From Actinomycetota bacterium (GTDB lineage: Bacteria > Actinomycetota > Thermoleophilia > BMS3ABIN01), in the NCBI GenBank assembly GCA_023382335.1, contig JAMCPM010000010.1, positions 1 through 64,000 on the forward strand: a DNA stretch of 64,000 nucleotides, read 5' to 3'. The position numbers were made by a program, and so were the translations under genes. Positions 1 through 64,000 of the stretch are shown one piece after another. The notes below the pieces were generated by a model that saw nothing but the letters and a program-made list of their open reading frames with translations, made no database searches and was not told the origin of the DNA. Positions within the stretch are counted from its first letter, which is position 1; each line of letters starts with the position of its first letter.

Positions 1-371
<371 letters not shown>

Positions 372-756
372 TTTTGTGGAGTGTTTTATCGAGGAAACAA
401 GAAATGGCTCCGGCGGGAACGAACTTACTGACCTGCCCCCATCATCCTCTCGATACAAACAGCAAGTAAAAATAGATAGCAACGATGGCAACGACGACTG
501 CGCTTAGCAACCAATGCCGAAAGCGAAATTTCATTATCGAAGGCGCAAAAGCTACCAGCGCCAGATCAGGAGATCATTGCCACCCCAAGATTTTCTTTGC
601 GGCTTATTTTTTCCACCAATCAACCAGAGACCATCTGCCACAGTTTTTCCCTGCGCGCTTCCAGTTTTTGGCGCACCCACCGAGGTCGTCAGCGATGCCG
701 AGCATAAGCTCTTTGATCGTTGGTCTATGCGCGGGCAATCAGACCTCCGTTCCAGA
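372..756. other. Intergenic region, no gene recognised
   Basis: Between katG and the DUF2231 gene. Several overlapping open frames of 84-111 codons exist on both strands, but none has a ribosome binding site, recognisable motif or plausible composition. I see no clear terminator or RNA structure. Confidence 0.5.
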
Positions 757-1209
757 CTATCTGTGATGCAGACGGCCGCCAAAGTATCCTTCCCCGGCAG
801 CCCCAAGCAACAGCAGCGCCACGCCGCTAATGTATATGAAATATCCTAAGTCGTAATCAGCAGTAGTGTAATCAATGGGACTGATTAGTTGATAAAGAGT
901 AGTAATAATGCTAATGACAATCATGGAAAAAGCGATTCGGATCTTGTTGAGAAATAGTTTGCCCTTCACTCCGTTATAGCGGTTTTTCCAGGTAAACCAG
1001 CCAGTCGCTGTGGTGGGAACCATTACCAGCGTGCCGGCCACCAAGCTGACAAAGGCAGCCCGGGCAAAGCAAACTTCTTTTGTAATCAGATGCAAGCTCA
1101 TGAATACGAAGGCTCCCAAAAAAGCAGAGATGGGGAAATGTATCATCAACACGTGCCAGTGAATCCGGTACCTGATTAGTGTCTTGCCTTCCGCCGGTTT
1201 GGTGGGCAT
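757..1209 (-). CDS. DUF2231-like four-helix membrane protein
   Basis: A 150-residue integral membrane protein. Near the N-terminus the pattern HWHVLMIHFPISAFLGAF resembles the HP-x-xVHFP signature of the DUF2231 family, whose conserved histidines have been suggested to bind heme or metal; function is unknown. Four hydrophobic segments can be seen at about residues 22-42, 48-70, 90-108 and 122-140, and the polar tail GEGYFGGRLHH also fits the family. The start has only a weak ribosome binding site. It points toward katG on the opposite strand and has no obvious operon partner. Confidence 0.65.
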   Translation of the reverse strand: MPTKPAEGKTLIRYRIHWHVLMIHFPISAFLGAFVFMSLHLITKEVCFARAAFVSLVAGTLVMVPTTATGWFTWKNRYNGVKGKLFLNKIRIAFSMIVISIITTLYQLISPIDYTTADYDLGYFIYISGVALLLLGAAGEGYFGGRLHHR

Positions 1210-1518
1210 CGGGGAGCTAATTTTCGGTCCCTTGGTCGAATAAAGTCATTCGAATGTTGCTGCTCCCGAACTTAACTCAGGAGAAACGGCACGCTAGCGG
1301 GCAAACTGCATTGATTAGCAGCTTGCTGACTATATACCACTGGCATGTCAAACCAAACAACAAAGTTCACTTGCGAGTGCTTCATCGCTCGTTCCAACCG
1401 GCTCAAAATATTAAGCTCCAAGTTCGAATACCGTTGCACCGCCTCTACCATCATTCGCACCCTGCGGATTCAGCTCCCAAGTGCAACACAAGGTCGTTTA
1501 ACAGGCTGACCGGAGTTA
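1210..1518. other. Intergenic region, no gene recognised
   Basis: Separates two minus-strand genes. Short open frames on both strands (92 and 62 codons) look random: no start signals, no motif. I see nothing else that I can support. Confidence 0.4.
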
Positions 1519-2967
1519 TTACACGGCAATGAATGAACCTCTGAGTTCTGCATGAAGGGGACGGTGCACTAATAGATATTTTCGCATCACATCAATAATC
1601 CGTTCAGGCAGATTTTCGCGAATGCGGCCATATTTCTGAGGTACTCCTTGCGGAGTGACGAATGCCGCTGTATAGTTCCGGCCGGGCTGAACCTCTTCAT
1701 TGCCTGCAAACAGTTTTTGAATTCGGTGTCCCGGAGGGTTTTCTATCTTGAAATAGACATTTAGACCGAGACAGCGCTTGACATATCCTCCCATCTGCTG
1801 ATACGGATCGCATGAAAACGTCCGTTCAAGATTCTCCTCCAGCATCGCCCTGATTTCCTCTCCCGTTAGCTCTACTGTTGAGACAGGCGGGTTCATGGGA
1901 ATAATGTTGTAAAGGTCATTCAAGGTTATCTGTCCTGGAACTATTGGTGCGCCGTAGCGCCAGCCATTCGAAAATGCCAATTGCGCCCCCGTGTTTTCGA
2001 GCAGAGTCTGAAGGAGGAAGTTGTCCATAGTAGCTTCCAGCGTTGTGCCCCTGTTGAGCGCTGTGACAGTTTCACCGACAACCTCTGAGAGATCATTCTT
2101 ATAGGGTGCAAGCGCCTGTCTTATCAGTTCATCTACTGTGGGGTCAGGTTGCTTGGCTGCTTCAACCTCAATCAACCGGTGCCGGCAATCTACAATTTGT
2201 CCACTATCCACCTCCAGGTCCAGGCGACCCAAAAAAGAACCATGACAGCCTGACTGTATAACAACAGTTTTCCCATTGAGAGCCGGTTTATAAAGACGGT
2301 TATGGGTGTGGCCGCTGAGACAAATATCTATGCCGCGCACCTCGGACAAAAGCTTCATCTCCTGAGGGAGCCCGAGGTGCGAGACCAAGACAATGAGGTC
2401 CACCTTTTCTTGAGTGCGCAGCACATCGATAATTGGCGGAAGTTCATCCTTGCCCAAGGTAAAGGATATGCCTTCGCTGTAGGAGGGTGGCATGGTCTTG
2501 TCCACGATATTTGAGGCTATCCCTACAAGGCCAATCCGTAATCCGCCGATCTCTTTTACGACATATGACTGAAAGACCGGCTTGTTTGTCTCTTTATCGT
2601 AAACATTGTTTGCCAGCATCGGGTATTCAAGCTCAGCGACCCGTTGCTGGAATACCTTTGGGCCATAAGCAAATTCCCAGTGAGCTGTCATGGCATCAAG
2701 TCCCAATGAATTCAAGATAGGAATCAAAGCCTGGCCCTGTGTGTTCAGGGCGGGATAAGTGCCGTGAATGGTATCGCCGCAGTCGCAAAAGAGAATGCGC
2801 CCCCGGCCCTCAGCCCGAATCTGTTTTACGATGGCGGCGATGCGGGCGTAACCTCCCGCAGGACGGTACACAGCGCGGGCGCCCTGCCAGAACATTTCCG
2901 GGTGTAAATCAAAATAGGCGTGGCTGTCGTTCATTTGAACTATTGTGAACTTGTTGCTCCCGCTCAT
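1519..2967 (-). CDS. SoxB/5'-nucleotidase-like metallophosphoesterase
   Basis: 482 residues. Two-domain architecture of the UshA/SoxB superfamily: calcineurin-like metallophosphoesterase (about 1-290) and 5'-nucleotidase C-terminal domain (about 305-480). Metal ligand motifs are visible: NDSH (D14, H16), GDT (D65), SHLG (H197) and GHTH (H220, H222). The usual GNHE motif reads AHWEFAYG (H96-W97-E98), a variant I associate with SoxB thiosulfohydrolases rather than with nucleotidases. Unlike SoxB it has no Tat or Sec signal peptide and is shorter than the roughly 560 residues usual there, so it is probably cytoplasmic. GGGGAG precedes the ATG. It is divergent from a TauE/SafE exporter, which suggests sulfur chemistry, but nucleotidase or another phosphoesterase activity cannot be excluded. 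Confidence 0.75.
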   Translation of the reverse strand: MSGSNKFTIVQMNDSHAYFDLHPEMFWQGARAVYRPAGGYARIAAIVKQIRAEGRGRILFCDCGDTIHGTYPALNTQGQALIPILNSLGLDAMTAHWEFAYGPKVFQQRVAELEYPMLANNVYDKETNKPVFQSYVVKEIGGLRIGLVGIASNIVDKTMPPSYSEGISFTLGKDELPPIIDVLRTQEKVDLIVLVSHLGLPQEMKLLSEVRGIDICLSGHTHNRLYKPALNGKTVVIQSGCHGSFLGRLDLEVDSGQIVDCRHRLIEVEAAKQPDPTVDELIRQALAPYKNDLSEVVGETVTALNRGTTLEATMDNFLLQTLLENTGAQLAFSNGWRYGAPIVPGQITLNDLYNIIPMNPPVSTVELTGEEIRAMLEENLERTFSCDPYQQMGGYVKRCLGLNVYFKIENPPGHRIQKLFAGNEEVQPGRNYTAAFVTPQGVPQKYGRIRENLPERIIDVMRKYLLVHRPLHAELRGSFIAV

Positions 2968-3049
2968 CCCTCTCCCCTCATTTCCGTTAGTTCATTGTGT
3001 CCTTTTGGGGAATTCAACCAGCGCAAATTAGGAACCGAACATAGGCAAA

Positions 3050-3077
3050 GTGTCAGGTATAAAGCAAAAAGTATTAT
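3050..3077 (+). promoter_or_regulatory. Putative promoter giving a near-leaderless mRNA
   Basis: GTGTCA (3050-3055), 16 bp, then TATTAT (3072-3077). The ATG of the TauE-like gene follows 9 bp after the -10 hexamer and no Shine-Dalgarno sequence is present, so the transcript may be leaderless. The -35 match is partial. Confidence 0.35.
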
Positions 3078-3086
3078 AGTCTGTCC

Positions 3087-3842
3087 ATGAACTTCGTTGC
3101 CATTATCATCGGTGCTGTTACCGGTTTCGTTTCCGCTTTTTTTGGCATTGGCGGGAGCAGTATTGACACACCTGTTATCAGGACTTTCCTGGGTCTCCCG
3201 CCGCTGCAGTCGCTGGCAACGCCCCTGCCTCTCACCGTGCTCACCGCCTCCATTGCCATGTTTGCTTATCGCAAGGGGCGTCTGGCAGATTATCGCATCA
3301 CTGGCTTGAGCCTGATAACAGCGGTGCCCGGGGTAGTGTTTGGTTCATTACTGACCGCCTATATTCCCGGCCAGTTCCTGATGCTGCTGACCGCGGTGGT
3401 GCTGGCTCTCGTGGGGATAGATTTTATCGTCAAGGATTTCACAGAAAAAACCCTGGTAATCAGCAAGCCAAGAAAGAGAGTGCCCGCCTGGCAGATTTTA
3501 CTGGTGGCCGGATTCATCAGCATTCTGTCAGGCGTACTTGCCAATGGCGGTGGAATTTTCTTCGTCCCGGCGTTTGTTGTGCTTTTTCGCCTGCGGATAA
3601 AGGAGGCAATCGCCACCTCATTGCCGCTGGTGCTGATCCTGGCGCTGCCCGGAAGCGCCGTTCAACTAGCCCTGGGTCACGTGGACCTGGCGACGATGGC
3701 GATGATGGCGATCGGCGTTGTTCCGATGGCCTTTATCGGCGCCAAGCTGGACATCCACACCCGATCAAAGATGGTTATGCTCCTTTATGGTGTGGTTATG
3801 CTTGTTTTTGCCGTCTATTTCTTTATCAGCCAATTAAGATAA
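3087..3842 (+). CDS. TauE/SafE-family sulfite/anion exporter
   Basis: 251 residues, about eight transmembrane helices arranged as two homologous halves. Each half carries the glycine-rich family motif: FFGIGGSSIDTPVI near residue 20 and GVLANGGGIFFVPAF near residue 150. Members of the family are thought to export sulfite, sulfonates or related anions across the cytoplasmic membrane; substrate cannot be read from sequence. The gene is divergent from the SoxB-like phosphoesterase with about 120 bp between starts, so the two may share a regulatory region. There is no ribosome binding site; see the promoter entry just upstream. Confidence 0.85.
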   Translation: MNFVAIIIGAVTGFVSAFFGIGGSSIDTPVIRTFLGLPPLQSLATPLPLTVLTASIAMFAYRKGRLADYRITGLSLITAVPGVVFGSLLTAYIPGQFLMLLTAVVLALVGIDFIVKDFTEKTLVISKPRKRVPAWQILLVAGFISILSGVLANGGGIFFVPAFVVLFRLRIKEAIATSLPLVLILALPGSAVQLALGHVDLATMAMMAIGVVPMAFIGAKLDIHTRSKMVMLLYGVVMLVFAVYFFISQLR

Positions 3843-3925
3843 TGAAAAGGCGCCTCTGCCTTAATCCGTTGCGCCTAGCCGAGGCTGGGCTAATATCTGC
3901 TTTTACGAGTGCGGAAGGCGATTGA

Positions 3926-4774
3926 TTGAAAGTAATACCTGCATTGCTCATTTGCGCTGCCTTGCTGTTGGCAGGCTGTGGTTGCAGCAGCAGCGACACA
4001 TCGTCTGAACCTGGGACCGTTACGGCGCCGAAGGGCAGCACAACCGGCGCCTGGTACCGTCCGCCGCTGGACGTCACCTGGCAATGGCAGTTAAAAGGAA
4101 AGGTCAATACTGCATACGCCGCGGAGATCTACGACATCGATCTGTTTGATTCATCAGAGCCCCTGATCGATTCGATCCAGGCATCGGGAAGAAAGGTCAT
4201 ATGTTACTTCTCCGCCGGTTCTTTTGAGGCCTGGCGTCCCGATGCGTCCGAATTCTCACCAAATGAAATTGGCAGCGTCCTGGCGGGGTGGGAGAATGAG
4301 AAGTGGCTGGATATTCGTTCGCCAAATGTCCGCCGGATAATGCAGAAGCGCCTCGATCTGGCGGCACAAAAAGGATGTGATGGTGTTGAGCCTGACAACG
4401 TGGACGGTTACGCCAATGACTCCGGATTCGACTTAACCGCCAGCGACCAGCTGGCATTCAACCGTTTTATTGCTGGCGAGGCGCATGCAAGGGGCCTGTC
4501 CGCGGGGCTTAAGAATGATCTCAATCAGGTTGACCAGCTGGTTGAATATTTCGATTTCAGTGTCAACGAACAGTGTCACGAGTTCGACGAGTGCGATCTT
4601 CTGGCGCCGTTTGCCGGAGCCGGAAAACCGGTTTTGAACGCGGAGTACGAAGTGGAGTTGACCACAAACGCTGCGGCGCGGCAGTCACTCTGTGACGTAG
4701 CCGCCGCGGAAAATTTCAGTACCTTGGTCCTGCCGATTGCGCTCGACGACTCCTTCCGCTATGCCTGCACATGA
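3926..4774 (+). CDS. GH114-type polygalactosaminidase-like lipoprotein
   Basis: 282 residues from a TTG start preceded by GGAAGG. The N-terminus is a lipoprotein signal with lipobox LLAGC (Cys 17), so the protein is anchored outside the membrane. The rest fits the GH114 (endo-alpha-1,4-polygalactosaminidase) barrel: WQWQLKGKVN, YDIDLFD, KVICYFSAGS, the VEPDNVDGY block with candidate catalytic acids, and NEQCHEFDEC. Enzymes of this family cut galactosamine-rich exopolysaccharide, as in biofilm matrix. It stands alone with a strong terminator about 20 bp after its stop. An alternative start or a different carbohydrate substrate is possible. Confidence 0.8.
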   Translation: MKVIPALLICAALLLAGCGCSSSDTSSEPGTVTAPKGSTTGAWYRPPLDVTWQWQLKGKVNTAYAAEIYDIDLFDSSEPLIDSIQASGRKVICYFSAGSFEAWRPDASEFSPNEIGSVLAGWENEKWLDIRSPNVRRIMQKRLDLAAQKGCDGVEPDNVDGYANDSGFDLTASDQLAFNRFIAGEAHARGLSAGLKNDLNQVDQLVEYFDFSVNEQCHEFDECDLLAPFAGAGKPVLNAEYEVELTTNAAARQSLCDVAAAENFSTLVLPIALDDSFRYACT

Positions 4775-4793
4775 AAACAACGGTTTAACTTTT

Positions 4794-4828
4794 GGGAAAT
4801 GTCTTGAGAGAGACATTTTTTCGTTCCC
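4794..4828 (+). terminator. Rho-independent terminator after the GH114 gene
   Basis: AAATGTCT (4797-4804) pairs with AGACATTT (4811-4818) around a 6-base loop, running into six T; an outer GGGAA/TTCCC pair (4794-4798, 4824-4828) could extend the stem. Confidence 0.75.
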
Positions 4829-4963
4829 GGAAACTCGATTGCCGGTGCGACTCGAAATTTCGTGCCTCGCGATGTTAGCATGGCAGAATTGCCTGTGTGT
4901 TTAAGCGGGGGGCTTCCAGCCAAAGGCTAACCTGCGTTATCCATATAATCCAGAAAGGATTCC

Positions 4964-5773
4964 ATGATGGAAATTGAAGCAACCACGATTGAATTGCTTG
5001 CCAGGATCAGGGAAAAAGCCCCACTTATTCACAACATCACCAATTTTGTGGTCATGAACAGCTCCGCCAATATCCTGCTGGCGGTCGGCGCCTCTCCGGT
5101 CATGGCTCACTGTCAGGCGGAAGTCGAAGAGATGACCTCCATGGCCGGCGCCCTGGTGCTCAACATCGGCACCATTCAGGAGGATTGGCTCGACTCCATG
5201 ATCCTTGCCGCCCAGACCGCGAATTCGGTCGGCATTCCCGTGATCGTCGACCCCGTCGGATCGGGAGCCACCAGGCTCCGTACGGGCGCCGTAAAAAAAA
5301 TAATGGAAAACTCTGCAATCTCCGTCCTGCGGGGAAATTGTTCGGAGGTTCTTTCGTTGGGATCAGATGAGATTAAAACCAAGGGAGTAGATTCTTCCCT
5401 GTCGATGTCCGACCAGATCGTCGAAGCCGCCAGACAAATGGCAATTGAGCAGAAATGTGTTATTGCGATTTCCGGCGAAGAGGATTGCATCACCGATGGC
5501 GAAATGGTTTTTCGCGTGAGTAACGGTCAGCCAATAATGACCAAGGTAACAGGCGGCGGTTGTGGACTCTCGGCGGTGACCGCAGCTTTTTGCGCTGTGG
5601 CGGATGGCGGCCTAGCTTCCGCAACGGCCGCGGCTTTCGGATATTACGGCGTATGCGCCGACCTGGCGGTGGAGACGAGCGATAAACCGGCGAGCTTCGA
5701 GGTCGCATTCGTCGATCAGCTATATTCAATCGGGGACGAAGAGATCCGGAAGTATCTGAAGATTAAAGGCTAG
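4964..5773 (+). CDS. thiM: Hydroxyethylthiazole kinase ThiM
   Basis: 269 residues, the usual length for the family. It phosphorylates 4-methyl-5-(2-hydroxyethyl)thiazole so that salvaged thiazole can be joined to the pyrimidine to make thiamine phosphate. Visible signatures are LIHNITNFVVMN near the N-terminus, the segment GALVLNIGT, VIVDPVGSGATRLR, ILRGN-like SVLRGNCSEV and the catalytic glycine-rich loop KVTGGGCGLSAVTAAF near residue 195 with its Cys. AGAAAGG lies upstream of paired ATG codons; the first is used here. No other thiamine genes are adjacent, and I could not find a TPP riboswitch in front of it. Confidence 0.95.
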   Translation: MMEIEATTIELLARIREKAPLIHNITNFVVMNSSANILLAVGASPVMAHCQAEVEEMTSMAGALVLNIGTIQEDWLDSMILAAQTANSVGIPVIVDPVGSGATRLRTGAVKKIMENSAISVLRGNCSEVLSLGSDEIKTKGVDSSLSMSDQIVEAARQMAIEQKCVIAISGEEDCITDGEMVFRVSNGQPIMTKVTGGGCGLSAVTAAFCAVADGGLASATAAAFGYYGVCADLAVETSDKPASFEVAFVDQLYSIGDEEIRKYLKIKG

Positions 5774-5874
5774 CACGTCATTACAGCTATGCGTCAGAGG
5801 TGCATAATCATTTTGCGGATCATTGTTCACCAGGTTGAGGTAGATTTGCTAATGAGGAATCCAAGGAGGCAACA

Positions 5875-6474
5875 ATGACCGGCGATGAGCCAAACGACCA
5901 AAACAGCCAGGGCAAGGGCCATGACCCCAAAAACCATGACCGCCGCTTTCACGGCCAACCGGAGCGTTTGCGCTCTGCCGAGAGGTTGGTGCTACTGGAT
6001 GTGGAGCGGGTAGTTTCCCTGAGCCTGGAAGGCCTTGAAGCTCGTAGCGCTCTGGACGTGGGCTGCGGCACGGGTCTGTTCACCGAGGCATTCATTAATA
6101 AGGGCGTGGACACGACGGGAGTTGACGTCAATGCAGAAATGTTAGTCATCGCCCGCAATGAGGTGCCGTCGGCTCAATTCCGTGAAGCTTCGGCGGAAAA
6201 GCTGCCCTTTAATGCTGGTGTCTTTGATCTGGTGTTTTTCGGTCACCTGCTGCACGAAACCGATGAGCCACTGGAGGCTCTAAAGGAGGCGCATCGGGTG
6301 GCAATAGCCAGGGTCGTGGTGCTGGAATGGCCTTACCGGCATGAAGAGCAGGGGCCACCGCTGGCGCACCGGCTTCGGCCGGAGGTGATTGAGGATCTTG
6401 CCCGCCAGGCGGGGTTTAGTATGGCAGAGCACATACAGCTTAAGCACGTGGACCTCTTCCGGCTGCGGCCCTGA
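5875..6474 (+). CDS. Class I SAM-dependent methyltransferase
   Basis: 199 residues with a strong AAGGAGG before the ATG. Motif I of the SAM-binding Rossmann fold is LDVGCGTGLFTEAF (near residue 60), followed by the acidic GVDVNAEML, and the UbiE/COQ5-like FDLVFFGHLLHETDEPLEALKEAHRV block. The histidine- and asparagine-rich first 25 residues are probably disordered. Substrate unknown; the pattern resembles small-molecule methyltransferases of the Methyltransf_11 group. No operon partner: the next gene is on the other strand. Confidence 0.85.
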   Translation: MTGDEPNDQNSQGKGHDPKNHDRRFHGQPERLRSAERLVLLDVERVVSLSLEGLEARSALDVGCGTGLFTEAFINKGVDTTGVDVNAEMLVIARNEVPSAQFREASAEKLPFNAGVFDLVFFGHLLHETDEPLEALKEAHRVAIARVVVLEWPYRHEEQGPPLAHRLRPEVIEDLARQAGFSMAEHIQLKHVDLFRLRP

Positions 6475-6679
6475 CCTGTAAGGAACGTTTCATGAATAAA
6501 GGCGAAAGCCCATTGCGCCGACGCGAACCGCGGGGCCAGGTCAGCGGTCGATAGAAGCCTTGCTAAAGAATTCGACGGGAAAGAGTTCCAGCCATCGGAC
6601 GGATCAGAGAAGTCCTTATGTGGCCAGAGCTCGTTTCCCGTGAGTTCTGTAACGTTAAGTTTAAGCCCGCAAACGCACC

Positions 6680-6814
6680 TTACGGTGCAGGTGGTGGCGG
6701 GACATACACGCTACACTGCCACTCTGGGCATTCGAAGGTTATCTCCTTCAGGTCACAGTGCTTGATCAGTTCTGGCTTTGCATAGGATTGGGACTTAGCT
6801 TTTTTGTTTTTCAT
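6680..6814 (-). CDS. 44-residue RiPP-precursor-like peptide with lasso-type leader motif
   Basis: ATG at 6814 with GGAGG six bases upstream, TAA at 6680. The leader contains Y11, P14, L16 and T26 in exactly the spacing of the YxxPxLxxxGxxxxxT motif that RRE (PqqD-like) proteins recognise in lasso-peptide leaders; the Gly position is C20. The presumed core after T26 is FECPEWQC then SVYV and a PPPPAP tail, with two cysteines six residues apart and a Trp between. It lacks the acidic residue at core position 7-9 required for a lasso ring, so another modification is likelier. It lies 46 bp downstream of a surface-protein gene on the same strand. No maturation enzyme is adjacent; the nearest candidate is the radical SAM/SPASM enzyme 20 kb away. 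The family assignment is inference from the motif. Confidence 0.6.
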   Translation of the reverse strand: MKNKKAKSQSYAKPELIKHCDLKEITFECPEWQCSVYVPPPPAP

Positions 6815-6860
6815 TGCAAGCCTCCGAATTAACAGTCTGTCAATTTTGCATTAAGTGCTT

Positions 6861-8375
6861 CTAGGGATACGTGTACAACAAGCCTCCTCCGCAGGCATCC
6901 TCAGCTGTACCCGAATTGCTGGTGCTGAATGAGGAGACGTTAGCCGGCACCGTGTATTTGAGCACATACAAAGCTGATGAGCCGCCGCCGGCTATATCGC
7001 CCAGGCTAACAGGCAACTGCCCCATTTCGGGCATTACTCCATTGGACGCCTGAGAGTCGATGATCATAACATTATATGCCGTTACAAGCCCCAGATTGTT
7101 TACGCTGTAAGCCACACTTAGGCTTCGCGCCACATAGTTGGCGTAACTTCCCCAATAAACGTTTTGCCTGCTAAGCGTGAGGATAGGCCGTAACGGCGGC
7201 ACATTGATAGATCTGTTGGCTTCCAGGCCGATACCCGACACCGAATATGTCCAGTCACCCGCACATTGAGCCCGCACGCTCCAGGAGGTGAGGCCCGTTT
7301 CCCCGGGGGCGATGCTGGGTATCGTATGCGTCGCGACTTCGCCAGGCGGAAGTTCGAGGCCGGCAGGAAGCGTCAGCGTCAACGGTACATCGGTCATGGC
7401 AGTATCGGTATTATTAGCCACGTAAGCTGTAACCGTGAACGGGTTGGGCGACCAATCGCTACCAGCGTTTGTCAGATTCACGGGTCCAGTGATGCTAAGA
7501 GCCGCCGTCCCGCTGACCGTGCCGAGTCCGTAATATGTCAACAAGTCACGTGTCCCCCCGGGCGCAAGCGAAACAGGGTTCCACCACACGGTCGCCGCGC
7601 TGTCACCAGTAACCGGGTTTCCGGGAGTTACAGTATAGTCCCAACTTGTGCCCACTATACCCGGCCAAGTTGTAAGGGCAAACCGGTCAGGGGTAGTGGC
7701 CCCTCCGCCTCTGAGCGTGCCCTGAGCCACTATGTCGGGATTGGAAAGGTCATAGAATGCCTGCCAGTAATCCGGGATAGCGATTCCCGTGAAGTCCATT
7801 TCCGTGGTCACGTCTCCGACGCCGGGAACGCGGAAAGGCGCGCCGTCATTATTATTCAACATCGTATCGACCATCACGCGGACCCCAACATCGTGCGGCA
7901 CGGCGTCAAGATTGCTGACGGTGTATTTGTACATGCCCGTGTCCGGCCTGCCGGTGGAAGTTCCGTTAACTATCTGCAGAGTCTGCGTGACCCTCACACC
8001 CGCGCACTCCGCGACGGATTCGTTGACCAGGTCAGGCATATCGGTAGGAGGCTGAACCAGCGGGCATCCGTCTCCGTTTCCATAAATGTAATCAGCACCA
8101 TCAACCCTGACGGTTGTAAATGAGGTCCCTGGGCTATTAGGCCAGGCGTAGCTGATATTAAAGCTGCTGCCGGCAATTATGCCGGTTGCGCCGCTGTTGA
8201 ATCTGCCATCGGATCCCACCTGGATGGCCAGATAATCATTACTTGGATCGGCCGCCACCTGCGATCCTGCTGGCGGCGTCTTGGCAGCCAACGCGGTAAC
8301 ACCTCCAGCCATTAACATGCTGGTAACAATTGCAGCAAGCAACAATAACATTCTGGTACAAAGTCGACCTTTCAT
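6861..8375 (-). CDS. Secreted surface protein with CARDB/DUF11-like domain
   Basis: 504 residues when started at the ATG at 8375, which has GGGGAG eight bases upstream; a longer in-frame start 39 bases earlier lacks one. An N-terminal signal peptide (KGRLCTRMLLLLAAIV...ALAAK) exports the protein. Residues about 45-290 are rich in beta-strand, Gly, Thr and Pro and match nothing I can name; residues about 300-385 look like an immunoglobulin-like CARDB/DUF11 module (LTNAGSDW, TLPAGLELPPGE, IPSIAPGETG). A further beta-rich segment ends the protein. No sortase motif, S-layer domain or C-terminal membrane anchor is visible. Probably an extracellular adhesion or structural protein. The small Cys peptide follows on the same strand and may be co-transcribed. 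Confidence 0.7.
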   Translation of the reverse strand: MKGRLCTRMLLLLAAIVTSMLMAGGVTALAAKTPPAGSQVAADPSNDYLAIQVGSDGRFNSGATGIIAGSSFNISYAWPNSPGTSFTTVRVDGADYIYGNGDGCPLVQPPTDMPDLVNESVAECAGVRVTQTLQIVNGTSTGRPDTGMYKYTVSNLDAVPHDVGVRVMVDTMLNNNDGAPFRVPGVGDVTTEMDFTGIAIPDYWQAFYDLSNPDIVAQGTLRGGGATTPDRFALTTWPGIVGTSWDYTVTPGNPVTGDSAATVWWNPVSLAPGGTRDLLTYYGLGTVSGTAALSITGPVNLTNAGSDWSPNPFTVTAYVANNTDTAMTDVPLTLTLPAGLELPPGEVATHTIPSIAPGETGLTSWSVRAQCAGDWTYSVSGIGLEANRSINVPPLRPILTLSRQNVYWGSYANYVARSLSVAYSVNNLGLVTAYNVMIIDSQASNGVMPEMGQLPVSLGDIAGGGSSALYVLKYTVPANVSSFSTSNSGTAEDACGGGLLYTYP

Positions 8376-8914
8376 TTTGATCTCCCCTCTTTCGCGTGCA
8401 TTACCTGAATGCAAATTTTGATAATAAAAAAGCGGGTTCCCCTTACTTCAATTTCATTGGCTACCGAAGTGTAACAATCATTTCCAATTAGCATCGCTCA
8501 CCCTTCTTGCTAAGTACATCCACTTTATATTTCTGAATGTCACCTTGTCAGAAACAGACGAGAGTCCTTACAAAAAAGCAGCCGCGAAATACTACGCCTT
8601 TCTTTGTTTCTCCCTCCTTTTTTAAAAGAAGTTAATAATACTGATGTTATGTAAAATGTCAATTGAAAATGTTGACTATCAGACATAGTTATATATAATA
8701 ATTATGGTCTTATATCAGATGTAACAAAGCAATCTCTTCCCGGACAGTAGCCCCGCGTTGTTTAAGGCGTTATTTCATGCCGACGGATTCAACTTCAGAG
8801 CACTATGCTAATAAGGACGGTAATCTTCTGAAGGGCAGTATTCAAACGAATTCCCGAGTGCTTAACGTGCGGCGAAGAGAATCGACTTCGAAAGCCTGAA
8901 ATAATATAAAGCCA
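8376..8914. other. AT-rich divergent intergenic region
   Basis: About 540 bases between the minus-strand surface-protein gene and a plus-strand lipoprotein. Clearly more AT-rich than its surroundings at 8600-8720. It holds a good plus-strand promoter (separate entry) whose start lies about 210 bases before the lipoprotein ATG. A 40-codon frame at 8777-8899 has no ribosome binding site and I do not call it. Confidence 0.5.
8672..8699 (+). promoter_or_regulatory. Sigma-70-type promoter
   Basis: TTGACT (8672-8677), 16 bp spacer, TATAAT (8694-8699). The nearest downstream gene starts at 8915, so there is a 5' leader of about 210 bases or an unrecognised small RNA. Confidence 0.55.
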
Positions 8915-9190
8915 ATGAGAACTTTCTTGGCATTGTTACTTGCCACTGGTCTGTCGCTGTTCGGAGCTGGCTGCGGTGGCGAATTGGCGTCTTCCGGATC
9001 ATCAACGCGGCAGCCGGTTCTCCGGCTGCCGCCTCCGGTGGATCATCCCTATTCTCGAGTTTTTCATCCGCGAGATCGGCCCGAACGTCTGCGATCAGGC
9101 GATCTCAGACGTGTAGAAATATTTTCGGAGAAAGCGTCGGACCTCGGCGACTCATACTCTGAATCCGAGTTCGACTTCTGGAAGAAATAG
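8915..9190 (+). CDS. Small predicted lipoprotein, function unknown
   Basis: 91 residues. The first 20 form a lipoprotein signal peptide ending in GAGC (Cys 20), after which the chain is short, Pro- and Arg-rich (PPPVDHPYSRVFHPRDRPERLR), then acidic and Ser-rich (SDLGDSYSESEFDFWKK). No domain is recognised. The ribosome binding site is weak, so the assignment rests on the convincing signal sequence and the promoter 240 bases upstream. A hairpin follows directly after the stop. Confidence 0.5.
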   Translation: MRTFLALLLATGLSLFGAGCGGELASSGSSTRQPVLRLPPPVDHPYSRVFHPRDRPERLRSGDLRRVEIFSEKASDLGDSYSESEFDFWKK

Positions 9191-9220
9191 CCGGACCGGC
9201 TTTTTGCGGCAACGGTCCGG
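9191..9220. terminator. Hairpin between convergent lipoprotein genes
   Basis: CCGGACC (9191-9197) pairs with GGTCCGG (9214-9220); the 16-base loop contains TTTTT. It begins at the base after the plus-strand stop. Lacks a proper U-tract after the stem. Confidence 0.4.
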
Positions 9221-9254
9221 CGGGCTACCTGATCGTCCGGCGGGCTACCTGATC
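9215..9254. repeat. 20-bp tandem direct repeat
   Basis: GTCCGGCGGGCTACCTGATC occurs twice in a row (9215-9234 and 9235-9254). The second copy contains the stop codon of the Met-rich lipoprotein gene, so the duplication lies just past the coding end. Confidence 0.9.
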
Positions 9255-10174
9255 GCACCCGACGATGAGCTCAGCTGATTCATCAGCGCCTGCATGTCGG
9301 CGGCGGTCAGGCCGGATCTGTTCATTCCCGAGCTCATGAACACGGACATGGCGTTGGCCAGTCCACTCGTCCCGGCATTGCCCTGCATCATCGTGCCGCC
9401 CCCCATCATGCTCATACCGCCGCCCATCGCTACCGGCTTGCCGCCGGTCATCATGCCGTTCATGACGCCATCGGTAGCGTCGTTCATCATGGCGGTGACC
9501 ATGCCCGAAGATGAAGGCATCCCCAACTGTTTGGCGTACTGCATCATGCCGGCTATGGCCACGCCGTAATTCCTCATGTCCTGGCTGGCTCCGGCTCCGG
9601 CGCCGGCGATGCTGGGATTCATCGGCGGCGTGGTGAGAATATCTTTCACCATGAAGTAATTCCCCATGGCCATATTCGCGGTGGTGACGTTGGCCGTGGT
9701 CATGCCGCCGGCCATGTTGCCCGCCATGGCCTGGGCCATGGAGGTGACAGGCGTTATCTGTATGCCGGTGACCGCGCCGCTTGATATCGAGGGAAGGACG
9801 GCGGTCATGACGTCGTTCGCCGCCATGGTCATCGTCGAACCGGTGGCTTCGTCCGTATACGAGCCGCCGCTCATCGACAGCACGACCGGGCCCGAATAGC
9901 CGCCGAAACTCATCGTGAAATTACCCTGCGGGTCGGTGGAGGCGCTGGCCAGGCGGGCGCCCATCGCCCCGTTGTTGACGGCGTATGCCGTTACCGTGCC
10001 GCCATTGACCGGGCCCTTGACGGCAGTGCCGCTGATTGAAACGATTCCGCCGGCGTCGGATTCAGGGACGGTGGTAACGCCGCCGTCCCCCCCACCGCAA
10101 CCCGGCAACACCAGCAGTGAAGCGAACAGCAACATAAGGGGAAGGACAATCCCTGGCCTGGAAACACGTTTCAT
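9245..10174 (-). CDS. Methionine-rich lipoprotein with carboxypeptidase-regulatory-like domain
   Basis: 309 residues; GGAGG precedes the ATG. A lipoprotein signal ends with LPGC (Cys 26) followed by a Gly/Asp linker. Residues about 45-110 (VSISGTAVKGPVNGGTVTAYAV...DPQGNFTMSFGGYSGPVVL) resemble the carboxypeptidase regulatory-like beta-sandwich found in many surface lipoproteins. From about residue 135 to the end the chain is extremely rich in Met, Ala, Gly and Asn, with clusters such as MGGGMSMMGGGTMM and AMAGNMAGGM. Met-rich segments of exported proteins can bind Cu(I), but this one could equally be a flexible surface domain. No copper gene is adjacent apart from a tyrosinase-like protein 2.3 kb away. 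Confidence 0.7.
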   Translation of the reverse strand: MKRVSRPGIVLPLMLLFASLLVLPGCGGGDGGVTTVPESDAGGIVSISGTAVKGPVNGGTVTAYAVNNGAMGARLASASTDPQGNFTMSFGGYSGPVVLSMSGGSYTDEATGSTMTMAANDVMTAVLPSISSGAVTGIQITPVTSMAQAMAGNMAGGMTTANVTTANMAMGNYFMVKDILTTPPMNPSIAGAGAGASQDMRNYGVAIAGMMQYAKQLGMPSSSGMVTAMMNDATDGVMNGMMTGGKPVAMGGGMSMMGGGTMMQGNAGTSGLANAMSVFMSSGMNRSGLTAADMQALMNQLSSSSGAIR

Positions 10175-10281
10175 TTCAGAACCTCCATGGAATCCTGTTA
10201 AAGACGCATATGGCCGGCCTCGAAGGGCGCCGGGGGCGCCTGAAAAGGATATTCCCGTTTTATGAAATAATTAGACCCTGA

Positions 10282-11340
10282 ATGTCACGAGCGACACAAA
10301 TATCAATCATCGCCATAACCCTTCTCGCAGCGGTTGCGATCGGCGTCGCCGACGTTTCTGATTTTCTTCCGGAGCTCACCGCCTTTGTTCTCATCCCGGT
10401 CATCGCCGGCACCTATTACATCGGTTTTCGCTATGGCGTTTTTGTCGCCCTCGCCGCCGCCGTCACCGAACTCATCGCCCACATCGAGCTGGCAACCGGA
10501 GTCGGGCACAGCGAAGTGATCTTCAACACCGCGACCCACACCTTCATCTATATTCTTACCGCCGCCCTGATCGCGGGGCTGATAAGGCAACTTCGAACGA
10601 TAACCAGTCTGGAAGAGCAGAGAAACACCGATCTCGAGCTTGCCAAAGCCGTGCATGAGTCGGTCTTCGCGCCGGTTCCTGACGTCTATGGAACCCTGTC
10701 AATCGGCAGCAGGGTCGCTTTCGCCAGAGAGCTGGGAGGGGACTATTACTTCCTTAAAGGCCTCGATGGAAAACTCTTTTTGTGCATCGCGGATATTTCG
10801 GGGAAGAGTACCGCCGCCGCGCTGTTCGCCGCGCTTTTGAATCAGAGCGTGATCGAGGCGCTGCAGCGTACCGCCGATCTGTCCGTCCTGGTCGAAAAAG
10901 TGAATTTTAGCATCAGCCCGTCCCTTCCCGAGGATATGTTTGTGACCATGTTCTGCGCATTTATCTCGGATGAAGATCTCTCCTACGTCAATGCGGGGCA
11001 TCCGCCGCCGCTGCTTTACTCAAAAGGGGAAGGAAGCACAAAAATGCTTCTCAGCGGCGACGTGCTGCCTTTGGGCGTAGGGCCCGACCTGGTGATAGAA
11101 GCCGTGACCGAATCGTTCCGGCCCGGTGATATCCTGCTGGCCACAACTGACGGCATCACCGAAAGCGATGCATTCAAGGAAAGATCATATGAAAAACTCC
11201 AGGCTTTGCTGAACCGGAATGCCGATGCCGATGTCAGCGAGCTTACCGAAGCCGTTTTCAGTCAGGCGGTCCCCGCCGGCACGAAGAATCCTCACGACGA
11301 CATCATCGTGGTCTGCATCAAGCGGCAGCCAAAATCATGA
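10282..11340 (+). CDS. Membrane-anchored SpoIIE/PP2C-type serine phosphatase
   Basis: 352 residues. Four or so N-terminal transmembrane helices (about residues 5-110) resemble the MASE/DUF4118-like sensor part of signalling proteins; a short coiled linker (about 112-130) leads to a SpoIIE-type PP2C phosphatase. The metal-binding and family motifs are intact: GGDYYFL (D154), ADISGKSTAAALFAA, NAGHPPPLLY, LPLGVG, TTDGITES and HDDIIVV. Such enzymes dephosphorylate anti-anti-sigma factors or similar Ser-phosphorylated partners, often in stress signalling. No partner kinase or sigma factor is next to it. Start ATG at 10282 lacks a strong ribosome binding site. Confidence 0.88.
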   Translation: MSRATQISIIAITLLAAVAIGVADVSDFLPELTAFVLIPVIAGTYYIGFRYGVFVALAAAVTELIAHIELATGVGHSEVIFNTATHTFIYILTAALIAGLIRQLRTITSLEEQRNTDLELAKAVHESVFAPVPDVYGTLSIGSRVAFARELGGDYYFLKGLDGKLFLCIADISGKSTAAALFAALLNQSVIEALQRTADLSVLVEKVNFSISPSLPEDMFVTMFCAFISDEDLSYVNAGHPPPLLYSKGEGSTKMLLSGDVLPLGVGPDLVIEAVTESFRPGDILLATTDGITESDAFKERSYEKLQALLNRNADADVSELTEAVFSQAVPAGTKNPHDDIIVVCIKRQPKS

Positions 11341-11418
11341 AATGACCCTCCTGGTTTAGCTATTTCAACGCCGGGTAGCGTCGAAAAAGCTGGCAAATTA
11401 TCCTGAAAGGAGAACGTC

Positions 11419-11889
11419 ATGTCAGGCATGAAGCTGATCGCCGAGCCTGGAAGACAGGAGATCGTGATCACTCGCGTCTTCGCCGCGCCCAGGGAGAAAG
11501 TCTTCAACGCGCTCACGGATCCGCTGCTTGTCCCCAAGTGGTGGGGGCCGAGAAGGTTCATCACCATAGTGGACAAGATGGACGTTCGTCCGGGCGGTTC
11601 CTGGCGGTTTATCAACCGGGATTCCGACGGCAATGAATACGGCTTCCACGGCGTATATCACGATATCGTGATTCCCGAGCTGATCGTGCAGACGAACGAG
11701 TTCGAGGGCATGCCGGGCCATGTCTCAATGGAAACCGCGAAGCTCGAAGATCAGGGCGGCAAGACGAGATTGACGGCCAGGGCTGTCTATCAGTCGATCG
11801 AGGATCGTGATGGAAATCTCCAGGCGGGCATGGAGGAAGGCGCTTCCGAGACCTACGATCGCCTGGCCGAGCTTGTGGAAAAGAAATAA
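11419..11889 (+). CDS. SRPBCC/AHSA1-family protein
   Basis: 156 residues, AAAGGAG nine bases before ATG. It has the family hallmarks: ITRVFAAPREKVFNALTDP near the N-terminus, WWGPRRF, DVRPGGSWRF, and the closing GASETYDRLAELVEKK helix. The START-like fold forms a hydrophobic cavity; members often bind small hydrophobic ligands or act in stress resistance, and the exact role is not predictable. Stands alone between the phosphatase gene and a convergent gene. Confidence 0.88.
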   Translation: MSGMKLIAEPGRQEIVITRVFAAPREKVFNALTDPLLVPKWWGPRRFITIVDKMDVRPGGSWRFINRDSDGNEYGFHGVYHDIVIPELIVQTNEFEGMPGHVSMETAKLEDQGGKTRLTARAVYQSIEDRDGNLQAGMEEGASETYDRLAELVEKK

Positions 11890-11922
11890 CTCCCGGCTTC
11901 CCCGCCAGGGCGAGCCATAATG

Positions 11923-12387
11923 TTATTTTCCTTCGACGGCCTGCCTGACCCTGGCTGAGATCTTGTCCATGACGCACGAGGCTTCCGTGAGGCACTTCTG
12001 GCTTTCGCGGAGCTCCTGGGTGGCCTTCCCCTGGTGCGCCGCGATCATGCCGCCGCAATACTCAAGGAACTGCCGCAGGCCGGGAAGCTCCTGCCGCCAT
12101 ATCTCGGCTGCGGCGATCGCCCGCTCCCGTGCAGTCTCCTGCGACTTGCTGGCTTCCACGATGCGTTGGATCTCGGCATCGATAGATTCCTCATCTTCCC
12201 CAAAGGCGGCATCCATCCTTTGATCGAGGAGATCCCTGGCCCCGCTGATTTTTTCCGCCCGGTCGGCTTCCGACAGATCACGGATTTCCGAGATGTCCTG
12301 CTTCTTTTCGGCATACCTGATGATCTCCGCGCCCAGGCCGTCCACCCTTGTTTGCACGTTGGAGCTTATCTGCTCGACCGGGTCCAT
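11923..12387 (-). CDS. Hypothetical alpha-helical protein
   Basis: 154 residues with no domain that I recognise. The composition is charged and almost wholly helical, with heptad-like stretches (VQTRVDGLGAEIIRYAEKK, DAEIQRIVEASKSQETARER), so a coiled coil or helical bundle is likely. Two cysteines (about residues 110 and 132) are separated by a helix. No signal peptide or membrane segment. AAAGGGGATC precedes the ATG. Codon pattern looks coding, and the gene is convergent with the AHSA1 gene and divergent from the tyrosinase-like gene. Confidence 0.6.
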   Translation of the reverse strand: MDPVEQISSNVQTRVDGLGAEIIRYAEKKQDISEIRDLSEADRAEKISGARDLLDQRMDAAFGEDEESIDAEIQRIVEASKSQETARERAIAAAEIWRQELPGLRQFLEYCGGMIAAHQGKATQELRESQKCLTEASCVMDKISARVRQAVEGK

Positions 12388-12481
12388 CGCCGATCCCCTT
12401 TATTCGTTGGTTTCTTTTTACCCAGGTAGCATATTTACGACACGGGGGAACCCCGCAGCCGGTTTTTGGGTATAGGGGAGT

Positions 12482-13051
12482 ATGCACCCAACAGGAAATC
12501 AATCTGGGCAGGAATTCATCTTGAGCGGTCCACCGATTGTAAATAGCCTCAGTCCGCCGGAGAGATCGGAGCTGGTAAAGCTGATGCTCCCGTTCCTGAC
12601 CGACGAGGTAGTCGCGGCCCATACGAAGATCATTCATTTCGGGGAAGAGACATTCATCGGCCACAGCGCTTATATCAGCGAGCTTGAGGATTTCCTGTCA
12701 AGCAACGGCGGCAGGCGCTTCGTCCCCCTGCCTCAGTGGGACCCCGCGGAGCCCATTCCGCCGGAATTCAATGTGGTCAGGGCCAGGGACGACGGCGCCG
12801 CGCGCCCCCCGCTAATGAATCTCGATCCGCGCATGCCTCTGCCCGAACGGTTTGTCATGCCCCGGCTGTGCGAATTCATCGATGCCGGCACGCTGGGAAA
12901 CGAACTCAACCCCTGGCACATCCACGTGCACACCACGGTCGGCGGCGCACTCGGCAAGTTCCGCATCGCTTCCGCCGCGCCCATCTTCTGGTGTTTCCAT
13001 GTGTTCGTCGGCGGGGTTTATCACCAGTGGCTGCGCTCGTGTAAAAAGTAG
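12482..13051 (+). CDS. Minimal tyrosinase-like type-3 copper protein
   Basis: 189 residues. The C-terminal part has a tyrosinase CuB-like arrangement: WHIHVHTTVGG (two histidines), then about 20 residues on FWCFHVFVGGVYHQWL, matching the HxxVHxxxGG...FWxxH...W pattern. An N-terminal candidate CuA site has AAHTKIIHFGEETFIGHSAYISELE, in which the last part resembles the WHRxYLxxxE helix. Real tyrosinases are usually 270 residues or more, so this is small and may be a hemocyanin/tyrosinase-fold relative of unknown activity. AGGGGAG is only one base from the ATG; a TTG at 12521 with CAGGAA upstream is an alternative start. Assignment is by motif only. Confidence 0.5.
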   Translation: MHPTGNQSGQEFILSGPPIVNSLSPPERSELVKLMLPFLTDEVVAAHTKIIHFGEETFIGHSAYISELEDFLSSNGGRRFVPLPQWDPAEPIPPEFNVVRARDDGAARPPLMNLDPRMPLPERFVMPRLCEFIDAGTLGNELNPWHIHVHTTVGGALGKFRIASAAPIFWCFHVFVGGVYHQWLRSCKK

Positions 13052-13097
13052 CGCCCCGCCGAGGCCACACGGCCGCCGATTTGCTATCCTGTTCCTT

Positions 13098-13868
13098 ATG
13101 CATCCTTATCTTTTTTCCTGGGGTCCCTTCCTCGTCCACAGCTACGGCGTCACCATGTCGCTGGGCTTTCTGGCGGCCGGCCTTGTCACCTTTTACGGAT
13201 TCAAACGCAGGGGGCTGGACACCGAACCGATCATCTGGCTGGTTGCCATAGCGGCTCTGGGCGGCGTCATCGGCGCCAAAGCGGATTACATCCTGGTAAA
13301 TCTCAACGATATGTCAACCGACCCGGCTTCACTCTTCAGCGGGGCGGGCCTGGTGTGGTATGGCGGCGTCATCGGCGCCCTGGCCCTTACATGGATTTTC
13401 CTGAGCGTGAAGAAGATCCCCAAGGGAAAAGCATTCGACGCCGCCGCGCCGGCCATCGCTCTGGGCCTGGCTTTTGGACGCGTGGGCTGTTTCCTCATGG
13501 GGACCTGTTACGGCAAGCCGTCGACGCTTCCCTGGGCGGTTGCCTTTCCCAACGGGATGCTGCCGACGCCGCCGGGCGTATCGGTTCAGCCGTCGCAGCT
13601 TTATGAGATGCTGGCCTCGCTGGCGATATTCGGCCTGCTGATCTACCTTGCCCCCCGGCTCAAGCGCGACTGGGCCCTGATTTCTCTCTACATGGTGCTG
13701 GCGGGGACGACGAGGTTTCTGCTCGAGTTCCTGCGCTTCAGCCGCGACGGCCAGATCCAGGCGCAGTCCATCGCCTTTGGAGTCGCCGTCATCGGCGCTC
13801 TCGGCCTCTACTGGGTGATGAAGAGGACTCCGGCCCGGCAAAGCCGGATTGGAATGAACGAAGTCTGA
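13098..13868 (+). CDS. lgt: Prolipoprotein diacylglyceryl transferase Lgt
   Basis: 256 residues from ATG 13098; the frame is open further upstream but the family N-terminus (MHPYLFSWGPFLVHSYGV) starts here. Lgt transfers diacylglycerol from phosphatidylglycerol to the lipobox cysteine of lipoproteins in the cytoplasmic membrane. Seven membrane helices can be traced. The Lgt signature appears as GRVGCFLMGTCYGKPS (normally GRIGNFINGE/C-like), followed by QPSQLYEMLASL, and the loop RFLLEFLRFSRDGQ. It would process the several lipoproteins in this window. The next gene is convergent with a terminator between. Confidence 0.93.
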   Translation: MHPYLFSWGPFLVHSYGVTMSLGFLAAGLVTFYGFKRRGLDTEPIIWLVAIAALGGVIGAKADYILVNLNDMSTDPASLFSGAGLVWYGGVIGALALTWIFLSVKKIPKGKAFDAAAPAIALGLAFGRVGCFLMGTCYGKPSTLPWAVAFPNGMLPTPPGVSVQPSQLYEMLASLAIFGLLIYLAPRLKRDWALISLYMVLAGTTRFLLEFLRFSRDGQIQAQSIAFGVAVIGALGLYWVMKRTPARQSRIGMNEV

Positions 13869-13919
13869 TCAGGCGGGGATTCCGGTTAAGGGAACCGGAT
13901 CAGGCGGGGATTTTTTTCC
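13867..13919. terminator. Bidirectional terminator between lgt and the metal permease
   Basis: TCCGGTT (13881-13887) pairs with AACCGGA (13893-13899); a T-run follows at 13911-13917. The hairpin is flanked by two copies of GATCAGGCGGGGAT (13867-13880 and 13899-13912). Confidence 0.6.
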
Positions 13920-14700
13920 AGGCCACGGTTGCGCCAAAAGTCAGCAGCGATATCAAAACTATCGTTCCCCCGGCTGCCGTGTTCAGATAAAAGGAAGCAA
14001 AAAGCCCGGCGATCACGGCCGTCAGCCCCAATCCGATCGCGTAAAGCACGGTCTGCCGGAAGCTGCGGCCGAGCTGCATGGCTGCGGCCACGGGAATCAC
14101 CATTAGCGCCCCGATCAGCAATCCTCCCACTATCCTCAGTGAAAGCACCACGGTCACGGCGGTCAGGATGACCAGCGCCTGATTGAGGAATCTGACCGGC
14201 AGCCCGCTCACCCGCGCCGACTCGTCATCGAAAGCGAGATAGCTTAGCTCCTTGTAGAGCAGGCCGATGAAGGCCAGGACCGTGGCGCCGAGAGGAAGTA
14301 TTATCCAGAGATCCTGCGAGCTGACCGTGGTGATGCTCCCGAACAGGAAAGAAAACAGGTCGACGTGCACGTTCTTCGCCAGTCCGATCAGCACTACCGC
14401 CACCGCCAGGCCGCTGGAGAGAAACATCGCCAGGGCGACTTCCCCGGAGAGCAGCCGTCCCACGCGGAGCTTCTCGATGATCAACGCCACCAGCACCGCC
14501 ACGCCCAGCGCGCTGACGATGGGGTTGATCACCAGGATCACGCCGATCGCCACTCCCGCCAGCGAGACATGCGCCAGGCTGTCGGCGATCAGGGAGTAAC
14601 GTTTGGCGACCAGGAAGCAGCCGATCAGGGGAGCCACCAGGCCGATGGTGATGCCGGCGGCAAAGGCGCGGAGCATGAAGCTGTAGGTGAAGATATCCAG
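13900..14700 (-). CDS. znuB: Zinc/manganese ABC transporter permease (ZnuB-like)
   Basis: About 266 residues, eight or nine membrane helices, ABC-3 family. Signatures: APLIGCFLVAKRYSLIADSLAHVSLAGVAIG near the N-terminus and the conserved LRIVGGLLIGALMVIPVAAAM. It forms the membrane channel for metal import with the ATPase and binding protein encoded just upstream. The start is uncertain: homologues begin at a residue corresponding to the CTG at 14700 (xDIFTYSFMLRA), four bases after the ATPase stop, whereas the first ATG is at 14676 and lacks a good ribosome binding site. Translational coupling to the ATPase gene is likely. Confidence 0.88.
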   Translation of the reverse strand: MDIFTYSFMLRAFAAGITIGLVAPLIGCFLVAKRYSLIADSLAHVSLAGVAIGVILVINPIVSALGVAVLVALIIEKLRVGRLLSGEVALAMFLSSGLAVAVVLIGLAKNVHVDLFSFLFGSITTVSSQDLWIILPLGATVLAFIGLLYKELSYLAFDDESARVSGLPVRFLNQALVILTAVTVVLSLRIVGGLLIGALMVIPVAAAMQLGRSFRQTVLYAIGLGLTAVIAGLFASFYLNTAAGGTIVLISLLTFGATVAWKKIPA

Positions 14701-14704
14701 CGTG

Positions 14705-15457
14705 CTAGTGCCCGTGCAGGATGAACTTGCGGCCCTGGCCGTAAAGGTTCTCCAGATAGTCGCCCTTGATGAACTCCTTGGGCTCGCCATGGTAGATGAG
14801 CGTCTGATTCACGCAAGCCAGGCTGCCGACCTCGTTGGCGATGACGTCAACGTCGTGGGAAACGACGACCAGGGTCATGCGGTGCTCACGGTTGAGCCTC
14901 GAGAGCAGGCGGTAAAACTCATCCTGGGATTTCAGGTCGACGCCGACGGTCGGCTCGTCCAGGATCAGGACCGCCGGATCGGACACCAGCCCCTTGGCGA
15001 TGAAGACCCTCTGCTGCTGCCCCCCGGAAAGCTCGGTCACGAGATGCTTTCGGTATGGCAGCATGTCAACCAGCTCCAGCGCCTCGGCGATGCTTTTCTT
15101 GTCGGCGGCTTTAAAGCGGCGCAGCACTCCCACCCTGGATATCCTCCCCAGTTGCACGACTTCCTCAACGGTGTAGGGGAAACGTGATTCTATATGGGTG
15201 GCTTTCTGGGGGATGTAACCGATCTTCGACCAGTCCCTGAACGCGTTGACCGGTTGTCCGAACAGGCTCACGGAACCGCTTGCCGGCTGGATCAGGCCCA
15301 GCATCAGCCGCAGCAGGGTTGTCTTGCCGCCGCCATTGGGCCCGATCACGCCCAGGTACTCGCCTTCGCCGATCTCCAGGCTGATCCGGTCGAGCACGGG
15401 CTCGCGCCCGAAGGAGAAGCTGACATCTTCCAGGCGGATGAGCGGCTGTTTTTCCAT
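14705..15457 (-). CDS. znuC: Zinc/manganese ABC transporter ATPase (ZnuC-like)
   Basis: 250 residues from the ATG at 15457; an in-frame GTG at 15484 overlaps the end of the upstream gene and is an alternative. Canonical ABC ATPase: Walker A GPNGGGKTTLL, Q-loop IPQK, signature LSGGQQQR, Walker B VLILDEPTVG and H-loop SHD. The sequence between Q-loop and signature (HIESRFPYTVEEVVQLGR) is typical for metal-type ABC importers. It powers uptake with the permease and binding protein of the same operon (order: binding protein, ATPase, permease). Confidence 0.93.
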   Translation of the reverse strand: MEKQPLIRLEDVSFSFGREPVLDRISLEIGEGEYLGVIGPNGGGKTTLLRLMLGLIQPASGSVSLFGQPVNAFRDWSKIGYIPQKATHIESRFPYTVEEVVQLGRISRVGVLRRFKAADKKSIAEALELVDMLPYRKHLVTELSGGQQQRVFIAKGLVSDPAVLILDEPTVGVDLKSQDEFYRLLSRLNREHRMTLVVVSHDVDVIANEVGSLACVNQTLIYHGEPKEFIKGDYLENLYGQGRKFILHGH

Positions 15458-15471
15458 GTCATTCTCTACAT

Positions 15472-16422
15472 TCAATTCTTGCACTCGAGGGCCGTACGGA
15501 GGCTGGCGATGTTGTCCCTTTGCACTGACAGGTAATCCATTCCCTGAGAGATCTGCTCCTTAGTCAACCCTTCCAGCGGATTGAATACCAGGGTTTGGGC
15601 TCCCACCTCGCTGGCGATCGTTTCCGACAGCTTGGGGCTTGTCAGGGTCTCGAAGAAAATGTAATGCACGTTGTGGTCCCGGGCGAACTGTGCCACTTCG
15701 GCCAGCTTTTGCGGTGAAGGTTCCTCGTCGGGGGACAGTCCGGAGATCGACATCACATCGAGGCCGTAGCGGGCGGCGAGATATTTAAAGGCCTGGTGGG
15801 AAGTCACGATGTCGCGGCGGCCGCAATCGGCGAGGCCGCCGCGGAAAGCGCCGTCCAGGCCGGCCAGTTGTTGCTTATAGGCATTGGCGTTGTTCTCATA
15901 ATAATCCTGGTTCTGGGGGTCGGCCTCGATCAACCCCGCTTTTATGTTATCCACTTCCCGGCCGGCCATTACCGGGTCAAGCCAGACGTGTGGATCGAAT
16001 GTGGCGTTGCCTCCGGGCGATCCTCCATCTTCGCCACCATCCTTGGTCAAGAGGTCCAGGCCGTCGCTCGCATTTACGACCACGACGCCGCCCGCCGCCA
16101 GCTCGCCGCCGATCTTGTCGGCCCAGGGCTCGAGGCCGGCGCCGTTGTAGATGAAAAGCCGGGACTTGTGTACACCGGCGATGTCCTGGGGAGTCGGGTC
16201 GTAATCATGAGGCTCGACTCCCGGCGAGATCAGGGTCGACACTTCGACCTTATCCCCGCCGACCTGGCGGGCAAACTCGGCCATGGGGTAGAAGGAAGCC
16301 GTCACGCGGACCTTATCCGCCGCTGATGGCGTGCCGCCGTCAGGCAGCGCGGCTCTGACAACGGCGCCTAGAACGGCAATGGCGACGACGGCCATCGCTA
16401 CCCAGAGGATTTTACTTCTCAT
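15472..16422 (-). CDS. znuA: Metal-binding lipoprotein-like solute-binding protein (ZnuA-like)
   Basis: 316 residues from ATG 16422, with GGAAGAG eight bases upstream. The N-terminus is a membrane anchor or signal sequence (ILWVAMAVVAIAVLGAVV) without a lipobox. Three His ligands of the cluster A-I metal-binding family are visible: GVEPHDYDP, FDPHVWLDP and TSHQAFKYLA; the acidic ligand should be in the FFETLTSPKLSE region. The loop that is His-rich in many zinc-specific proteins is instead Gly/Asp-rich (KDGGEDGGSPGGN), so zinc versus manganese is not settled by sequence. The gene is divergent from a Fur-family regulator with a palindrome in between, which argues for metal-dependent repression. 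Confidence 0.9.
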   Translation of the reverse strand: MRSKILWVAMAVVAIAVLGAVVRAALPDGGTPSAADKVRVTASFYPMAEFARQVGGDKVEVSTLISPGVEPHDYDPTPQDIAGVHKSRLFIYNGAGLEPWADKIGGELAAGGVVVVNASDGLDLLTKDGGEDGGSPGGNATFDPHVWLDPVMAGREVDNIKAGLIEADPQNQDYYENNANAYKQQLAGLDGAFRGGLADCGRRDIVTSHQAFKYLAARYGLDVMSISGLSPDEEPSPQKLAEVAQFARDHNVHYIFFETLTSPKLSETIASEVGAQTLVFNPLEGLTKEQISQGMDYLSVQRDNIASLRTALECKN

Positions 16423-16499
16423 TTTGTGCACTCTTCCCGGTCTGGCGATCGATTAATCAAGGCAGAAACTACAACTAACCGGAACGAATTGCAAAAAAG

Positions 16500-16511
16500 T
16501 CGCAATTGCGA
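16500..16511. promoter_or_regulatory. Candidate Zur/Fur-family operator
   Basis: TCGCAATTGCGA is a perfect 12-bp palindrome midway between the divergent binding-protein and regulator genes, 17 bp before the regulator ATG. A related TTGCAA lies 12 bp upstream. Position suggests that the regulator controls both directions. Confidence 0.45.
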
Positions 16512-16527
16512 TAATTTGATTGTTCCC

Positions 16528-16938
16528 ATGTCCGAGGAATTGAAAATCTATCTGCGTGAATCAGGCCTTAAAGTCACAGCGCCGAGGATGGCGGTCTTCA
16601 GATTCCTGCAGGAGAACGACCCCTCGGCGGTCTCGGCGATTATCGAGCATCACGCCCAGTTGATCGACCGCGCCAGCATCTATCGCACGGTATCTCTTTT
16701 CAGGAAGCTGGGGATCATCCAGGATATCGTTACCGGAGGGAAACGGATGATCGAGCTGACCGACCGCTTCGGCAGCCACCACCATCACATATCCTGCCTG
16801 CAGTGCGGCAAATCCAGGACGGTCGACGACCACGCCCTTGAATCAGACCTGGCCCGGATTGCTGACAGTAACGGCTTCCGTCCCGTCAGCCACCAGATAG
16901 AGATGAGCGGCATCTGCGCTGACTGCCAGACCGGCTAG
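16528..16938 (+). CDS. zur: Fur-family metal regulator, probably Zur
   Basis: 136 residues from ATG 16528; the open frame extends upstream but the family N-terminus begins here. Winged-helix DNA-binding domain (about 1-80: LKVTAPRMAVFRFLQEN, DRASIYRTVSLFRKLGII) and dimerisation/metal domain (about 83-136). Metal ligands are prominent: GSHHHHISCLQCGK with CxxC, and ICADCQ near the C-terminus with the second CxxC that holds structural zinc. The adjacent znuABC-like operon supports a zinc regulator, although Mur or Fur roles remain possible. Confidence 0.9.
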   Translation: MSEELKIYLRESGLKVTAPRMAVFRFLQENDPSAVSAIIEHHAQLIDRASIYRTVSLFRKLGIIQDIVTGGKRMIELTDRFGSHHHHISCLQCGKSRTVDDHALESDLARIADSNGFRPVSHQIEMSGICADCQTG

Positions 16939-16980
16939 CGGCCGGAGGCAGTCCCGGCTTTGACCGGGAATGACGCCGGC

Positions 16981-17012
16981 AAAAAACAGGGACCCCGTGG
17001 AAGCGGTCCCTG
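16981..17012 (-). terminator. Rho-independent terminator for the minus-strand two-TM protein
   Basis: Read on the minus strand, CAGGGACC and GGTCCCTG (16987-16994, 17005-17012) form an 8-bp stem with a 10-base loop followed by six T. It lies 28 bp after the stop of the gene at 17040-17522. Confidence 0.75.
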
Positions 17013-17039
17013 CGGTGCTACTGTGATTGATAGACGGGG

Positions 17040-17522
17040 TTATTTCTTTTCAGGAATCAGCAGCTGCGCCCCTGCCAGCACTACCAGCGCGCCGCCAGCC
17101 AGGATGAAGAACCAGGGCATCGTCCGCATGGGAAGCTGGTCGGCTTTCTGGAAGTTTTCGACGTTCTGGTCCATGACGTTGATCACGGTGCTGAAGTCCT
17201 GGCCCATCTTGTCCATCTGCTTCATGCCGTTGGCCACGCCGGGGAACTGCTGGCCCAGCATCTGGTTGAGCTGATCCTGGGTGATTCCCATCTGCTGGGC
17301 GAGAGCCGGGATCATCTTGTTTATATCTTGCTGCATGCCGCCGAATGTCTGCATGTGCTCCTGGAAAGTGGTGACGTTCGGTCGAGTCAGCACCGGCTCG
17401 AACGCCTTCATCATGTCGGCGCCGGCCGAAGCCCGGTCAAACATCTTGTAGCCGAAAGGCGCGATGATGAGCGCCACCCCCACCAGAAGAATTATCACCG
17501 AAAGGACTTTTTTGCTGGACAT
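17040..17522 (-). CDS. Hypothetical protein with two transmembrane helices
   Basis: 160 residues; AAAGGAG lies eight bases before ATG. One membrane helix at each end (about residues 5-25 and 132-153) brackets a Gln/Met/Asn-rich, probably helical central domain of about 105 residues (QEHMQTFGGMQQDINKMIPALAQQMGITQDQLNQML) facing outside. The C-terminus ends LLIPEKK. No family recognised. It has its own terminator and appears monocistronic. Confidence 0.65.
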   Translation of the reverse strand: MSSKKVLSVIILLVGVALIIAPFGYKMFDRASAGADMMKAFEPVLTRPNVTTFQEHMQTFGGMQQDINKMIPALAQQMGITQDQLNQMLGQQFPGVANGMKQMDKMGQDFSTVINVMDQNVENFQKADQLPMRTMPWFFILAGGALVVLAGAQLLIPEKK

Positions 17523-17667
17523 GTTTTTCTCCTTTGGGAAGGCGGCCGTAGCCGCCGTTTTGCATGGTATTCGCTAAAATCGGGCGGATACCTTTATGCG
17601 CATATTATAATATTCGCAAGTATAAATAGCGGGGGAAAGGCTCTGAAATGAAGGCCGGCCTGGGGGT

Positions 17668-18513
17668 TTAGTTCACGTCGCGTTGTTGCAGGATTACCGC
17701 TGAAATGGCCGTGAACAGGACGATGTATCCCGCCAGGACAAGCAGCGCCTGCCCCCAGGGCACGAACGGCCCGGAAAAACCGCCAGGACCGAGAGCTCTG
17801 CCCTGCACTGACGGCGCCAGGGCCGTGATCAGCGAGTAACCGTTGGTTCGCAGGAATCCCTTGGCGATCTGATCGAGCAGGTCGATCTGGCTGCCGAAGG
17901 CCGCGATGACGCCCTCGACCACCAGGCCGTATACGATACCGAGTCCCACCGGCAGCGTCGTTCCCCGCCAGAGAATCGCGAGCAACACGCCGAAGTAGGT
18001 CCAGACGACCATGATGAACCAGGCCATGGACATCGCCCGGATGACATCCCATGCCGGCGGCATCGCCATGGACTCGCCCTGATGCAGGGCGATCAGGGAG
18101 CTGGCGATCGCTCCCAGCAAAAAGACCACCAGCACGAAGGGGATCACGGCGATGGCCAGCGCGATCATCTTGGAGAAGAAGATCTTCAGCCTGCCGGCGC
18201 GCTGGATGAACATCGGCGTCAGCGTTCCCCAGTTGTACTCGCTACCCATCACCAGCACACCGAGGATAAAGACCATCACTCCACCAAAGAAAGGAAAGCC
18301 GGTCAAAAGAGTGGAGACCAGGTTCGAAGGCAGAAGCGTCGACAGGACGATCTGTCCCACTTCATGCTCGGGCCCAAAAGCGGAACCGGTCGTGAAAGCG
18401 ATATAGGGAAGGATGTAGGCGAACAGTATCGAGGTCAGGGTCCAGACTGCCAGCAGGACCCAGACGGCGGTACGCTTGCGTATCAGGAAGAGTTGAGATA
18501 ACAGACTATCCAT
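17668..18513 (-). CDS. ABC-2-type transporter permease
   Basis: 281 residues with six predicted membrane helices: an N-terminal helix (RKRTAVWVLLAVWTLTSILFAYILPYI), a long outer loop, then five more helices. The ABC-2 pattern GVMVFILGVLVMGSEYNWGTLTPMFIQRAGRLKIFFSKMIALA is clear. Its start overlaps the end of the upstream ATPase gene by 8 bases, so the two are translated together and form one exporter. Substrates of such two-gene systems range from antibiotics to lipids; nothing here specifies it. Confidence 0.85.
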   Translation of the reverse strand: MDSLLSQLFLIRKRTAVWVLLAVWTLTSILFAYILPYIAFTTGSAFGPEHEVGQIVLSTLLPSNLVSTLLTGFPFFGGVMVFILGVLVMGSEYNWGTLTPMFIQRAGRLKIFFSKMIALAIAVIPFVLVVFLLGAIASSLIALHQGESMAMPPAWDVIRAMSMAWFIMVVWTYFGVLLAILWRGTTLPVGLGIVYGLVVEGVIAAFGSQIDLLDQIAKGFLRTNGYSLITALAPSVQGRALGPGGFSGPFVPWGQALLVLAGYIVLFTAISAVILQQRDVN

Positions 18514-19414
18514 GGTGCGGCTCGTCCTCCGTCAGACTTAAAAACGCGCTTTCCAGGGAAGTCTTGGCGACGGCGATCTCGCTGACTTCAACGCCCGAGT
18601 CAACCAGCAGCTTGACGATCCCGGCGGCGAGCGAGGGGTCGGCCTCGATCATGAGCCGGCCGCCGGGAACGCTTTCAACCTTGCTTACGCCCTCCATCGC
18701 TTCCATTAAGGCCTTTGCTTTTTCAGCCGGCTGCGCCCGCACTCCCAGCCGGTCTCCCCGGATAAGCTCTTGAACCGTTCCCTCGCGGATCAGCTTACCT
18801 GCCTTGACGATGCCGACCCGGTCGCAGATCTGCTCCAGCTCACCCATCAGATGGCTGGAGAGCAACACGGTTCGATCTCCGCGGCCGAGGCTGCGGATCA
18901 GGTTGCGCATCTCGGCGATACCCGAGGGATCCAGCCCGTTGGTGGGCTCATCGAGAATGAGCAGCTCCGGGTCTTTCAGCAGCGCCGCCGCCATGCCGAG
19001 GCGCTGTTTCATCCCCAGCGAGTAGTTGGTGAACCGGTCGCCGGCGCGCTCCAGCAGCTCGACTTCATCGAGCGCAGGATCGATGCGCGAATCGGCGATG
19101 CCGGCATTAAGCGCCAGCACATGAAGGTTATCGCGGCCGCAAAGATAGGGATAAAACGCCGGCGTCTCCACCAGCGCCCCGACCTGGGCCAGCACGGAAG
19201 GAGCGCCCGGCCTTTCGCCAAGAACCTGGCAGCTGCCGCTGGTGGGACGCACCAGGCCCAGCAGCATGCGCAGGGTGGTCGTCTTGCCGGCGCCGTTGGG
19301 ACCGACAAAGCCGTAGACTTCACCGCGTTTCACCTTCATGTCAAGTCCGTCCACGGCCATGATGGCGCCGTAGCGTTTTGAAAGGCCGCTGATTTCAATC
19401 ACATAATCGCTCAT
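18506..19414 (-). CDS. ABC-2-type transporter ATPase
   Basis: 302 residues from ATG 19414 with AGGA seven bases upstream; a TTG six bases earlier is possible. Walker A GPNGAGKTTTLRML, Q-loop LVETPAFYPYL, signature YSLGMKQRLGMAAAL, Walker B LLILDEPTNGLDP and H-loop SSHLMGELEQICDRVGIV are all present. The C-terminal 80 residues (GVRAQPAEKAKALMEAMEGVSKVE...) form the extra domain common to drug/lipid exporter ATPases (CcmA/DrrA type). It pairs with the overlapping permease gene. Confidence 0.92.
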   Translation of the reverse strand: MSDYVIEISGLSKRYGAIMAVDGLDMKVKRGEVYGFVGPNGAGKTTTLRMLLGLVRPTSGSCQVLGERPGAPSVLAQVGALVETPAFYPYLCGRDNLHVLALNAGIADSRIDPALDEVELLERAGDRFTNYSLGMKQRLGMAAALLKDPELLILDEPTNGLDPSGIAEMRNLIRSLGRGDRTVLLSSHLMGELEQICDRVGIVKAGKLIREGTVQELIRGDRLGVRAQPAEKAKALMEAMEGVSKVESVPGGRLMIEADPSLAAGIVKLLVDSGVEVSEIAVAKTSLESAFLSLTEDEPHHG

Positions 19415-19496
19415 AGTCAATCCTAATCGGTAGTGTCACCGAATCCGCCGGTTTTAAACGGGTTTCTTCGCGCCGCATCGGGGGAACTGGAATAAC

Positions 19497-19805
19497 ATGC
19501 GAAGACCCGAGTCAGGCCACAACCACAAGCGGCCGGAAGCAGACGTCCCCATGATTGCCGCTGCCGAACTGAACCGCATGATTCAGCGCGGCGATGAAGT
19601 CGTTCCACTCGACGTGCGGCAGCCGGGAACATTCAAGGATTATCCAGGCGAGATTCCCGGCACGGTGCGGATTCCTCCCCTGGAGATTCCCGCTCGCTAC
19701 AGGGAGCTGCCATCGGACCGGCTCATCGTCCCCTACTGCGCCTGAGAGGACGAGGCGACGAGCGCCCGTGTGGCCTTGGCGGAGAGGATGAAGGATGGAC
19801 ATTAA
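19497..19805 (+). pseudogene. Rhodanese-like gene interrupted by in-frame TGA
   Basis: The frame from ATG 19497 reads a rhodanese domain (ELNRMIQRGDEVVPLDVRQPGTF, EIPGTVRIPPLEIPARYRELP, RLIVPYCA) and stops at TGA 19743-19745. The same frame continues after the TGA with EDEATSARVALAERMKDGH to TAA at 19803-19805. Rhodaneses of this type normally read YCACPNEATSARVA, so the TGA sits exactly where the second Cys of CxC would be. The extension ends about 15-20 residues short of a normal domain and runs into the next gene. A nonsense mutation in a decaying gene is the simplest reading; selenocysteine is an alternative that I cannot exclude. Confidence 0.6.
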
Positions 19806-20289
19806 CTGGGTGATGATCACCGCGCTGGCGACGCTGCTAAACGGCCTCGCCCTTTTAGTCAGCGCCCTGCTGATCCTCAGGCAGCTGCGCCAGGAGGACC
19901 GGCAGCAGTTCGTCAGCGCCACGGCCGGTATGTTCAGGACGTGGATGGACGATGATTTCCAGAAGGCGGTGCAATGGGTGCTCTACGGCCTGCAGGAACA
20001 GACGTGGAACGACTTTGTCAGCGCCCACCGTAACGATTACGGCGAGCGCGCGTTCGCGCAGGTGGGCGCATACTTCAACCGCATCGGCTACATGGTCACG
20101 CACCATCTGATCGGCAGCGAGGACGAGCTGCTGCTCGATATCGTCGCCGGCAGCGCCATCTCCGTCTGGCAGAAGATCGAGCCTCTGGTGCTGGAGGCCC
20201 GCCTGACCGAGAACACGATGATGTTTAACGATTTCCAGGCGATGCTGCCGGAATGCTTTGAGTGCTATGTCCCCGAGCCGAGGCAGTAA
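19795..20289 (+). CDS. DUF4760-like membrane-anchored protein (intact copy)
   Basis: 164 residues. One N-terminal membrane helix (about residues 5-28, ITALATLLNGLALLVSALLIL) followed by a soluble helical domain: MFRTWMDDDFQKAVQWVLYGL, AQVGAYFNRIGYMVTHHLI, LLLDIVAGSAISVWQKIEPL. This resembles the DUF4760 group, whose function is unknown. Residues from about 52 on are encoded inside the first copy of a 783-bp tandem duplication, so a second, headless copy lies downstream. The start overlaps the tail of the rhodanese-like frame by 11 bases. Confidence 0.65.
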   Translation: MDINWVMITALATLLNGLALLVSALLILRQLRQEDRQQFVSATAGMFRTWMDDDFQKAVQWVLYGLQEQTWNDFVSAHRNDYGERAFAQVGAYFNRIGYMVTHHLIGSEDELLLDIVAGSAISVWQKIEPLVLEARLTENTMMFNDFQAMLPECFECYVPEPRQ

Positions 20290-20729
20290 TATCTGTTCGC
20301 CTGGTACATGAACTCGGCGCCGTCGGCGCGGCCGAGCCGATGGTGAGGGTCGAGCACCCGAACGTCGATTCCGTCGCCGCGGCGCTGACGGATTAGCTAA
20401 CAAACTGTCAAAACGTCAACCGGATATCAGATCGATGGACATGCGGATGGCGGTGGCGGCGATGAGCGCGGCCAGCGCCCAGCGCAGCACCAGCCGGCCG
20501 GTGCGTACCGAGAACCTGCCACCGAGCTGGGCGCCGATCAGGGCGCCGCTAACACAAAAAAGAGCTAGCGTAAAATCAATCTGGCCGGTCGCCAGCTTGC
20601 CGATCGAGCCGGCCAGGGCGGAGATAAAGACCACGCCGAGGGAGCTGCCTATGGTCGTGCGCGTGGGAATCCTGATCACATAAAGCATCGCCGGTATGAC
20701 GATGAAAGCTCCCGACTGCCCGACCATGC
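19947..20729. repeat. 783-bp tandem duplication, copy 1
   Basis: Bases 19947-20729 recur as 20730-21512 with no difference that I can find by eye. The unit begins inside the DUF4760-like gene and ends inside the convergent TauE/SafE-like gene. No terminal inverted repeats, target duplication or more than a base or two of junction homology are visible. Confidence 0.93.
20416..20729 (-). pseudogene. 3' fragment of the TauE/SafE-like gene (duplicated)
   Basis: Minus-strand sequence identical to the last 104 codons of the gene at 21199-21639, from MVGQSGAFIVIPAML to the stop. It is cut at the duplication junction and joined to the reverse complement of the DUF4760-like fragment, so it lacks its own start region. 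Expression as a protein is unlikely. Confidence 0.85.
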
Positions 20730-21072
20730 GGACGATGATTTCCAGAAGGCGGTGCAATGGGTGCTCTACGGCCTGCAGGAACAGACGTGGAACGACTTTG
20801 TCAGCGCCCACCGTAACGATTACGGCGAGCGCGCGTTCGCGCAGGTGGGCGCATACTTCAACCGCATCGGCTACATGGTCACGCACCATCTGATCGGCAG
20901 CGAGGACGAGCTGCTGCTCGATATCGTCGCCGGCAGCGCCATCTCCGTCTGGCAGAAGATCGAGCCTCTGGTGCTGGAGGCCCGCCTGACCGAGAACACG
21001 ATGATGTTTAACGATTTCCAGGCGATGCTGCCGGAATGCTTTGAGTGCTATGTCCCCGAGCCGAGGCAGTAA
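20730..21072 (+). pseudogene. 3' fragment of the DUF4760-like gene (duplicated)
   Basis: Plus-strand sequence identical to the last 114 codons of the gene at 19795-20289. The first usable codon is an ATG or similar start near 20752 (MQWVLYGLQEQ in that reading), giving about 106 residues without the membrane anchor. It has no ribosome binding site of its own and is best read as a by-product of the duplication. Confidence 0.85.
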
Positions 21073-21512
21073 TATCTGTTCGCCTGGTACATGAACTCGG
21101 CGCCGTCGGCGCGGCCGAGCCGATGGTGAGGGTCGAGCACCCGAACGTCGATTCCGTCGCCGCGGCGCTGACGGATTAGCTAACAAACTGTCAAAACGTC
21201 AACCGGATATCAGATCGATGGACATGCGGATGGCGGTGGCGGCGATGAGCGCGGCCAGCGCCCAGCGCAGCACCAGCCGGCCGGTGCGTACCGAGAACCT
21301 GCCACCGAGCTGGGCGCCGATCAGGGCGCCGCTAACACAAAAAAGAGCTAGCGTAAAATCAATCTGGCCGGTCGCCAGCTTGCCGATCGAGCCGGCCAGG
21401 GCGGAGATAAAGACCACGCCGAGGGAGCTGCCTATGGTCGTGCGCGTGGGAATCCTGATCACATAAAGCATCGCCGGTATGACGATGAAAGCTCCCGACT
21501 GCCCGACCATGC
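20730..21512. repeat. 783-bp tandem duplication, copy 2
   Basis: Second copy, directly abutting the first. The junction reads CCATGC|GGACGATG. After 21512 the sequence diverges (CCCCGACC) and continues the intact minus-strand gene. Confidence 0.93.
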
Positions 21513-21639
21513 CCCCGACCAGACCAAGCGCCAGCGCCATGCCGGCAGCCAGGCCGTGGTTGAAGGTGACCTCCGGCGCCAGCGGCTCCAGCACGAATAG
21601 GGTTATCGCCAAGCTGACGGTCATGCTCAGGCCAATCAC
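21199..21639 (-). CDS. Half-length TauE/SafE-like membrane protein
   Basis: 146 residues from GTG 21639, about half the family's usual 250. It corresponds to the C-terminal half: GLVGGMVGQSGAFIVIPAMLYVI carries the glycine-rich motif, followed by TTIGSSLGVVFISALAGSIGKLATGQIDF and GALIGAQLGGRFS. In-frame TAG lies seven codons before the GTG, so no N-terminal half is encoded immediately upstream. It is either a half-size transporter that dimerises or a 5'-truncated remnant. Its 3' part is duplicated upstream. Confidence 0.65.
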   Translation of the reverse strand: MIGLSMTVSLAITLFVLEPLAPEVTFNHGLAAGMALALGLVGGMVGQSGAFIVIPAMLYVIRIPTRTTIGSSLGVVFISALAGSIGKLATGQIDFTLALFCVSGALIGAQLGGRFSVRTGRLVLRWALAALIAATAIRMSIDLISG

Positions 21640-21799
21640 TTGAGTAATCCGGAAGACGCCTTGCGCCTAGGCTAACACGATTTGACAGCCCCTTCTAACC
21701 TCTGTCCGCCGCGCCGGCGGAGCGCACGGACGCGAGGTGGTTTCGCATCCTGTTTTTGAAGCCATACTTGAAGTATTGGCCCGTTCGGAAGGGACGGAA

Positions 21800-22156
21800 A
21801 TGATAGAGACCAGAAGAGTTTATGAAGAAAAGCATCACACCGGCGGTTACAGGATCCTGGTGGACCGGGTCTGGCCGCGGGGCTTGAAGAAGGAGGAAGT
21901 TAAGCCGGACCTCTGGCTGCGCGACGTAGCGCCCAGCAACGAGCTGCGCAAATGGTACGGGCACGACCCCGCCAAATGGCCCGAGTTCCGCAAGCGCTAC
22001 TTCAAGGAGCTCAAGGGCCACAAGGACGACATCGCCTTCATATCTGACAAGGAGCGGGACGGCAAAGTCATCCTGCTGTACGGCGCCAGGGAAACCCGTT
22101 ACAACAACGCCGTTGCCCTGAAGGAATTCCTCGAATCACACAAGCACCATGTTTGA
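21800..22156 (+). CDS. DUF488 family protein (YeaO-like)
   Basis: 118 residues from ATG 21800 with GGAAGG upstream; the frame is open earlier but the family begins IETRRVYEE. Conserved features include YRILVDRVWPRGLKKEEVKPDLWLRDVAPSNELRKWYGHDPAKWPEFRKRY (key parts VDRVWPRG and WYGHDP) and the final VILLYGARETRYNNAVALKEFL with the Cys/Ala-containing loop typical of DUF488. Function is unknown, cytoplasmic. Convergent by one base with the ion-channel gene. Confidence 0.9.
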   Translation: MIETRRVYEEKHHTGGYRILVDRVWPRGLKKEEVKPDLWLRDVAPSNELRKWYGHDPAKWPEFRKRYFKELKGHKDDIAFISDKERDGKVILLYGARETRYNNAVALKEFLESHKHHV

Positions 22157-22157
22157 G

Positions 22158-22532
22158 CTACAGCTGCGCTTCTGAATCAGAATGTGACTTTTGCCGCGCG
22201 CGCCGCTGGGCTATCATGCGGTCCCGCCGCTCGAGGTAGCGGCTGCCGATGACCCCGACTGAGGCGACGACGACGCCGGATCCTGACAGCAGATAAAATA
22301 TAGTGAACAGCCTGGTGGCGTCCCGGGTGGGCAAAAGGTCGCCGTAACCAACCGTGGTAAGCGAGGAGACGCAGAAATAAAGGCTCCCTATCCACGACCA
22401 TGATTCGAGGGCATGATAGACGATGGCGCCGCCGCCCAAAAAGATGACTATGGCCGAGCCGGCGGCCATTACCGGACGCGACATCTCGTTGCCAAGTTCC
22501 TTGACTGGTGGCTTCTCTGCCGGCACGGACAT
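22158..22532 (-). CDS. Small two-helix potassium channel
   Basis: 124 residues. Two membrane helices (about 22-43 and 76-97) flank a pore loop with the K+ selectivity filter TTVGYGD, the Ion_trans_2 pattern. The short cytoplasmic tail is basic (RRDRMIAQRRARQK) and contains no RCK or cyclic-nucleotide domain, so gating by ligands is not apparent. It would form a tetramer like KcsA. It is followed at one base by the convergent DUF488 gene and lies downstream of a large membrane-protein gene on the same strand. Confidence 0.88.
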   Translation of the reverse strand: MSVPAEKPPVKELGNEMSRPVMAAGSAIVIFLGGGAIVYHALESWSWIGSLYFCVSSLTTVGYGDLLPTRDATRLFTIFYLLSGSGVVVASVGVIGSRYLERRDRMIAQRRARQKSHSDSEAQL

Positions 22533-22559
22533 TTTACCTCCCTGTTTGAGTCATGCCCT

Positions 22560-23639
22560 TCAGGCAGCCTTGCGCGCCAGGAATTCCAGTATTCCCAAAT
22601 ACGCCAGCAGAATCACAGTGATTAACAGCGCCTGCGACAGTGAGGGTTGGTCGATCAGCACCAGGGCGAGCAGCGCCAGCACCACGCCGACCGCCCGCAG
22701 CGTAGTCCTTTGCCTGGTGATCCAGGCGCCGGCCGGTCCCAGAGTGAAACCGATGAAGGCGACCAGCAAGCTTCCCGCGAACGCGCTCTTGACCGACGTT
22801 TTCAGCGATCCGGCGATGATGTCGAAAAAGGAGGTCGCAGCCGGCACGTCGACCGTGCCCGCGGAACCGACCGCATCGAGATAACGGCTGCGGACATAAG
22901 CGAGGACCACCAGCAACAGCACCATCCCCGCGGCGACGCCGAGCCCGACCCGGAAGACGGCAGCGGCGCGGTTCGCCGAAAGCCAGACGGCCACGGCCAG
23001 AAAGACGAGCGCGATCACGGGCAGCCAGTAGGCCAGCTTATCGAGCAGGTTGAGGGCCGACTGGGCCTGGGTGATGCTCTGTGATTCGAAGATGGTGAAT
23101 TGTATGCCGCTGTCTCCCAGCGAGACATTTTGAAATATGTTGATGCCCCGAATGCTCAGCTGTGACTTGATATTATCCAGAAGATTGCTAAGGTCGAGGC
23201 TGACTTTGCCGCCGCTGGATGAGATCGTTCCCTCCCTGCCGAGCACTACCTGAAGGACCAGGTCGTGGGCTTTGCGGTTGGCTTCCTTCCAGATGTTCGA
23301 GAAAGCGGGAGAATCAAGCTGATTGCGTAACTGCTCCTCGACGAACGCCTTGGTGGCCTCGACGATGGGAGCGGCCAGGAAATCGGCCCGGTCGGGCAGC
23401 GCCTCGCGGGTCAGCTGTTCGGCGTTGGCGCGCGCGAAGAGCTGATCGGTCGCCGAGCGGGCGACGGCGTCCTTGATAGCGGGATCTTCACTCAGGGGAG
23501 CGACGGTGTCGACGTACTTGTCTGTGTCGACCACGACCTGGTTGAGCCAGACAACAGCCACGGCGCACGTCGCTACCAGACATCCCAATACGATCAGGGC
23601 GATTGCTGCTGTGCTTTTCCATTTTGGAATATCTGTCAT
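22560..23639 (-). CDS. Hypothetical membrane protein of actinobacterial type
   Basis: 359 residues from ATG 23639; the frame allows a start 21 bases earlier. An N-terminal helix (about 12-35) is followed by an outer domain of roughly 170 residues that starts VVVDTDKYVDTVAPLSEDPAIKDAVA, a pattern I know from membrane proteins common in actinomycetes, and then four helices towards the C-terminus (about 203-225, 236-256, 290-310 and 320-350). No enzymatic motif. Function unknown. Same strand as the potassium channel 28 bp downstream; possible two-gene operon. Confidence 0.7.
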   Translation of the reverse strand: MTDIPKWKSTAAIALIVLGCLVATCAVAVVWLNQVVVDTDKYVDTVAPLSEDPAIKDAVARSATDQLFARANAEQLTREALPDRADFLAAPIVEATKAFVEEQLRNQLDSPAFSNIWKEANRKAHDLVLQVVLGREGTISSSGGKVSLDLSNLLDNIKSQLSIRGINIFQNVSLGDSGIQFTIFESQSITQAQSALNLLDKLAYWLPVIALVFLAVAVWLSANRAAAVFRVGLGVAAGMVLLLVVLAYVRSRYLDAVGSAGTVDVPAATSFFDIIAGSLKTSVKSAFAGSLLVAFIGFTLGPAGAWITRQRTTLRAVGVVLALLALVLIDQPSLSQALLITVILLAYLGILEFLARKAA

Positions 23640-23659
23640 GGCAACAACAGCGAGCGGCA

Positions 23660-23718
23660 ATCAACAGATTGCCGGTCGAGGGGCGATCAACAGATTGCCG
23701 GTCGAGGGGCGATCAACA
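23660..23718. repeat. 26-bp tandem repeat, 2.3 copies
   Basis: ATCAACAGATTGCCGGTCGA plus GGGGCG is repeated at 23660-23685 and 23686-23711, with the first seven bases present a third time. It lies just upstream of the minus-strand membrane-protein gene. Confidence 0.9.
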
Positions 23719-23860
23719 AATTCCCACAGCGCTGTTTGGGTAAACCGGTTCACAGTTAAACGGCGGCGGTCTTGCTCCTGCAGGAACGGGAAGGTTTTTT
23801 CCAGAATAGGAAGGCTCATGGCTGAAGAGGGCCCCACAAACGCAACGGTCAGGAAGGCCC

Positions 23861-24502
23861 ATGTCTGACACGGTCACAAAACTGGATTGTCCCAACGCCG
23901 ATGGATCGCTGAGACCTGTGGCCGCCCACGACCGGCAGGGAGTCGCGATCGCGCTCGACCAGTGCGACGTCTGCGGCGGCGTCTGGTTCGATAAATTCGA
24001 GCTCTTCCAGGTGGATGAGGCCGAGGCCGGCGCTCTCGACAGGTTGGACAAGGACAGGCTGCGATATCCGCAGGGAGACCATGAAAAGCCCCTTTGCCCC
24101 CGGTGTGGCCGGCCGCTTCAGGTGTTTCACGACGCCAACATCCCCGGCAACATCCAGTTGCTGTTCTGTGGCGGCTGTGAAGGCTTCTGGGTGAATCACG
24201 GCGCCCTCGCCGGCTACGCGCTCTATCGGGAAACCGGCCGCAAGCGGCCCGGCCCGGCGCAGGCAGCTGAATACGAAAAGCTGGCTGGCCAGTACGAAAA
24301 GATGCTCAAAACCCAGAGCGACAAGGGCTACTGGCAGGGAATCGCCGATTTCGGCAAAGCGCTTGGCGACCCCCGCGATCCCATCACCGGCCTTTCCCTC
24401 GAGAGCGCCTCACCGTCCGAGCTGGAACGCATCGACCGGGCGCAGGACGTCTTCTTCACTGTCCTGGGCACGGCGGCGCGGCTGCTGTTCAGCTGGCTGT
24501 AG
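23861..24502 (+). CDS. TFIIB-type zinc-finger protein
   Basis: 213 residues containing two zinc-ribbon repeats of the zf-TFIIB (PF13453-like) kind: the first has C10 and CDVCGGVWFDKFEL (residues 35-48), the second CPRCGRPLQVF and CGGCEGFWVNHGAL. The remaining C-terminal half is helical with a hydrophobic end (FFTVLGTAARLLFSWL) that may touch the membrane. Such proteins are widespread and uncharacterised, some linked to envelope or protein quality control. Start ATG 23861 has AGGAAGG upstream. Confidence 0.8.
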   Translation: MSDTVTKLDCPNADGSLRPVAAHDRQGVAIALDQCDVCGGVWFDKFELFQVDEAEAGALDRLDKDRLRYPQGDHEKPLCPRCGRPLQVFHDANIPGNIQLLFCGGCEGFWVNHGALAGYALYRETGRKRPGPAQAAEYEKLAGQYEKMLKTQSDKGYWQGIADFGKALGDPRDPITGLSLESASPSELERIDRAQDVFFTVLGTAARLLFSWL

Positions 24503-24624
24503 ACCTTTTATGGTATTTGGGTCATAATTGAGCCGCGAATGCGGCCCCGGATCAGGTTTCCCCCAGAGCTTTCCGGGAAAGAACAACCGCATCCGATGCT
24601 GTAAATTTCGTGACTGGGGGCTCG

Positions 24625-26286
24625 ATGCGGAACCTGCTTATCTCGCTTCAGGACAACGTCGATGTGATCGGCCTGAAATCGCTGCACTATACCTTGCTGG
24701 AAAAAGGTCACGATTCCACGCTTCTGTTCATTCCCGGCTTCAACCTCGACGACGGCGCCACCCTTGGCTGTTTTGACGATTTCGTCGAGGATATCGATCC
24801 CGACCTGATCGGCTTCAGCCTCATGAGCGGCGAGTACAACCGCACTCGCGAGCTCACCGCCCATCTGAAGACAAAGACCGGCAAGCCGGTGGTCTGGGGC
24901 GGGATCCACCCGACCATCGCCCCGGAGGCCAGCCTCGAATTTGCCGACTACGTCTGCCTGGGGGAAGGCGAGCGCGCAATCGTGGAGATCGCCGATGCGG
25001 TCGATTCCGGCAGGGACCTAAGGACGGTCGGAAGCCTCGGCTATTTCGACGACGGCGCCCTGAAGACCAACGAGATGCATCCCGTCATCGCCGACCTCGA
25101 CAGCCTGCCCCACTACGAGCATGTGCCTGCCGGCAGCTTTGTCATCGACAAGGGCCGGCTGGCGCCGGTGGACTGGGGCGTCATCGCCCGGCACACCAGG
25201 TACAAGGGCAAGACCTACAGCGTCATCAGCTCCCGCGGCTGCCCGTTTTCCTGCACCTACTGCTGCAACAATTTTCTTTCAAGGCTTTACGAATCCAAGA
25301 AGATCAGGCGCCGCAGCGCCGAGCATGTCATCTCCGAGATAGAGAAGGCGGTCGCCTTGCACCCGGAGATCGAGTACATCAACTTCCATGACGACTGTTT
25401 CCTGGCCTGCAGCACCAGCTACCTCGACGATTTCTGCCAGGCTTACCGCGAGCGCGTCGGCAAGCCTTTCATCGCCAGAAGCATCCCCGTCTATATCAAC
25501 CGCGACAAGATGAAGATCCTCAAGCAAAGCGGGCTGAGCTGGATCAGCCTCGGCCTGCAGAGCGGCAGCGACCGCGTGAACCGGGAGGTCTATCAGCGAA
25601 AGTCTCTGCGCAAGGATTTTCTCCAGGCCGCTGAAGTGGTCAAGGAATTTGACATAGCTGCTTTTTATGATGTAATCCTCGACAATCCTTTTGAGACCGA
25701 GGCCGAGACCCTGGAGACGGTTGAGACGCTGATGGAGGTGCCCAAGCCCTTCTATCCGGAGATTTTTTCCCTCAGCTTTTATTACGGCACGGATCTCTTC
25801 GAGCGCGCCCGGCAGGAATGCCCCGAGACCATCGAGGACACGCACAGCAAGGATTACCTGGTCTACAGGAAGAGCGCCATCAACAGGCTGGTGCGGCTGG
25901 CGGTATTCAAGCGCAAGCCCGGCATGCAGCGCCTGCTGCGGCTCTACCGGCGCGGGCCTGACAGCCTGCGCTTCCGGCTGGCGCTGTTTCTTGCCGGCCT
26001 GTGGTCATCCATTTTTATCGAGCCGCTGACGTACTTCAGGGTCATCAGGCTTTCGCAGGGCAAATCCCTCTGGAAAACATTAAAAGTGCTGCCTTCCTAT
26101 TTCCGCAAGGGCTTTGAGATTTACCTGAAGCAATTCAGGAAGGCCGGCTCGCACCTGCCGCTGATTTTGGTTCTGCCGTTTTGTTTGCAAGCCTGTGCAT
26201 CATTAGCTAGCCTAGACATAGACGGTCTGGAATTCGAAGGCCTAATAAATATCGATTGGAGTATATATGTCTCTAGTTTTGGATAA
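24625..26286 (+). CDS. B12-binding-domain radical SAM protein
   Basis: 553 residues from ATG 24625. N-terminal cobalamin-binding-like Rossmann domain (about 1-135: LLISLQDNVDVIGLKSLHYTL, LIGFSLMSGEY, VVWGGIHPTIAPE, YVCLGEGE) followed by the radical SAM core with SSRGCPFSCTYCCNNF (cluster ligands in CxxxCxxC). The DxHxxG motif that supplies the cobalt lower ligand is not present, as in many base-off members. The C-terminal 130 residues are basic with a hydrophobic stretch (LPLILVLPFCLQACAS). Relatives act in lipid, hopanoid or natural-product modification; substrate unknown. The gene overlaps the next by 20 bases. Confidence 0.82.
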   Translation: MRNLLISLQDNVDVIGLKSLHYTLLEKGHDSTLLFIPGFNLDDGATLGCFDDFVEDIDPDLIGFSLMSGEYNRTRELTAHLKTKTGKPVVWGGIHPTIAPEASLEFADYVCLGEGERAIVEIADAVDSGRDLRTVGSLGYFDDGALKTNEMHPVIADLDSLPHYEHVPAGSFVIDKGRLAPVDWGVIARHTRYKGKTYSVISSRGCPFSCTYCCNNFLSRLYESKKIRRRSAEHVISEIEKAVALHPEIEYINFHDDCFLACSTSYLDDFCQAYRERVGKPFIARSIPVYINRDKMKILKQSGLSWISLGLQSGSDRVNREVYQRKSLRKDFLQAAEVVKEFDIAAFYDVILDNPFETEAETLETVETLMEVPKPFYPEIFSLSFYYGTDLFERARQECPETIEDTHSKDYLVYRKSAINRLVRLAVFKRKPGMQRLLRLYRRGPDSLRFRLALFLAGLWSSIFIEPLTYFRVIRLSQGKSLWKTLKVLPSYFRKGFEIYLKQFRKAGSHLPLILVLPFCLQACASLASLDIDGLEFEGLINIDWSIYVSSFG

Positions 26287-26659
26287 GGCGCAGGAACTTG
26301 CAGCGGCCATTTCTGACAGCGAGGAGCTTGGTCAGCTGAAGCAGGCGGCCGAACGCGTCGACGGCGACGAAGCGGCGACGGATGCGCTCAAGAAGTTCTC
26401 CGAAAAGCAGGAGATGGTGCAGCGCGCCGCCAGTTCCGGCCTGCAGCTGCCTCCCGAGCAGATGGAAGAGCTTCAGGAGATGCAGGGTCAGATCCGCGAC
26501 ATTCCCAGTATTCAGGATTTCGCGTCTGCCCAGACCAGCTTCAACCAACTGATGGACCAGGTCAACGACATCATCTCGGCGGCGGTCATGGGCCGTGAGC
26601 CGGGCGAGGTCCCCGAAGGCCACGAGCACGGCTCCAGCTGCGGATGCGGCGGCCACTAG
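26267..26659 (+). CDS. YlbF/YmcA-like protein
   Basis: 130 residues, GGAG before ATG. Helical YlbF/YmcA (com_ylbF) family: LDKAQELAAAISDSEELGQLKQAAERVDGDEAATDALKKF, then QMEELQEMQGQIRDIPSIQDF and FNQLMDQVNDIISAAV. In Bacillus related proteins regulate RNA maturation and competence through RNase Y. The C-terminal tail HEHGSSCGCGGH is His/Cys-rich and could bind metal or an FeS cluster. It overlaps the radical SAM gene upstream and is followed by a ferredoxin gene, suggesting a small operon. Confidence 0.82.
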   Translation: MSLVLDKAQELAAAISDSEELGQLKQAAERVDGDEAATDALKKFSEKQEMVQRAASSGLQLPPEQMEELQEMQGQIRDIPSIQDFASAQTSFNQLMDQVNDIISAAVMGREPGEVPEGHEHGSSCGCGGH

Positions 26660-26748
26660 AACCGCCGTTCCCGCGAAGCCTGGAAAACAGATTAATTACA
26701 TGAGGATCTCTCCTCATAGCTTGATACCCTGAAGGGTGGTGAATTAGA

Positions 26749-26940
26749 TTGGCTGAAAAACCCAAGATCGATCCCGAAGAGTGTACGGGATGCGGCATCT
26801 GCGTGGATGAATGTCCCAACGAGAGTCTCGAACTAGATTCCGAGGACGTGGCCAGCCTGGCGAATCCAACCGCCTGCGATGGCTGCGCGACCTGCGAGGA
26901 ATCCTGTCCGACCGAAGCCATAACGATGGAAGGGGCCTAG
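26749..26940 (+). CDS. 2[4Fe-4S] ferredoxin
   Basis: 63 residues from TTG 26749, with GGGTGG upstream. Two cluster motifs: CTGCGICVDECP and CDGCATCEESCP, the classical clostridial-type bicluster ferredoxin arrangement. It is a low-potential electron carrier in the cytoplasm and would suit reduction of the radical SAM enzymes encoded on both sides. A perfect palindromic terminator follows 65 bp later. Confidence 0.92.
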   Translation: MAEKPKIDPEECTGCGICVDECPNESLELDSEDVASLANPTACDGCATCEESCPTEAITMEGA

Positions 26941-27005
26941 GCCCGCTTACCCTGGCGGGATCGACGGCATCTCACCATCGAGACCCTGTTTACTCGCAAA
27001 TAATA

Positions 27006-27037
27006 TGAAAAACTCCTCCGGCCGGAGGAGTTTTTCA
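27006..27037. terminator. Bidirectional terminator (32-bp perfect palindrome)
   Basis: TGAAAAACTCCTCCGG is followed at once by its reverse complement. With A-runs on the left arm and T-runs on the right it serves both the ferredoxin (plus) and the RiPP-like operon (minus), whose last codon is 22 bases away. Confidence 0.9.
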
Positions 27038-27058
27038 TTTACGGCTTATCGCCGGCAA

Positions 27059-27160
27059 TCAGCATGAAGAGCTGCATTTGCAGGTGCTGGAGCTGCTCTT
27101 CCTCGACTTTCTGATTTTCACCGACGCCACCTCCTCGAAATCTCGGCCTGTCTGGATCAT
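27059..27160 (-). CDS. Putative Cys/Ser-rich RiPP precursor peptide
   Basis: 33 codons from ATG 27160 to TGA 27059, or 20 codons from an in-frame GTG at 27121 that has GAGGAGG seven bases upstream. The long form begins MIQTGRDFEEVAS, then a basic stretch KIRKSRK, and ends in SSSSTCKCSSSC. The gene starts 9 bases after the stop of the radical SAM/SPASM gene and ends 22 bases before a strong terminator, so it is the last gene of that operon. Short precursor, charged leader, Ser/Cys-rich C-terminal core and position next to a peptide-type radical SAM enzyme together suggest a thioether (sactionine-like) or similar RiPP. No homologue is known to me; the function is inference. Confidence 0.6.
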   Translation of the reverse strand: MIQTGRDFEEVASVKIRKSRKSSSSTCKCSSSC

Positions 27161-27169
27161 GAAGCTTTT

Positions 27170-28375
27170 CTAAAGCGCCCCGTAGCGGTAACACGGGCAT
27201 AGGTCGGCGCCCGTGGCGCTATTATACCCAGCCGCGCGAAATCTGCACCCGCCGCGGCAATCCTCGATGAAGTCACAGTCGCAATCGAGCTCCGACAGAC
27301 GTATCTTCCTTATTTTTTGCCAGCAGGCAGCCAATCCTTCAGAGACCGCGCCCACCGGCTGATCGGCATAAAAGCCGCAGCGGGCGGCATCGCCGCCGGC
27401 CATGACCGCCATCAGATGGGCGCCGCAGGCGTAACCGGCGGCCGGTTCGTGGATAGCCCCGCCAAAGGAACGGTCTATATAGGGACCGGCGGTGCGGGCG
27501 TCGACCATCAGTTCCGAAGCGGCGGTGAGCCGGCCGCTGGAGGAGGGCAGGTCGATCTCCCACTTCTCCACTCCCAGTTTCGCGATCAGGGCTTCCATGC
27601 GGTCGAAATCTCCCAGGTTGCGATCGTGGACCATAGTTGCCACGGAGACCTGCTTGCCGGCGGCGGTCAGCTTTCCGATCGCCGCGAGCGATCGCTCGAA
27701 GCTGCCGGCGCCACGGATGAAATCATGTGCCGCCCGCATGCCGTCGAGGCTGATCTGGACTTCCTGGAAAGAGAGCCTGCCTGCCGCCTCGTCATCGATC
27801 AGGGTGCCGTTGGAGAGCAGCACCGACCGCAGGTCCCTGCCGGCCAGGCTGTCGTTGAGCTCCCAGAATCCACGATGCAGAAGGGGCTCGCCACCGGAGA
27901 TCAGAAGCCTTAGCCCCTGCATGGATTCGAACTCATCGACCACCGCGGCGATCTCTTCCAGGGGCAGGTCGCGGCTGCCCGGCTCACCGATAAAGCAGTG
28001 CCGGCAGCGCAGGTTGCAGCGGTCGGTGATGTGCAGCAGAAGGTAGCGCAGGGAAGGCAGGGGGCTTTGTGCCAGGTGCAGCGGCCTTTCGGCAGGCGCC
28101 GCGGCTTTCTCGAGGATGCCTTCCTCGAGGCAGAATTCGATGAAGGCGGCGGTATCCCCGGCAGTGTCCGGGGCGGTATCCCGGGCCGGGCCGTCTGTTC
28201 CGCTCGAGGCCTCCGGGAACGGCGCCCCCGATCCGCATGCCGCCAGAAACCCGACCCCCTCGGGATTCAGGACATAAAGCTCGTCGGTGGCGCGGTTATA
28301 GAGGCAGGGCTCTTCGAGCAGCTTCGGCGAGCAGTCAGGAGTCAGGCGCAGGATGTCGCCGGCAACGCCGCTCAT
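27170..28375 (-). CDS. Radical SAM/SPASM peptide maturase with PqqD-like N-terminus
   Basis: 401 residues; AAGGA before ATG, two bases after the upstream stop. Residues about 10-95 resemble a PqqD-like peptide-recognition domain (PKLLEEPCLYNRATDELYVLNPEGVGFLAA ... FCLEEGILE). The radical SAM core has C120, C124, C127 (CNLRCRHC) and GGEP at 161-164. The C-terminal SPASM region has C317, C333, C365, C367, C373, C377, C393 and C395, enough for two auxiliary clusters, including the CDFIEDCRGGC pattern. This architecture belongs to enzymes that modify ribosomal peptides (sactisynthase/PqqE-like). The linker at 50-72 is Ser/Asp/Gly-rich. The likely substrate is the Cys-rich peptide encoded just downstream. 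Confidence 0.85.
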   Translation of the reverse strand: MSGVAGDILRLTPDCSPKLLEEPCLYNRATDELYVLNPEGVGFLAACGSGAPFPEASSGTDGPARDTAPDTAGDTAAFIEFCLEEGILEKAAAPAERPLHLAQSPLPSLRYLLLHITDRCNLRCRHCFIGEPGSRDLPLEEIAAVVDEFESMQGLRLLISGGEPLLHRGFWELNDSLAGRDLRSVLLSNGTLIDDEAAGRLSFQEVQISLDGMRAAHDFIRGAGSFERSLAAIGKLTAAGKQVSVATMVHDRNLGDFDRMEALIAKLGVEKWEIDLPSSSGRLTAASELMVDARTAGPYIDRSFGGAIHEPAAGYACGAHLMAVMAGGDAARCGFYADQPVGAVSEGLAACWQKIRKIRLSELDCDCDFIEDCRGGCRFRAAGYNSATGADLCPCYRYGAL

Positions 28376-28377
28376 CG

Positions 28378-28608
28378 CTATTCCTTTTTAAGCGCCTCGG
28401 CAAGTCCGGTGGGAGTGAGCACACCGCGTACGATGATCTCGCGCAATATCTGGAAACAGGAACATTCCAGGTCGTCCTCGTGCCCTTCGTGGAAGAAATC
28501 GCAGTCGGCGCAGAGCAGGCTTCTGAGCTCCGCCAGGGAGAGGTCCCGGCGCGAGCCGAACTCGGCCCCGGCCGCCGCGAGATTGGGGAATTCATGCTTT
28601 TCGCTCAT
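28378..28608 (-). CDS. Small Cys-containing protein, first gene of RiPP-like operon
   Basis: 76 residues from ATG 28608 (AAGGAGG five bases upstream); a longer frame exists but lacks a ribosome site. It has two cysteine pairs, LLCADCDFFHEGHEDD and LECSCFQIL, with several His and acidic residues between, then a helical tail (REIIVRGVLTPTGLAEALKKE). This looks like a small metal- or FeS-binding helical domain. It ends two bases before the radical SAM/SPASM start, so the products probably act together. It could be a partner protein or, less likely, a second precursor. Not a family that I recognise. Confidence 0.65.
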   Translation of the reverse strand: MSEKHEFPNLAAAGAEFGSRRDLSLAELRSLLCADCDFFHEGHEDDLECSCFQILREIIVRGVLTPTGLAEALKKE

Positions 28609-28691
28609 GGATGCCTCCTTGAATCTTGTAACCATGACTTTAGCACAGACGGCAGTGGCGTGAACCAGCCATCCGGCGCCGGACGGCAGCA

Positions 28692-28775
28692 GAACCAGTA
28701 CTACAAAGATAATCTAATATCAATTATTCACAGGCACGGAACCAGTCCTACAAATATAATCAAATATCAACTATT
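28692..28775. repeat. Two imperfect 37-bp direct repeats, 47-bp period
   Basis: GAACCAGTACTACAAAGATA... at 28692-28728 and GAACCAGTCCTACAAATATA... at 28739-28775, with about five mismatches. They lie 84-167 bases upstream of the minus-strand RiPP-like operon start, a typical place for duplicated regulator sites. Confidence 0.8.
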
Positions 28776-28897
28776 TTGTTGACACCATGGCACGGGTCGC
28801 AACCCGCATAAACACCCGGCTAATTGTGCCAAATGCAGGTATTTAACTTCACATACTTCTAATAAAAGTAAATATCCTTAATTAATGAGATTGCATC

Positions 28898-28926
28898 TTG
28901 ACAAAGGTTGTAGTGCGGTATTTAAT
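28898..28926 (+). promoter_or_regulatory. Sigma-70-type promoter of the respiratory operon
   Basis: TTGACA (28898-28903), exactly 17 bp, then TTTAAT (28921-28926, five of six consensus). The start site would be near 28933, inside a TACCC-CTGA-GGGTA inverted repeat (28926-28939) that could be an operator or a 5' hairpin. The first gene begins at 29077. Confidence 0.7.
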
Positions 28927-29076
28927 ACCCCTGAGGGTACTTCCATTTTTCTGACAACACTGCTTGCGGTTCGTCTCTTTTTTTCCGTTGTTCAAGGGAG
29001 GGCACATGGAAGTTTCAGGGCATGCGTGGCGATTGAAGGTCCCCAAATTCGGAAGCCCATGGCATAGGAGCAGGCC

Positions 29077-30111
29077 ATGAGATGGCTTATTCGTAAAATC
29101 AAGGGGATCGGCAGCTGGATTGCTCATCTGCCGGTTGTAGCAAAGGTTGTTCTGGGGACGCTCCTGGTTGTCGTTATTTTCGGCGGCAGCTACGGCAGTT
29201 ACCGGATGTATGACTATACGCAGAACAATCCGGAATTCTGCCGCTCGTGTCACACGATGGAAGTGGCGTGGACCAAATGGTCCAACAGTGAGCATAGCAA
29301 GGTCGCGTGCCATAGCTGCCATACGGTGAGTCCGATCGGCGGCGCCCAGCTGGTAGTCAACTACCTGATGGAGCGGCCAGACCGAAACACCAACCACGCT
29401 TCGGTTTCGGACAAGGCTTGTGAGAAGTGCCATTACAGTGGCGACCCCCAGTGGGTCCAGGTGGAAAACACCGCCGGGCACAAGACTCATGCTGAAGGTC
29501 AGAACATAGCCTGTCAGACCTGCCATGGCATGCGTTTGCACAGCTTCCGTCCATCGACAGAGATTTGCGCCGCCTGCCATGCCGACCATGTGGCCGGCCA
29601 GGAAAAGGCGATAAAGGTCGAGCAGATGCGGGATATGCACTGCACCGAGTGCCATCCGTTCCTGCGGGAAGACAGCCCGCTGAGGCCGACGAGGGAAACT
29701 TGCCTCAGCTGCCATCAGAAGCTTCCCAACACAGGGGTGGTATTCCCGGATAACGCTCCCATGAAATGGGATTGCCGTGAATGTCACAAGCCGCACGATC
29801 AGGCGCGACCGGTCGTGGATTGTCTGAGCTGTCACACGGATGCGAAGACCAACGGATTGCATGGCAAGACAACGCACTCGCAGCAGACATGCAAGACCTG
29901 CCATCAGCCGCACAAGTGGACGGTGACGACTCGAGAGCCGTGCCTGACCTGCCACCAGGACAAGGTGAATCATAATCCTGGCGGAGTGTGCGCCGATTGC
30001 CACGACTACAAGACGCTGGCGCCACCGGCAGGAAACGGTCAGTCGCTTGATCAGCAGGCCCAGTCTGGCAGCGGTACGACCGCTACCCCGCACGATGGGG
30101 CGCAGACCTAA
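29077..30111 (+). CDS. Dodecaheme NapC/NirT-type cytochrome c
   Basis: 344 residues with one N-terminal membrane anchor (about 20-42) and twelve CxxCH heme motifs: CRSCH, CHSCH, CEKCH, CQTCH, CAACH, CTECH, CLSCH, CRECH, CLSCH, CKTCH, CLTCH and CADCH. The first part (NPEFCRSCHTMEVAWTKWSNSEHSKVACHSCHTV) is that of the NapC/NirT quinol dehydrogenase family, which usually has four hemes; here the heme chain is extended threefold. The Pro/Gln/Ser-rich tail is probably flexible. It likely takes electrons from, or gives them to, the menaquinone pool outside the membrane and passes them to the molybdoprotein complex encoded downstream. First gene of the operon. Confidence 0.93.
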   Translation: MRWLIRKIKGIGSWIAHLPVVAKVVLGTLLVVVIFGGSYGSYRMYDYTQNNPEFCRSCHTMEVAWTKWSNSEHSKVACHSCHTVSPIGGAQLVVNYLMERPDRNTNHASVSDKACEKCHYSGDPQWVQVENTAGHKTHAEGQNIACQTCHGMRLHSFRPSTEICAACHADHVAGQEKAIKVEQMRDMHCTECHPFLREDSPLRPTRETCLSCHQKLPNTGVVFPDNAPMKWDCRECHKPHDQARPVVDCLSCHTDAKTNGLHGKTTHSQQTCKTCHQPHKWTVTTREPCLTCHQDKVNHNPGGVCADCHDYKTLAPPAGNGQSLDQQAQSGSGTTATPHDGAQT

Positions 30112-30133
30112 GGCATAACGAGGCTATAATCCA

Positions 30134-30165
30134 GCATCAAGCCTCTGCAAACAGGGGCTTGATGC
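30134..30165 (+). promoter_or_regulatory. Strong intercistronic hairpin
   Basis: GCATCAAGCCTCTG pairs with CAGGGGCTTGATGC around CAAA: 14 bp with one T-G wobble, 23 bases after the cytochrome stop. There is no T-run, so an mRNA stabiliser or processing site is likelier than a terminator. Confidence 0.8.
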
Positions 30166-30283
30166 AGGAAATGACATATTAGGAAATATCGTATAGAATG
30201 TCTCCCGTTGTTTTGGTTTGGAATTGTAATGTGGGCACAACCAGGCGCCCAGGCGGGCGCGGGCAAAAGGTGAAAGGGTATTC

Positions 30284-30418
30284 ATGTGGTACATCGAAGA
30301 AGCACCGCGGTTCTTTCTGATTAATCTGTTTGCGACCATTTCGATCCTTACCGGCCTCACCTTCGGGATTCCACCCCTGATCAACTGGCTGATGGACAAG
30401 ATGCACCAGGAAGACTAG
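30284..30418 (+). CDS. 44-residue single-helix membrane protein
   Basis: ATG 30284 has AAAGGG six bases upstream, stop TAG 30416. The chain is MWYIEEAPRFF, then one hydrophobic segment of about 24 residues (LINLFATISILTGLTFGI), then a short polar end LMDKMHQED. It sits between the 12-heme cytochrome and the FeS protein on the same strand, with 172 and 205 bases to its neighbours. I read it as a small accessory subunit of the membrane complex, by analogy with the tiny subunits of other respiratory complexes. No homologue known to me. Confidence 0.6.
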   Translation: MWYIEEAPRFFLINLFATISILTGLTFGIPPLINWLMDKMHQED

Positions 30419-30623
30419 CCGAAGACCGGCTCTCCTTGAACGGGAGCCTGGCCGTGCGAAAAGCGTGAGGCGTTATCCGTAATCCTTCCCGCGCAAAACT
30501 CCTTGCTGGAGATTTTTCGGGCTGTAATTGCGCTGGAAAACGAAATGATAGCAACTAGATTGGAATAGAAGATTGGCGCTCTGATAGCGCCGCCGGGGTT
30601 ATTAAAACAAGGAGGAGTAGCAA
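30419..30623 (+). other. Intercistronic leader with hairpin
   Basis: 205 bases before the FeS-protein gene. GGCTCTCC (30428-30435) can pair with CGGGAGCC (30440-30447) allowing one wobble. GGAGGAG ends the region as the ribosome binding site of the next gene. No coding sequence seen. Confidence 0.4.
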
Positions 30624-31250
30624 GTGGCCGAGAAAAAACGATACGCGATGGTGATCGATATTCGCAGGTGTATCGCCTGTCACGCCTGCACCGTAGCCTG
30701 CAAGGCCGAAATGTCTGTTCCTCTCGAGGTCAATACCACCTGGCTGAAGATCGTCGAGAAAGGGACTTTCCCCGACGTCCGGCGTTTCTGGATTCCCCGC
30801 TTGTGCAATAACTGCACCGACGCCATCTGCGCCCGGAACTGCCCGACGCAGGCGACCTACAAACGCGATGACGGCATCGTCGTCGTCGACCAGCACCGCT
30901 GCATCGGCTGCAAGTACTGCATCGCCTCATGTCCTTACGACGTCAGGTATATCAATCCCCTCAAAAACATCGTGCAGAAATGCTATTTCTGCTCTCATCG
31001 CGTCGACGCCGGTCTGGTTCCCGCCTGTGTCGAGAGCTGCCCCACCCGCGCCATGGTCTTCGGCGACAAGAACGATTCCAAGAGCGAGGTCGCGCAGCTG
31101 CTGGCGGCCAACGCCACCGTGGTGATCAAGAAAGAGATGCAGACCGATCCCCAGGTCTTTTACATCAACGCGGACGAGACCGCGATGAGCAACATCGAGA
31201 ACGATAACCACTATTACACCGAAGGCGCACTGATCAAGCTAAAGATTTAA
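30624..31250 (+). CDS. PsrB/NrfC/DmsB-like four-cluster iron-sulfur subunit
   Basis: 208 residues from GTG 30624 with GGAGGAG upstream. Sixteen cluster cysteines in the usual order: CIACHACTVACK, CNNCTDAICARNCP, CIGCKYCIASCP and CYFCSHRVDAGLVPACVESCP. There is no signal peptide, so it is exported (if at all) with the Tat-dependent molybdoprotein subunit, as usual in this family. It transfers electrons between the NrfD-type membrane subunit and the catalytic subunit. The C-terminal 45 residues (VFYINADETAMSN...) resemble polysulfide/thiosulfate/tetrathionate-type electron-transfer subunits. Confidence 0.93.
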   Translation: MAEKKRYAMVIDIRRCIACHACTVACKAEMSVPLEVNTTWLKIVEKGTFPDVRRFWIPRLCNNCTDAICARNCPTQATYKRDDGIVVVDQHRCIGCKYCIASCPYDVRYINPLKNIVQKCYFCSHRVDAGLVPACVESCPTRAMVFGDKNDSKSEVAQLLAANATVVIKKEMQTDPQVFYINADETAMSNIENDNHYYTEGALIKLKI

Positions 31251-31283
31251 CGGCTTAACGACTAAAACGGAGGGAAGATCCGC

Positions 31284-32207
31284 ATGGAGCATGCAGATGT
31301 AAATGTCGTCTACTCGGTACAGCATCAGCTACCGTTGGTCATGTATATCGGCCAGTACTTCTTCTTCACCGGGCTAAGCGCCGGGTCGTTCGTTATCTCG
31401 GTCATCGCCACCCTTCTGGGACGCAAGGAATTCAAACCGATCGGCAAGATCACGGCGCTGCTGGCGCCCTGCCTGCTGATCATCGCGCCGCTCAACCTTA
31501 TCCTCGATCTCGAGCAGCCATTGCGCTTCTGGCATCTTTTCCTTTTCTACAACTGGACCTCGCCGATCACTTATGGCTCTTTCCTGCTGACCGCCTACCC
31601 GATCATGGGTATCATCTACGCGGTCATGGTTTATACCAACAGGCAGAACGCGGCCAAGATCCTGGGAATCCTCGGTATACCGCTGGCCATCTCGGTACAC
31701 GGTTACACCGGGTTCATCCTGGCGCTGGCCAAGGCCCGGGCGCTCTGGAACACCGCCGCCATGCCGACCATCTTCCTGGTCTCGGCCATGGTCTCCGGCA
31801 TCGGGCTGGTGGTCATCATCGCCGCGGTCCGGTGGAAATGGTTTGACAAGAAGGCCGATAAGGAAACGCGCGAAGGGGACAAGAAGCTGATCCTGCAGCT
31901 GGCGCAGTTCATGGCTTATGTCATCATGCTCGATCTGTTCCTCATCCTGTCTGACATCCTGGTATTGCTTACCGCCCACTCCGACGCCTTTGAGGCCGGC
32001 ATGCTGATCCTGACGGGCAACTTCGCGCCGCTGTTCGTGGGAGTGGAGATAATCATGGGTTCGATCTTGCCCATTATCCTGGTACTGGGACCGAAGAGCA
32101 GAAAGTCACTGTCCGCGGCTGTGGTCGCGTCAATCCTGGTCAACATCGGAGTCTACGCCATGCGGTTCGTGATGGTCATCGGCGGCCAGACGATTCCCCT
32201 CAGTTGA
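31284..32207 (+). CDS. NrfD/PsrC-like membrane quinol subunit
   Basis: 307 residues with eight or nine membrane helices, GGAGGG upstream of ATG. The N-terminus (EHADVNVVYSVQHQLPLVMYIGQYFFFTGLSAGSF) and LNLILDLEQPLRFWHLFLFYNWTSPITYGSFLL match the PsrC/NrfD family, including the acid/arginine-containing region that lines the quinone site. It anchors the complex in the membrane and oxidises or reduces menaquinone. It overlaps by a few bases the largest possible frame of the next gene, though the true start of that gene lies 18 bases after this stop. Confidence 0.92.
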   Translation: MEHADVNVVYSVQHQLPLVMYIGQYFFFTGLSAGSFVISVIATLLGRKEFKPIGKITALLAPCLLIIAPLNLILDLEQPLRFWHLFLFYNWTSPITYGSFLLTAYPIMGIIYAVMVYTNRQNAAKILGILGIPLAISVHGYTGFILALAKARALWNTAAMPTIFLVSAMVSGIGLVVIIAAVRWKWFDKKADKETREGDKKLILQLAQFMAYVIMLDLFLILSDILVLLTAHSDAFEAGMLILTGNFAPLFVGVEIIMGSILPIILVLGPKSRKSLSAAVVASILVNIGVYAMRFVMVIGGQTIPLS

Positions 32208-32224
32208 GTTCAAGGAGCCGGAGA

Positions 32225-34558
32225 ATGCTAAATATAACCCGTAGAGATTTTCTTAAGCTGGGCGCTGCCAGCGCCGCCGTGCTGACGATCGAGAGCCAGT
32301 TGGGCCCGATCGCCAAGGCGGTCGAGTTGATCGAAGGCGGCCGTTCCGTCAACCGGACTTCCGGGTTGCCGCGTTCGTTCCTGCCCAGCACCTGCATGCA
32401 GTGCCCCGCCGGCTGCGGCAACATCGGTTACGTCGAAGAGAGCCGCCTGGTCAAGATCGGCGGCAACACCGTGCATATCAGCAATCAGGGAACACTTTGC
32501 GCACGCGGACAGGCCGGCATCAACGCCCTGTACGATCCCGACAGGCTGCTGACGCCGATGAGGCGCGTCGGCCAGCGCGGCAAGAATAACTGGGAATCGA
32601 TCACCTGGGATCAGGCCTACGAAGATGTCGCGCAGCACCTGACGGCGATCAAGGGCAATCCCGGCGGGTTAGTCTATATGACCGAGAACATTGCCCAGGA
32701 CAATCTGGGCCGCCGCTTCACCTATGCCTTCGGCTCGCCGAACGCTTTGGGGGCAGCGGGTGTCTATGACGCCAACAAGCTGGTCGCGACCGAGCTTACC
32801 TGGGGCGCCGCCGGCGACATGCCCGACGTCTCCCGCAGCAAGTACATGCTGGTTTTCGGGGCAAATCCACTGGAGAGCAATCCCCAGTTCGTCGGGCTCG
32901 CCCGCCGCATGATCGATGGCGTCCAGCGCAATCAGGCCAAGCTGGTGGTCTTCGATGTCAGGTTGACTAACACGTCTACACGTGCTAATGAAGCTTACTA
33001 CGTCAACCCGGGCACGTATGCACTGGTGGCGCTGTCGATGGCCAATGTCATCATGCAGGAAGGCCTGCATGACGCCGCCTTCATCCAGCAGTGGACCAAC
33101 GTCTCTCCGGGACAGCTGGCGCAGCATCTGGCCCAGTACACGCCGGAGCGCGCCGAGGCCGAGACCGGCGTCAGCGCTTTGGTCATCCGCCGGATCGCCA
33201 CCGAGTTCGCGACCACGAAACCGGCGACGACGATCAGCGACGCCATGCTTTCCGGCATGCCTAACGGCGTACAGAACGAGCGGGCGGTCATGCTGCTGAA
33301 CATCATCACCGGCAACATCGACGTCAAGGGCGGTCTCTGCATGCCGCGCCAGTACAACCTGGCCGAGCCCAATCCGGCGCCTCCGATCCCCGCGGCCAGT
33401 GTCCTGACCAATCCGCCGGACCTGCCGCTGGCGACGCAGCAGTCGATTCAAAGCGCCGTGCAGCTGATCAAGAACCGGAAATTCAACGTGGGCGTGCTCA
33501 TGACCCATGGTTACAATCCCGCTTATTCCAATCCGGACACAGGCACGGTCGAGGATGTCCTCAAGGACGAGACCCTGGTCCCGTACCATGTCGCGGTCAC
33601 GCCTTTCATGACCGAGACCGCGTTGATGGCGGACATCATTCTTCCCGAAACGACATACCTGGAGGACTGGAGCGCCGAAGTACGGTCTTCTCCCGAGCTG
33701 GTCCCGTATGTCTCGCTGCGCCAGCCGGTAGTGCCGCCCATGGACGGCGCCGTGTCATTCTTCGACATCGCCGTCCAGCTTGCCAGGAAGGTCAACGGCG
33801 GCATGGCTCAGTATTTTGCATTCAATTCTGTCAGCGATTATCTCAACGCGCAGATCGCAAGCGTCCCGGGCCTGGTCAAGGCCGGCGGTCTCGATTACCT
33901 GAAGCAGCACGGCTCCTGGTACGACCCCAAGACCCGGCCGAATTACGGATCTTTCAACGCCGGCGGCTTCAACACACCCAGCGGCAAGATCGAGGTTTCC
34001 TCCTCGAAGATGGCGGCGGCCAACTTCGCCGCCCTGCCGACCTATGAGCCGGTGGTGGACTTCAAGGACCTCAAGGACAGCGAACTGGTGCTGACTATTT
34101 TCGATACAGCCTTGCAGACAGATGGCAGGACGGCCAACTGCATGTGGCTCGATGAGATCCTTCACAACAATCCTGTCATGATCAATCCGGTGACAGCGGC
34201 CAAGCTTGGCATCAAGGACGGCGATCCGATCAAGGTGCTTCGTTCGGCCAAGGCCGGGGAAGCCAAGGAGCGTTCGCTCGAATCGACCGCTTTCCTGACC
34301 GAAGGCGTCCATCCGCAGGTGATAGCCATGGCCAACGGCGTTGGACACACCGCTTTCGGCAGCGTCGCCCAGGGAGAAAAAGTGAAGGTATCCGAGATCG
34401 ATAACGTTGAGCTCAAGGATCCGAACCTCGAGCTCGTCTGGTGGAAGGAAAAGAGCGGCATCGGCGTCAACAGCAAGCAGATCGTGCCGGCGGCGTCCGA
34501 TCCGATCGGCGGCGGGCAGTCCTGGGGCAACGTGGTTGTCACAGTCGCCAAGGCCTAG
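32225..34558 (+). CDS. Molybdopterin oxidoreductase, catalytic subunit lacking the usual Cys ligand
   Basis: 777 residues from ATG 32225 (AAGGAG upstream). A Tat signal (NITRRDFLKLGAASAAVL) directs export of the folded protein. One [4Fe-4S] motif is intact: C57, C60, C64 and C92 (CMQCPAGC ... LCARGQ). The bis-MGD-binding body and the C-terminal dinucleotide domain (TIFDTALQTDGRTANCMW) are of the PsrA/PhsA/TtrA/ArrA type. At the position where relatives have the Mo/W ligand Cys (pattern SLCxGSRL) this protein reads GVYDANKLV, that is Tyr181-Asp182. So either Asp ligates the metal, no protein ligand exists (as in arsenite oxidase) or no metal is bound (as in QrcB/ActB). Substrate unknown. Confidence 0.88.
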   Translation: MLNITRRDFLKLGAASAAVLTIESQLGPIAKAVELIEGGRSVNRTSGLPRSFLPSTCMQCPAGCGNIGYVEESRLVKIGGNTVHISNQGTLCARGQAGINALYDPDRLLTPMRRVGQRGKNNWESITWDQAYEDVAQHLTAIKGNPGGLVYMTENIAQDNLGRRFTYAFGSPNALGAAGVYDANKLVATELTWGAAGDMPDVSRSKYMLVFGANPLESNPQFVGLARRMIDGVQRNQAKLVVFDVRLTNTSTRANEAYYVNPGTYALVALSMANVIMQEGLHDAAFIQQWTNVSPGQLAQHLAQYTPERAEAETGVSALVIRRIATEFATTKPATTISDAMLSGMPNGVQNERAVMLLNIITGNIDVKGGLCMPRQYNLAEPNPAPPIPAASVLTNPPDLPLATQQSIQSAVQLIKNRKFNVGVLMTHGYNPAYSNPDTGTVEDVLKDETLVPYHVAVTPFMTETALMADIILPETTYLEDWSAEVRSSPELVPYVSLRQPVVPPMDGAVSFFDIAVQLARKVNGGMAQYFAFNSVSDYLNAQIASVPGLVKAGGLDYLKQHGSWYDPKTRPNYGSFNAGGFNTPSGKIEVSSSKMAAANFAALPTYEPVVDFKDLKDSELVLTIFDTALQTDGRTANCMWLDEILHNNPVMINPVTAAKLGIKDGDPIKVLRSAKAGEAKERSLESTAFLTEGVHPQVIAMANGVGHTAFGSVAQGEKVKVSEIDNVELKDPNLELVWWKEKSGIGVNSKQIVPAASDPIGGGQSWGNVVVTVAKA

Positions 34559-34561
34559 AAG

Positions 34562-35230
34562 GTGATCGGGTTGACAGCGGCTCCAAAGGGAGCTGAGGGG
34601 CCGGAGCTGGAGATGGCCCGGGCGCGGGCAGCATTATACGGCCTGGCGTCCCGGGTGTTCAGCGACAAACCTTCGGCGGCCATGATCGAGGGCCTGAAGA
34701 GCCCGGAGATGGTCGAGTCGCTGGCGGCATTTGAGATTTCATTCGACGAGGAATTCCTCGCCGGGGACGCGGAAGCGCAGGCAGGGGAACTGGCGGTTGA
34801 ATACGCCAGGCTTTTCCTCGGGGCCGGTGAGCATATCGCGCCTTATGAGTCGGTTTTCAGCCGCGGCTGGGGCGAGGAAGTGCCGCAGTTGTGGGGAGAG
34901 GCGACAGTAGCCGTGGCGAGGTTTTATGACGAGGCGGGCCTGGAGCTGAAATCGGGCCGGACGCCGGATCACCTCAGCCTCGAGCTGGAAGCAATGGCGA
35001 TGCTGGCTGAATGCGAAGCCGCCCGGCGCGAGTCGGGAGATACGGCGGGAGCAGCCGGGATCGAGGAGCTGCAGAACCGGTTTTGCCGGGAGCACCTGAT
35101 CGTCTGGGTGCCTGAGATTTGTGACGCGGTCAAGGAGCGGTCCAGAAGCAGTTTTTACGGCAGCATGGCCGCACTGACCGAGAGCCTGGTGCGTTTGCAC
35201 TGCGGCGAGACGGATGGGCCAGCTGAATAA
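34562..35230 (+). CDS. TorD/DmsD-like molybdoenzyme chaperone
   Basis: 222 residues from GTG 34562; TTG 34571 is a plausible alternative with AAGGTG upstream. All-helical TorD family: ARAALYGLASRVFSDKPS at the N-terminus, the conserved EYARLFLGAGEHIAPYESVF box (E-Y-x-x-L-F ... PYESV), and DHLSLELEAMAMLAECE. These chaperones bind the Tat signal and help insert the molybdenum cofactor before export. Its position three bases after the catalytic subunit gene implies that the partner is a real cofactor-binding protein even though the usual ligand is absent. Confidence 0.9.
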   Translation: MIGLTAAPKGAEGPELEMARARAALYGLASRVFSDKPSAAMIEGLKSPEMVESLAAFEISFDEEFLAGDAEAQAGELAVEYARLFLGAGEHIAPYESVFSRGWGEEVPQLWGEATVAVARFYDEAGLELKSGRTPDHLSLELEAMAMLAECEAARRESGDTAGAAGIEELQNRFCREHLIVWVPEICDAVKERSRSSFYGSMAALTESLVRLHCGETDGPAE

Positions 35231-35257
35231 TTAGCGTAAAGGGAGGAAGACAGATAA

Positions 35258-36034
35258 ATGAAGATTCCTAAGCTATCAAAACCGGTTTGGGCGCTGGTCG
35301 GAGTCGGCGTGCTGATTTTGGCGCTGTCGCCGATGGTCATGCTCGCCCATTACACCACCACGAATCCGAGGTTCTGCCTTACCTGCCACGGAACGGGCGA
35401 AACAGCAAACGTCGGCCTTCCCTCCAAGGTGCACCCTGATTACAGTGAGGTCGGCTGTCTGGATTGCCATGCCGAGAACGGCGGCCACTTCGTCACTGAC
35501 GGATACAAGACCGGCTTCATGGCCGAGCCCGACCGCGTCAGCGTCAACTGCATCCGCTGCCACGAGAGCATGACCACCAAACACGACACCGTAGATTTCA
35601 AGTCCAATGTGAAAGACATCCGCATCCCGCACGACGAGCACCTGGCTTTTGGGGCCGTCTGCGCCGACTGCCACCGCAACATCGCGCACGATCTGAACCT
35701 CAGCAACCAGACCAACCGCCCGAGGATGGCCTACTGCTTCCAGTGCCACCCGAGCACCGACAAGTGCGACAAGTGCCACCCGAATGGTCCGCCGGCCGAG
35801 AAGACGACCATACCGCCGCCGGCCAAGCGGCCCGAGGTTCCTTCAGCCGATTCGGCCAGGGCGACCTTCGAGCAGGACTGCTCCAAGTGTCACGCGCTCT
35901 ATCCGATCACGCTGCATAACAAGACCGAGTGGGCGGCGGTCGTGGACCGCATGTCCGGTTACACGGGCGCCGACATCACCGCCGACGACAAGGCCCTGAT
36001 CCTGTCCTATATAGACGAGACGGCGCGGCCGTAG
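35258..36034 (+). CDS. Heptaheme membrane-anchored cytochrome c
   Basis: 258 residues, GGGAGG before ATG. One N-terminal membrane helix (about 10-32) and seven CxxCH motifs: CLTCH, CLDCH, CIRCH, CADCH, CFQCH, CDKCH and CSKCH. The first six hemes resemble NrfH/NapC-like electron-transfer domains; a Pro-rich hinge (about residues 180-195) joins them to a separate C-terminal monoheme domain with TFEQDCSKCHALYPIT, the layout of small class I cytochrome modules. It closes the operon and probably exchanges electrons with the molybdoprotein or the 12-heme protein outside the membrane. Confidence 0.92.
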   Translation: MKIPKLSKPVWALVGVGVLILALSPMVMLAHYTTTNPRFCLTCHGTGETANVGLPSKVHPDYSEVGCLDCHAENGGHFVTDGYKTGFMAEPDRVSVNCIRCHESMTTKHDTVDFKSNVKDIRIPHDEHLAFGAVCADCHRNIAHDLNLSNQTNRPRMAYCFQCHPSTDKCDKCHPNGPPAEKTTIPPPAKRPEVPSADSARATFEQDCSKCHALYPITLHNKTEWAAVVDRMSGYTGADITADDKALILSYIDETARP

Positions 36035-36062
36035 CGCAAGAGCAGTGAAATCAGCTGAATGC

Positions 36063-36090
36063 GGGCGGGCCCGGGAGGGCCCGCCCTTAT
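36063..36090 (+). terminator. Terminator of the respiratory operon
   Basis: GGGCGGGCCC (36063-36072), loop GGGA, GGGCCCGCCC (36077-36086): a perfect 10-bp GC stem 29 bases after the heptaheme cytochrome stop, followed by a short pyrimidine run (TTATCTTCC). Confidence 0.8.
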
Positions 36091-36319
36091 CTTCCCGCAA
36101 AATCGATCTTGCGCTGCCGGCGAGCTTCCCCTTAATAAAACTAAACAGACTCCTATTGACCTGTTTGTCCGTTGCTGCTATCATTTCCACCTCGCTTCCC
36201 CCGGAAGCGTTTTTTTATTCCGGGGAAAGGGAAGCCAATCTATAAGCCAGCTAATTCCCTGGAAAGTGCGGAAGATCTGGCCTGACAACAGTCCCCAGCC
36301 GGACAAGGAAGTGCTGCAG

Positions 36320-37978
36320 ATGCCGGCTCCACCAGAAAGAAAGAAAAGCGTACACGTGATCGGACATACGACACCGGACACCGATTCCGTCTGCTCGGCG
36401 ATCGGCTACGCTCATTTCAAGAACCTCACCGACAAGCGCTACATTTTCACGCCGGCGCGGGCCGGCCACATCAACGAAGAGACCAAATTCGTGCTCGACC
36501 GCTTCGAAGTCGCGGTGCCGGTCGAGGTCGAGAGCCTGAGCCCTTCGGTAAGCGACCTGGAGATGCACCGTCCCATCACGGCCCACGAGCGCGATTCGGT
36601 GCATGCCCTGGCGCGGCTGATGCGCGACAAGGGCGTAAGGACGCTCCCGGTGGTCGATGACTCGCACCGGGTGCTCGGCATCGTCGGCCTGCGTGACATC
36701 GCCCAGTTCAATACCGCCAGCGCCGGCATGATGGACCTGTCGGAGACTCCCATCAGCCTCGACATCTTCCTCAAGACCGTCGACGGCCGTGTCGTCGCCA
36801 ACTCCGGCAAGGCCGAGTCCATCAAGGGCGGCGTGCTAGTGGCCTCGATGCAGCGGGCAACCCTGTTGGGCACCATGCACGAGGGCGACATCATCATCGC
36901 CGGCGACCGTCAGGAGGTGCAGCTCGACTGCATCCACGCCGGCTGCTCGGCGCTGATCGTCACCGATGCTTCGCCGGTCAGCCCGGAGGTCGTCCGCGTG
37001 GCTGAAGAAAAGGAAGTGCTTGTAGTCTCCTCGCCGCATCCGGCCTTTGCCACCGTGCAGCTGCTATTGATGTCGGAGCCGGTGTCTTCGATCATGGCGC
37101 CCAAGCCCGCTACGGTGGGCCTGTTCACTCCCATCGCCGAGCTGCGCAAACGCGTGCTTGATTCCGACTACCGCTCGGCCGTGGTCGCCGACAGCGACGA
37201 CCGGCTGATCGGCTTTGTCACCCGTACCGACCTGCTGGACCCGGTGCGCAAGCGAGCCATCCTGGTGGACCACAATGAGATCTCCCTGGCCGTTGACGGC
37301 ATCGAGGAGGCGGAGATCCTGGAGATCATCGATCACCACAGAGTAGGCGACATATCAACGGCGGCGCCGATCTACGTGCTCACCGATCCGCTCGGAAGCA
37401 CCTGCACCATCGTGGCGCGCGAGATGTTCCTCTACCAGATAAACATCCCCGCCGAGATCGCGGCGCTGCTGCTGTCGGGGATCCTCTCCGACACGCTCAA
37501 CCTGACGCTCTCGACCACCACGGAGCCGGACCGGGAATACGCCGGCCGCCTCGCCGAGCTGGCAGGCATCACCATCGAGGAATACGCGCGTGAACTGCTG
37601 CACGCGAACATCAACATCGAGAACAAGACGGCAGCCGAGCTGGTCGCCGCGGACTTCCGCACTGTCAATCTGAGCGGCAAGAAACTCGGCATCGGCCAGA
37701 TGATGGTGCTCGACTGCGAAGATATCGAGCTCAGGGAAGGCGAGATCCTTGAAGAGCTGGAACGGCTGCGGAAGGCAAAGAGCTACGATCTTGCGGTCAT
37801 GCTCGTGACCAATCCCCTCATCGCCGAGTTCGAAAGGGTGCTGGCGGCCGGCGAGACCTGGATCATCGAGAAGGCCTTCAACTGCGAGGTAAAGGGCGGC
37901 CTCTGCCGCGTGCCAGGCGTGATGTCGCGCAAGCGGGACTTCATCCCGGCGGTGGGGAAAGTGCTGGGGACGGCATAA
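36320..37978 (+). CDS. ppaC: CBS/DRTGG-containing manganese-dependent inorganic pyrophosphatase
   Basis: 552 residues from ATG 36320 with AAGGA upstream; an earlier in-frame start has no support. Family II pyrophosphatase of the DHH superfamily: GHTTPDTDS (H16, D20, D22) at the N-terminus, then a regulatory insert of about 230 residues containing two CBS domains (MHRPITAHERDSV...RTLPVVDDSHRVLGIV and SSIMAPKPATVGLF...) with a DRTGG domain between them, then VDHNE, IDHHRVGD and the DHHA2 domain ending RVPGVMSRKRDFIPAV. It hydrolyses pyrophosphate using Mn2+; in CBS-PPases adenine nucleotides regulate activity. Monocistronic here. Confidence 0.95.
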   Translation: MPAPPERKKSVHVIGHTTPDTDSVCSAIGYAHFKNLTDKRYIFTPARAGHINEETKFVLDRFEVAVPVEVESLSPSVSDLEMHRPITAHERDSVHALARLMRDKGVRTLPVVDDSHRVLGIVGLRDIAQFNTASAGMMDLSETPISLDIFLKTVDGRVVANSGKAESIKGGVLVASMQRATLLGTMHEGDIIIAGDRQEVQLDCIHAGCSALIVTDASPVSPEVVRVAEEKEVLVVSSPHPAFATVQLLLMSEPVSSIMAPKPATVGLFTPIAELRKRVLDSDYRSAVVADSDDRLIGFVTRTDLLDPVRKRAILVDHNEISLAVDGIEEAEILEIIDHHRVGDISTAAPIYVLTDPLGSTCTIVAREMFLYQINIPAEIAALLLSGILSDTLNLTLSTTTEPDREYAGRLAELAGITIEEYARELLHANINIENKTAAELVAADFRTVNLSGKKLGIGQMMVLDCEDIELREGEILEELERLRKAKSYDLAVMLVTNPLIAEFERVLAAGETWIIEKAFNCEVKGGLCRVPGVMSRKRDFIPAVGKVLGTA

Positions 37979-38074
37979 GAGGCAGTGCTGCGTGGGCCGA
38001 GAATATAACCTCAAGCACGAAAGTACCTCTTCTCTTCCTGGTGCACTCTCTACCGATAGGGTTAGAACTGGGTT

Positions 38075-39868
38075 ATGAAAATCAGTGACTATGCTTTTTT
38101 GTCTGACTGCCAGTCGGCCGCTCTGGTCAGCCGGGACGGCTCCATTGACTGGTACTGTGTGCCGCGCTTCGACTCCCCCACCGTTCTCGGCCGTCTGCTC
38201 GACCCCAATGCCGGGCACTGGCGCCTGTGCCCGGCAGATGAGTATCAGGCCGAGAGGTCCTACGTGAAAGAGACGCTGGTGCTGAAAAACGTTTATACCA
38301 CTGACAGCGGCTCTGTCGAGGTGGTCGAGGCGCTGGTGCTTGATTCCCGCTCCGGCGGGGATGACATCGGCAAGGAGGTCCCGCACCTCCTCGTGCGCAA
38401 CGTGCGCGGGCTCGAGGGCTCCGTGGAAATGGAGATGGCGTTCCGGCCCCGCTTCGAGTATGGGTTGACCCATCCCCACTTCCGGAAGGCCGAAAAAGGT
38501 TATATCATCGTCGGCGGTCCCGTGGAGCTGGAACTGTCGGCGCCGGTGGAGATCGAACTCGCGGAAGGCGACGCCGTGGCCCGTTTCTCCGTGGCGGCCG
38601 GCGAGACGGCCGGCTTCAGCCTGGTTTTCAGGGCTGGCTTCCGGGAAGAGCCGATGCCTCCTCCGGACGTGAAAAAGGTCATTGAGGAAACCGTGGCCGC
38701 CTGGGAGTCGTGGACGGCGGCTCACGATAAATTCGAAGGTCTTTATGCAGAAGCAGTCAAGCGAAGCGCCCTGGTGCTCCAGGGCCTCACCTTCATGCCC
38801 AGCGGTTCCCTGGTGGCGGCCGCCACCACCTCGCTTCCCGAGGTCATGGGCGGGGATGCCAACTGGGATTACCGCTTTACCTGGCTGAGGGACGCCAGCA
38901 TGACGATGCGGGCGCTGTGGGTGACGTCCTGCCCGGACAAGCCAGAGCGTTTTTTCGACTGGATCAGCCGGGCCAGCGGACGATTCGGCCTGGAAGCGGT
39001 GCAGATCATGTACGGCGTCGAGGGCGAGCGCGACCTCACCGAGCACGCCCTGTCGCATCTGTCCGGCTTTGCCGGCAGCAAACCTGTGCGCATTGGCAAT
39101 GACGCCTGGAAACAGAAACAGCTGGATGTGCTGGGCGAGGTTCTAAACGCTGCCTACATCCTGCGCGAGCGCCTGGGAGAACTCGACGACTGGGACCGGG
39201 AGCTGCTGATCATCTTCGCCGATCGCGCCGCATCCAGCTGGCAGGAGCCAGATGCCGGCATCTGGGAGGCGCGCGACCGGGAGCGGCACTATACGCTTTC
39301 CAAGGTGATGTGCTGGGTAGCGCTGGACCGGGCGGTGAAGCTGGCCGTCCTGCTCAAGGCTGACCGCGAGCAGCGGCAGCGGTGGGCCCGGGCCCGGGAG
39401 GAAGTGCGAGCGGCGGTCATCGAACGGGCCTGGCACCCCGAAGTCGGAGCCTATACCGGCGCCTTCGGCTCAGACCGTCTGGACGCGGCGCTGCTCCTGT
39501 TGCCGCTGGTGGAATTCCTGCCAGCTACCGACATGCGCATGCGCGCCACCATCATGGCAATAGAGCGAGAGTTTTGCCAAAATGGCCTGGTGCGGCGTTG
39601 GCAGGAGGAGAAAAATGGTTTCATCATCTGCAGCTACTGGTTGGTGGAATGCCTGGCGCTCATGGGCGACGTCGAGCGGGCCCGCGAGATTTTCGAACAG
39701 GTGACGGCGTTGGCCAACGACCTTGGCCTGATGTCGGAGATGGCTGACCCGGATTCAGGAGAGCTGCTGGGCAATTTCCCCCAGGCCTTTTCCCATGTGG
39801 GCCTCATCAATGCGGCCTGGCGGCTGACAATGTCTGCCGGCGATAGGGATAAAGAAAAAACCGGGTGA
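38075..39868 (+). CDS. Glycoside hydrolase family 15 enzyme (glucoamylase/trehalase-like)
   Basis: 597 residues. N-terminal beta-sandwich (about 1-220: ISDYAFLSDCQSAALVSRDGSIDWYCVPRFDSP) and (alpha/alpha)6 barrel (about 230-590). Motifs: GGDANWDYRFTWLRDASMTMRAL, catalytic acid region DAGIWEARDRERHYTLSKVMCWVALDRAV and base region LLGNFPQAFSHVGLINAA, with both Glu positions in place (E in GIWE; GxFPQAFSH form typical of bacterial GH15). Bacterial relatives of this size act on trehalose, starch or dextran; cytoplasmic since there is no signal peptide. The substrate cannot be chosen from sequence alone. Confidence 0.9.
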   Translation: MKISDYAFLSDCQSAALVSRDGSIDWYCVPRFDSPTVLGRLLDPNAGHWRLCPADEYQAERSYVKETLVLKNVYTTDSGSVEVVEALVLDSRSGGDDIGKEVPHLLVRNVRGLEGSVEMEMAFRPRFEYGLTHPHFRKAEKGYIIVGGPVELELSAPVEIELAEGDAVARFSVAAGETAGFSLVFRAGFREEPMPPPDVKKVIEETVAAWESWTAAHDKFEGLYAEAVKRSALVLQGLTFMPSGSLVAAATTSLPEVMGGDANWDYRFTWLRDASMTMRALWVTSCPDKPERFFDWISRASGRFGLEAVQIMYGVEGERDLTEHALSHLSGFAGSKPVRIGNDAWKQKQLDVLGEVLNAAYILRERLGELDDWDRELLIIFADRAASSWQEPDAGIWEARDRERHYTLSKVMCWVALDRAVKLAVLLKADREQRQRWARAREEVRAAVIERAWHPEVGAYTGAFGSDRLDAALLLLPLVEFLPATDMRMRATIMAIEREFCQNGLVRRWQEEKNGFIICSYWLVECLALMGDVERAREIFEQVTALANDLGLMSEMADPDSGELLGNFPQAFSHVGLINAAWRLTMSAGDRDKEKTG

Positions 39869-40001
39869 AGCCGGCTCTGGGCCGGATTAGAGGCGCCGCA
39901 CGGCTCAGCCTTGGCGCCGGCCCCCCGGCTGTCAACCGCCCGGATGCGTATCTGGACCGCCCGTCATGGGGGTTAGCACTCGTTGGCTTGACACCTGGCA
40001 G

Positions 40002-41030
40002 CTAGTAGGCCTCATCGTCTTTCGTAACCTCTTCTTCCCGCAGACGGTCCCTGAAAACACCGAAAACCCAGAGTTGGTAGCCAATGACCAGGGGCATAAA
40101 AACGATCAGCATGACGGCCATGATCCGTAGCGCGTAATCACTGGCAGCGGCATTGGAGATTGTTACGCTGTAAGTACCGCTGATAGTTGCAGGCAGGAGG
40201 TTCGGATACAAGCCAACGGCCCCAAAAAAGACGAGCATGACAACGGCGAGGCTGGATGATAAAAAAGCCGCCAGGTGGTTTTTTACCAGCAGGAAGTATT
40301 TGACGGCTGCCAGAGCGATAATTCCCGTCGCCGGCACGATGAACCATGCGGGGTGGTTGACATAATTATCGTAAAGCCTGGTCGCATAGCCTGTGTAAAT
40401 GGCAAATGCGGCTGCAATAGCCGCGAGCGCATACCAAGCCAGCCCGGCAGCCGCCACCGCTTTGCCCTCCAGCCCGCCGTTCGTCTTTACCCCCAGCCAC
40501 AGGGCGCCGTGATGCACGAACAGAACCAGAAAGAATATACCGGTAAGCAATCCGTAAGCATTGAAAAAAGACGCAAATGATCCCTGGAAGCCGCTGGCGC
40601 CCAAATCCAGCCCCCTGAACAGGTTGCCGAATACGACGCCGAATAAAAAGGCGGGCATGATGCTTCCCAGCGTAAAGGCAACATCCCAGGTCTTACGCCA
40701 GCCGCTGCCCTGAAGCCTGCTCCTGAAGTCAAAGACCACCCCCCGGAAAATCAGAGCGGCGATCAAGATTCCGAATAGGGAATAAAAACTGCTGAAGATA
40801 ATGGCGTAGGCGGCGGGAAAAGCTGCGAATGTCACGGCGCCGGCAGTGACCAGCCAGACCTCATTGCCGTTCCAGACCGGTCCGATGCTGTTGATCATCA
40901 CCCGCCTTTCAGCGTCGCTCCTGCCCAGATAGGTGAAAAGGGCGCCAACGCCGAAATCAAAGCCGTCCAGCATGAAATAAACGGCCCAGAGAAAACTCCA
41001 AAAGGCAAACAACAGGATCCGAAGGTCCAT
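40002..41030 (-). CDS. cydB: Cytochrome bd ubiquinol/menaquinol oxidase subunit II
   Basis: 342 residues, eight or nine membrane helices. The N-terminus LRILLFAFWSFLWAVYFMLDGFDFGVGAL and RRVMINSIGPVWNGNEVWLVTAGAVTFAAFPAAYA are diagnostic for CydB. Together with CydA it makes the high-affinity terminal oxidase that reduces O2 to water at low oxygen tension using quinol. Its ATG directly abuts the CydA stop, so the two are one operon. No cydX-like small gene or cydDC assembly transporter is present nearby. Confidence 0.96.
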   Translation of the reverse strand: MDLRILLFAFWSFLWAVYFMLDGFDFGVGALFTYLGRSDAERRVMINSIGPVWNGNEVWLVTAGAVTFAAFPAAYAIIFSSFYSLFGILIAALIFRGVVFDFRSRLQGSGWRKTWDVAFTLGSIMPAFLFGVVFGNLFRGLDLGASGFQGSFASFFNAYGLLTGIFFLVLFVHHGALWLGVKTNGGLEGKAVAAAGLAWYALAAIAAAFAIYTGYATRLYDNYVNHPAWFIVPATGIIALAAVKYFLLVKNHLAAFLSSSLAVVMLVFFGAVGLYPNLLPATISGTYSVTISNAAASDYALRIMAVMLIVFMPLVIGYQLWVFGVFRDRLREEEVTKDDEAY

Positions 41031-42383
41031 CTAGGCTCCCCGAAGTTTTTCAGGATCGATAATCTGAGACAGGTCTTCGTCCGGCCCCATCCTGGCAAAC
41101 TTTACCAGAAGGTAAATGTCTGTAGCAGTCAGTGCCAGATAGATAGAGCCAAAACCCAGCAGCGAGGTTAAAACCTGCGACGCGGAGACGTTCCTGGAAA
41201 TGCCATCGGCGGTGCGGAAAATGCCGTAGACGATCCAGGGCTGGCGGCCGACTTCAGCCACAATCCAACCCAGCTGGCAGGCAATGTAAGGCAATGGCAG
41301 GGCCAGCAGCATTATCCAGAGGAACCAGCTGCGCTCGGGAAAGTCTGGTTTCCTGGCGTAGTAGACCGATCCCAAACCCAGCAGTATGAATAGGATGCCC
41401 AGCCCCACCATTAACCGGAAACTGATAAACACAGGAATCACCGGCGGGCGTTCATCGGCCGGGAAGTCGTGCATGCCCTTCACCTGTGCGTCGAAATTAT
41501 GATACGCCAGGAAGCTCAGCATCCCGGGCACGGGTAGCGTCTGGATAAGGTTCCTTTCCTGGCCCGGGTAGGGGATGACCAGCAGGTTGTAATCGGCGGG
41601 CTTCTGCGTGTACCAGACCGATTCCATGGCCGCCAGTTTGGTAGGCTGCGTCTGGGCAATCTCGTAGGCGTGCTCATCACCGACGAGGAAAACCATAAAA
41701 GAGCTGATCAGGCCGAAGATTGCCGCTCTCTGGAACGATTTCAGGAAAAAATCGGTGTCATGCTTTTTCAGCAGATGATAGGCGGATATGCCGGTGACAA
41801 AGAAAGCGGCTACCACGAACCCGGCAAACATGGTATGGAAAAATTTCAACCAGCCGTAAGGATTTGTGAAAAAGGCGCCAAAATCTGCCATTTGCACGCG
41901 TCCGCCAGTAACTATCTGCCCGACCGGGTGTTGCATCCAGCCGTTGGCCAACAGGATCCACAGCGCCGAGAGGTTGGCGCCCAGAACCAGCATCCAGGCT
42001 GAGAACAGGTGGACTTTCTTGGAAACGCGATTCCACCCCAGGACCCAGATGCCGATGAATGTTGATTCCAGAAAAAATGTCGCCAGTGACTCGATGGCGA
42101 GAGGGGTGCCAAAAATATCCCCGGCAAAGCGGGAATACTCCGCCCAGTTCATGCCGAATTGAAACTCCAGGAAAAGACCAGTGACGACCCCAAGGGCAAA
42201 ATTGATCAGAAACAGCCTGCCCCAGAATTTTGTCATCCGCAGGTAGAGCCGCTCGCCGGTCCTCACGTACCGGGTTTCCATGGTTGCGACCAGGACGGAA
42301 AGCCCCAGGATGAGAGGAACAAAGATAAAGTGGAACATGGTAGTGACAGCAAACTGGAGCCGGCCAAGCTCGAGCGCGTCCAT
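41031..42383 (-). CDS. cydA: Cytochrome bd oxidase subunit I
   Basis: 450 residues, nine membrane helices. The heme b595 ligand H18 lies in TTMFHFIFVPLILGLSVLVATMETRYVRTG; the glutamates near LESLATFFLESTFIGIWVLGWNRVSKKVHLFSAW form the proton/heme d region; MESVWYTQ and the short Q-loop are present. The Q-loop is short compared with E. coli (which has about 70 extra residues), as is normal for Gram-positive type bd oxidases. It lies downstream of nuo on the same strand with about 200 bp between. Confidence 0.96.
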   Translation of the reverse strand: MDALELGRLQFAVTTMFHFIFVPLILGLSVLVATMETRYVRTGERLYLRMTKFWGRLFLINFALGVVTGLFLEFQFGMNWAEYSRFAGDIFGTPLAIESLATFFLESTFIGIWVLGWNRVSKKVHLFSAWMLVLGANLSALWILLANGWMQHPVGQIVTGGRVQMADFGAFFTNPYGWLKFFHTMFAGFVVAAFFVTGISAYHLLKKHDTDFFLKSFQRAAIFGLISSFMVFLVGDEHAYEIAQTQPTKLAAMESVWYTQKPADYNLLVIPYPGQERNLIQTLPVPGMLSFLAYHNFDAQVKGMHDFPADERPPVIPVFISFRLMVGLGILFILLGLGSVYYARKPDFPERSWFLWIMLLALPLPYIACQLGWIVAEVGRQPWIVYGIFRTADGISRNVSASQVLTSLLGFGSIYLALTATDIYLLVKFARMGPDEDLSQIIDPEKLRGA

Positions 42384-42584
42384 ATTTATGATTGCCTCCT
42401 TGCCTGGATTTCCCCCCCCAGCCCAGCGTAAAGAGCAGATCTTTGGACCCTTGACTAATAAAGCGTGTATGGCTGCCAGGCCAAGACGTCAACCCTGGTG
42501 TCCGTAATACCCGCATTGCCTGCCCAAAAAACCTTTCCCGGCGAGCGTCCACCTATTTGCTGTCGAAATATGTTCTTTCCTTCC
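42384..42584 (-). other. Intergenic between nuoN and cydA
   Basis: 201 bases that should hold the cydAB promoter. On the minus strand TTGACG (42492-42487) and CATACA (42471-42466) are separated by 15 bp, a weak candidate. No coding potential seen. Confidence 0.3.
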
Positions 42585-44024
42585 TCAGTTCAGGGTGACT
42601 GTCTTTTGTATCAGTTCAATCAAGGGGGCGGGATAAATCCCCAACAAAACAACCGCGAGCAACAGCACTGCCATTACCAGGCTGCCGACCCGGAGGTGGG
42701 AGGCGGCTGCAACCCCGGACTTTGCACTATCCTGCCGCGGCTGCATGTACATGACAACAATGATGCGCAGGTAGTAGTAAAGGCCGATGCTGCTGCTGGC
42801 CACCAGGGAAAAAACAAGCAGCCACAGGGAGGAGTCCACCCCGGCATCCAGCAGGTAGAACTTGCCAATAAAACCGGCTGTCAGCGGTATGCCGGCCAGG
42901 GAAAATATCATAGCCGCGAAAACGCCAGCCAGCCACGGACGGCTCCAGAAGAGGCCCCTGTAGTCGTTCAGGGCATCGGCTTCACGTCCGCTCCCCGACA
43001 TTAGCGCCACCACCCCGAATGTCCCCAGGGTCGTCACCGTATAAGCCACCAGGTAAAAAGTAACGGCGGTAATAGCCAGCGAACCGCTGGCCAGAAAAGC
43101 CACCAGCAGGTATCCCAGGTGAGCGATGGAAGAATAAGCGAGAATCCGTTTAACGTTGTCTTGCAGCAGCGCCAGCAGGCTTCCGGCAAACATGGAAGCG
43201 ATGGCGATTATCTCAAATACATAAAACAAGTGAGCATGTGGCCGGATGCCGACCTGGTTAAAGAAACGCAGCATCAGTCCAAAGACCGCCACTTTGGAAA
43301 CGGTTGCCACGAAAGCCGTTACCGGCGCCGGGGCTCCCTGATACACATCCGGCGTCCACATATGAAACGGCACCAGCGCCAGCTTGAATCCGAGGCCGAT
43401 TATCAGCAGACCGAGTCCCGCCGGAAACAGGAGGCCACCGCTACCGCCTGCCCGCGCCAGTGCGGTCATGCGGGTAAATTCCAAAGTCCCCAGGTCCGCA
43501 TAGACCAGAGCCATGCCAAAAAGAAGGAAGGCGGCCGAGACAGCCGCCAGGATGAGGTACTTGACCCCGGCTTCAATGTTGAGCCTGCCGCGGGGATAGG
43601 CGATCAAGGTAAAGAGAGAGGCGCTGAGTATCTCCAGTCCCAGAAACAAAGAGGCAAAATGGCTGCTGCTGACCAGAACCGCAGAGCCCAGGGTGGCCAG
43701 CAGCAGCAGTATGTACAGTTCTTCCTGCCGGCCTTCCCGCCTCTCCAGGTACAGGTATGAAATAATGGTGACGGCAAATGCTGCCGCCAGGATCATCCCC
43801 ATGTAAAAGAGCGCATAACCGTCGACAATCAAGAGCGCGGTTACCCGGCGCACCCCGGCCGATGAGGCGATGGGCAGCGAGACGGCCGCCCCCGCCAGTC
43901 CGGCCAGCGTCAGCAGGCAGGTGAGGGCATGGTTGCGGTAAAAGGATATTGCCAGCATGATCAAAACCGCGGCCGCCCCCAGCACCACCAGGGGCAAGAC
44001 AGAGACGAGGTCCTGGCCCGTCAT
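42585..44024 (-). CDS. nuoN: NADH-quinone oxidoreductase subunit N
   Basis: 479 residues, about fourteen membrane helices, Mrp-antiporter-like proton pump subunit of complex I. Motifs LILAAVSAAFLLFGMALVYADLGTLEFTRM, VPFHMWTPDVYQGAPAPVTAFVATVSK (with conserved Lys) and VKRILAYSSIAHLGYLLVA are typical. It overlaps nuoM by 4 bases and is the last gene of the nuo operon. Confidence 0.96.
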   Translation of the reverse strand: MTGQDLVSVLPLVVLGAAAVLIMLAISFYRNHALTCLLTLAGLAGAAVSLPIASSAGVRRVTALLIVDGYALFYMGMILAAAFAVTIISYLYLERREGRQEELYILLLLATLGSAVLVSSSHFASLFLGLEILSASLFTLIAYPRGRLNIEAGVKYLILAAVSAAFLLFGMALVYADLGTLEFTRMTALARAGGSGGLLFPAGLGLLIIGLGFKLALVPFHMWTPDVYQGAPAPVTAFVATVSKVAVFGLMLRFFNQVGIRPHAHLFYVFEIIAIASMFAGSLLALLQDNVKRILAYSSIAHLGYLLVAFLASGSLAITAVTFYLVAYTVTTLGTFGVVALMSGSGREADALNDYRGLFWSRPWLAGVFAAMIFSLAGIPLTAGFIGKFYLLDAGVDSSLWLLVFSLVASSSIGLYYYLRIIVVMYMQPRQDSAKSGVAAASHLRVGSLVMAVLLLAVVLLGIYPAPLIELIQKTVTLN

Positions 44025-45595
44025 GGACGGCCTCCTCCGGAAGGGGCCGCCGGCCGGGAGGGGGAATTTTGGGCGGCTTTCTCGCTGCCGTGACTCGCAT
44101 CCGGTCCCTGGCGGTATTCGGGGGCATACCCGCGCAGCGTTTCCAGCGCCCCGCGGGCGGTATTTATCACGGGTTGCGGGTAGAGTCCCAAACCAACGAT
44201 CACAGCGATCATCGCCGACATGATCACAGTTTCACGTTTGTTGTAATCAGGCGGTTTCCAGCCCTGCCGGTTCTCGCCAAGAAAGGTTTTCTGGATCATC
44301 CACAAGGCGTAGACGGTGGAAACAATGAAACCTAGCGATGCCAGGACTGTCAGCGGGGCGTTAACCTGATAAGTCCCTAAAAGCACCAGGAATTCGCCGA
44401 TAAAATTACCCAGGCCCGGCAATCCCATGGAAGCCATGGTAAAAAGTAGCCCGGTGCCGCCCATGCGGGGCATCATAGACCACAGACCGCCCATGCGGTT
44501 AAGATCGCGCGTATGCAGGCGGTCCTGGAGATCGCCAGCGAGCACAAACAGGGCTCCGGTACTGATGCCATGGGCAAGCATGATGATTATCGCCCCCTGC
44601 AGGGCCAGCTGGTTCCAGGCAAAGATTCCCAGCAGGACAAACCCCATGTGGCTGATGCTGGTATAGGCCACCATGCGCTTGAGGTCGGTCTGGGAAAAGG
44701 CCAGGACGGCGCCGTAAATGATTCCCGCCACCGCCAGTGTCATGGCCACTGGGGAAAAATCAGAGGCGGCGTGAGGAAATAGGGGTATCAGGAACCGCAA
44801 CATTCCAAAGGCGCCCACCTTGAGCACCAGGCCGGCCAGATCGACGCTGCCGGCTGTGGGCGCCTCGGTGTGGGCGTCGGGCAGCCAGGTGTGCACCGGC
44901 ACCACCGGCAGTTTCACCGCAAAGGCGGTGAAGAAACCCAGCATCAGCATCATCTCCGTGAAGTGAGGCATGGAAGTGCCGATTAGCTGGGGGTAATCGA
45001 AGGTGTAAGCGCCGGTGCCGTGGCCGTGGACAAAATAAAGTCCCAGGATCGCCACCAGCATCAGCAGACTGCTGGCCTGGGTAAAGATAAAAAATTTAAG
45101 CGTGGCGTAAATACGGTTCTCGTGGCCCCAGATGCCGATGAGGAAATACAGCGGCACCAGCATCAGCTCCCAGAAGAAGTAAAACAGGAAAAGGTCGAGG
45201 GCCAAGAATACGCCGGCGATCGCGGCCAGGATCCACAACAAATTAAAATGGAAAAAACCCAGACGGTACTGAATGCTTTTCCATGAGGCGGCCACGGCTA
45301 TGATCCCTAGAAAATTGGTCAGAAGGATCAGCAGCAGGCTGACGCCGTCCATTGCCAGATGAAGTCTGGCGCCCCACGCCGGGATCCAGGGAAGATTGAG
45401 CTCGGCCAGCCAAGGTCCCGGCTCCGAAAAGCTTCCTTGCCCGGAGAAACTAATCCATAAAACCATCAGCGCGACCAAATGGACGCACAGTGTGGTCAGC
45501 GAGATCCAGCGCGGCCAGGAACTGCTCCAGCGGGCCGAGACCCAGGCCAGGAGGCCTCCCGCCAGCAGCCACAATATTAGCCAGGGCAAGATCAT
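44021..45595 (-). CDS. nuoM: NADH-quinone oxidoreductase subunit M
   Basis: 524 residues, about fourteen membrane helices, proton-pumping subunit. Conserved FFFWELMLVPLYFLIGIWG, LPVVPVHTWLPDAHTEAPTAGSVDLAGLVLKVGAFGML and LKRMVAYTSISHMGFVLLGIF contain the Glu and Lys residues of the channel. The last 35 residues are polar and Pro/Gly-rich. Overlaps both neighbours by 4 bases (ATGA). Confidence 0.96.
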   Translation of the reverse strand: MILPWLILWLLAGGLLAWVSARWSSSWPRWISLTTLCVHLVALMVLWISFSGQGSFSEPGPWLAELNLPWIPAWGARLHLAMDGVSLLLILLTNFLGIIAVAASWKSIQYRLGFFHFNLLWILAAIAGVFLALDLFLFYFFWELMLVPLYFLIGIWGHENRIYATLKFFIFTQASSLLMLVAILGLYFVHGHGTGAYTFDYPQLIGTSMPHFTEMMLMLGFFTAFAVKLPVVPVHTWLPDAHTEAPTAGSVDLAGLVLKVGAFGMLRFLIPLFPHAASDFSPVAMTLAVAGIIYGAVLAFSQTDLKRMVAYTSISHMGFVLLGIFAWNQLALQGAIIIMLAHGISTGALFVLAGDLQDRLHTRDLNRMGGLWSMMPRMGGTGLLFTMASMGLPGLGNFIGEFLVLLGTYQVNAPLTVLASLGFIVSTVYALWMIQKTFLGENRQGWKPPDYNKRETVIMSAMIAVIVGLGLYPQPVINTARGALETLRGYAPEYRQGPDASHGSEKAAQNSPSRPAAPSGGGRP

Positions 45596-47472
45596 AAGTT
45601 CACCGTCAGAGCCAGAATAACAACAGCTCCGGCTGCGATGCCGGCCGCGTACCAGCGAACCCGGCCTGATTGAGTTTTACTCAGCAGCCGGCTCATTTCC
45701 CGGGCGAGCCGGGCCATGCCCGTGAAGACGAGATCAAAATAGTCTCTCCTGCCGGTGCGAGCCAGCCACACATAGGGGATGACGAAAACCTTCTCGTACA
45801 GCCAGTCAAAGCCCCAGCCTGAGAACCACCAGCGGTTAAGAACACGGCCTGCGGAGGTGGCCGCCAAGCTTTCCGCATGCTGTGGCCGGCGCAGGAACAG
45901 GAAGTATGCCAAGTAAATGCCGGCCAGGCTGACCGCGCCGGCGATGAGCTCAAGGCCCAGCTGGAAACCGCCGCTCTCCCCCACCTGGTCCAGGGGCGGC
46001 AGAGCGTGATGCAAGAAGTCAGAGAAAAACGGCAGGTCTGGCACTTCCACGAAACCACCTGCCAGGGAAAGAAAAGCCAGCACCACCAGGGGAACCTTCA
46101 TGCCAACCCCAGGCTTTCTGCCAATATGCGCCCCGCCGCGGCCGAAAAAAGTGAGAAATACCATGCGAAATGTATATATTGATGTCAAAAAAGCCCCAAC
46201 CAGCCCCGCCGTCCACAACCAGGGGCTCCCCGTCGACGAAGACCAGGAATCCCAAAGAATCAGGTCCTTGCTGTAAAACCCCGCAGTCACAAGGGGCAAC
46301 GCCGCCAGGGAGGCGGAGCCGATCAGGAAGGTCCAGAAAACGAGCGGTATTTGCTGGCGCAAACCTCCCATCTTGAACATGTCGTGCTCGTCCTCCAGCC
46401 CCAGGATTACTACACCCGCCCCCAGGAAGAGAAGCGCCTTGAAGAAGGCATGGGTCATGAAATGGAAAATGGCGGCTGACCAGGCGCCCACGCCCAGGGC
46501 CAGGAACATGTAGCCGATCTGGCTGATGGTCGAGTAGGCCAGCACCCGCTTTATGTCCCTTTGGGTCAAAGCGCTGAATCCCGCCAGCAGCAGAGTGGCG
46601 GCGCCGATGATGGCCACAAGGTGCTGGATGCCTGGCGCCAGGGTGAAAAGCACATGGGTGCGGGCGATAAGGTATACGCCGGCCGTCACCATGGTTGCCG
46701 CGTGAATCAGGGCGCTCACGGGCGTGGGGCCGGCCATGGCGTCCGGCAGCCATGTTTGCAAAGGCAGCTGCGCAGACTTGCCCAGGGCGCCTCCCAGTAA
46801 CAGCGCCGCCGCCGCCACCGCCAGGCCCGAGCCGGTCTGCCACTGCGCCGAGGCCTGCCGCATGAGTTCTTGAATTTGCAGCGTACCCAGGTTGGCAAAC
46901 AGGAGGAAAAGGGCCACGGCCATAGAAGTGTCGCCCACGCGCGTAACCAGAAAAGCCTTGCGGGCCGCGCGTCCGTTGGTGGGATCCCCGTACCAGAAAC
47001 CGATCAGCAGATAGCTGCAAAGGCCCACACCCTCCCAGCCCAGGTAAAGAAGGACGAGATTGTCCGCCAGCACCAGCAACAACATGGAACCGACAAAAAG
47101 ATTCATGTATGCGAAGAAGCGCCGGTAGCCTTCATCGCCAATCATGAAACCACCAGAATAAAGGTGGATCAGGAAACTGACAAAGGTTATCACCATGATC
47201 ATCACCAGCGAGAGCGCGTCCAGATAGAAGGAAATTCCCGGCGCGAAACCGCCTACCTGCATCCAGGTCCAGAGGGTTTGCGAGTAGACGTGCCCCGGCG
47301 GCGGTGAAATCAGAAAATCAATACCCAGGGGCAGGGCAACTAGCGCCGACAGGCCTACCGAACCGATGCCAACCACGGCAATACCTGTCCGGGAAAGCCG
47401 GTGGCCGCCCAGCACCAGCGTTATAAAGCCGGCAAAGGGGAGGAGGGGGACCAGGAATAGTGTCTTAAGCAC
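45592..47472 (-). CDS. nuoL: NADH-quinone oxidoreductase subunit L
   Basis: 626 residues, the usual length with the long lateral C-terminal helix. Conserved VGWEGVGLCSYLLIGFWY-type block (YLGWEGVGLCSYLLIGFW), LPLQTWLPDAMAGPTPVSALIHAATMVTAGVYLI and IKRVLAYSTISQIGYMFLALG. Proton pumping in the distal arm. Two bases after nuoK. Confidence 0.97.
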   Translation of the reverse strand: MLKTLFLVPLLPFAGFITLVLGGHRLSRTGIAVVGIGSVGLSALVALPLGIDFLISPPPGHVYSQTLWTWMQVGGFAPGISFYLDALSLVMIMVITFVSFLIHLYSGGFMIGDEGYRRFFAYMNLFVGSMLLLVLADNLVLLYLGWEGVGLCSYLLIGFWYGDPTNGRAARKAFLVTRVGDTSMAVALFLLFANLGTLQIQELMRQASAQWQTGSGLAVAAAALLLGGALGKSAQLPLQTWLPDAMAGPTPVSALIHAATMVTAGVYLIARTHVLFTLAPGIQHLVAIIGAATLLLAGFSALTQRDIKRVLAYSTISQIGYMFLALGVGAWSAAIFHFMTHAFFKALLFLGAGVVILGLEDEHDMFKMGGLRQQIPLVFWTFLIGSASLAALPLVTAGFYSKDLILWDSWSSSTGSPWLWTAGLVGAFLTSIYTFRMVFLTFFGRGGAHIGRKPGVGMKVPLVVLAFLSLAGGFVEVPDLPFFSDFLHHALPPLDQVGESGGFQLGLELIAGAVSLAGIYLAYFLFLRRPQHAESLAATSAGRVLNRWWFSGWGFDWLYEKVFVIPYVWLARTGRRDYFDLVFTGMARLAREMSRLLSKTQSGRVRWYAAGIAAGAVVILALTVNL

Positions 47473-47474
47473 GC

Positions 47475-47783
47475 CTACCCTTTCATCCTGTCCGCCCTGT
47501 CGATATCGAGGGTCTTGAACTGGTGGAAGAGCTGGAGAACCAGCGCCAGCCCCACCGCGACCTCTACTGCGGCCATGGTCAGAATGAAAATGAACATAAT
47601 CTGCCCGTCAGGTTGTCCCCAGCGGGAACCGGCCACCACGAACGCCAGGCCGGCTGCGTTCATCATGATTTCGATGGCTAGCAGCATGAAAATCACGTTT
47701 CGCCGCACCAGGACTCCGATGAGGCCCAGGGCGAACAGGGTGCCCGCCAGCATCAAACCGTACTCCATGGGAATCGATGCCAT
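47475..47783 (-). CDS. nuoK: NADH-quinone oxidoreductase subunit K
   Basis: 102 residues, three membrane helices, with the conserved membrane glutamates in [15 protein letters not shown] (E38) and in [12 protein letters not shown]. MrpC-like subunit that couples quinone reduction to the pump. Its ATG overlaps the nuoJ stop by one base. Confidence 0.96.
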
Positions 47784-48328
47784 CAGGACTCACCTTTATC
47801 TTGCTCCGTATGGGAATCAGCCGCTTCAGGACCACCGTAACTACCGCGCCGGCCTAGATGAAAGGCTCCCACCAGGCCGGCCAGAAGCAGAAATGATGCC
47901 AGCTCCACGCCCAGCAGGTAGGGGCCGAACAGGGAGATTCCCACCTCTCTGGCGCCGACTATGCTGGTCCCAGCCTGCGCGCCACTGCCAGTGATCATGA
48001 CGTAGAAAAGCTCGCCCACGAGGATGAGCGCGAGGGCGCCCGGGCCCAGCCACATCCGCGGGTTGAGCCAGGCGTGCTCCTGGCTGGTGGCCTGGGGTCC
48101 CAGGTTAAGAATCATGATTACGAAGATAAAGAGGACCATGATCGCCCCGGCGTAGATAATGGCCTCCAGGGCAGCAACGAAAGGGGCTCCCAGAACGAAA
48201 AAAATCAGGGATATCGCCAGCAGCGCGACGATCAGATAAAGCAACGCGTGCACGGCGTTATAGCGGGTGATCACCTCGAAGGTGGCCACCACGGCGACGG
48301 CGGCTGATAGGTAAAAGACAATATCCAT
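47783..48328 (-). CDS. nuoJ: NADH-quinone oxidoreductase subunit J
   Basis: 181 residues, five membrane helices; [51 protein letters not shown] is typical, with the conserved Tyr/Gly kink in the [10 protein letters not shown] helix. The polar C-terminal tail is longer than the membrane part requires. Lies 21 bp after nuoI. Confidence 0.96.
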
Positions 48329-48349
48329 GCAGGCGGCTCCCGGGTGGCC

Positions 48350-48865
48350 TTAGGGCATCAGCCCTAGCGGATCGACGGGGCAATCCTCCTGTTCGGCCCC
48401 GCCCTTGTCTTTGCCGGCGATCGCCACGCCGGCTACGCGGTAGAAGTTATAATCCGGGTATTTCCCCGGACCGCTGATCAGCAGGTCTTCCTTCTCGTAA
48501 ACCAGGTTTTGCCGCTCATATTCGCACATCTCAAAATCGGGTGTGAGCTGTATGGCGCAGGTGGGGCAGGCCTCTTCACAATAGCCACAGAAAATGCAGC
48601 GGGAAAAGTTGATGCGAAAGAAGGCGGGATAACGCCGCCCATGCTCGTCTTCCGATGCCTGCAGCGAGATGCAGTCAACAGGGCATGCAGCGGCGCAGAG
48701 GTAGCAGGCAACGCAACGCTCGCCGCCTTCCGGGTCGCGGGAGAGGACGATGCGCCCCCGCCAGCGGGGCGGCAGATAGTTCTTGTGCTCAGGATATTGA
48801 ACAGTAACAGGCCGGCTGAACACATGTAAAAAGACCTGCCACATGCTTTTTAGCAGACTGATCAT
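48350..48865 (-). CDS. nuoI: NADH-quinone oxidoreductase subunit I
   Basis: 171 residues carrying the two [4Fe-4S] clusters N6a and N6b: [16 protein letters not shown] and [16 protein letters not shown]. The amphipathic N-terminal segment ([23 protein letters not shown]) attaches to the membrane arm. Passes electrons from NuoG to the terminal cluster in NuoB. Confidence 0.97.
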
Positions 48866-48877
48866 CCGGTTGTATCC

Positions 48878-49831
48878 CTAGCTGGCCGCAAGCAGTATCC
48901 CTCCTGTAATCACCAGGTTTAGCAGCGCCAGCGGCAGCATGACCTTCCAGCCAAATGACATCAGCTGGTCGTAGCGCGGCCGGGGAAATGTGGCGCGCAG
49001 CAAAATAAACAGACAGATGAAAAACAGGGTTTTGAGTGCCAGCCAGGCCAGGGGCGGCAGCAGCGGCCCCAGCCATCCCCCGAAAAACAGCACCACGATT
49101 AATACTGAAATCAGCGTGATACCCAGATATTCTTCTACAAAGAAGAGGGCAAATTTCATGCCAGAATACTCGGAGTGGAAACCGGCAACCAATTCGCCTT
49201 CCGCCTCGGGAAGATCAAACGGCAGCCGCCGGGTTTCGGCAATGCCGGCCGCCAGGAAAACCATCAAACCGGCAAGCTGGGGCACAACATACCACATCTC
49301 TTCCTGCGACTCAACGATTTCCCGTAAGTCGAAGGAGCCGGCAAGCATGATCACGCCTGTGAGCGACAGGCCCATGAACACTTCGTAGCTGAGCATCTGG
49401 GCAGCCGCCCGCATGCTGCCCAGCAGTGAGTACTTGCTGTCCGAGGCCCAGCCCGCCAGAACGATGCCGTACACGGTCAGCGATGACATTGCCAGGAAGA
49501 AAAGCAGGCCAATGTTGAGGTCTGCCACCACGATCCCGGGGGCAAATGTGATCACGGCGAATGACATCAGCACGGGGATCAGAATGGCTGCCGGCGCCAA
49601 AACAAATACGGCCGTGTCGGCAAAGGGAGGAATCCAGTCCTCCTTGGAAAGTATCTTGATCATGTCGGCCAGCACTTGCAGAAGGCCAAAGGGACCGACG
49701 CGGTTGGGACCGCGGCGGTCCTGCAAGACCGCCAGCAAACGCCGCTCCAGCCAGATGAGCCCGGCGCTGACAGACATAGCCATGACGATCACTGTAAATA
49801 CCAATATGAGTGATATAACGGTGCCGTGCAT
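48878..49831 (-). CDS. nuoH: NADH-quinone oxidoreductase subunit H
   Basis: 317 residues, eight membrane helices. Conserved [40 protein letters not shown] and [29 protein letters not shown]. Contributes to the quinone chamber where it meets NuoB and NuoD. Twelve bases before nuoI on the operon. Confidence 0.97.
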
Positions 49832-49905
49832 GGTTTACCCCAGCCATTTTCCTGATGGTATGATTTCAGGGTTTTTCAGGTGCTCACAGCCGTCCGGCAT
49901 ATTCC

Positions 49906-52617
49906 TCACTCCCAATCTGCAGGCACGATCCTCGCGAAGTTTCCCGGTTGAACTATCCCCTCCAGTCCCGGGAGGCAAACAGGCAGGCCGGCAACTCCCG
50001 CCGGCAGCGATTCCATTAACCGGACGGGCAGACGGAAATTGCGGCCTGCAATTTCCATCCTGGCGCGATCGCCCTCCTGAAGCTGAAGGCCGGCGGCGTC
50101 GCCGGGACTTAGCCCCACATGGGGATTCGGCGCCAGCTGTCTTATATCCGGGGACCGGCTGCTTAGTTCTTCCGAGCCAAAGATGTGGTAGAGGAACACT
50201 ACCAGCCACTCTCCCGCGCGAGGAGTGAATGGTTCCGGCACCCGCTCAAAGTAGGCCGCCTGTTGCCGCCCCGACTCGATCAGGCGCCTTCCGGGATCAC
50301 CGCCACGCAGGGGGCCGCCGACCTCGCCCTGGAACTTGTTCAGCGCCTGGACGGAATTCCAGCCTGGCGACCAGTAGCGTGGGATCAGCGGCGGCGGCGG
50401 CTGTCCCTGGAAGCCTTCCATGGAGAAGGCGAGGGGGCTGTTGGGGTCCGGGGGCGGTTGAGGTTCGTTTACATCGATGTTTGCGGTTATCGCCGTGCGG
50501 CCACTGTAGCGATGCGACTGCCGGGCAATCTTTTGTTCCAGGACACGGAAGCCGGCGCCGGGCGCTGCCGCTCTGATGCCCTGGAAAACCGGCAGGGCGC
50601 CCTCCAGATCGGCAATTACGTCGTCGAGTGTCTGCCATGCTCCAGCGGCAGGGCTGCCCGCGGTCATATCAGACAGCCAGCGCCAGCTTTCCCTTGTTTC
50701 CCCGGCCGGCGGCAGCACCCGGAAAAAACGTTGCGCACGCCCCTCACTGTTTACCAGGGTTCCTTCGCCTTCCGCGAACGTAGCCGCGGGCAGCACCATT
50801 TCCGCTTTTTCCACAGTTGCGCTCTTCAGGCAATCGATGACGATTACATGGCTGGCCGCCAGCAGCCTGTCTATCAAAGATGGGGCCGCGCGCCGGTAAA
50901 GGTCATTCTCGAGGATAATTACCGTGTCGGCCTCACCGCTGTCGACGGCTTCCCAGACCCGGCCCAGGCTTTGTCCCCCCATAAGGGCCAGACCCATGCT
51001 GTTGGCCTCGGGCAGCGTCAGGCACAGCCCGGCCGGCCGGCCTTTCTCCAACAGGGCCCAGGCCACGTTGGCCGCCGCCTGTATCACGGCCTCGCTCCCC
51101 AGCCCGGCGCCGGAAACGATCAGCGGCCGCTCCGCCCCTGCCAGGGCGGCGGCGATCTCCCCGGCCAGGCCGAGGGCCTCACCAGTGAGGCCCTCGGCCT
51201 GGGGAGCGCGGTTGCTGAGCAACGAGGCGACAGAGAATCCCAGGCGGGCCAACTCGTCCGGAGCCGCCCTGTAGGTGCGCGCGGCGATGTCATCTATCCT
51301 GGTAGCGGCCGGCGTCGCCAGGAACAGCGGTCCCTTCCGCTGCTGGATGGCGTCACGCGCCGCCGCGTCATCCCACTCCGGGATGCCTAGCCCGGCCAGA
51401 GCCTGCATCGGGCCGCGCCGCACTGACTGGCGCAGGCTCAGGGCCAGGAGGGGTGCATAGTTGCTGGCGTCCTCGCCAAGCAGCAGCACCGCGTCGGACA
51501 TCCGTACTTCATGCAAGGAGGCGGAGCGGGCGGCGCCTTTTTGCAGTATTGCCGCTGTAGCGCCGGCCAGTTTCAGGTCGGCGTCAGACATGCCCGCCGC
51601 GAATCTGGCGGGGCCGACCAGGCTTCGCAGGGCAAAGTTCGCCTCCAGCGTAGCCCGCGGCGAACCAATGCCGACAATTCCCCGGCTGCCGGCCAGCATC
51701 TCCCGAAGGTGCTCCAGCGCCGCCTGGCCGGAAACCGCAGCCAACCGGCCGGCCTTAGTTTTCCGTAAAAGAGGATGACGGAGCCGCTGATCGCTGTTAA
51801 CGAATTCGTAACCATAGCGCCCACGGTCGCAGAGGAAATAGCCGTTGACTTCGCCGTTGTAGCGGTTGCGGATGCGCCTGAGAGCGCCATGCCGCTCTCC
51901 GGAAATAGTATTGCAACCAAGGCCGCAGTGAACACAGACCGAGGGCGCGGTTTGCAGATCCCATTTGCGGGTGTAGTGCCGCTTGAAGCTCTTGTCGGTG
52001 AACACGCCCGTGGGACAAATCTCGACCAGGTTGCCGCTAAACTCACTTTCCAGGGCGCCGTCTTCATGGCGGCCGAAAAACACCTGGTGGCTGATGGAAA
52101 AGACACCCAGGTCGGGGCCGCCGGCGTAGTCGCGGTAAAAGCGCAGGCACCGGTAGCATTGGATGCAGCGGTTCATCTCGTGATTGATGAAAGGGCCCAG
52201 GTCCTGATTGCGGAAAGTCCGTTTTTTGCCACGGTAGCGGCGGTAGGCGTGACCGCTCATCACCGTCATATCCTGAAGATGGCACTCGCCGCCTTCATCG
52301 CAAACGGGACAGTCGTGGGGGTGGTTCAACATCAGCCACTCGATCACGCCAGCGCGAAACGCCCGGGCTTGCGGATCATTGATGGAGATGCGGGTGCCGG
52401 CGGCAGCGGGCGTCATGCACGACATGACTATCTTCCCCCGGGTATCATTTTCATCCTTAAACTGCTTGACGGCGCACTGGCGGCAAGCTCCCACTGCATG
52501 CAAGGCCGGATGCCAGCAAAAATAAGGCAGGTCAAAACCCAGCGACAGGCAGGCCTCCAGCAGGTTTCGGCCTTCCTCGATCTCGTAGGGCTCGTTTTCA
52601 ATGTAAATCCTCACCAT
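49906..52617 (-). CDS. nuoG: NADH-quinone oxidoreductase subunit G
   Basis: 903 residues from ATG 52617, which overlaps the nuoF end (ATGGTGA) and has GGAG seven bases upstream; an in-frame start 18 bases earlier is inside nuoF. N-terminal [2Fe-2S] (CWHPALHAVGACRQCAV ... C), His-ligated [4Fe-4S] N5 (HPHDCPVCDEGGEC), N4 (CIQCYRCLRF ... CPTG) and the extra N7 cluster (CVHCGLGC ... FLCDRG) are all present, followed by a molybdopterin-like domain without Mo function. The extra N7 ligands and the length match the E. coli/Thermus type. The C-terminal 200 residues are Pro-rich and then form a dinucleotide-like cap. Confidence 0.96.
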   Translation of the reverse strand: MVRIYIENEPYEIEEGRNLLEACLSLGFDLPYFCWHPALHAVGACRQCAVKQFKDENDTRGKIVMSCMTPAAAGTRISINDPQARAFRAGVIEWLMLNHPHDCPVCDEGGECHLQDMTVMSGHAYRRYRGKKRTFRNQDLGPFINHEMNRCIQCYRCLRFYRDYAGGPDLGVFSISHQVFFGRHEDGALESEFSGNLVEICPTGVFTDKSFKRHYTRKWDLQTAPSVCVHCGLGCNTISGERHGALRRIRNRYNGEVNGYFLCDRGRYGYEFVNSDQRLRHPLLRKTKAGRLAAVSGQAALEHLREMLAGSRGIVGIGSPRATLEANFALRSLVGPARFAAGMSDADLKLAGATAAILQKGAARSASLHEVRMSDAVLLLGEDASNYAPLLALSLRQSVRRGPMQALAGLGIPEWDDAAARDAIQQRKGPLFLATPAATRIDDIAARTYRAAPDELARLGFSVASLLSNRAPQAEGLTGEALGLAGEIAAALAGAERPLIVSGAGLGSEAVIQAAANVAWALLEKGRPAGLCLTLPEANSMGLALMGGQSLGRVWEAVDSGEADTVIILENDLYRRAAPSLIDRLLAASHVIVIDCLKSATVEKAEMVLPAATFAEGEGTLVNSEGRAQRFFRVLPPAGETRESWRWLSDMTAGSPAAGAWQTLDDVIADLEGALPVFQGIRAAAPGAGFRVLEQKIARQSHRYSGRTAITANIDVNEPQPPPDPNSPLAFSMEGFQGQPPPPLIPRYWSPGWNSVQALNKFQGEVGGPLRGGDPGRRLIESGRQQAAYFERVPEPFTPRAGEWLVVFLYHIFGSEELSSRSPDIRQLAPNPHVGLSPGDAAGLQLQEGDRARMEIAGRNFRLPVRLMESLPAGVAGLPVCLPGLEGIVQPGNFARIVPADWE

Positions 52618-53900
52618 TGCTTTCTCCAGGCGCACCTTTTTTCGCGGATGTGCCGCTCGAAATCATCACTGAAGTAAGTCAGGGCGCTACCTAAGGGCTC
52701 CATGGCGCCGGGGGCCAGGGCGCAATAGGTATGTCCGGGGCTCAGCATGGCGACGTGCGACTTTAGCATCTCCAGGTCCTCCGGCTGTCCTTCGCCAGCC
52801 TCAATGGCGGCAAGGGTTTGCGCCACCCATTGCAGCCCTCCCCAGCAGGGAGAGCACCAACCGCAGGATTCCTGGGCAAAGAAGCGCTGCAGGTTCAGGA
52901 CCATGCCCACCGGACAAGTGTGGTCGTCCATGATGATCATGGTTCCCGTGCCCAGCCTGCTGCCGGCCTTCTGGACGGAGCTGAAGTCCATTTTCACATC
53001 GAGATGCTCCTCTACCAGGAAATCCGTCGAGGCGCCGCCGGGCAGGACCCCCCGCAGCCCGTAACCCGCTTTCATCCCCCCGGCATGATCCTCCAGAAGC
53101 TCCCGGATAGTGGTGCCCATGGGGAGCTCCCAGGCGCCCGGCCTGCGAACGCGGCCGCTGGCGCCGTATATCTTGGTGCCGCCCTCCCCGGACAGGCTCA
53201 GGCCCTGGAACCACTCAGCCCCGTTGTTGACGATGTGGGGGAGGTTGCAGAGAGTCTCCACGTTGTTGACCACCGTTGGCTTTCCCCAGAGTCCGCTTGT
53301 CTGGGGAAAGGGAGGCTTGGAGCGCGGGTTGGCTCGTTTGCCCTCGATGGCGTTGAGCAGGCCGGTTTCCTCGCCGCAAATGTAGCGGCCGCCGCTGACG
53401 TGAAGATAGAGCTCGAGGCTGTAACCCGACCCCCGGATATTGCGGCCGAGATAGTGGTGATCGTAAGCCTCGGCAATTGCCCGGGTCAGCCGCCGGGCTG
53501 CCAGCCGGTAGGCCCAGCGCAGAAAGATGTAGGCGATGTCGGCCTGGACGGCGTAAGCGGCCAGAATGGCCCCCTCGATCAACTGGTGCGGGCCGCCCTC
53601 CAGCAGCAGGCGGTCCTTGAAGGTACCGGGCTCCATTTCATCAGCATTGACAACCAGGTACTTGGGATGGACGGCGTCATTCCCCATGGGCACGAAGCTC
53701 CACTTCTGGCCGGTGTCAAAGCCGGCGCCGCCCCTGCCCTTCAGGTGAGAGTCCTTGACCGCCCGCGTTACTTCCTCCGGGGCCATGCTGCCGATGGCCT
53801 GGCGCAGCGCCCGGTAGCCACCCAGCTTTTCGTAGGCATTTATATCCGGAGGTTCCAGTCCCGGGTGGATGTTGGCTGTAAGCGGTTGCGGTTTTTCCAT
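52611..53900 (-). CDS. nuoF: NADH-quinone oxidoreductase subunit F
   Basis: 429 residues. FMN/NADH-binding GRGGAGFDTGQKWSFVP and VVNADEMEPGTFKDR with YICGEETGLLNAIEGKR; N3 [4Fe-4S] ligands in ESCGWCSPCWGG plus a later Cys in HTYCALAPGA. The entry point of electrons from NADH. Its last bases overlap nuoG. Confidence 0.97.
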   Translation of the reverse strand: MEKPQPLTANIHPGLEPPDINAYEKLGGYRALRQAIGSMAPEEVTRAVKDSHLKGRGGAGFDTGQKWSFVPMGNDAVHPKYLVVNADEMEPGTFKDRLLLEGGPHQLIEGAILAAYAVQADIAYIFLRWAYRLAARRLTRAIAEAYDHHYLGRNIRGSGYSLELYLHVSGGRYICGEETGLLNAIEGKRANPRSKPPFPQTSGLWGKPTVVNNVETLCNLPHIVNNGAEWFQGLSLSGEGGTKIYGASGRVRRPGAWELPMGTTIRELLEDHAGGMKAGYGLRGVLPGGASTDFLVEEHLDVKMDFSSVQKAGSRLGTGTMIIMDDHTCPVGMVLNLQRFFAQESCGWCSPCWGGLQWVAQTLAAIEAGEGQPEDLEMLKSHVAMLSPGHTYCALAPGAMEPLGSALTYFSDDFERHIREKRCAWRKQW

Positions 53901-53918
53901 ATTTCCCTGTTTGCGGAT

Positions 53919-54383
53919 TTACCTGTACCTGTCAAGAATTTCGTCGATGCTGGCTGCGTCAAGATCCGTGTGCAGATCCTCATCAACCATCATGGCCGGC
54001 GCCTGGTCGCAGGCGCCGATGCAGACGATGGGCAAAAGGGTAAAGCGGCCGTCGGGGGTGGTCTCGCCCAAGCCGACTCCCAGGCGGTCCATGATATGAT
54101 CGCGCGCCCGCTCAGACCCCATCAACCAGCAGCTGACACTATCGCAGACCATGATCACATGCCTGCCCACCGGACGCCGGAATATCAGGCTGTAAAAGCT
54201 GGCGATGCTGTCCAGCCCCGCGGGGGTCATCTTAAGGAACTCAGCCAGCCCGCGGACGGCCTCATCGGAGACCCAGCCGCGGTGACGCTGCACGATCCTC
54301 AGCGCCTCGATGGCGGCCGCCTGCCTGCTCTCATAGCGGGCAGTCTCGGCCTCTATTTCCTTTTCTTCCTCTTCACTTAACAT
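53919..54383 (-). CDS. nuoE: NADH-quinone oxidoreductase subunit E
   Basis: 154 residues, thioredoxin-like [2Fe-2S] protein holding cluster N1a: ligands in VCDSVSCWLMG and CIGACDQAPAMMVDED. Helical N-terminal part (IEALRIVQRHRGWVSDEAVRGLAEFLKM) also typical. Eighteen bases before nuoF. Confidence 0.96.
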   Translation of the reverse strand: MLSEEEEKEIEAETARYESRQAAAIEALRIVQRHRGWVSDEAVRGLAEFLKMTPAGLDSIASFYSLIFRRPVGRHVIMVCDSVSCWLMGSERARDHIMDRLGVGLGETTPDGRFTLLPIVCIGACDQAPAMMVDEDLHTDLDAASIDEILDRYR

Positions 54384-54404
54384 TGTTATTGCTTCCTGCC
54401 AGAT

Positions 54405-56162
54405 TCACCGGTCTACGTCCGCCAGGACGTAATCAATGCTGCCCAGGATCGCCAGCAGATCGGAGATCATCGCTCCGCGGCTGATCTGCGGGATCATCTG
54501 CAGATGAGGGAAAGACGGCGTCCGGATACGCACGCGGTAGGGCATGGCGGCGCCGTCGCTGACCAGGTAATAGCTGTTGATGCCCTTGGCGGCCTCGATG
54601 CCCACCGTAGCCTCTCCTGGAGGTATGACTGGGCCCCAGCCTACCTCCAGAAAATGCGTGATCAGGGTCTCGATGTCTTGCAAGGTCCGCTCTTTCCGGG
54701 GCGGGGTTGCCAGCGGATGCTCCGCCATGCATGGGCCCGCGGGCATGTTTTTGACACACTGTTCAATGATTCTGAGGCTCTGGCGTATTTCCTCAATGCG
54801 CACGGCCGCCCGATCGTAGCAGTCGCCATTGGTAGCGGTGGGGATGTCGAATTCAAACTGGTCGTAACTGCAGTATGGGCGTTTCTTGCGAAAATCCCAC
54901 TCCAGCCCGCAGGCCCGCAGCCCGGGGCCGGTCACTCCCCATTCAATGGCATCGTCCAGCGTGTAGGCACCCACTCCCATGGTGCGGCCTTTAAAGATGC
55001 GGTTTTGCATGACGATCCGGTCATACTCAGCCAGGCGCGGGGGCAGGTATCTGATGAAGTCCCTCACCAGCTCCTCCCAACCCCGGGGGAGGTCCTGGGC
55101 CACACCTCCAATGCGGAACCAGTTAGGGTGCATGCGGTCGCCGCAGACGGCGGCGACAATATCGAAAAGCCGTTCGCGGTCGTTGAACATGTAAAAAACC
55201 GGCGACATCGTCCCTAGGTCCTGGGCAAAAGTGCCATACCAGACCAGATGGCTGGATATGCGGAAGAGTTCCGCCATCATGACGCGAATCACCTTGGCCT
55301 TGTCCGGAACCTCGATGCCGGCCAGTTTCTCGACTGCCATTACATAGGGCAGGTTGTTAAGCACGCCGCCCAGGTAGTCAATGCGGTCGGTATAGGGGAT
55401 GAAAGTATGCCAGGTTTGCCGTTCACCCATCTTCTCCGCGCCCCGGTGGTGGTAGCCAATATCGGGAACGGCATCGACAATCACTTCGCCGTCCAGCTGC
55501 AGCACGATACGCAGCAGGCCGTGGGTTCCCGGGTGCTGGGGGCCGACGTTGAGAAAAAGGAAATCGGTGTCCCTGGCGTGGCGTTTCATGCCCCAGTCCT
55601 CGGGGCGAAACCGCAGCGCTTTTTCCTCCCTGACCTCCTCGGCTTCCGGCAATCTGAAAGGCTCCATTTCCGTAGCCCGGGCGGGATACTCTTTGCGCAG
55701 GGGATGCCCTTTCCAGGTAGGCGGCAGCAGTATTCTTCGCATATGGGGATGGCCGTCAAAAGTGATGCCGAACATGTCCCAGGCCTCGCGTTCATACCAG
55801 TTGGCCGCCGGCCAGATGTCAACAATACTGGCAACAGAAGGATTATCGCCCTTCAGGGGCGTTTTAATGCAAACGTCCTGGTTCCTGCGGAGGGAAAGGA
55901 GATGATAGGCCAGGGTAAAATCGCTGGCCGGCTGGCCGGCGCGATGGACCCGCTCCCGCTCGTCAATGGCCGTAATGTTGTACAGCATCCGGTAGGGTTG
56001 AGCGGTTTCGCTTTTGAGGTATCGCAGCACCGCCGGCAAAATGCCGGCGGGTACCCATATAACGGGGGGGCCATCCTTGACAGGCTGCTGGATGATATCT
56101 GCGCCGGCAAACCTTCCTTTGACTTCCTGGATCACGTCTATTTTATTAACCTGAGTAACCAT
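54405..56162 (-). CDS. nuoCD: NADH-quinone oxidoreductase fused subunits C/D
   Basis: 585 residues, a fusion of NuoC (about 1-180, with [31 protein letters not shown]) and the 49-kDa-type NuoD (about 195-585: [53 protein letters not shown], and the C-terminal [28 protein letters not shown] ... DVDR). NuoD forms the quinone site with NuoB. The fusion is the arrangement of enterobacterial complex I and of some other lineages; most actinobacteria have separate genes. Starts 5 bp after nuoB. Confidence 0.97.
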
Positions 56163-56167
56163 CTTTA

Positions 56168-56809
56168 TCAGACCTCGCCAGGAGACCGTAACCGGCTGGT
56201 TTTTTGCCTCTCTCCACGCTTGAGGTCACGCTGGGATGGCAGGTCGCCGCGCACTGTTTTTTGCGGCCCGGCATGCCAGCTCAAGGGACGCCGCTCCTCG
56301 CCAATGGCGCGGCGCAGCATCAGCAGGCCCTCCATAAAGGCGTCCGGGCGCGGAGGACAGCCGGGCACATAAACGTCCACGGGCAGGAACTTGTCGACTC
56401 CCTGAACGACGCTGTAAATGTCGTACATTCCACCCGAGTTGGCGCATGACCCCATGGAGATCACCCAGCGAGGCTCCATCATCTGTTCATAAAGAAGCTT
56501 GATAATCGGCGCCATTTTGACGAAAACCGTGCCCGCGACCACCATCAGGTCAGCTTCTCTCGGAGTGCCCCGGATCACCTCGGCGCCAAAGCGGGCTATG
56601 TCATACTTGCTGGTGATGCTGGTGGCCATCTCCACGTAGCAGCAGGAAAGGCCAAAGTTAAAAGGCCAGATGGAATTCTTGCGGCCCCAGGAAATAAGAT
56701 CCCGCAACCGGGAAAGAAAAAGAACGCGGCCCACCGTGTCCTCGACAGACCCCCCCTCAACAGACGCACCTGGTACAGCTCCCGTCCCGCCTGTCCGTCC
56801 ACCGGTCAA
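56168..56809 (-). CDS. nuoB: NADH-quinone oxidoreductase subunit B
   Basis: 213 residues from TTG 56809, which overlaps the nuoA stop (TTGA) and has GGAGG six bases upstream; homologues align from about residue 25. N2 [4Fe-4S] ligands: tandem Cys in [31 protein letters not shown] and [16 protein letters not shown]2 is the last cluster before quinone. The Gly/Val-rich first 20 residues are not conserved, so a GTG at about 56725 is another possible start. Confidence 0.95.
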
Positions 56810-57240
56810 GACCTGCCTCCGCTTTCTTCCTGGCCGCTGTCCGTTTCCCGCGGCTGCGGCCCCCAGTCGAGGGCTCCTTGCCGCCACAGGTAAGCCAGCG
56901 CCGCTGCCAGAACGCCGATGAAGATGACAATCTCGATATATCCTGACCATCCCGCCTCGCGGATAGCCACCGCCCAGGAAATAATAAACATGACCTCCAG
57001 ATCAAAAATGACGAAGAAAATAGCGTTTTGGTAGAACTTGATGTCAAAGCGCACGCGTGCGGTTCCTGTTGATATAATGCCTGATTCGTATGGTTTATCT
57101 GTTTCGGCTTCACGATGCCTTTGGCCCAGGAAGTACGAAAGGACAAGCAGAGATCCTGTCAGGAAAAGCACTACCCCCAAGTAAACCGCCAGGGGCCAAA
57201 GCTCTGTCGTCATAATTGCAGCCGGTCCATTCATCTGCAT
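56806..57240 (-). CDS. nuoA: NADH-quinone oxidoreductase subunit A
   Basis: 144 residues, three membrane helices, GGAGG six bases before ATG. Conserved [44 protein letters not shown] with the SCG-to-SGI loop variant and the acidic FDLEVMFI. First gene of the nuo operon; 14 open frames run from here to 42585 without interruption. Confidence 0.95.
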
Positions 57241-57495
57241 TTATTTCCTCCAAAGCGGTGCATCTGATTAAGTAGCTGCTTTAGCCCCATTCCATCGGGT
57301 GTGGAAAATGTCTTTCTCATCCACGCACTCGCAGATGCGGGGGCTCCGAACTAGTCGAATTGTGCCTGCACATCGGGGCCGATATGCCGGTTCAACAAGA
57401 GATTGTGCAGAAAGTAACATCGGTACTTCCTGCTTGGGTCGAACCAACATCTGTAACATCTACTGCTTATACCCGCAGCAACACCACTGGGGCGG
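57241..57495 (-). other. Upstream region of nuoA
   Basis: 255 bases between the stress-protein stop and nuoA on the same strand, expected to hold the nuo promoter. I could not pick a convincing -35/-10 pair, and short frames here (60-70 codons, both strands) look random. Confidence 0.3.
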
Positions 57496-58017
57496 TCATT
57501 TATCACTGGGAGAATGAACGGACACCTCGTGACCGGCACTTTTCAGGATATCCTGGGCCTTGGCCACCTCATCCCCCGAGCCATGAACAACGAGCAGGAA
57601 CTTGTCGGCCTTGATAGAGGTTTCATATTTGATAATACTGTCCTTCGGAATGCCGATGCTGTAAAGCCCTGCGCCAAGCGCGCTTAATCCTCCGACTACC
57701 GCGGCACCCTCCAGACCTCCAACGATGGCGGAGACGAGCGGACCTGCTACAACAACAGGACCGATACCGGGGATTAAGAAGAAGGCGGCTCCGAACAAAA
57801 TACCCCACAAGCCGCCCCAAAAGGCGCCCAGTTTGCCCCAGTACTTCATGCGATCACCAGTATGGTAGTAGCCGACAACCTCTTCCTCGGGATGATAGTC
57901 TTTGCCCACGATGGACAGCTTCTTCATGTCGAAGCCCGATTTCTGCAGTTCCTTTACGGCATTTTCGGCCTCGACGTGAGTATTTAAGATTGCAACAGCT
58001 ACATCTTCCTTTGACAT
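57496..58017 (-). CDS. General-stress-type protein with glycine-zipper membrane segment
   Basis: 173 residues, AAGGAG before ATG. Domain order: an N-terminal YflT-like alpha/beta part (DVAVAILNTHVEAENAVKELQKSGFDMKKLSIVGKDYH), then two glycine-rich hydrophobic segments (WGGLWGILFGAAFFLIPGIGPVVVAGPLVSAIVGGLEGAAVVGGLSALGAGL) and a C-terminal segment that repeats the first fold (IKADKFLLVVHGSGDEVAKAQDILKSAG). Such DUF1269/DUF3341-like proteins are often induced by stress. Function unknown. Confidence 0.7.
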   Translation of the reverse strand: MSKEDVAVAILNTHVEAENAVKELQKSGFDMKKLSIVGKDYHPEEEVVGYYHTGDRMKYWGKLGAFWGGLWGILFGAAFFLIPGIGPVVVAGPLVSAIVGGLEGAAVVGGLSALGAGLYSIGIPKDSIIKYETSIKADKFLLVVHGSGDEVAKAQDILKSAGHEVSVHSPSDK

Positions 58018-58389
58018 GATTAATCTCCTTACGCTTTGTGATTTTGGTTACCGCCTGACTCGAGTTGGATTGACTACGTCATGGTTGACCACCTCCTTTC
58101 TTATTATTTTAATGGCTAAAAAGTTGTGTTAATGATTCCGACGCCGGAGAGTTGGCACTCGGCCTGGCCGGAAAGATATAAAAGTTCGAATAGCTGGCAA
58201 TAGCGTCCCCACCTTTGCCCCGTTCTACACCTAACAGGATGTGATAGCTTATCAACCAGGTCCATAGCGTCGGGCAACAAGGACTGACTCCATCCGGCGT
58301 TCATCTTATCTTGTTGTTTCGCAGTCCGGGAATTGGGGTAGGGCACATGGCACGGCACTATAATAAGTTTGAAGAAGGAGGAAGACCCG
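58018..58389. other. Divergent intergenic region
   Basis: About 370 bases. On the minus strand a perfect AAGGAGGT (58099-58092) precedes an ATG-ACG-TAG two-codon frame, and overlaps a 14-codon frame from GTG 58092; it lies 60 bases before the stress-protein gene. The rest shows no gene that I can support. Confidence 0.4.
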
Positions 58390-58611
58390 ATGCCGCCTAT
58401 TCCATCCTGCACGGCTGCAGGTTTGTTCGACTTGTGCACGCCAGCCCCGGTCTACACATTTGGGATACCGTGGTTTCTGATCCAGCTCCCTAACCTGATC
58501 TGGTTTGGGCTCGTCTTGTTGTTCGTCGTCTTGGGCCTCTTCTTGCCGTTTCCGGCGAAGGAGGTCGACTTCACCGGTTATCAGCGGCCCGGGGAGGGAA
58601 GCGAGCCATGA
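58390..58611 (+). CDS. Small single-helix membrane protein of cytochrome b unit
   Basis: 73 residues from ATG 58390, with GGAGGAAG nine bases upstream. Two cysteines in the N-terminal part (CTAAGLFDLC) are followed by GIPWFLIQLPNLIWFGLVLLFVVLGLFLPFP, a single long membrane segment, then a short polar tail. It overlaps the cytochrome b gene by 4 bases (ATGA), so it is translationally coupled and probably a subunit of the same complex. No family recognised. The two Cys could bind heme c only as a non-standard site, so I do not suggest that. Confidence 0.6.
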   Translation: MPPIPSCTAAGLFDLCTPAPVYTFGIPWFLIQLPNLIWFGLVLLFVVLGLFLPFPAKEVDFTGYQRPGEGSEP

Positions 58612-59318
58612 AAAACCGATTCAGGGACTGGGGAATGAAAAAAATCTTCGTTGCTGACGATCCCAGCAAGTATCCGCCCGAAATACGTAAAACACTTGAC
58701 GGCCGCAGCCGGCGCTGGTTCCTCCAGACCTGGCGTGTGCAGGAGTTGGCGCCCGATACAGAACCGATCTATGTCAAGAGTTGGCTCTACGTGTTCGGTG
58801 TGCTGACGCTGATGTCGCTGGTCATGCTGGTCGTGACCGGTATCATTCTGGCTTTTTTCGGGCCCGAGTGGTGGCTGAACACAGCGATCGGCGCCTTCAT
58901 CGACGCAATGCACTATTGGTCGGTACAACTTTTATTTTTGTTCATGTTCGTTCACTTTATCTCCGTGTTCTTCATGGGTGCGTTTCGCGGCAGGCGATGG
59001 TTAACGTGGATGCTGGGCGTGCTGGCGTTCATGACCAGCGTTGTCACGGCATTCACCGGCTACGCTTCGATACAGGACTTTGAAGCGCAGTGGATCACCA
59101 CGCAAGGCAAAGATGCGATCAACTCGACCGGCGCGGGGCCGCTCTTTAACCTGCTTAATCCCGGACAGATAATAACGATGCATGTGGTGATCTTTCCTTT
59201 GATCGTGGGAGTCATCGTGGGAGTCCACCTGTTGTGGGTGCGTAAGAACGGCATCGCCGCGCCGTATGACGCGCGCGAAGAGCACCTCGCACCCGCAGCA
59301 GAGGAGGCAGCGCTATGA
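58608..59318 (+). CDS. Cytochrome b6-like diheme membrane protein
   Basis: 236 residues. After a polar N-terminus of 55 residues there are four membrane helices. Heme-ligand pairs have cytochrome b spacing: H102 and H116 (13 between; MHYWSVQLLFLFMFVHFISV) and H192 and H207 (14 between; ITMHVVIFPLIVGVIVGVHLLW). The 14-residue spacing in the second pair is that of b6-type proteins. FRGRRWLTWMLGVLAFMTSVVTAFTGY resembles the loop after helix B. It should carry hemes bL and bH and react with quinol. It overlaps the next gene by 4 bases. No Rieske protein gene is seen beside it. Confidence 0.82.
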   Translation: MKNRFRDWGMKKIFVADDPSKYPPEIRKTLDGRSRRWFLQTWRVQELAPDTEPIYVKSWLYVFGVLTLMSLVMLVVTGIILAFFGPEWWLNTAIGAFIDAMHYWSVQLLFLFMFVHFISVFFMGAFRGRRWLTWMLGVLAFMTSVVTAFTGYASIQDFEAQWITTQGKDAINSTGAGPLFNLLNPGQIITMHVVIFPLIVGVIVGVHLLWVRKNGIAAPYDAREEHLAPAAEEAAL

Positions 59319-60307
59319 GCTGGAAACACGACAACGCGCAGGCCAGGCGCAGATGGGCCGGTCCGCTCGAGCGCTATGACCTCATCACTGAGGGAATCAT
59401 CGCCATGATTGTCATTGCGGTTCTCGTTGTGGGGCTTACGATCCTCTTTGGCGCGCCGCTGGTCCCGGCGGTCAGCTTTCAGAGCTGGGCTCAGGCCGAT
59501 GCCAATGACTTTGTGAACACGACGCTGGCCGAGCTGACCGGCACATCAGGATCAGCCACCTATGGTCCGCCTTACAACGGCGGCACGGATGACGTGCAGT
59601 CGCTGGGACCCCTGTCGCCCCAGGCGTGGGTCGGCGTGCGCATGCCGGTCAACCCGCCGCAGGATTTTGTGATTGTGCCGCTCACGGCCTACGCACCCTT
59701 GAATCCGGAACTGCAAAATGCACTGCAACAATGGAATAGCGCGGAGGTTTCACAGCGGCAACTGTGGAACGGCAATGCCATTTCGTCCACCGTCAACCTA
59801 CAGGGCGCCAAGGTGGTCTTGGCAGGACAGGGCGACACCGGACCCATCCCGACCCTGTTGAGCGCCATGCTGGCCATGGCGCAATCGGGCGCGCTGGATT
59901 CGCAGTCAATCAATGCGCCGGGCAATACCGCCTACTCGATGAACTACTCCAAGTCGCTCCTGTACCAGGCGGACGGTAACTATCTGGGTGACATTGCTAC
60001 TTACTATCACCTGCAAGGCAACCAGTGGGGCATGATGAACCAGATCGGCGGCTGGCCGGGGCAGCCCTGGTTATGGAGCTATACCATGTGGTACAAAATC
60101 CCTCCCTGGAGCAGCGCCGGCACGGACATCCTCGCAACATCCATGTTTGGTTTGGTGGTGCTGGTCGTCTTCTTCCTGCCGTTCATCCCGGGCTTGCGTT
60201 CCGTCCCGCGCGGTCTGAGGCTCTATCGGCTGGTGTGGCGGCCGTACTACAAAAAGTATGGCGCTGAGCTGAAGGTTGGCAAGGCCAAAGGCGCCAACGC
60301 TGGCTAA
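59315..60307 (+). CDS. Membrane protein with large external domain, cytochrome b partner
   Basis: 330 residues. One membrane helix near the N-terminus (about 27-48, EGIIAMIVIAVLVVGLTILFG) and one near the C-terminus (about 275-295, SMFGLVVLVVFFLPFIPGL) frame an outer domain of about 225 residues rich in Gly, Asn, Gln and Trp (PYNGGTDDVQSLGPLSPQAWVGVRMPVNPPQDF, WGMMNQIGGWPGQPWLWSYTMWYKIPPWSS). It is in the place where cytochrome b subunit IV would be, and the last part vaguely recalls that subunit, but the large outer domain is not standard. No CxxCH or Rieske motif. Coupled to the cytochrome b gene. Confidence 0.65.
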   Translation: MSWKHDNAQARRRWAGPLERYDLITEGIIAMIVIAVLVVGLTILFGAPLVPAVSFQSWAQADANDFVNTTLAELTGTSGSATYGPPYNGGTDDVQSLGPLSPQAWVGVRMPVNPPQDFVIVPLTAYAPLNPELQNALQQWNSAEVSQRQLWNGNAISSTVNLQGAKVVLAGQGDTGPIPTLLSAMLAMAQSGALDSQSINAPGNTAYSMNYSKSLLYQADGNYLGDIATYYHLQGNQWGMMNQIGGWPGQPWLWSYTMWYKIPPWSSAGTDILATSMFGLVVLVVFFLPFIPGLRSVPRGLRLYRLVWRPYYKKYGAELKVGKAKGANAG

Positions 60308-60423
60308 TCTGCAACTGCTCCGGGCAGGCGCCGGCGCGCAGTACCTTGCTGGGGACACTGCTTCTGTGGCGGAAACAGTAGGAACTGCCCTCCATGCGGG
60401 GAGAGATACGACGGAGTAGACAA

Positions 60424-62514
60424 ATGCGCACAGAAAAGAACATCGATCAATTATCCATCGATACCATACGCACGCTGGTGATCGACGCCATACAAAAGGC
60501 AGGCTCCGGACACCCCGGCACACCGCTGGACGCGGCGCCGGTGGCTTATGCGTTATGGCAGCGCTTACTGTACTACGATCCGGCGGATCCAGGCTGGTTC
60601 AACCGCGACCGGTTCGTGCTGTCCGCCGGACACGCCTCGATGCTGTTGTACAGCCTCATCCATCTGGCGGGCATCACGGCGGCCGCACCATCCTATGGTG
60701 ACCGCGTTGGCGGTGCTGCCATCACCCTGGACGACATCAAAGGTTTCCGCCAGTTGCGTACGCGCTGCCCGGGCCATCCCGAGTACGGCTGGACCTCCGG
60801 CGTGGAAGCCACCACCGGTCCCCTGGGCCAAGGTCTGGCGATGAGCGTCGGCATGGCAATTGCCGGACGCTACATGGCTGCGCGCTACAATCGTCCAGAC
60901 TTTGATTTGATCAATTTTCATGTCTACGCCCTCGCCGGCGATGGCTGCATGATGGAAGGTATCAGCAGCGAGGCGGCCTCACTGGCGGCGCATCTCAAAC
61001 TGTCCAACCTGTGTTGGATTTACGATCGCAATCGTGTCACGATCGAGGGAAGCACCGACATCGCCTTCACTGAAGATGTAGCGGTTCGCTTCATGGGCTA
61101 TGGCTGGAACGTCATCCGCGTGGGTGATGCGAACGACCTGGAGTTGCTGACACGCATGCTCGAGACCGCGCGGGACACGACTGGCCGACCGACGCTCGTC
61201 ATCAGCGAAAGCCACATAGGCTACGGTTCGCCGCATAAACAGGACACGCCGGAAGCGCACGGCGAACCGCTCGGCGTAGAGGAAGCGCGCTTGACCAAAC
61301 AGTTCTACGGCTGGGATCCCGACGCCCAATTCCTGGTGCCCGCCGGCGTCATGGAGAACTTTCAGGCGCAGTTGGGCAAACGCGGCGCGCAAGCCCATGC
61401 GGTGTGGAACACCCAGTTCGGGGAATATCGCAAACAGTATCCTGATCTGGCCCGTGAAATCGAGATGATGCAGGCGCGTGACCTGCCGAACGGTTGGGAC
61501 AAGGATCTGCCCGTGTTCCCGCCCGATCCGAAAGGCAAGGCCGCACGCGACATCTCCGGCACGGTGCTCAACGCGCTGGCGCAGAACGTGCCGTGGCAGA
61601 TCGGCGGCGCGGCGGACCTGGCGCCATCCACCAAGACGCGCTTGAAGTTCGATGGCGCGGGCGACTTTCAGTCTGACAGTTATGACGGGCGCAATTTTCA
61701 CTTTGGCATCCGCGAGCACGCCATGTGCGCCATCGCCAACGGCATGTCGCTCACCAAAGTACAGCCCTTTGTTTCCAGTTTTCTCATCTTCACGGACTAC
61801 TGCCGCGCGGCCATTCGCCTGAGCGCGATGATGGAAGTGCCGGTGATCTACGTCTGGACCCATGACTCGATTAGCGTGGGCGAGGATGGCCCCACGCATG
61901 AGCCGATCGAGCAGCTTGCCGCGTTCCGTGCGATGCCCGGTCTGCGCACGTTCCGCCCTGCCGACGCCAACGAGATCGTAGAAACCTGGCGGGTGGTGAT
62001 GCAGTCGAAAGACAAGCCGGCGTGTCTCATCTTTTCGCGCCAGGCGCTGCCTACGCTCGATCGCGCCAAATACGGTTCGGCGGCGGGAGTGGCGAAAGGC
62101 GCGTACGTGGTTGCGGACGCCGCCGACGGCAAGCCGGACGTACTCCTGATGGCGACCGGCAGCGAGGTGACGTTGTGCGTGGAAGCATACGAGAAGTTAA
62201 AGGCAGAAGGCATCAAGACGCGTGTGATCAGCATGCCGTCATGGGATTTGTTTGAGGCCCAGGACAAGGCCTACCGGGACCGCGTGTTGCCACCGCAGGT
62301 GACGGCGCGCGTCGCCGTGGAGGAAGCCTCCACGTTCGGCTGGGATCGCTATGTTGGCCTGACCGGCGCCGTGTTGGGCATGAAAACATTCGGCGCATCG
62401 GCGCCGGCCAGGGTGGTGCAGGATTACTTTGGCTTCTCCGCGGATCACGTCGTTAGCGCGGCCAAAGATCAATTGGATCTGGCGCGCAGGTTTGATAGTT
62501 CAATTCACAAGTAA
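60424..62514 (+). CDS. tkt: Transketolase
   Basis: 696 residues from ATG 60424 with GGAG upstream; the frame is open 30 bases earlier. Thiamine-diphosphate enzyme moving two-carbon units between sugar phosphates. Motifs: [34 protein letters not shown]/Mg motif [22 protein letters not shown] ... NRVTIEG, central domain [13 protein letters not shown]-like [43 protein letters not shown], and the C-terminal domain with [16 protein letters not shown]. First of three pentose phosphate genes (tkt, gnd, zwf). Confidence 0.97.
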
Positions 62515-62532
62515 TGTGAGGGGAGACTTACT

Positions 62533-63549
62533 ATGCAACTGGGAATGATTGGCCTCGGACGGATGGGTGCAAACATGACGCTCCGCCTGATGCATGACGG
62601 CCACGAGTGCGTCGTGTACGATAGCCGCGCCGAAGCAGTCGCTGAATTGGTGGGTGAAGGCGCGACCGGCGCTACCGCGCTCGACGATTTTGTCGCGAAA
62701 TTGAAACCGCCGCGTGTGATGTGGTTGATGGTGCCCGCGGCCGTGGTTGATTCGTCGCTGAAGGATATGGTCGGGTTTTTGCAGCCTGGCGACATCGTGA
62801 TCGATGGCGGCAACTCGTACTACATCGATGACATTCGCCGGGCGAAGGAATTAGCGGGGAAAGGCCTCAAGTACATCGACGTGGGCACGAGCGGTGGTGT
62901 GTGGGGTTTGGAACGCGGCTATTGCATGATGATCGGCGGACCCGAAGAGGCCGTGCAGTATGTCGACCCCATTCTCAAAACGTTGGCGCCCGGGCGCGGC
63001 GATGTCGATCGCACACCGGGGCGCGAGAAATTGGGCGGCACCGCGGAAGAGGGCTATCTGCATTGCGGGCCAAACGGTGCGGGCCACTTCGTCAAGATGG
63101 TGCACAACGGCATCGAGTATGGCTTGATGGCCGCGTATGCGGAAGGACTGAATATCCTGAAACGTGCCGACGTCGGCAAGCAGGGCCGCGAAATCAGCGC
63201 CGAAATGACGCCGCTGCGTAACCCGGAAGACTATCAATACGATCTGAATCTGGCCGACGTCGCCGAAGTTTGGCGGCGCGGTAGCGTGATCGCTTCGTGG
63301 CTCCTGGATTTGACCGCGATTGCCCTGGTGGATGATCCACAACTTGCGCAATTCTCTGGCCGTGTTTCCGATTCGGGAGAGGGACGGTGGACAATCCTCG
63401 CGTCCATCGAGGAGGGCGCGCCCGCACCAGTATTGAGTTCCGCGCTGTATGAGCGCTTTTCGTCGCGCGGCGCAAACGACTATGCCGACAAGCTGCTTTC
63501 CGCGATGCGTTTCCAGTTTGGCGGGCATCATGAATTGCCGAACAAGTGA
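62533..63549 (+). CDS. gnd: 6-phosphogluconate dehydrogenase (short, decarboxylating type)
   Basis: 338 residues; AGGGGAG precedes ATG. Oxidatively decarboxylates 6-phosphogluconate to ribulose 5-phosphate. NAD(P)-binding [14 protein letters not shown] at the N-terminus, [30 protein letters not shown] and the catalytic [21 protein letters not shown] with Lys. About 340 residues is the length of the short bacterial class (GntZ/YqeC-like), against 470 for the E. coli type; this class often prefers NAD+. Sits 18 bp after tkt. Confidence 0.95.
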
Positions 63550-63624
63550 TTTCATCGTTCGGATTAAGCCAGGCGCGGAACGCCTCGCGCCTTGCGCTCG
63601 ATTTTGTTCGTGAGGGGGGTTCTT

Positions 63625-64000
63625 GTGAGTGCGAAGCAATCAGATGCGTTTGTTTTCTTTGGCGCAACGGGCGATCTGGCCTATAAAATGATCTTCCCGG
63701 CGTTGCAGGCCATGATCAAGCGCGGTAATCTCATGGCGCCGGTGATTGGCGTAGCCAAGGAGGGCTGGGCCATCGACCAGCTTCGTGAGCGGGCGCGTCA
63801 GAGCATTGAAGAACACAGCACCATCGACGAGGCGGCGTTCGCCAGGTTGATGGAGCTGCTGCAATATATTGACAGCGATTACAGCGATCCGGATACCTTC
63901 AAGCTTTTGCGGCAGGCACTGAGCGGCGCCCGGCATCCGATTCACTACCTGGCGATTCCGCCTAGCTTGTTCGGCACTGTAGTGTCGCAGTTGGGCGAGT
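63625..64000 (+). CDS. zwf: Glucose-6-phosphate 1-dehydrogenase, N-terminal part (cut by window end)
   Basis: From GTG 63625, preceded by GAGGGGGG, to the window end, 125 codons without a stop. The coenzyme-binding motif FFGATGDLAYKMIFPALQ (GxxGDLA type) and the segment HPIHYLAIPPSLFGTVV match G6PDH exactly in place. Produces 6-phosphogluconolactone and NADPH; with gnd it makes the oxidative pentose phosphate pathway. Seventy-five bases after gnd. Confidence 0.93.
   Translation, partial: MSAKQSDAFVFFGATGDLAYKMIFPALQAMIKRGNLMAPVIGVAKEGWAIDQLRERARQSIEEHSTIDEAAFARLMELLQYIDSDYSDPDTFKLLRQALSGARHPIHYLAIPPSLFGTVVSQLGE

Follow-up and report, generated by a model that had tools for sequence, protein, structure and literature searches.

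The three-gene unit described here, located in a window of 64,000 nucleotides (the whole stretch of DNA that was analysed), is best read as a new radical-SAM RiPP family. Judged from comparison of loci across three classes of Actinomycetota, an RRE-fused radical SAM/SPASM enzyme, a tiny Cys peptide and, in most genomes, a small C-x-x-C...C protein are inherited together. That the enzyme is paired with this peptide and modifies it under the guidance of its RRE is, in our estimate, very likely; the chemistry and the role of the product are proposed below with less confidence.

Organization of the locus

The unit and its elements, all on the minus strand, are as follows.

28378..28608 (-), partner protein gene, 76 aa, first in the unit (open reading frame and Shine-Dalgarno site in the sequence)
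27170..28375 (-), putative radical SAM/SPASM peptide maturase, 401 aa (PF04055, E 5.9e-21; orthologues in 41 genomes; tree)
28103..28354 (-), predicted RRE (PqqD-like) domain, about residues 8-91 of the enzyme (domain model of the L030 orthologue; PqqD-family HMM matches)
27995..28018 (-), CxxxCxxC motif (C120, C124, C127) for the SAM-binding [4Fe-4S] cluster (invariant in 29 orthologues)
27191..27427 (-), SPASM region C317...C333...C365-x-C367-x5-C373-x3-C377...C395 (sequence and alignment)
27128..27135 (-), Shine-Dalgarno sequence AGGAGGTG of the peptide gene (sequence; a purine-rich ribosome site lies at the same place in orthologues)
27059..27121 (-), precursor peptide MKIRKSRKSSSSTCKCSSSC, 20 codons, GTG start (Shine-Dalgarno position and comparison with orthologues)
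27005..27038 (-), perfect 34-nt palindrome after the peptide gene, predicted bidirectional intrinsic terminator (sequence)

Only 2 nt (CG) separate the 76-aa gene from the enzyme gene, and 9 nt past the enzyme stop lies the ATG of a 33-codon frame ending at 27059. The preliminary description of this DNA had reported three minus-strand genes with spacings of 2 and 9 nt (the latter counted to that ATG) and a perfect palindrome, all of which were found in the sequence. The palindrome folds into a hairpin with z = -4.7, and a similar hairpin follows the peptide gene in most orthologous loci of the same family (f1). Since it also faces a convergent ferredoxin gene, it can end transcription both ways.

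A radical SAM/SPASM enzyme with a predicted RRE

The 401-aa enzyme contains C120/C124/C127 and a GGE motif, and the CxxxCxxC signature together with a significant PF04055 match was present in 29/29 orthologues. As SPASM signature we used seven cysteines in the arrangement Cx9-15Gx4C ... Cx2Cx5Cx3C ... C. The window enzyme has all seven, with CxC instead of CxxC in the second motif, and SPASM cysteines occur in all 29 aligned orthologues. The CxC form is found in f1, f5, f32, f47 and f59, the canonical CxxC in f3, f26 and f40. Both the C120/C124/C127 motif and the Cys-rich SPASM tail noted earlier are thus borne out. In one orthologue (L038, G006:C9, enzyme at 7580-8827), a low-complexity insertion of about 21 residues precedes the SPASM domain and had split the first search match into two.

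Among Pfam models, Radical_SAM was the only significant match to the enzyme, and the SPASM models of NCBIfam matched the radical SAM core alone, far under their cut-offs. The closest solved structures by sequence are peptide maturases, including PqqE and 5wgg/5why, the nearest being the sactipeptide maturase SkfB (E 2.3e-25). TIGR03962, the mycofactocin maturase MftC, scored 100.5 bits against a cut-off of 265 and covered the rSAM domain only, while AhbD (TIGR04545) reached 92.5 of 500 bits and NirJ (TIGR04051) 87.9 of 515 bits. Grouping with a non-peptide SPASM family, named in the preliminary description as the outcome that would speak against a peptide maturase, was therefore not observed, the enzyme staying far below the heme, NirJ and AhbD cut-offs.

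The rSAM-domain HMM scores for NirJ, AhbC, AhbD and the mycofactocin enzyme are nevertheless similar to one another, which could indicate that the substrate lies elsewhere, e.g., a heme precursor as for NirJ and AhbD; the peptide would then be a co-inherited micropeptide with a metal-binding or regulatory role, and its CKCxxSC core could indeed bind metal unmodified. We consider this quite improbable, given scores so far under those of heme enzymes (about 92 vs 500 bits for AhbD), an N-terminal RRE fold of the kind typical of leader-binding enzymes and the strong co-occurrence of enzyme and peptide described below. As to a regulatory role, the peptide gene stands last or is divergently transcribed and is thus not an attenuator leader.

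The PqqD-like start of the enzyme, proposed earlier, is supported by PqqD-type HMM matches in members of the family and by an RRE-like domain model, although the Pfam PqqD model (PF05402) misses the window enzyme and matched one family member at E 0.038, short of its gathering score. In diverse members, the N-terminal region of about 90 residues resembles PqqD according to NCBIfam TIGR03859 (best E 1.4e-4, in one member), with further matches to actinodefensin-associated PqqD-like protein B, ScmD and CcpM; PDB chains searched with the N-terminal profile gave no significant match by sequence. The domain was modelled on the L030 orthologue with moderate confidence (pLDDT 75) and compared with RRE structures, which are marked by a three-stranded beta sheet plus helices, the best matches being TigE (Z 9.3), TbiB1 with its leader (9.2) and lasso B1 (9.1), followed by the PbtF RRE (Z 7.5) and PqqD (Z 6.6). 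Most of the top structural matches are RREs from RiPP systems, with weak Foldseek E values (0.04 at best) and middling Z scores of which the aligner itself warns. From this modelling, the enzyme is predicted to carry an N-terminal, PqqD-like RRE. A full-length enzyme model, built with three sequences, was too poor for use (pLDDT 41).

A 20-residue peptide with a near-invariant core

The short frame was originally taken as a 33-codon precursor starting with ATG, a proposal that did not hold: its 13 upstream codons lack conservation and contain a stop in some orthologues. The good ribosome site seen inside the frame is, however, real, as the strong Shine-Dalgarno sequence ends 6 nt before GTG 27121, and orthologue comparison places the conserved product, a 20-mer, from this GTG on. 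Across the family the precursor measures 20-22 aa.

All of the 26 distinct peptide sequences, to which MRITKVAKKASSTCKCAKSC and MIKKVSRRTGGTCKCSRSC were later added, share a basic N-terminal segment with the consensus (K/R)-I-x-K-(V/I/S/A) and the core C-K-C-x-x-S-C. A Thr precedes the core in 24/26 sequences, and a Gly follows it in the f26 and f40 members that were read, so that a near-invariant Thr, Lys or Ser stands directly before each core Cys. The core is near-invariant across the three classes and present in single copy; within f1, 9 of the last 10 codons show synonymous variation only or no change at all. That the short frame is a chance reading frame between the enzyme gene and the terminator, as its mere 20 codons and the lack of a family-model match might suggest, is contradicted by this invariance and codon pattern, by the ribosome site and by the different genomic placements of the peptide, which leaves this explanation a practically negligible probability.

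Six representative peptides searched against Pfam and NCBIfam matched no family, apart from one sub-threshold thiopeptide match (E 0.021), and no description of this peptide was found in the literature searched, the coverage of which lacks many journals and all supplements. The earlier remark that no described family with this precursor was known agrees with both searches.

The small cysteine protein

The 76-aa protein contains C33-x-x-C36 and E-C49-S-C51-F, confirming the two Cys pairs noticed before. Its assignment as a partner has conserved linkage as its backing: homologues lie directly upstream of the enzyme in 33/37 loci. Of the remaining four, L035 has its contig cut inside the enzyme and L048 is masked upstream; for G086 and G080 no partner was found, and it is seemingly absent there. 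Invariant residues (C33, C36, F38, C49 and L55) surround an acidic stretch. Searches of Pfam, NCBIfam and PDB returned no matching family or structure for the protein, DUF6171 (PF19668) scoring 15.5 bits against a gathering score of 27 and matching only 2/25 members. The protein probably assists as a chaperone or as a donor of metal or electrons; it may plausibly hold a metal or cluster site or act as a chaperone of the peptide.

Co-occurrence of peptide and enzyme

Absence of the short frame from all homologous loci had been named as the result that would count against the peptide. Instead, the peptide was found in 39/41 enzyme-positive Actinomycetota genomes of three classes (class and phylum samples taken together), the exceptions being G690, where the enzyme lies at a contig end, and G080, a 74%-complete MAG. 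In a matched sample of 396 Actinomycetota genomes (29 enzyme-positive, 367 enzyme-negative), 28/29 enzyme-positive genomes contained the peptide: 22 by a DNA pattern, four read at the locus because codons or start fell outside that pattern, and two on other contigs (G530, G647). The pattern yielded no convincing copy in the 367 enzyme-negative genomes; it struck seven of them, four times out of frame, twice with a stop and once in frame (G676), there antisense within a dehydrogenase operon, and a control pattern run backward struck six genomes. Fisher's test gave p ~1e-37 (26/29 vs 0/367), a value that ignores relatedness and is indicative only.

Most genomes have the peptide no more than about 450 nt behind the enzyme. 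In f32 and f47 it stands upstream of the gene for the small Cys protein and is transcribed divergently, and in G589, G722, G005, G530 and G647 it is on a separate contig from the enzyme. These contigs may just be broken, while in G589 the neighbouring genes suggest a true relocation. Shifting placement of the peptide combined with a constant pairing to the enzyme appears to be the strongest sign of a functional link. By linkage and co-occurrence, the cassette would thus have the defining composition of a RiPP system, i.e., a ribosomal precursor linked to a modifying enzyme. The TCKC peptide of G589 (L252, G589:C53, 3754-6200), away from the contig of its own enzyme, directly follows a gene pair resembling a radical SAM protein and its partner.

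Distribution and descent

Enzyme orthologues were found in 14/19 genomes of f1, the window's own family, in three more genomes of the same class and, beyond it, in two other Actinomycetota classes, where six families have the enzyme. The class holding f26, f32, f40, f47 and f54 has the enzyme in 22/31 genomes, and within f26 the cassette occurs in 14/15 sampled genomes. The sampling covers Actinomycetota, and a wider one-protein contig scan detects close relatives only. Among the viruses and plasmids searched, no enzyme orthologue appeared, only distant radical SAM enzymes. The families separate largely by taxonomy in a maximum-likelihood enzyme tree, which argues for old vertical inheritance. 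Judged from this tree and distribution, the cassette has long been conserved as a unit in several actinobacterial classes that are mostly uncultured.

Genomic neighbourhood

Within f1, the unit sits amid a ferredoxin/YlbF pair and a cytochrome-NrfD-molybdopterin cluster. G011 has the same flanks and lacks the cassette as a block, its ferredoxin and cytochrome genes being 378 nt apart vs 2.1 kb in the window, and G008, G015 and G017 have ABC-transporter genes beside that cytochrome instead. Because 17/19 f1 genomes have the NrfD gene, cassette-negative ones among them, the cassette does not obligatorily accompany this cluster. In other families the neighbours are unrelated (named by eye: dcw genes, dehydratase pairs, transaldolase, an alternative complex III-like operon). 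We therefore discarded the neighbours as a functional clue and inferred no client enzyme from them.

Some genes near the unit deserve mention in their own right. At 26267-26659 (+), a YlbF/YmcA-family protein with a Cys/His-rich tail (GSSCGCGGH) resembles halo-CC-star HcsL below the cut-off (70 vs 140 bits); it adjoins a two-cluster ferredoxin (26749-26940, +), and in f1 this pair is a conserved neighbour of the cassette that some genomes retain even where the cassette is missing. In the stretch that also holds the pair, a radical SAM protein with a B12-binding domain (24610-26286, +) has its best matches, below cut-off, among lipid-biosynthesis types. Further away, an exact tandem duplication at 19947-21029 (300-nt copies, 100% identical, 783 nt from start to start) interrupts a membrane-transporter-like gene (-); it either arose by recent duplication or reflects an assembly artefact.

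In line with the earlier remark that no transporter or protease is adjacent, no exporter, transporter, immunity gene or protease is conserved near the unit among the loci of the families compared. This bears on the possibility that the product is a secreted antimicrobial or signalling sacti- or ranthipeptide, exported and trimmed by proteins encoded elsewhere, for which the small size and Cys-richness of the peptide and the relation of the enzyme to SkfB could speak. Likewise, the f26 peptides carry a Gly-Gly before the core that could serve as a C39-protease site; it is missing from those of f1, f32, f47 and f59. Antimicrobial cores usually diversify, whereas this one is near-invariant across classes, and single copy and vertical descent also argue against such a role, so that we regard it as unlikely.

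Proposed function and relation to known systems

Our preferred reading remains a peptide that is modified by its RRE-bearing enzyme. Based on the known behaviour of these enzyme families, the N-terminal segment of the peptide would bind to the RRE by adding a beta strand to it. The [4Fe-4S] cluster, with SAM bound, would then generate a 5'-deoxyadenosyl radical, and the SPASM clusters would help to oxidise the peptide core. The small Cys protein would assist as chaperone, metal donor or electron donor. Since three invariant cysteines meet a SPASM enzyme, the core cysteines could be linked to nearby residues, most likely by one to three thioethers; by analogy, the case for thioether chemistry on the core is about evenly balanced.

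SkfB, CteB/SCIFF, PapB and SuiB, which form thioethers at precursor Cys, are likewise radical SAM/SPASM enzymes with an RRE-type N-terminal region. Sactipeptide and ranthipeptide precursors exceed the present one (20-22 aa) in length and often have transporters or proteases linked to them, whereas the linked gene here codes for a small Cys protein. TigE (PDB 8vpo), the enzyme of a poly-cyclopropylglycine peptide and top structural match of the domain model, also bears an N-terminal RRE on a radical SAM/SPASM enzyme; its substrate repeats lack Cys and are converted to cyclopropylglycine. The Asp-Cys motif cassettes (clusters 59 and 115) are also very small radical-SAM cassettes with peptides that repeat a fixed residue directly before Cys, but these are Asp-Cys repeats accompanied by a recombinase or several rSAM enzymes, and the available portion of that source describes no TCKCxxSC core or CxxC partner (PMC9062424).

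Mycofactocin (MftA/MftB/MftC) and PQQ (PqqA/PqqD/PqqE) share with the cassette a short, non-diversified peptide with a highly conserved C-terminus as well as a PqqD-type RRE and a radical SAM/SPASM enzyme. They differ in that the cassette has its RRE within the enzyme itself, a TCKCxxSC core in place of an aromatic or Glu-Tyr motif, and no linked dehydrogenase, glycosyltransferase or peptidase. Ribosomal peptides so conserved and accompanied by PqqD/SPASM enzymes became redox cofactors in these two systems. For mycofactocin, a cofactor-type product was argued from conservation in 2011 (PMC3023750), and by analogy this argument applies to the present cassette as well. An intracellular cofactor or metal ligand appears likelier than an antibiotic because the core is near-invariant and single-copy and has no linked exporter, immunity gene or protease; still, we hold a cofactor-like role at somewhat below even confidence. 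More tentative yet is the full picture, in which the RRE-fused enzyme and a dedicated Cys helper would make a widely conserved intracellular peptide cofactor or metal-binding ligand, unknown until now, with a thioether-modified TCKCxxSC core, used by one or more core enzymes of these bacteria.

At 1.55 kb and with a 20-residue precursor, the whole three-gene unit ranks with the simplest radical-SAM peptide systems, and the family libraries searched do not contain it. The near-invariant core, together with the presence of the cassette in nearly all of f26 and in most of f1, suggests that its function in these actinobacteria is basic and not competitive.
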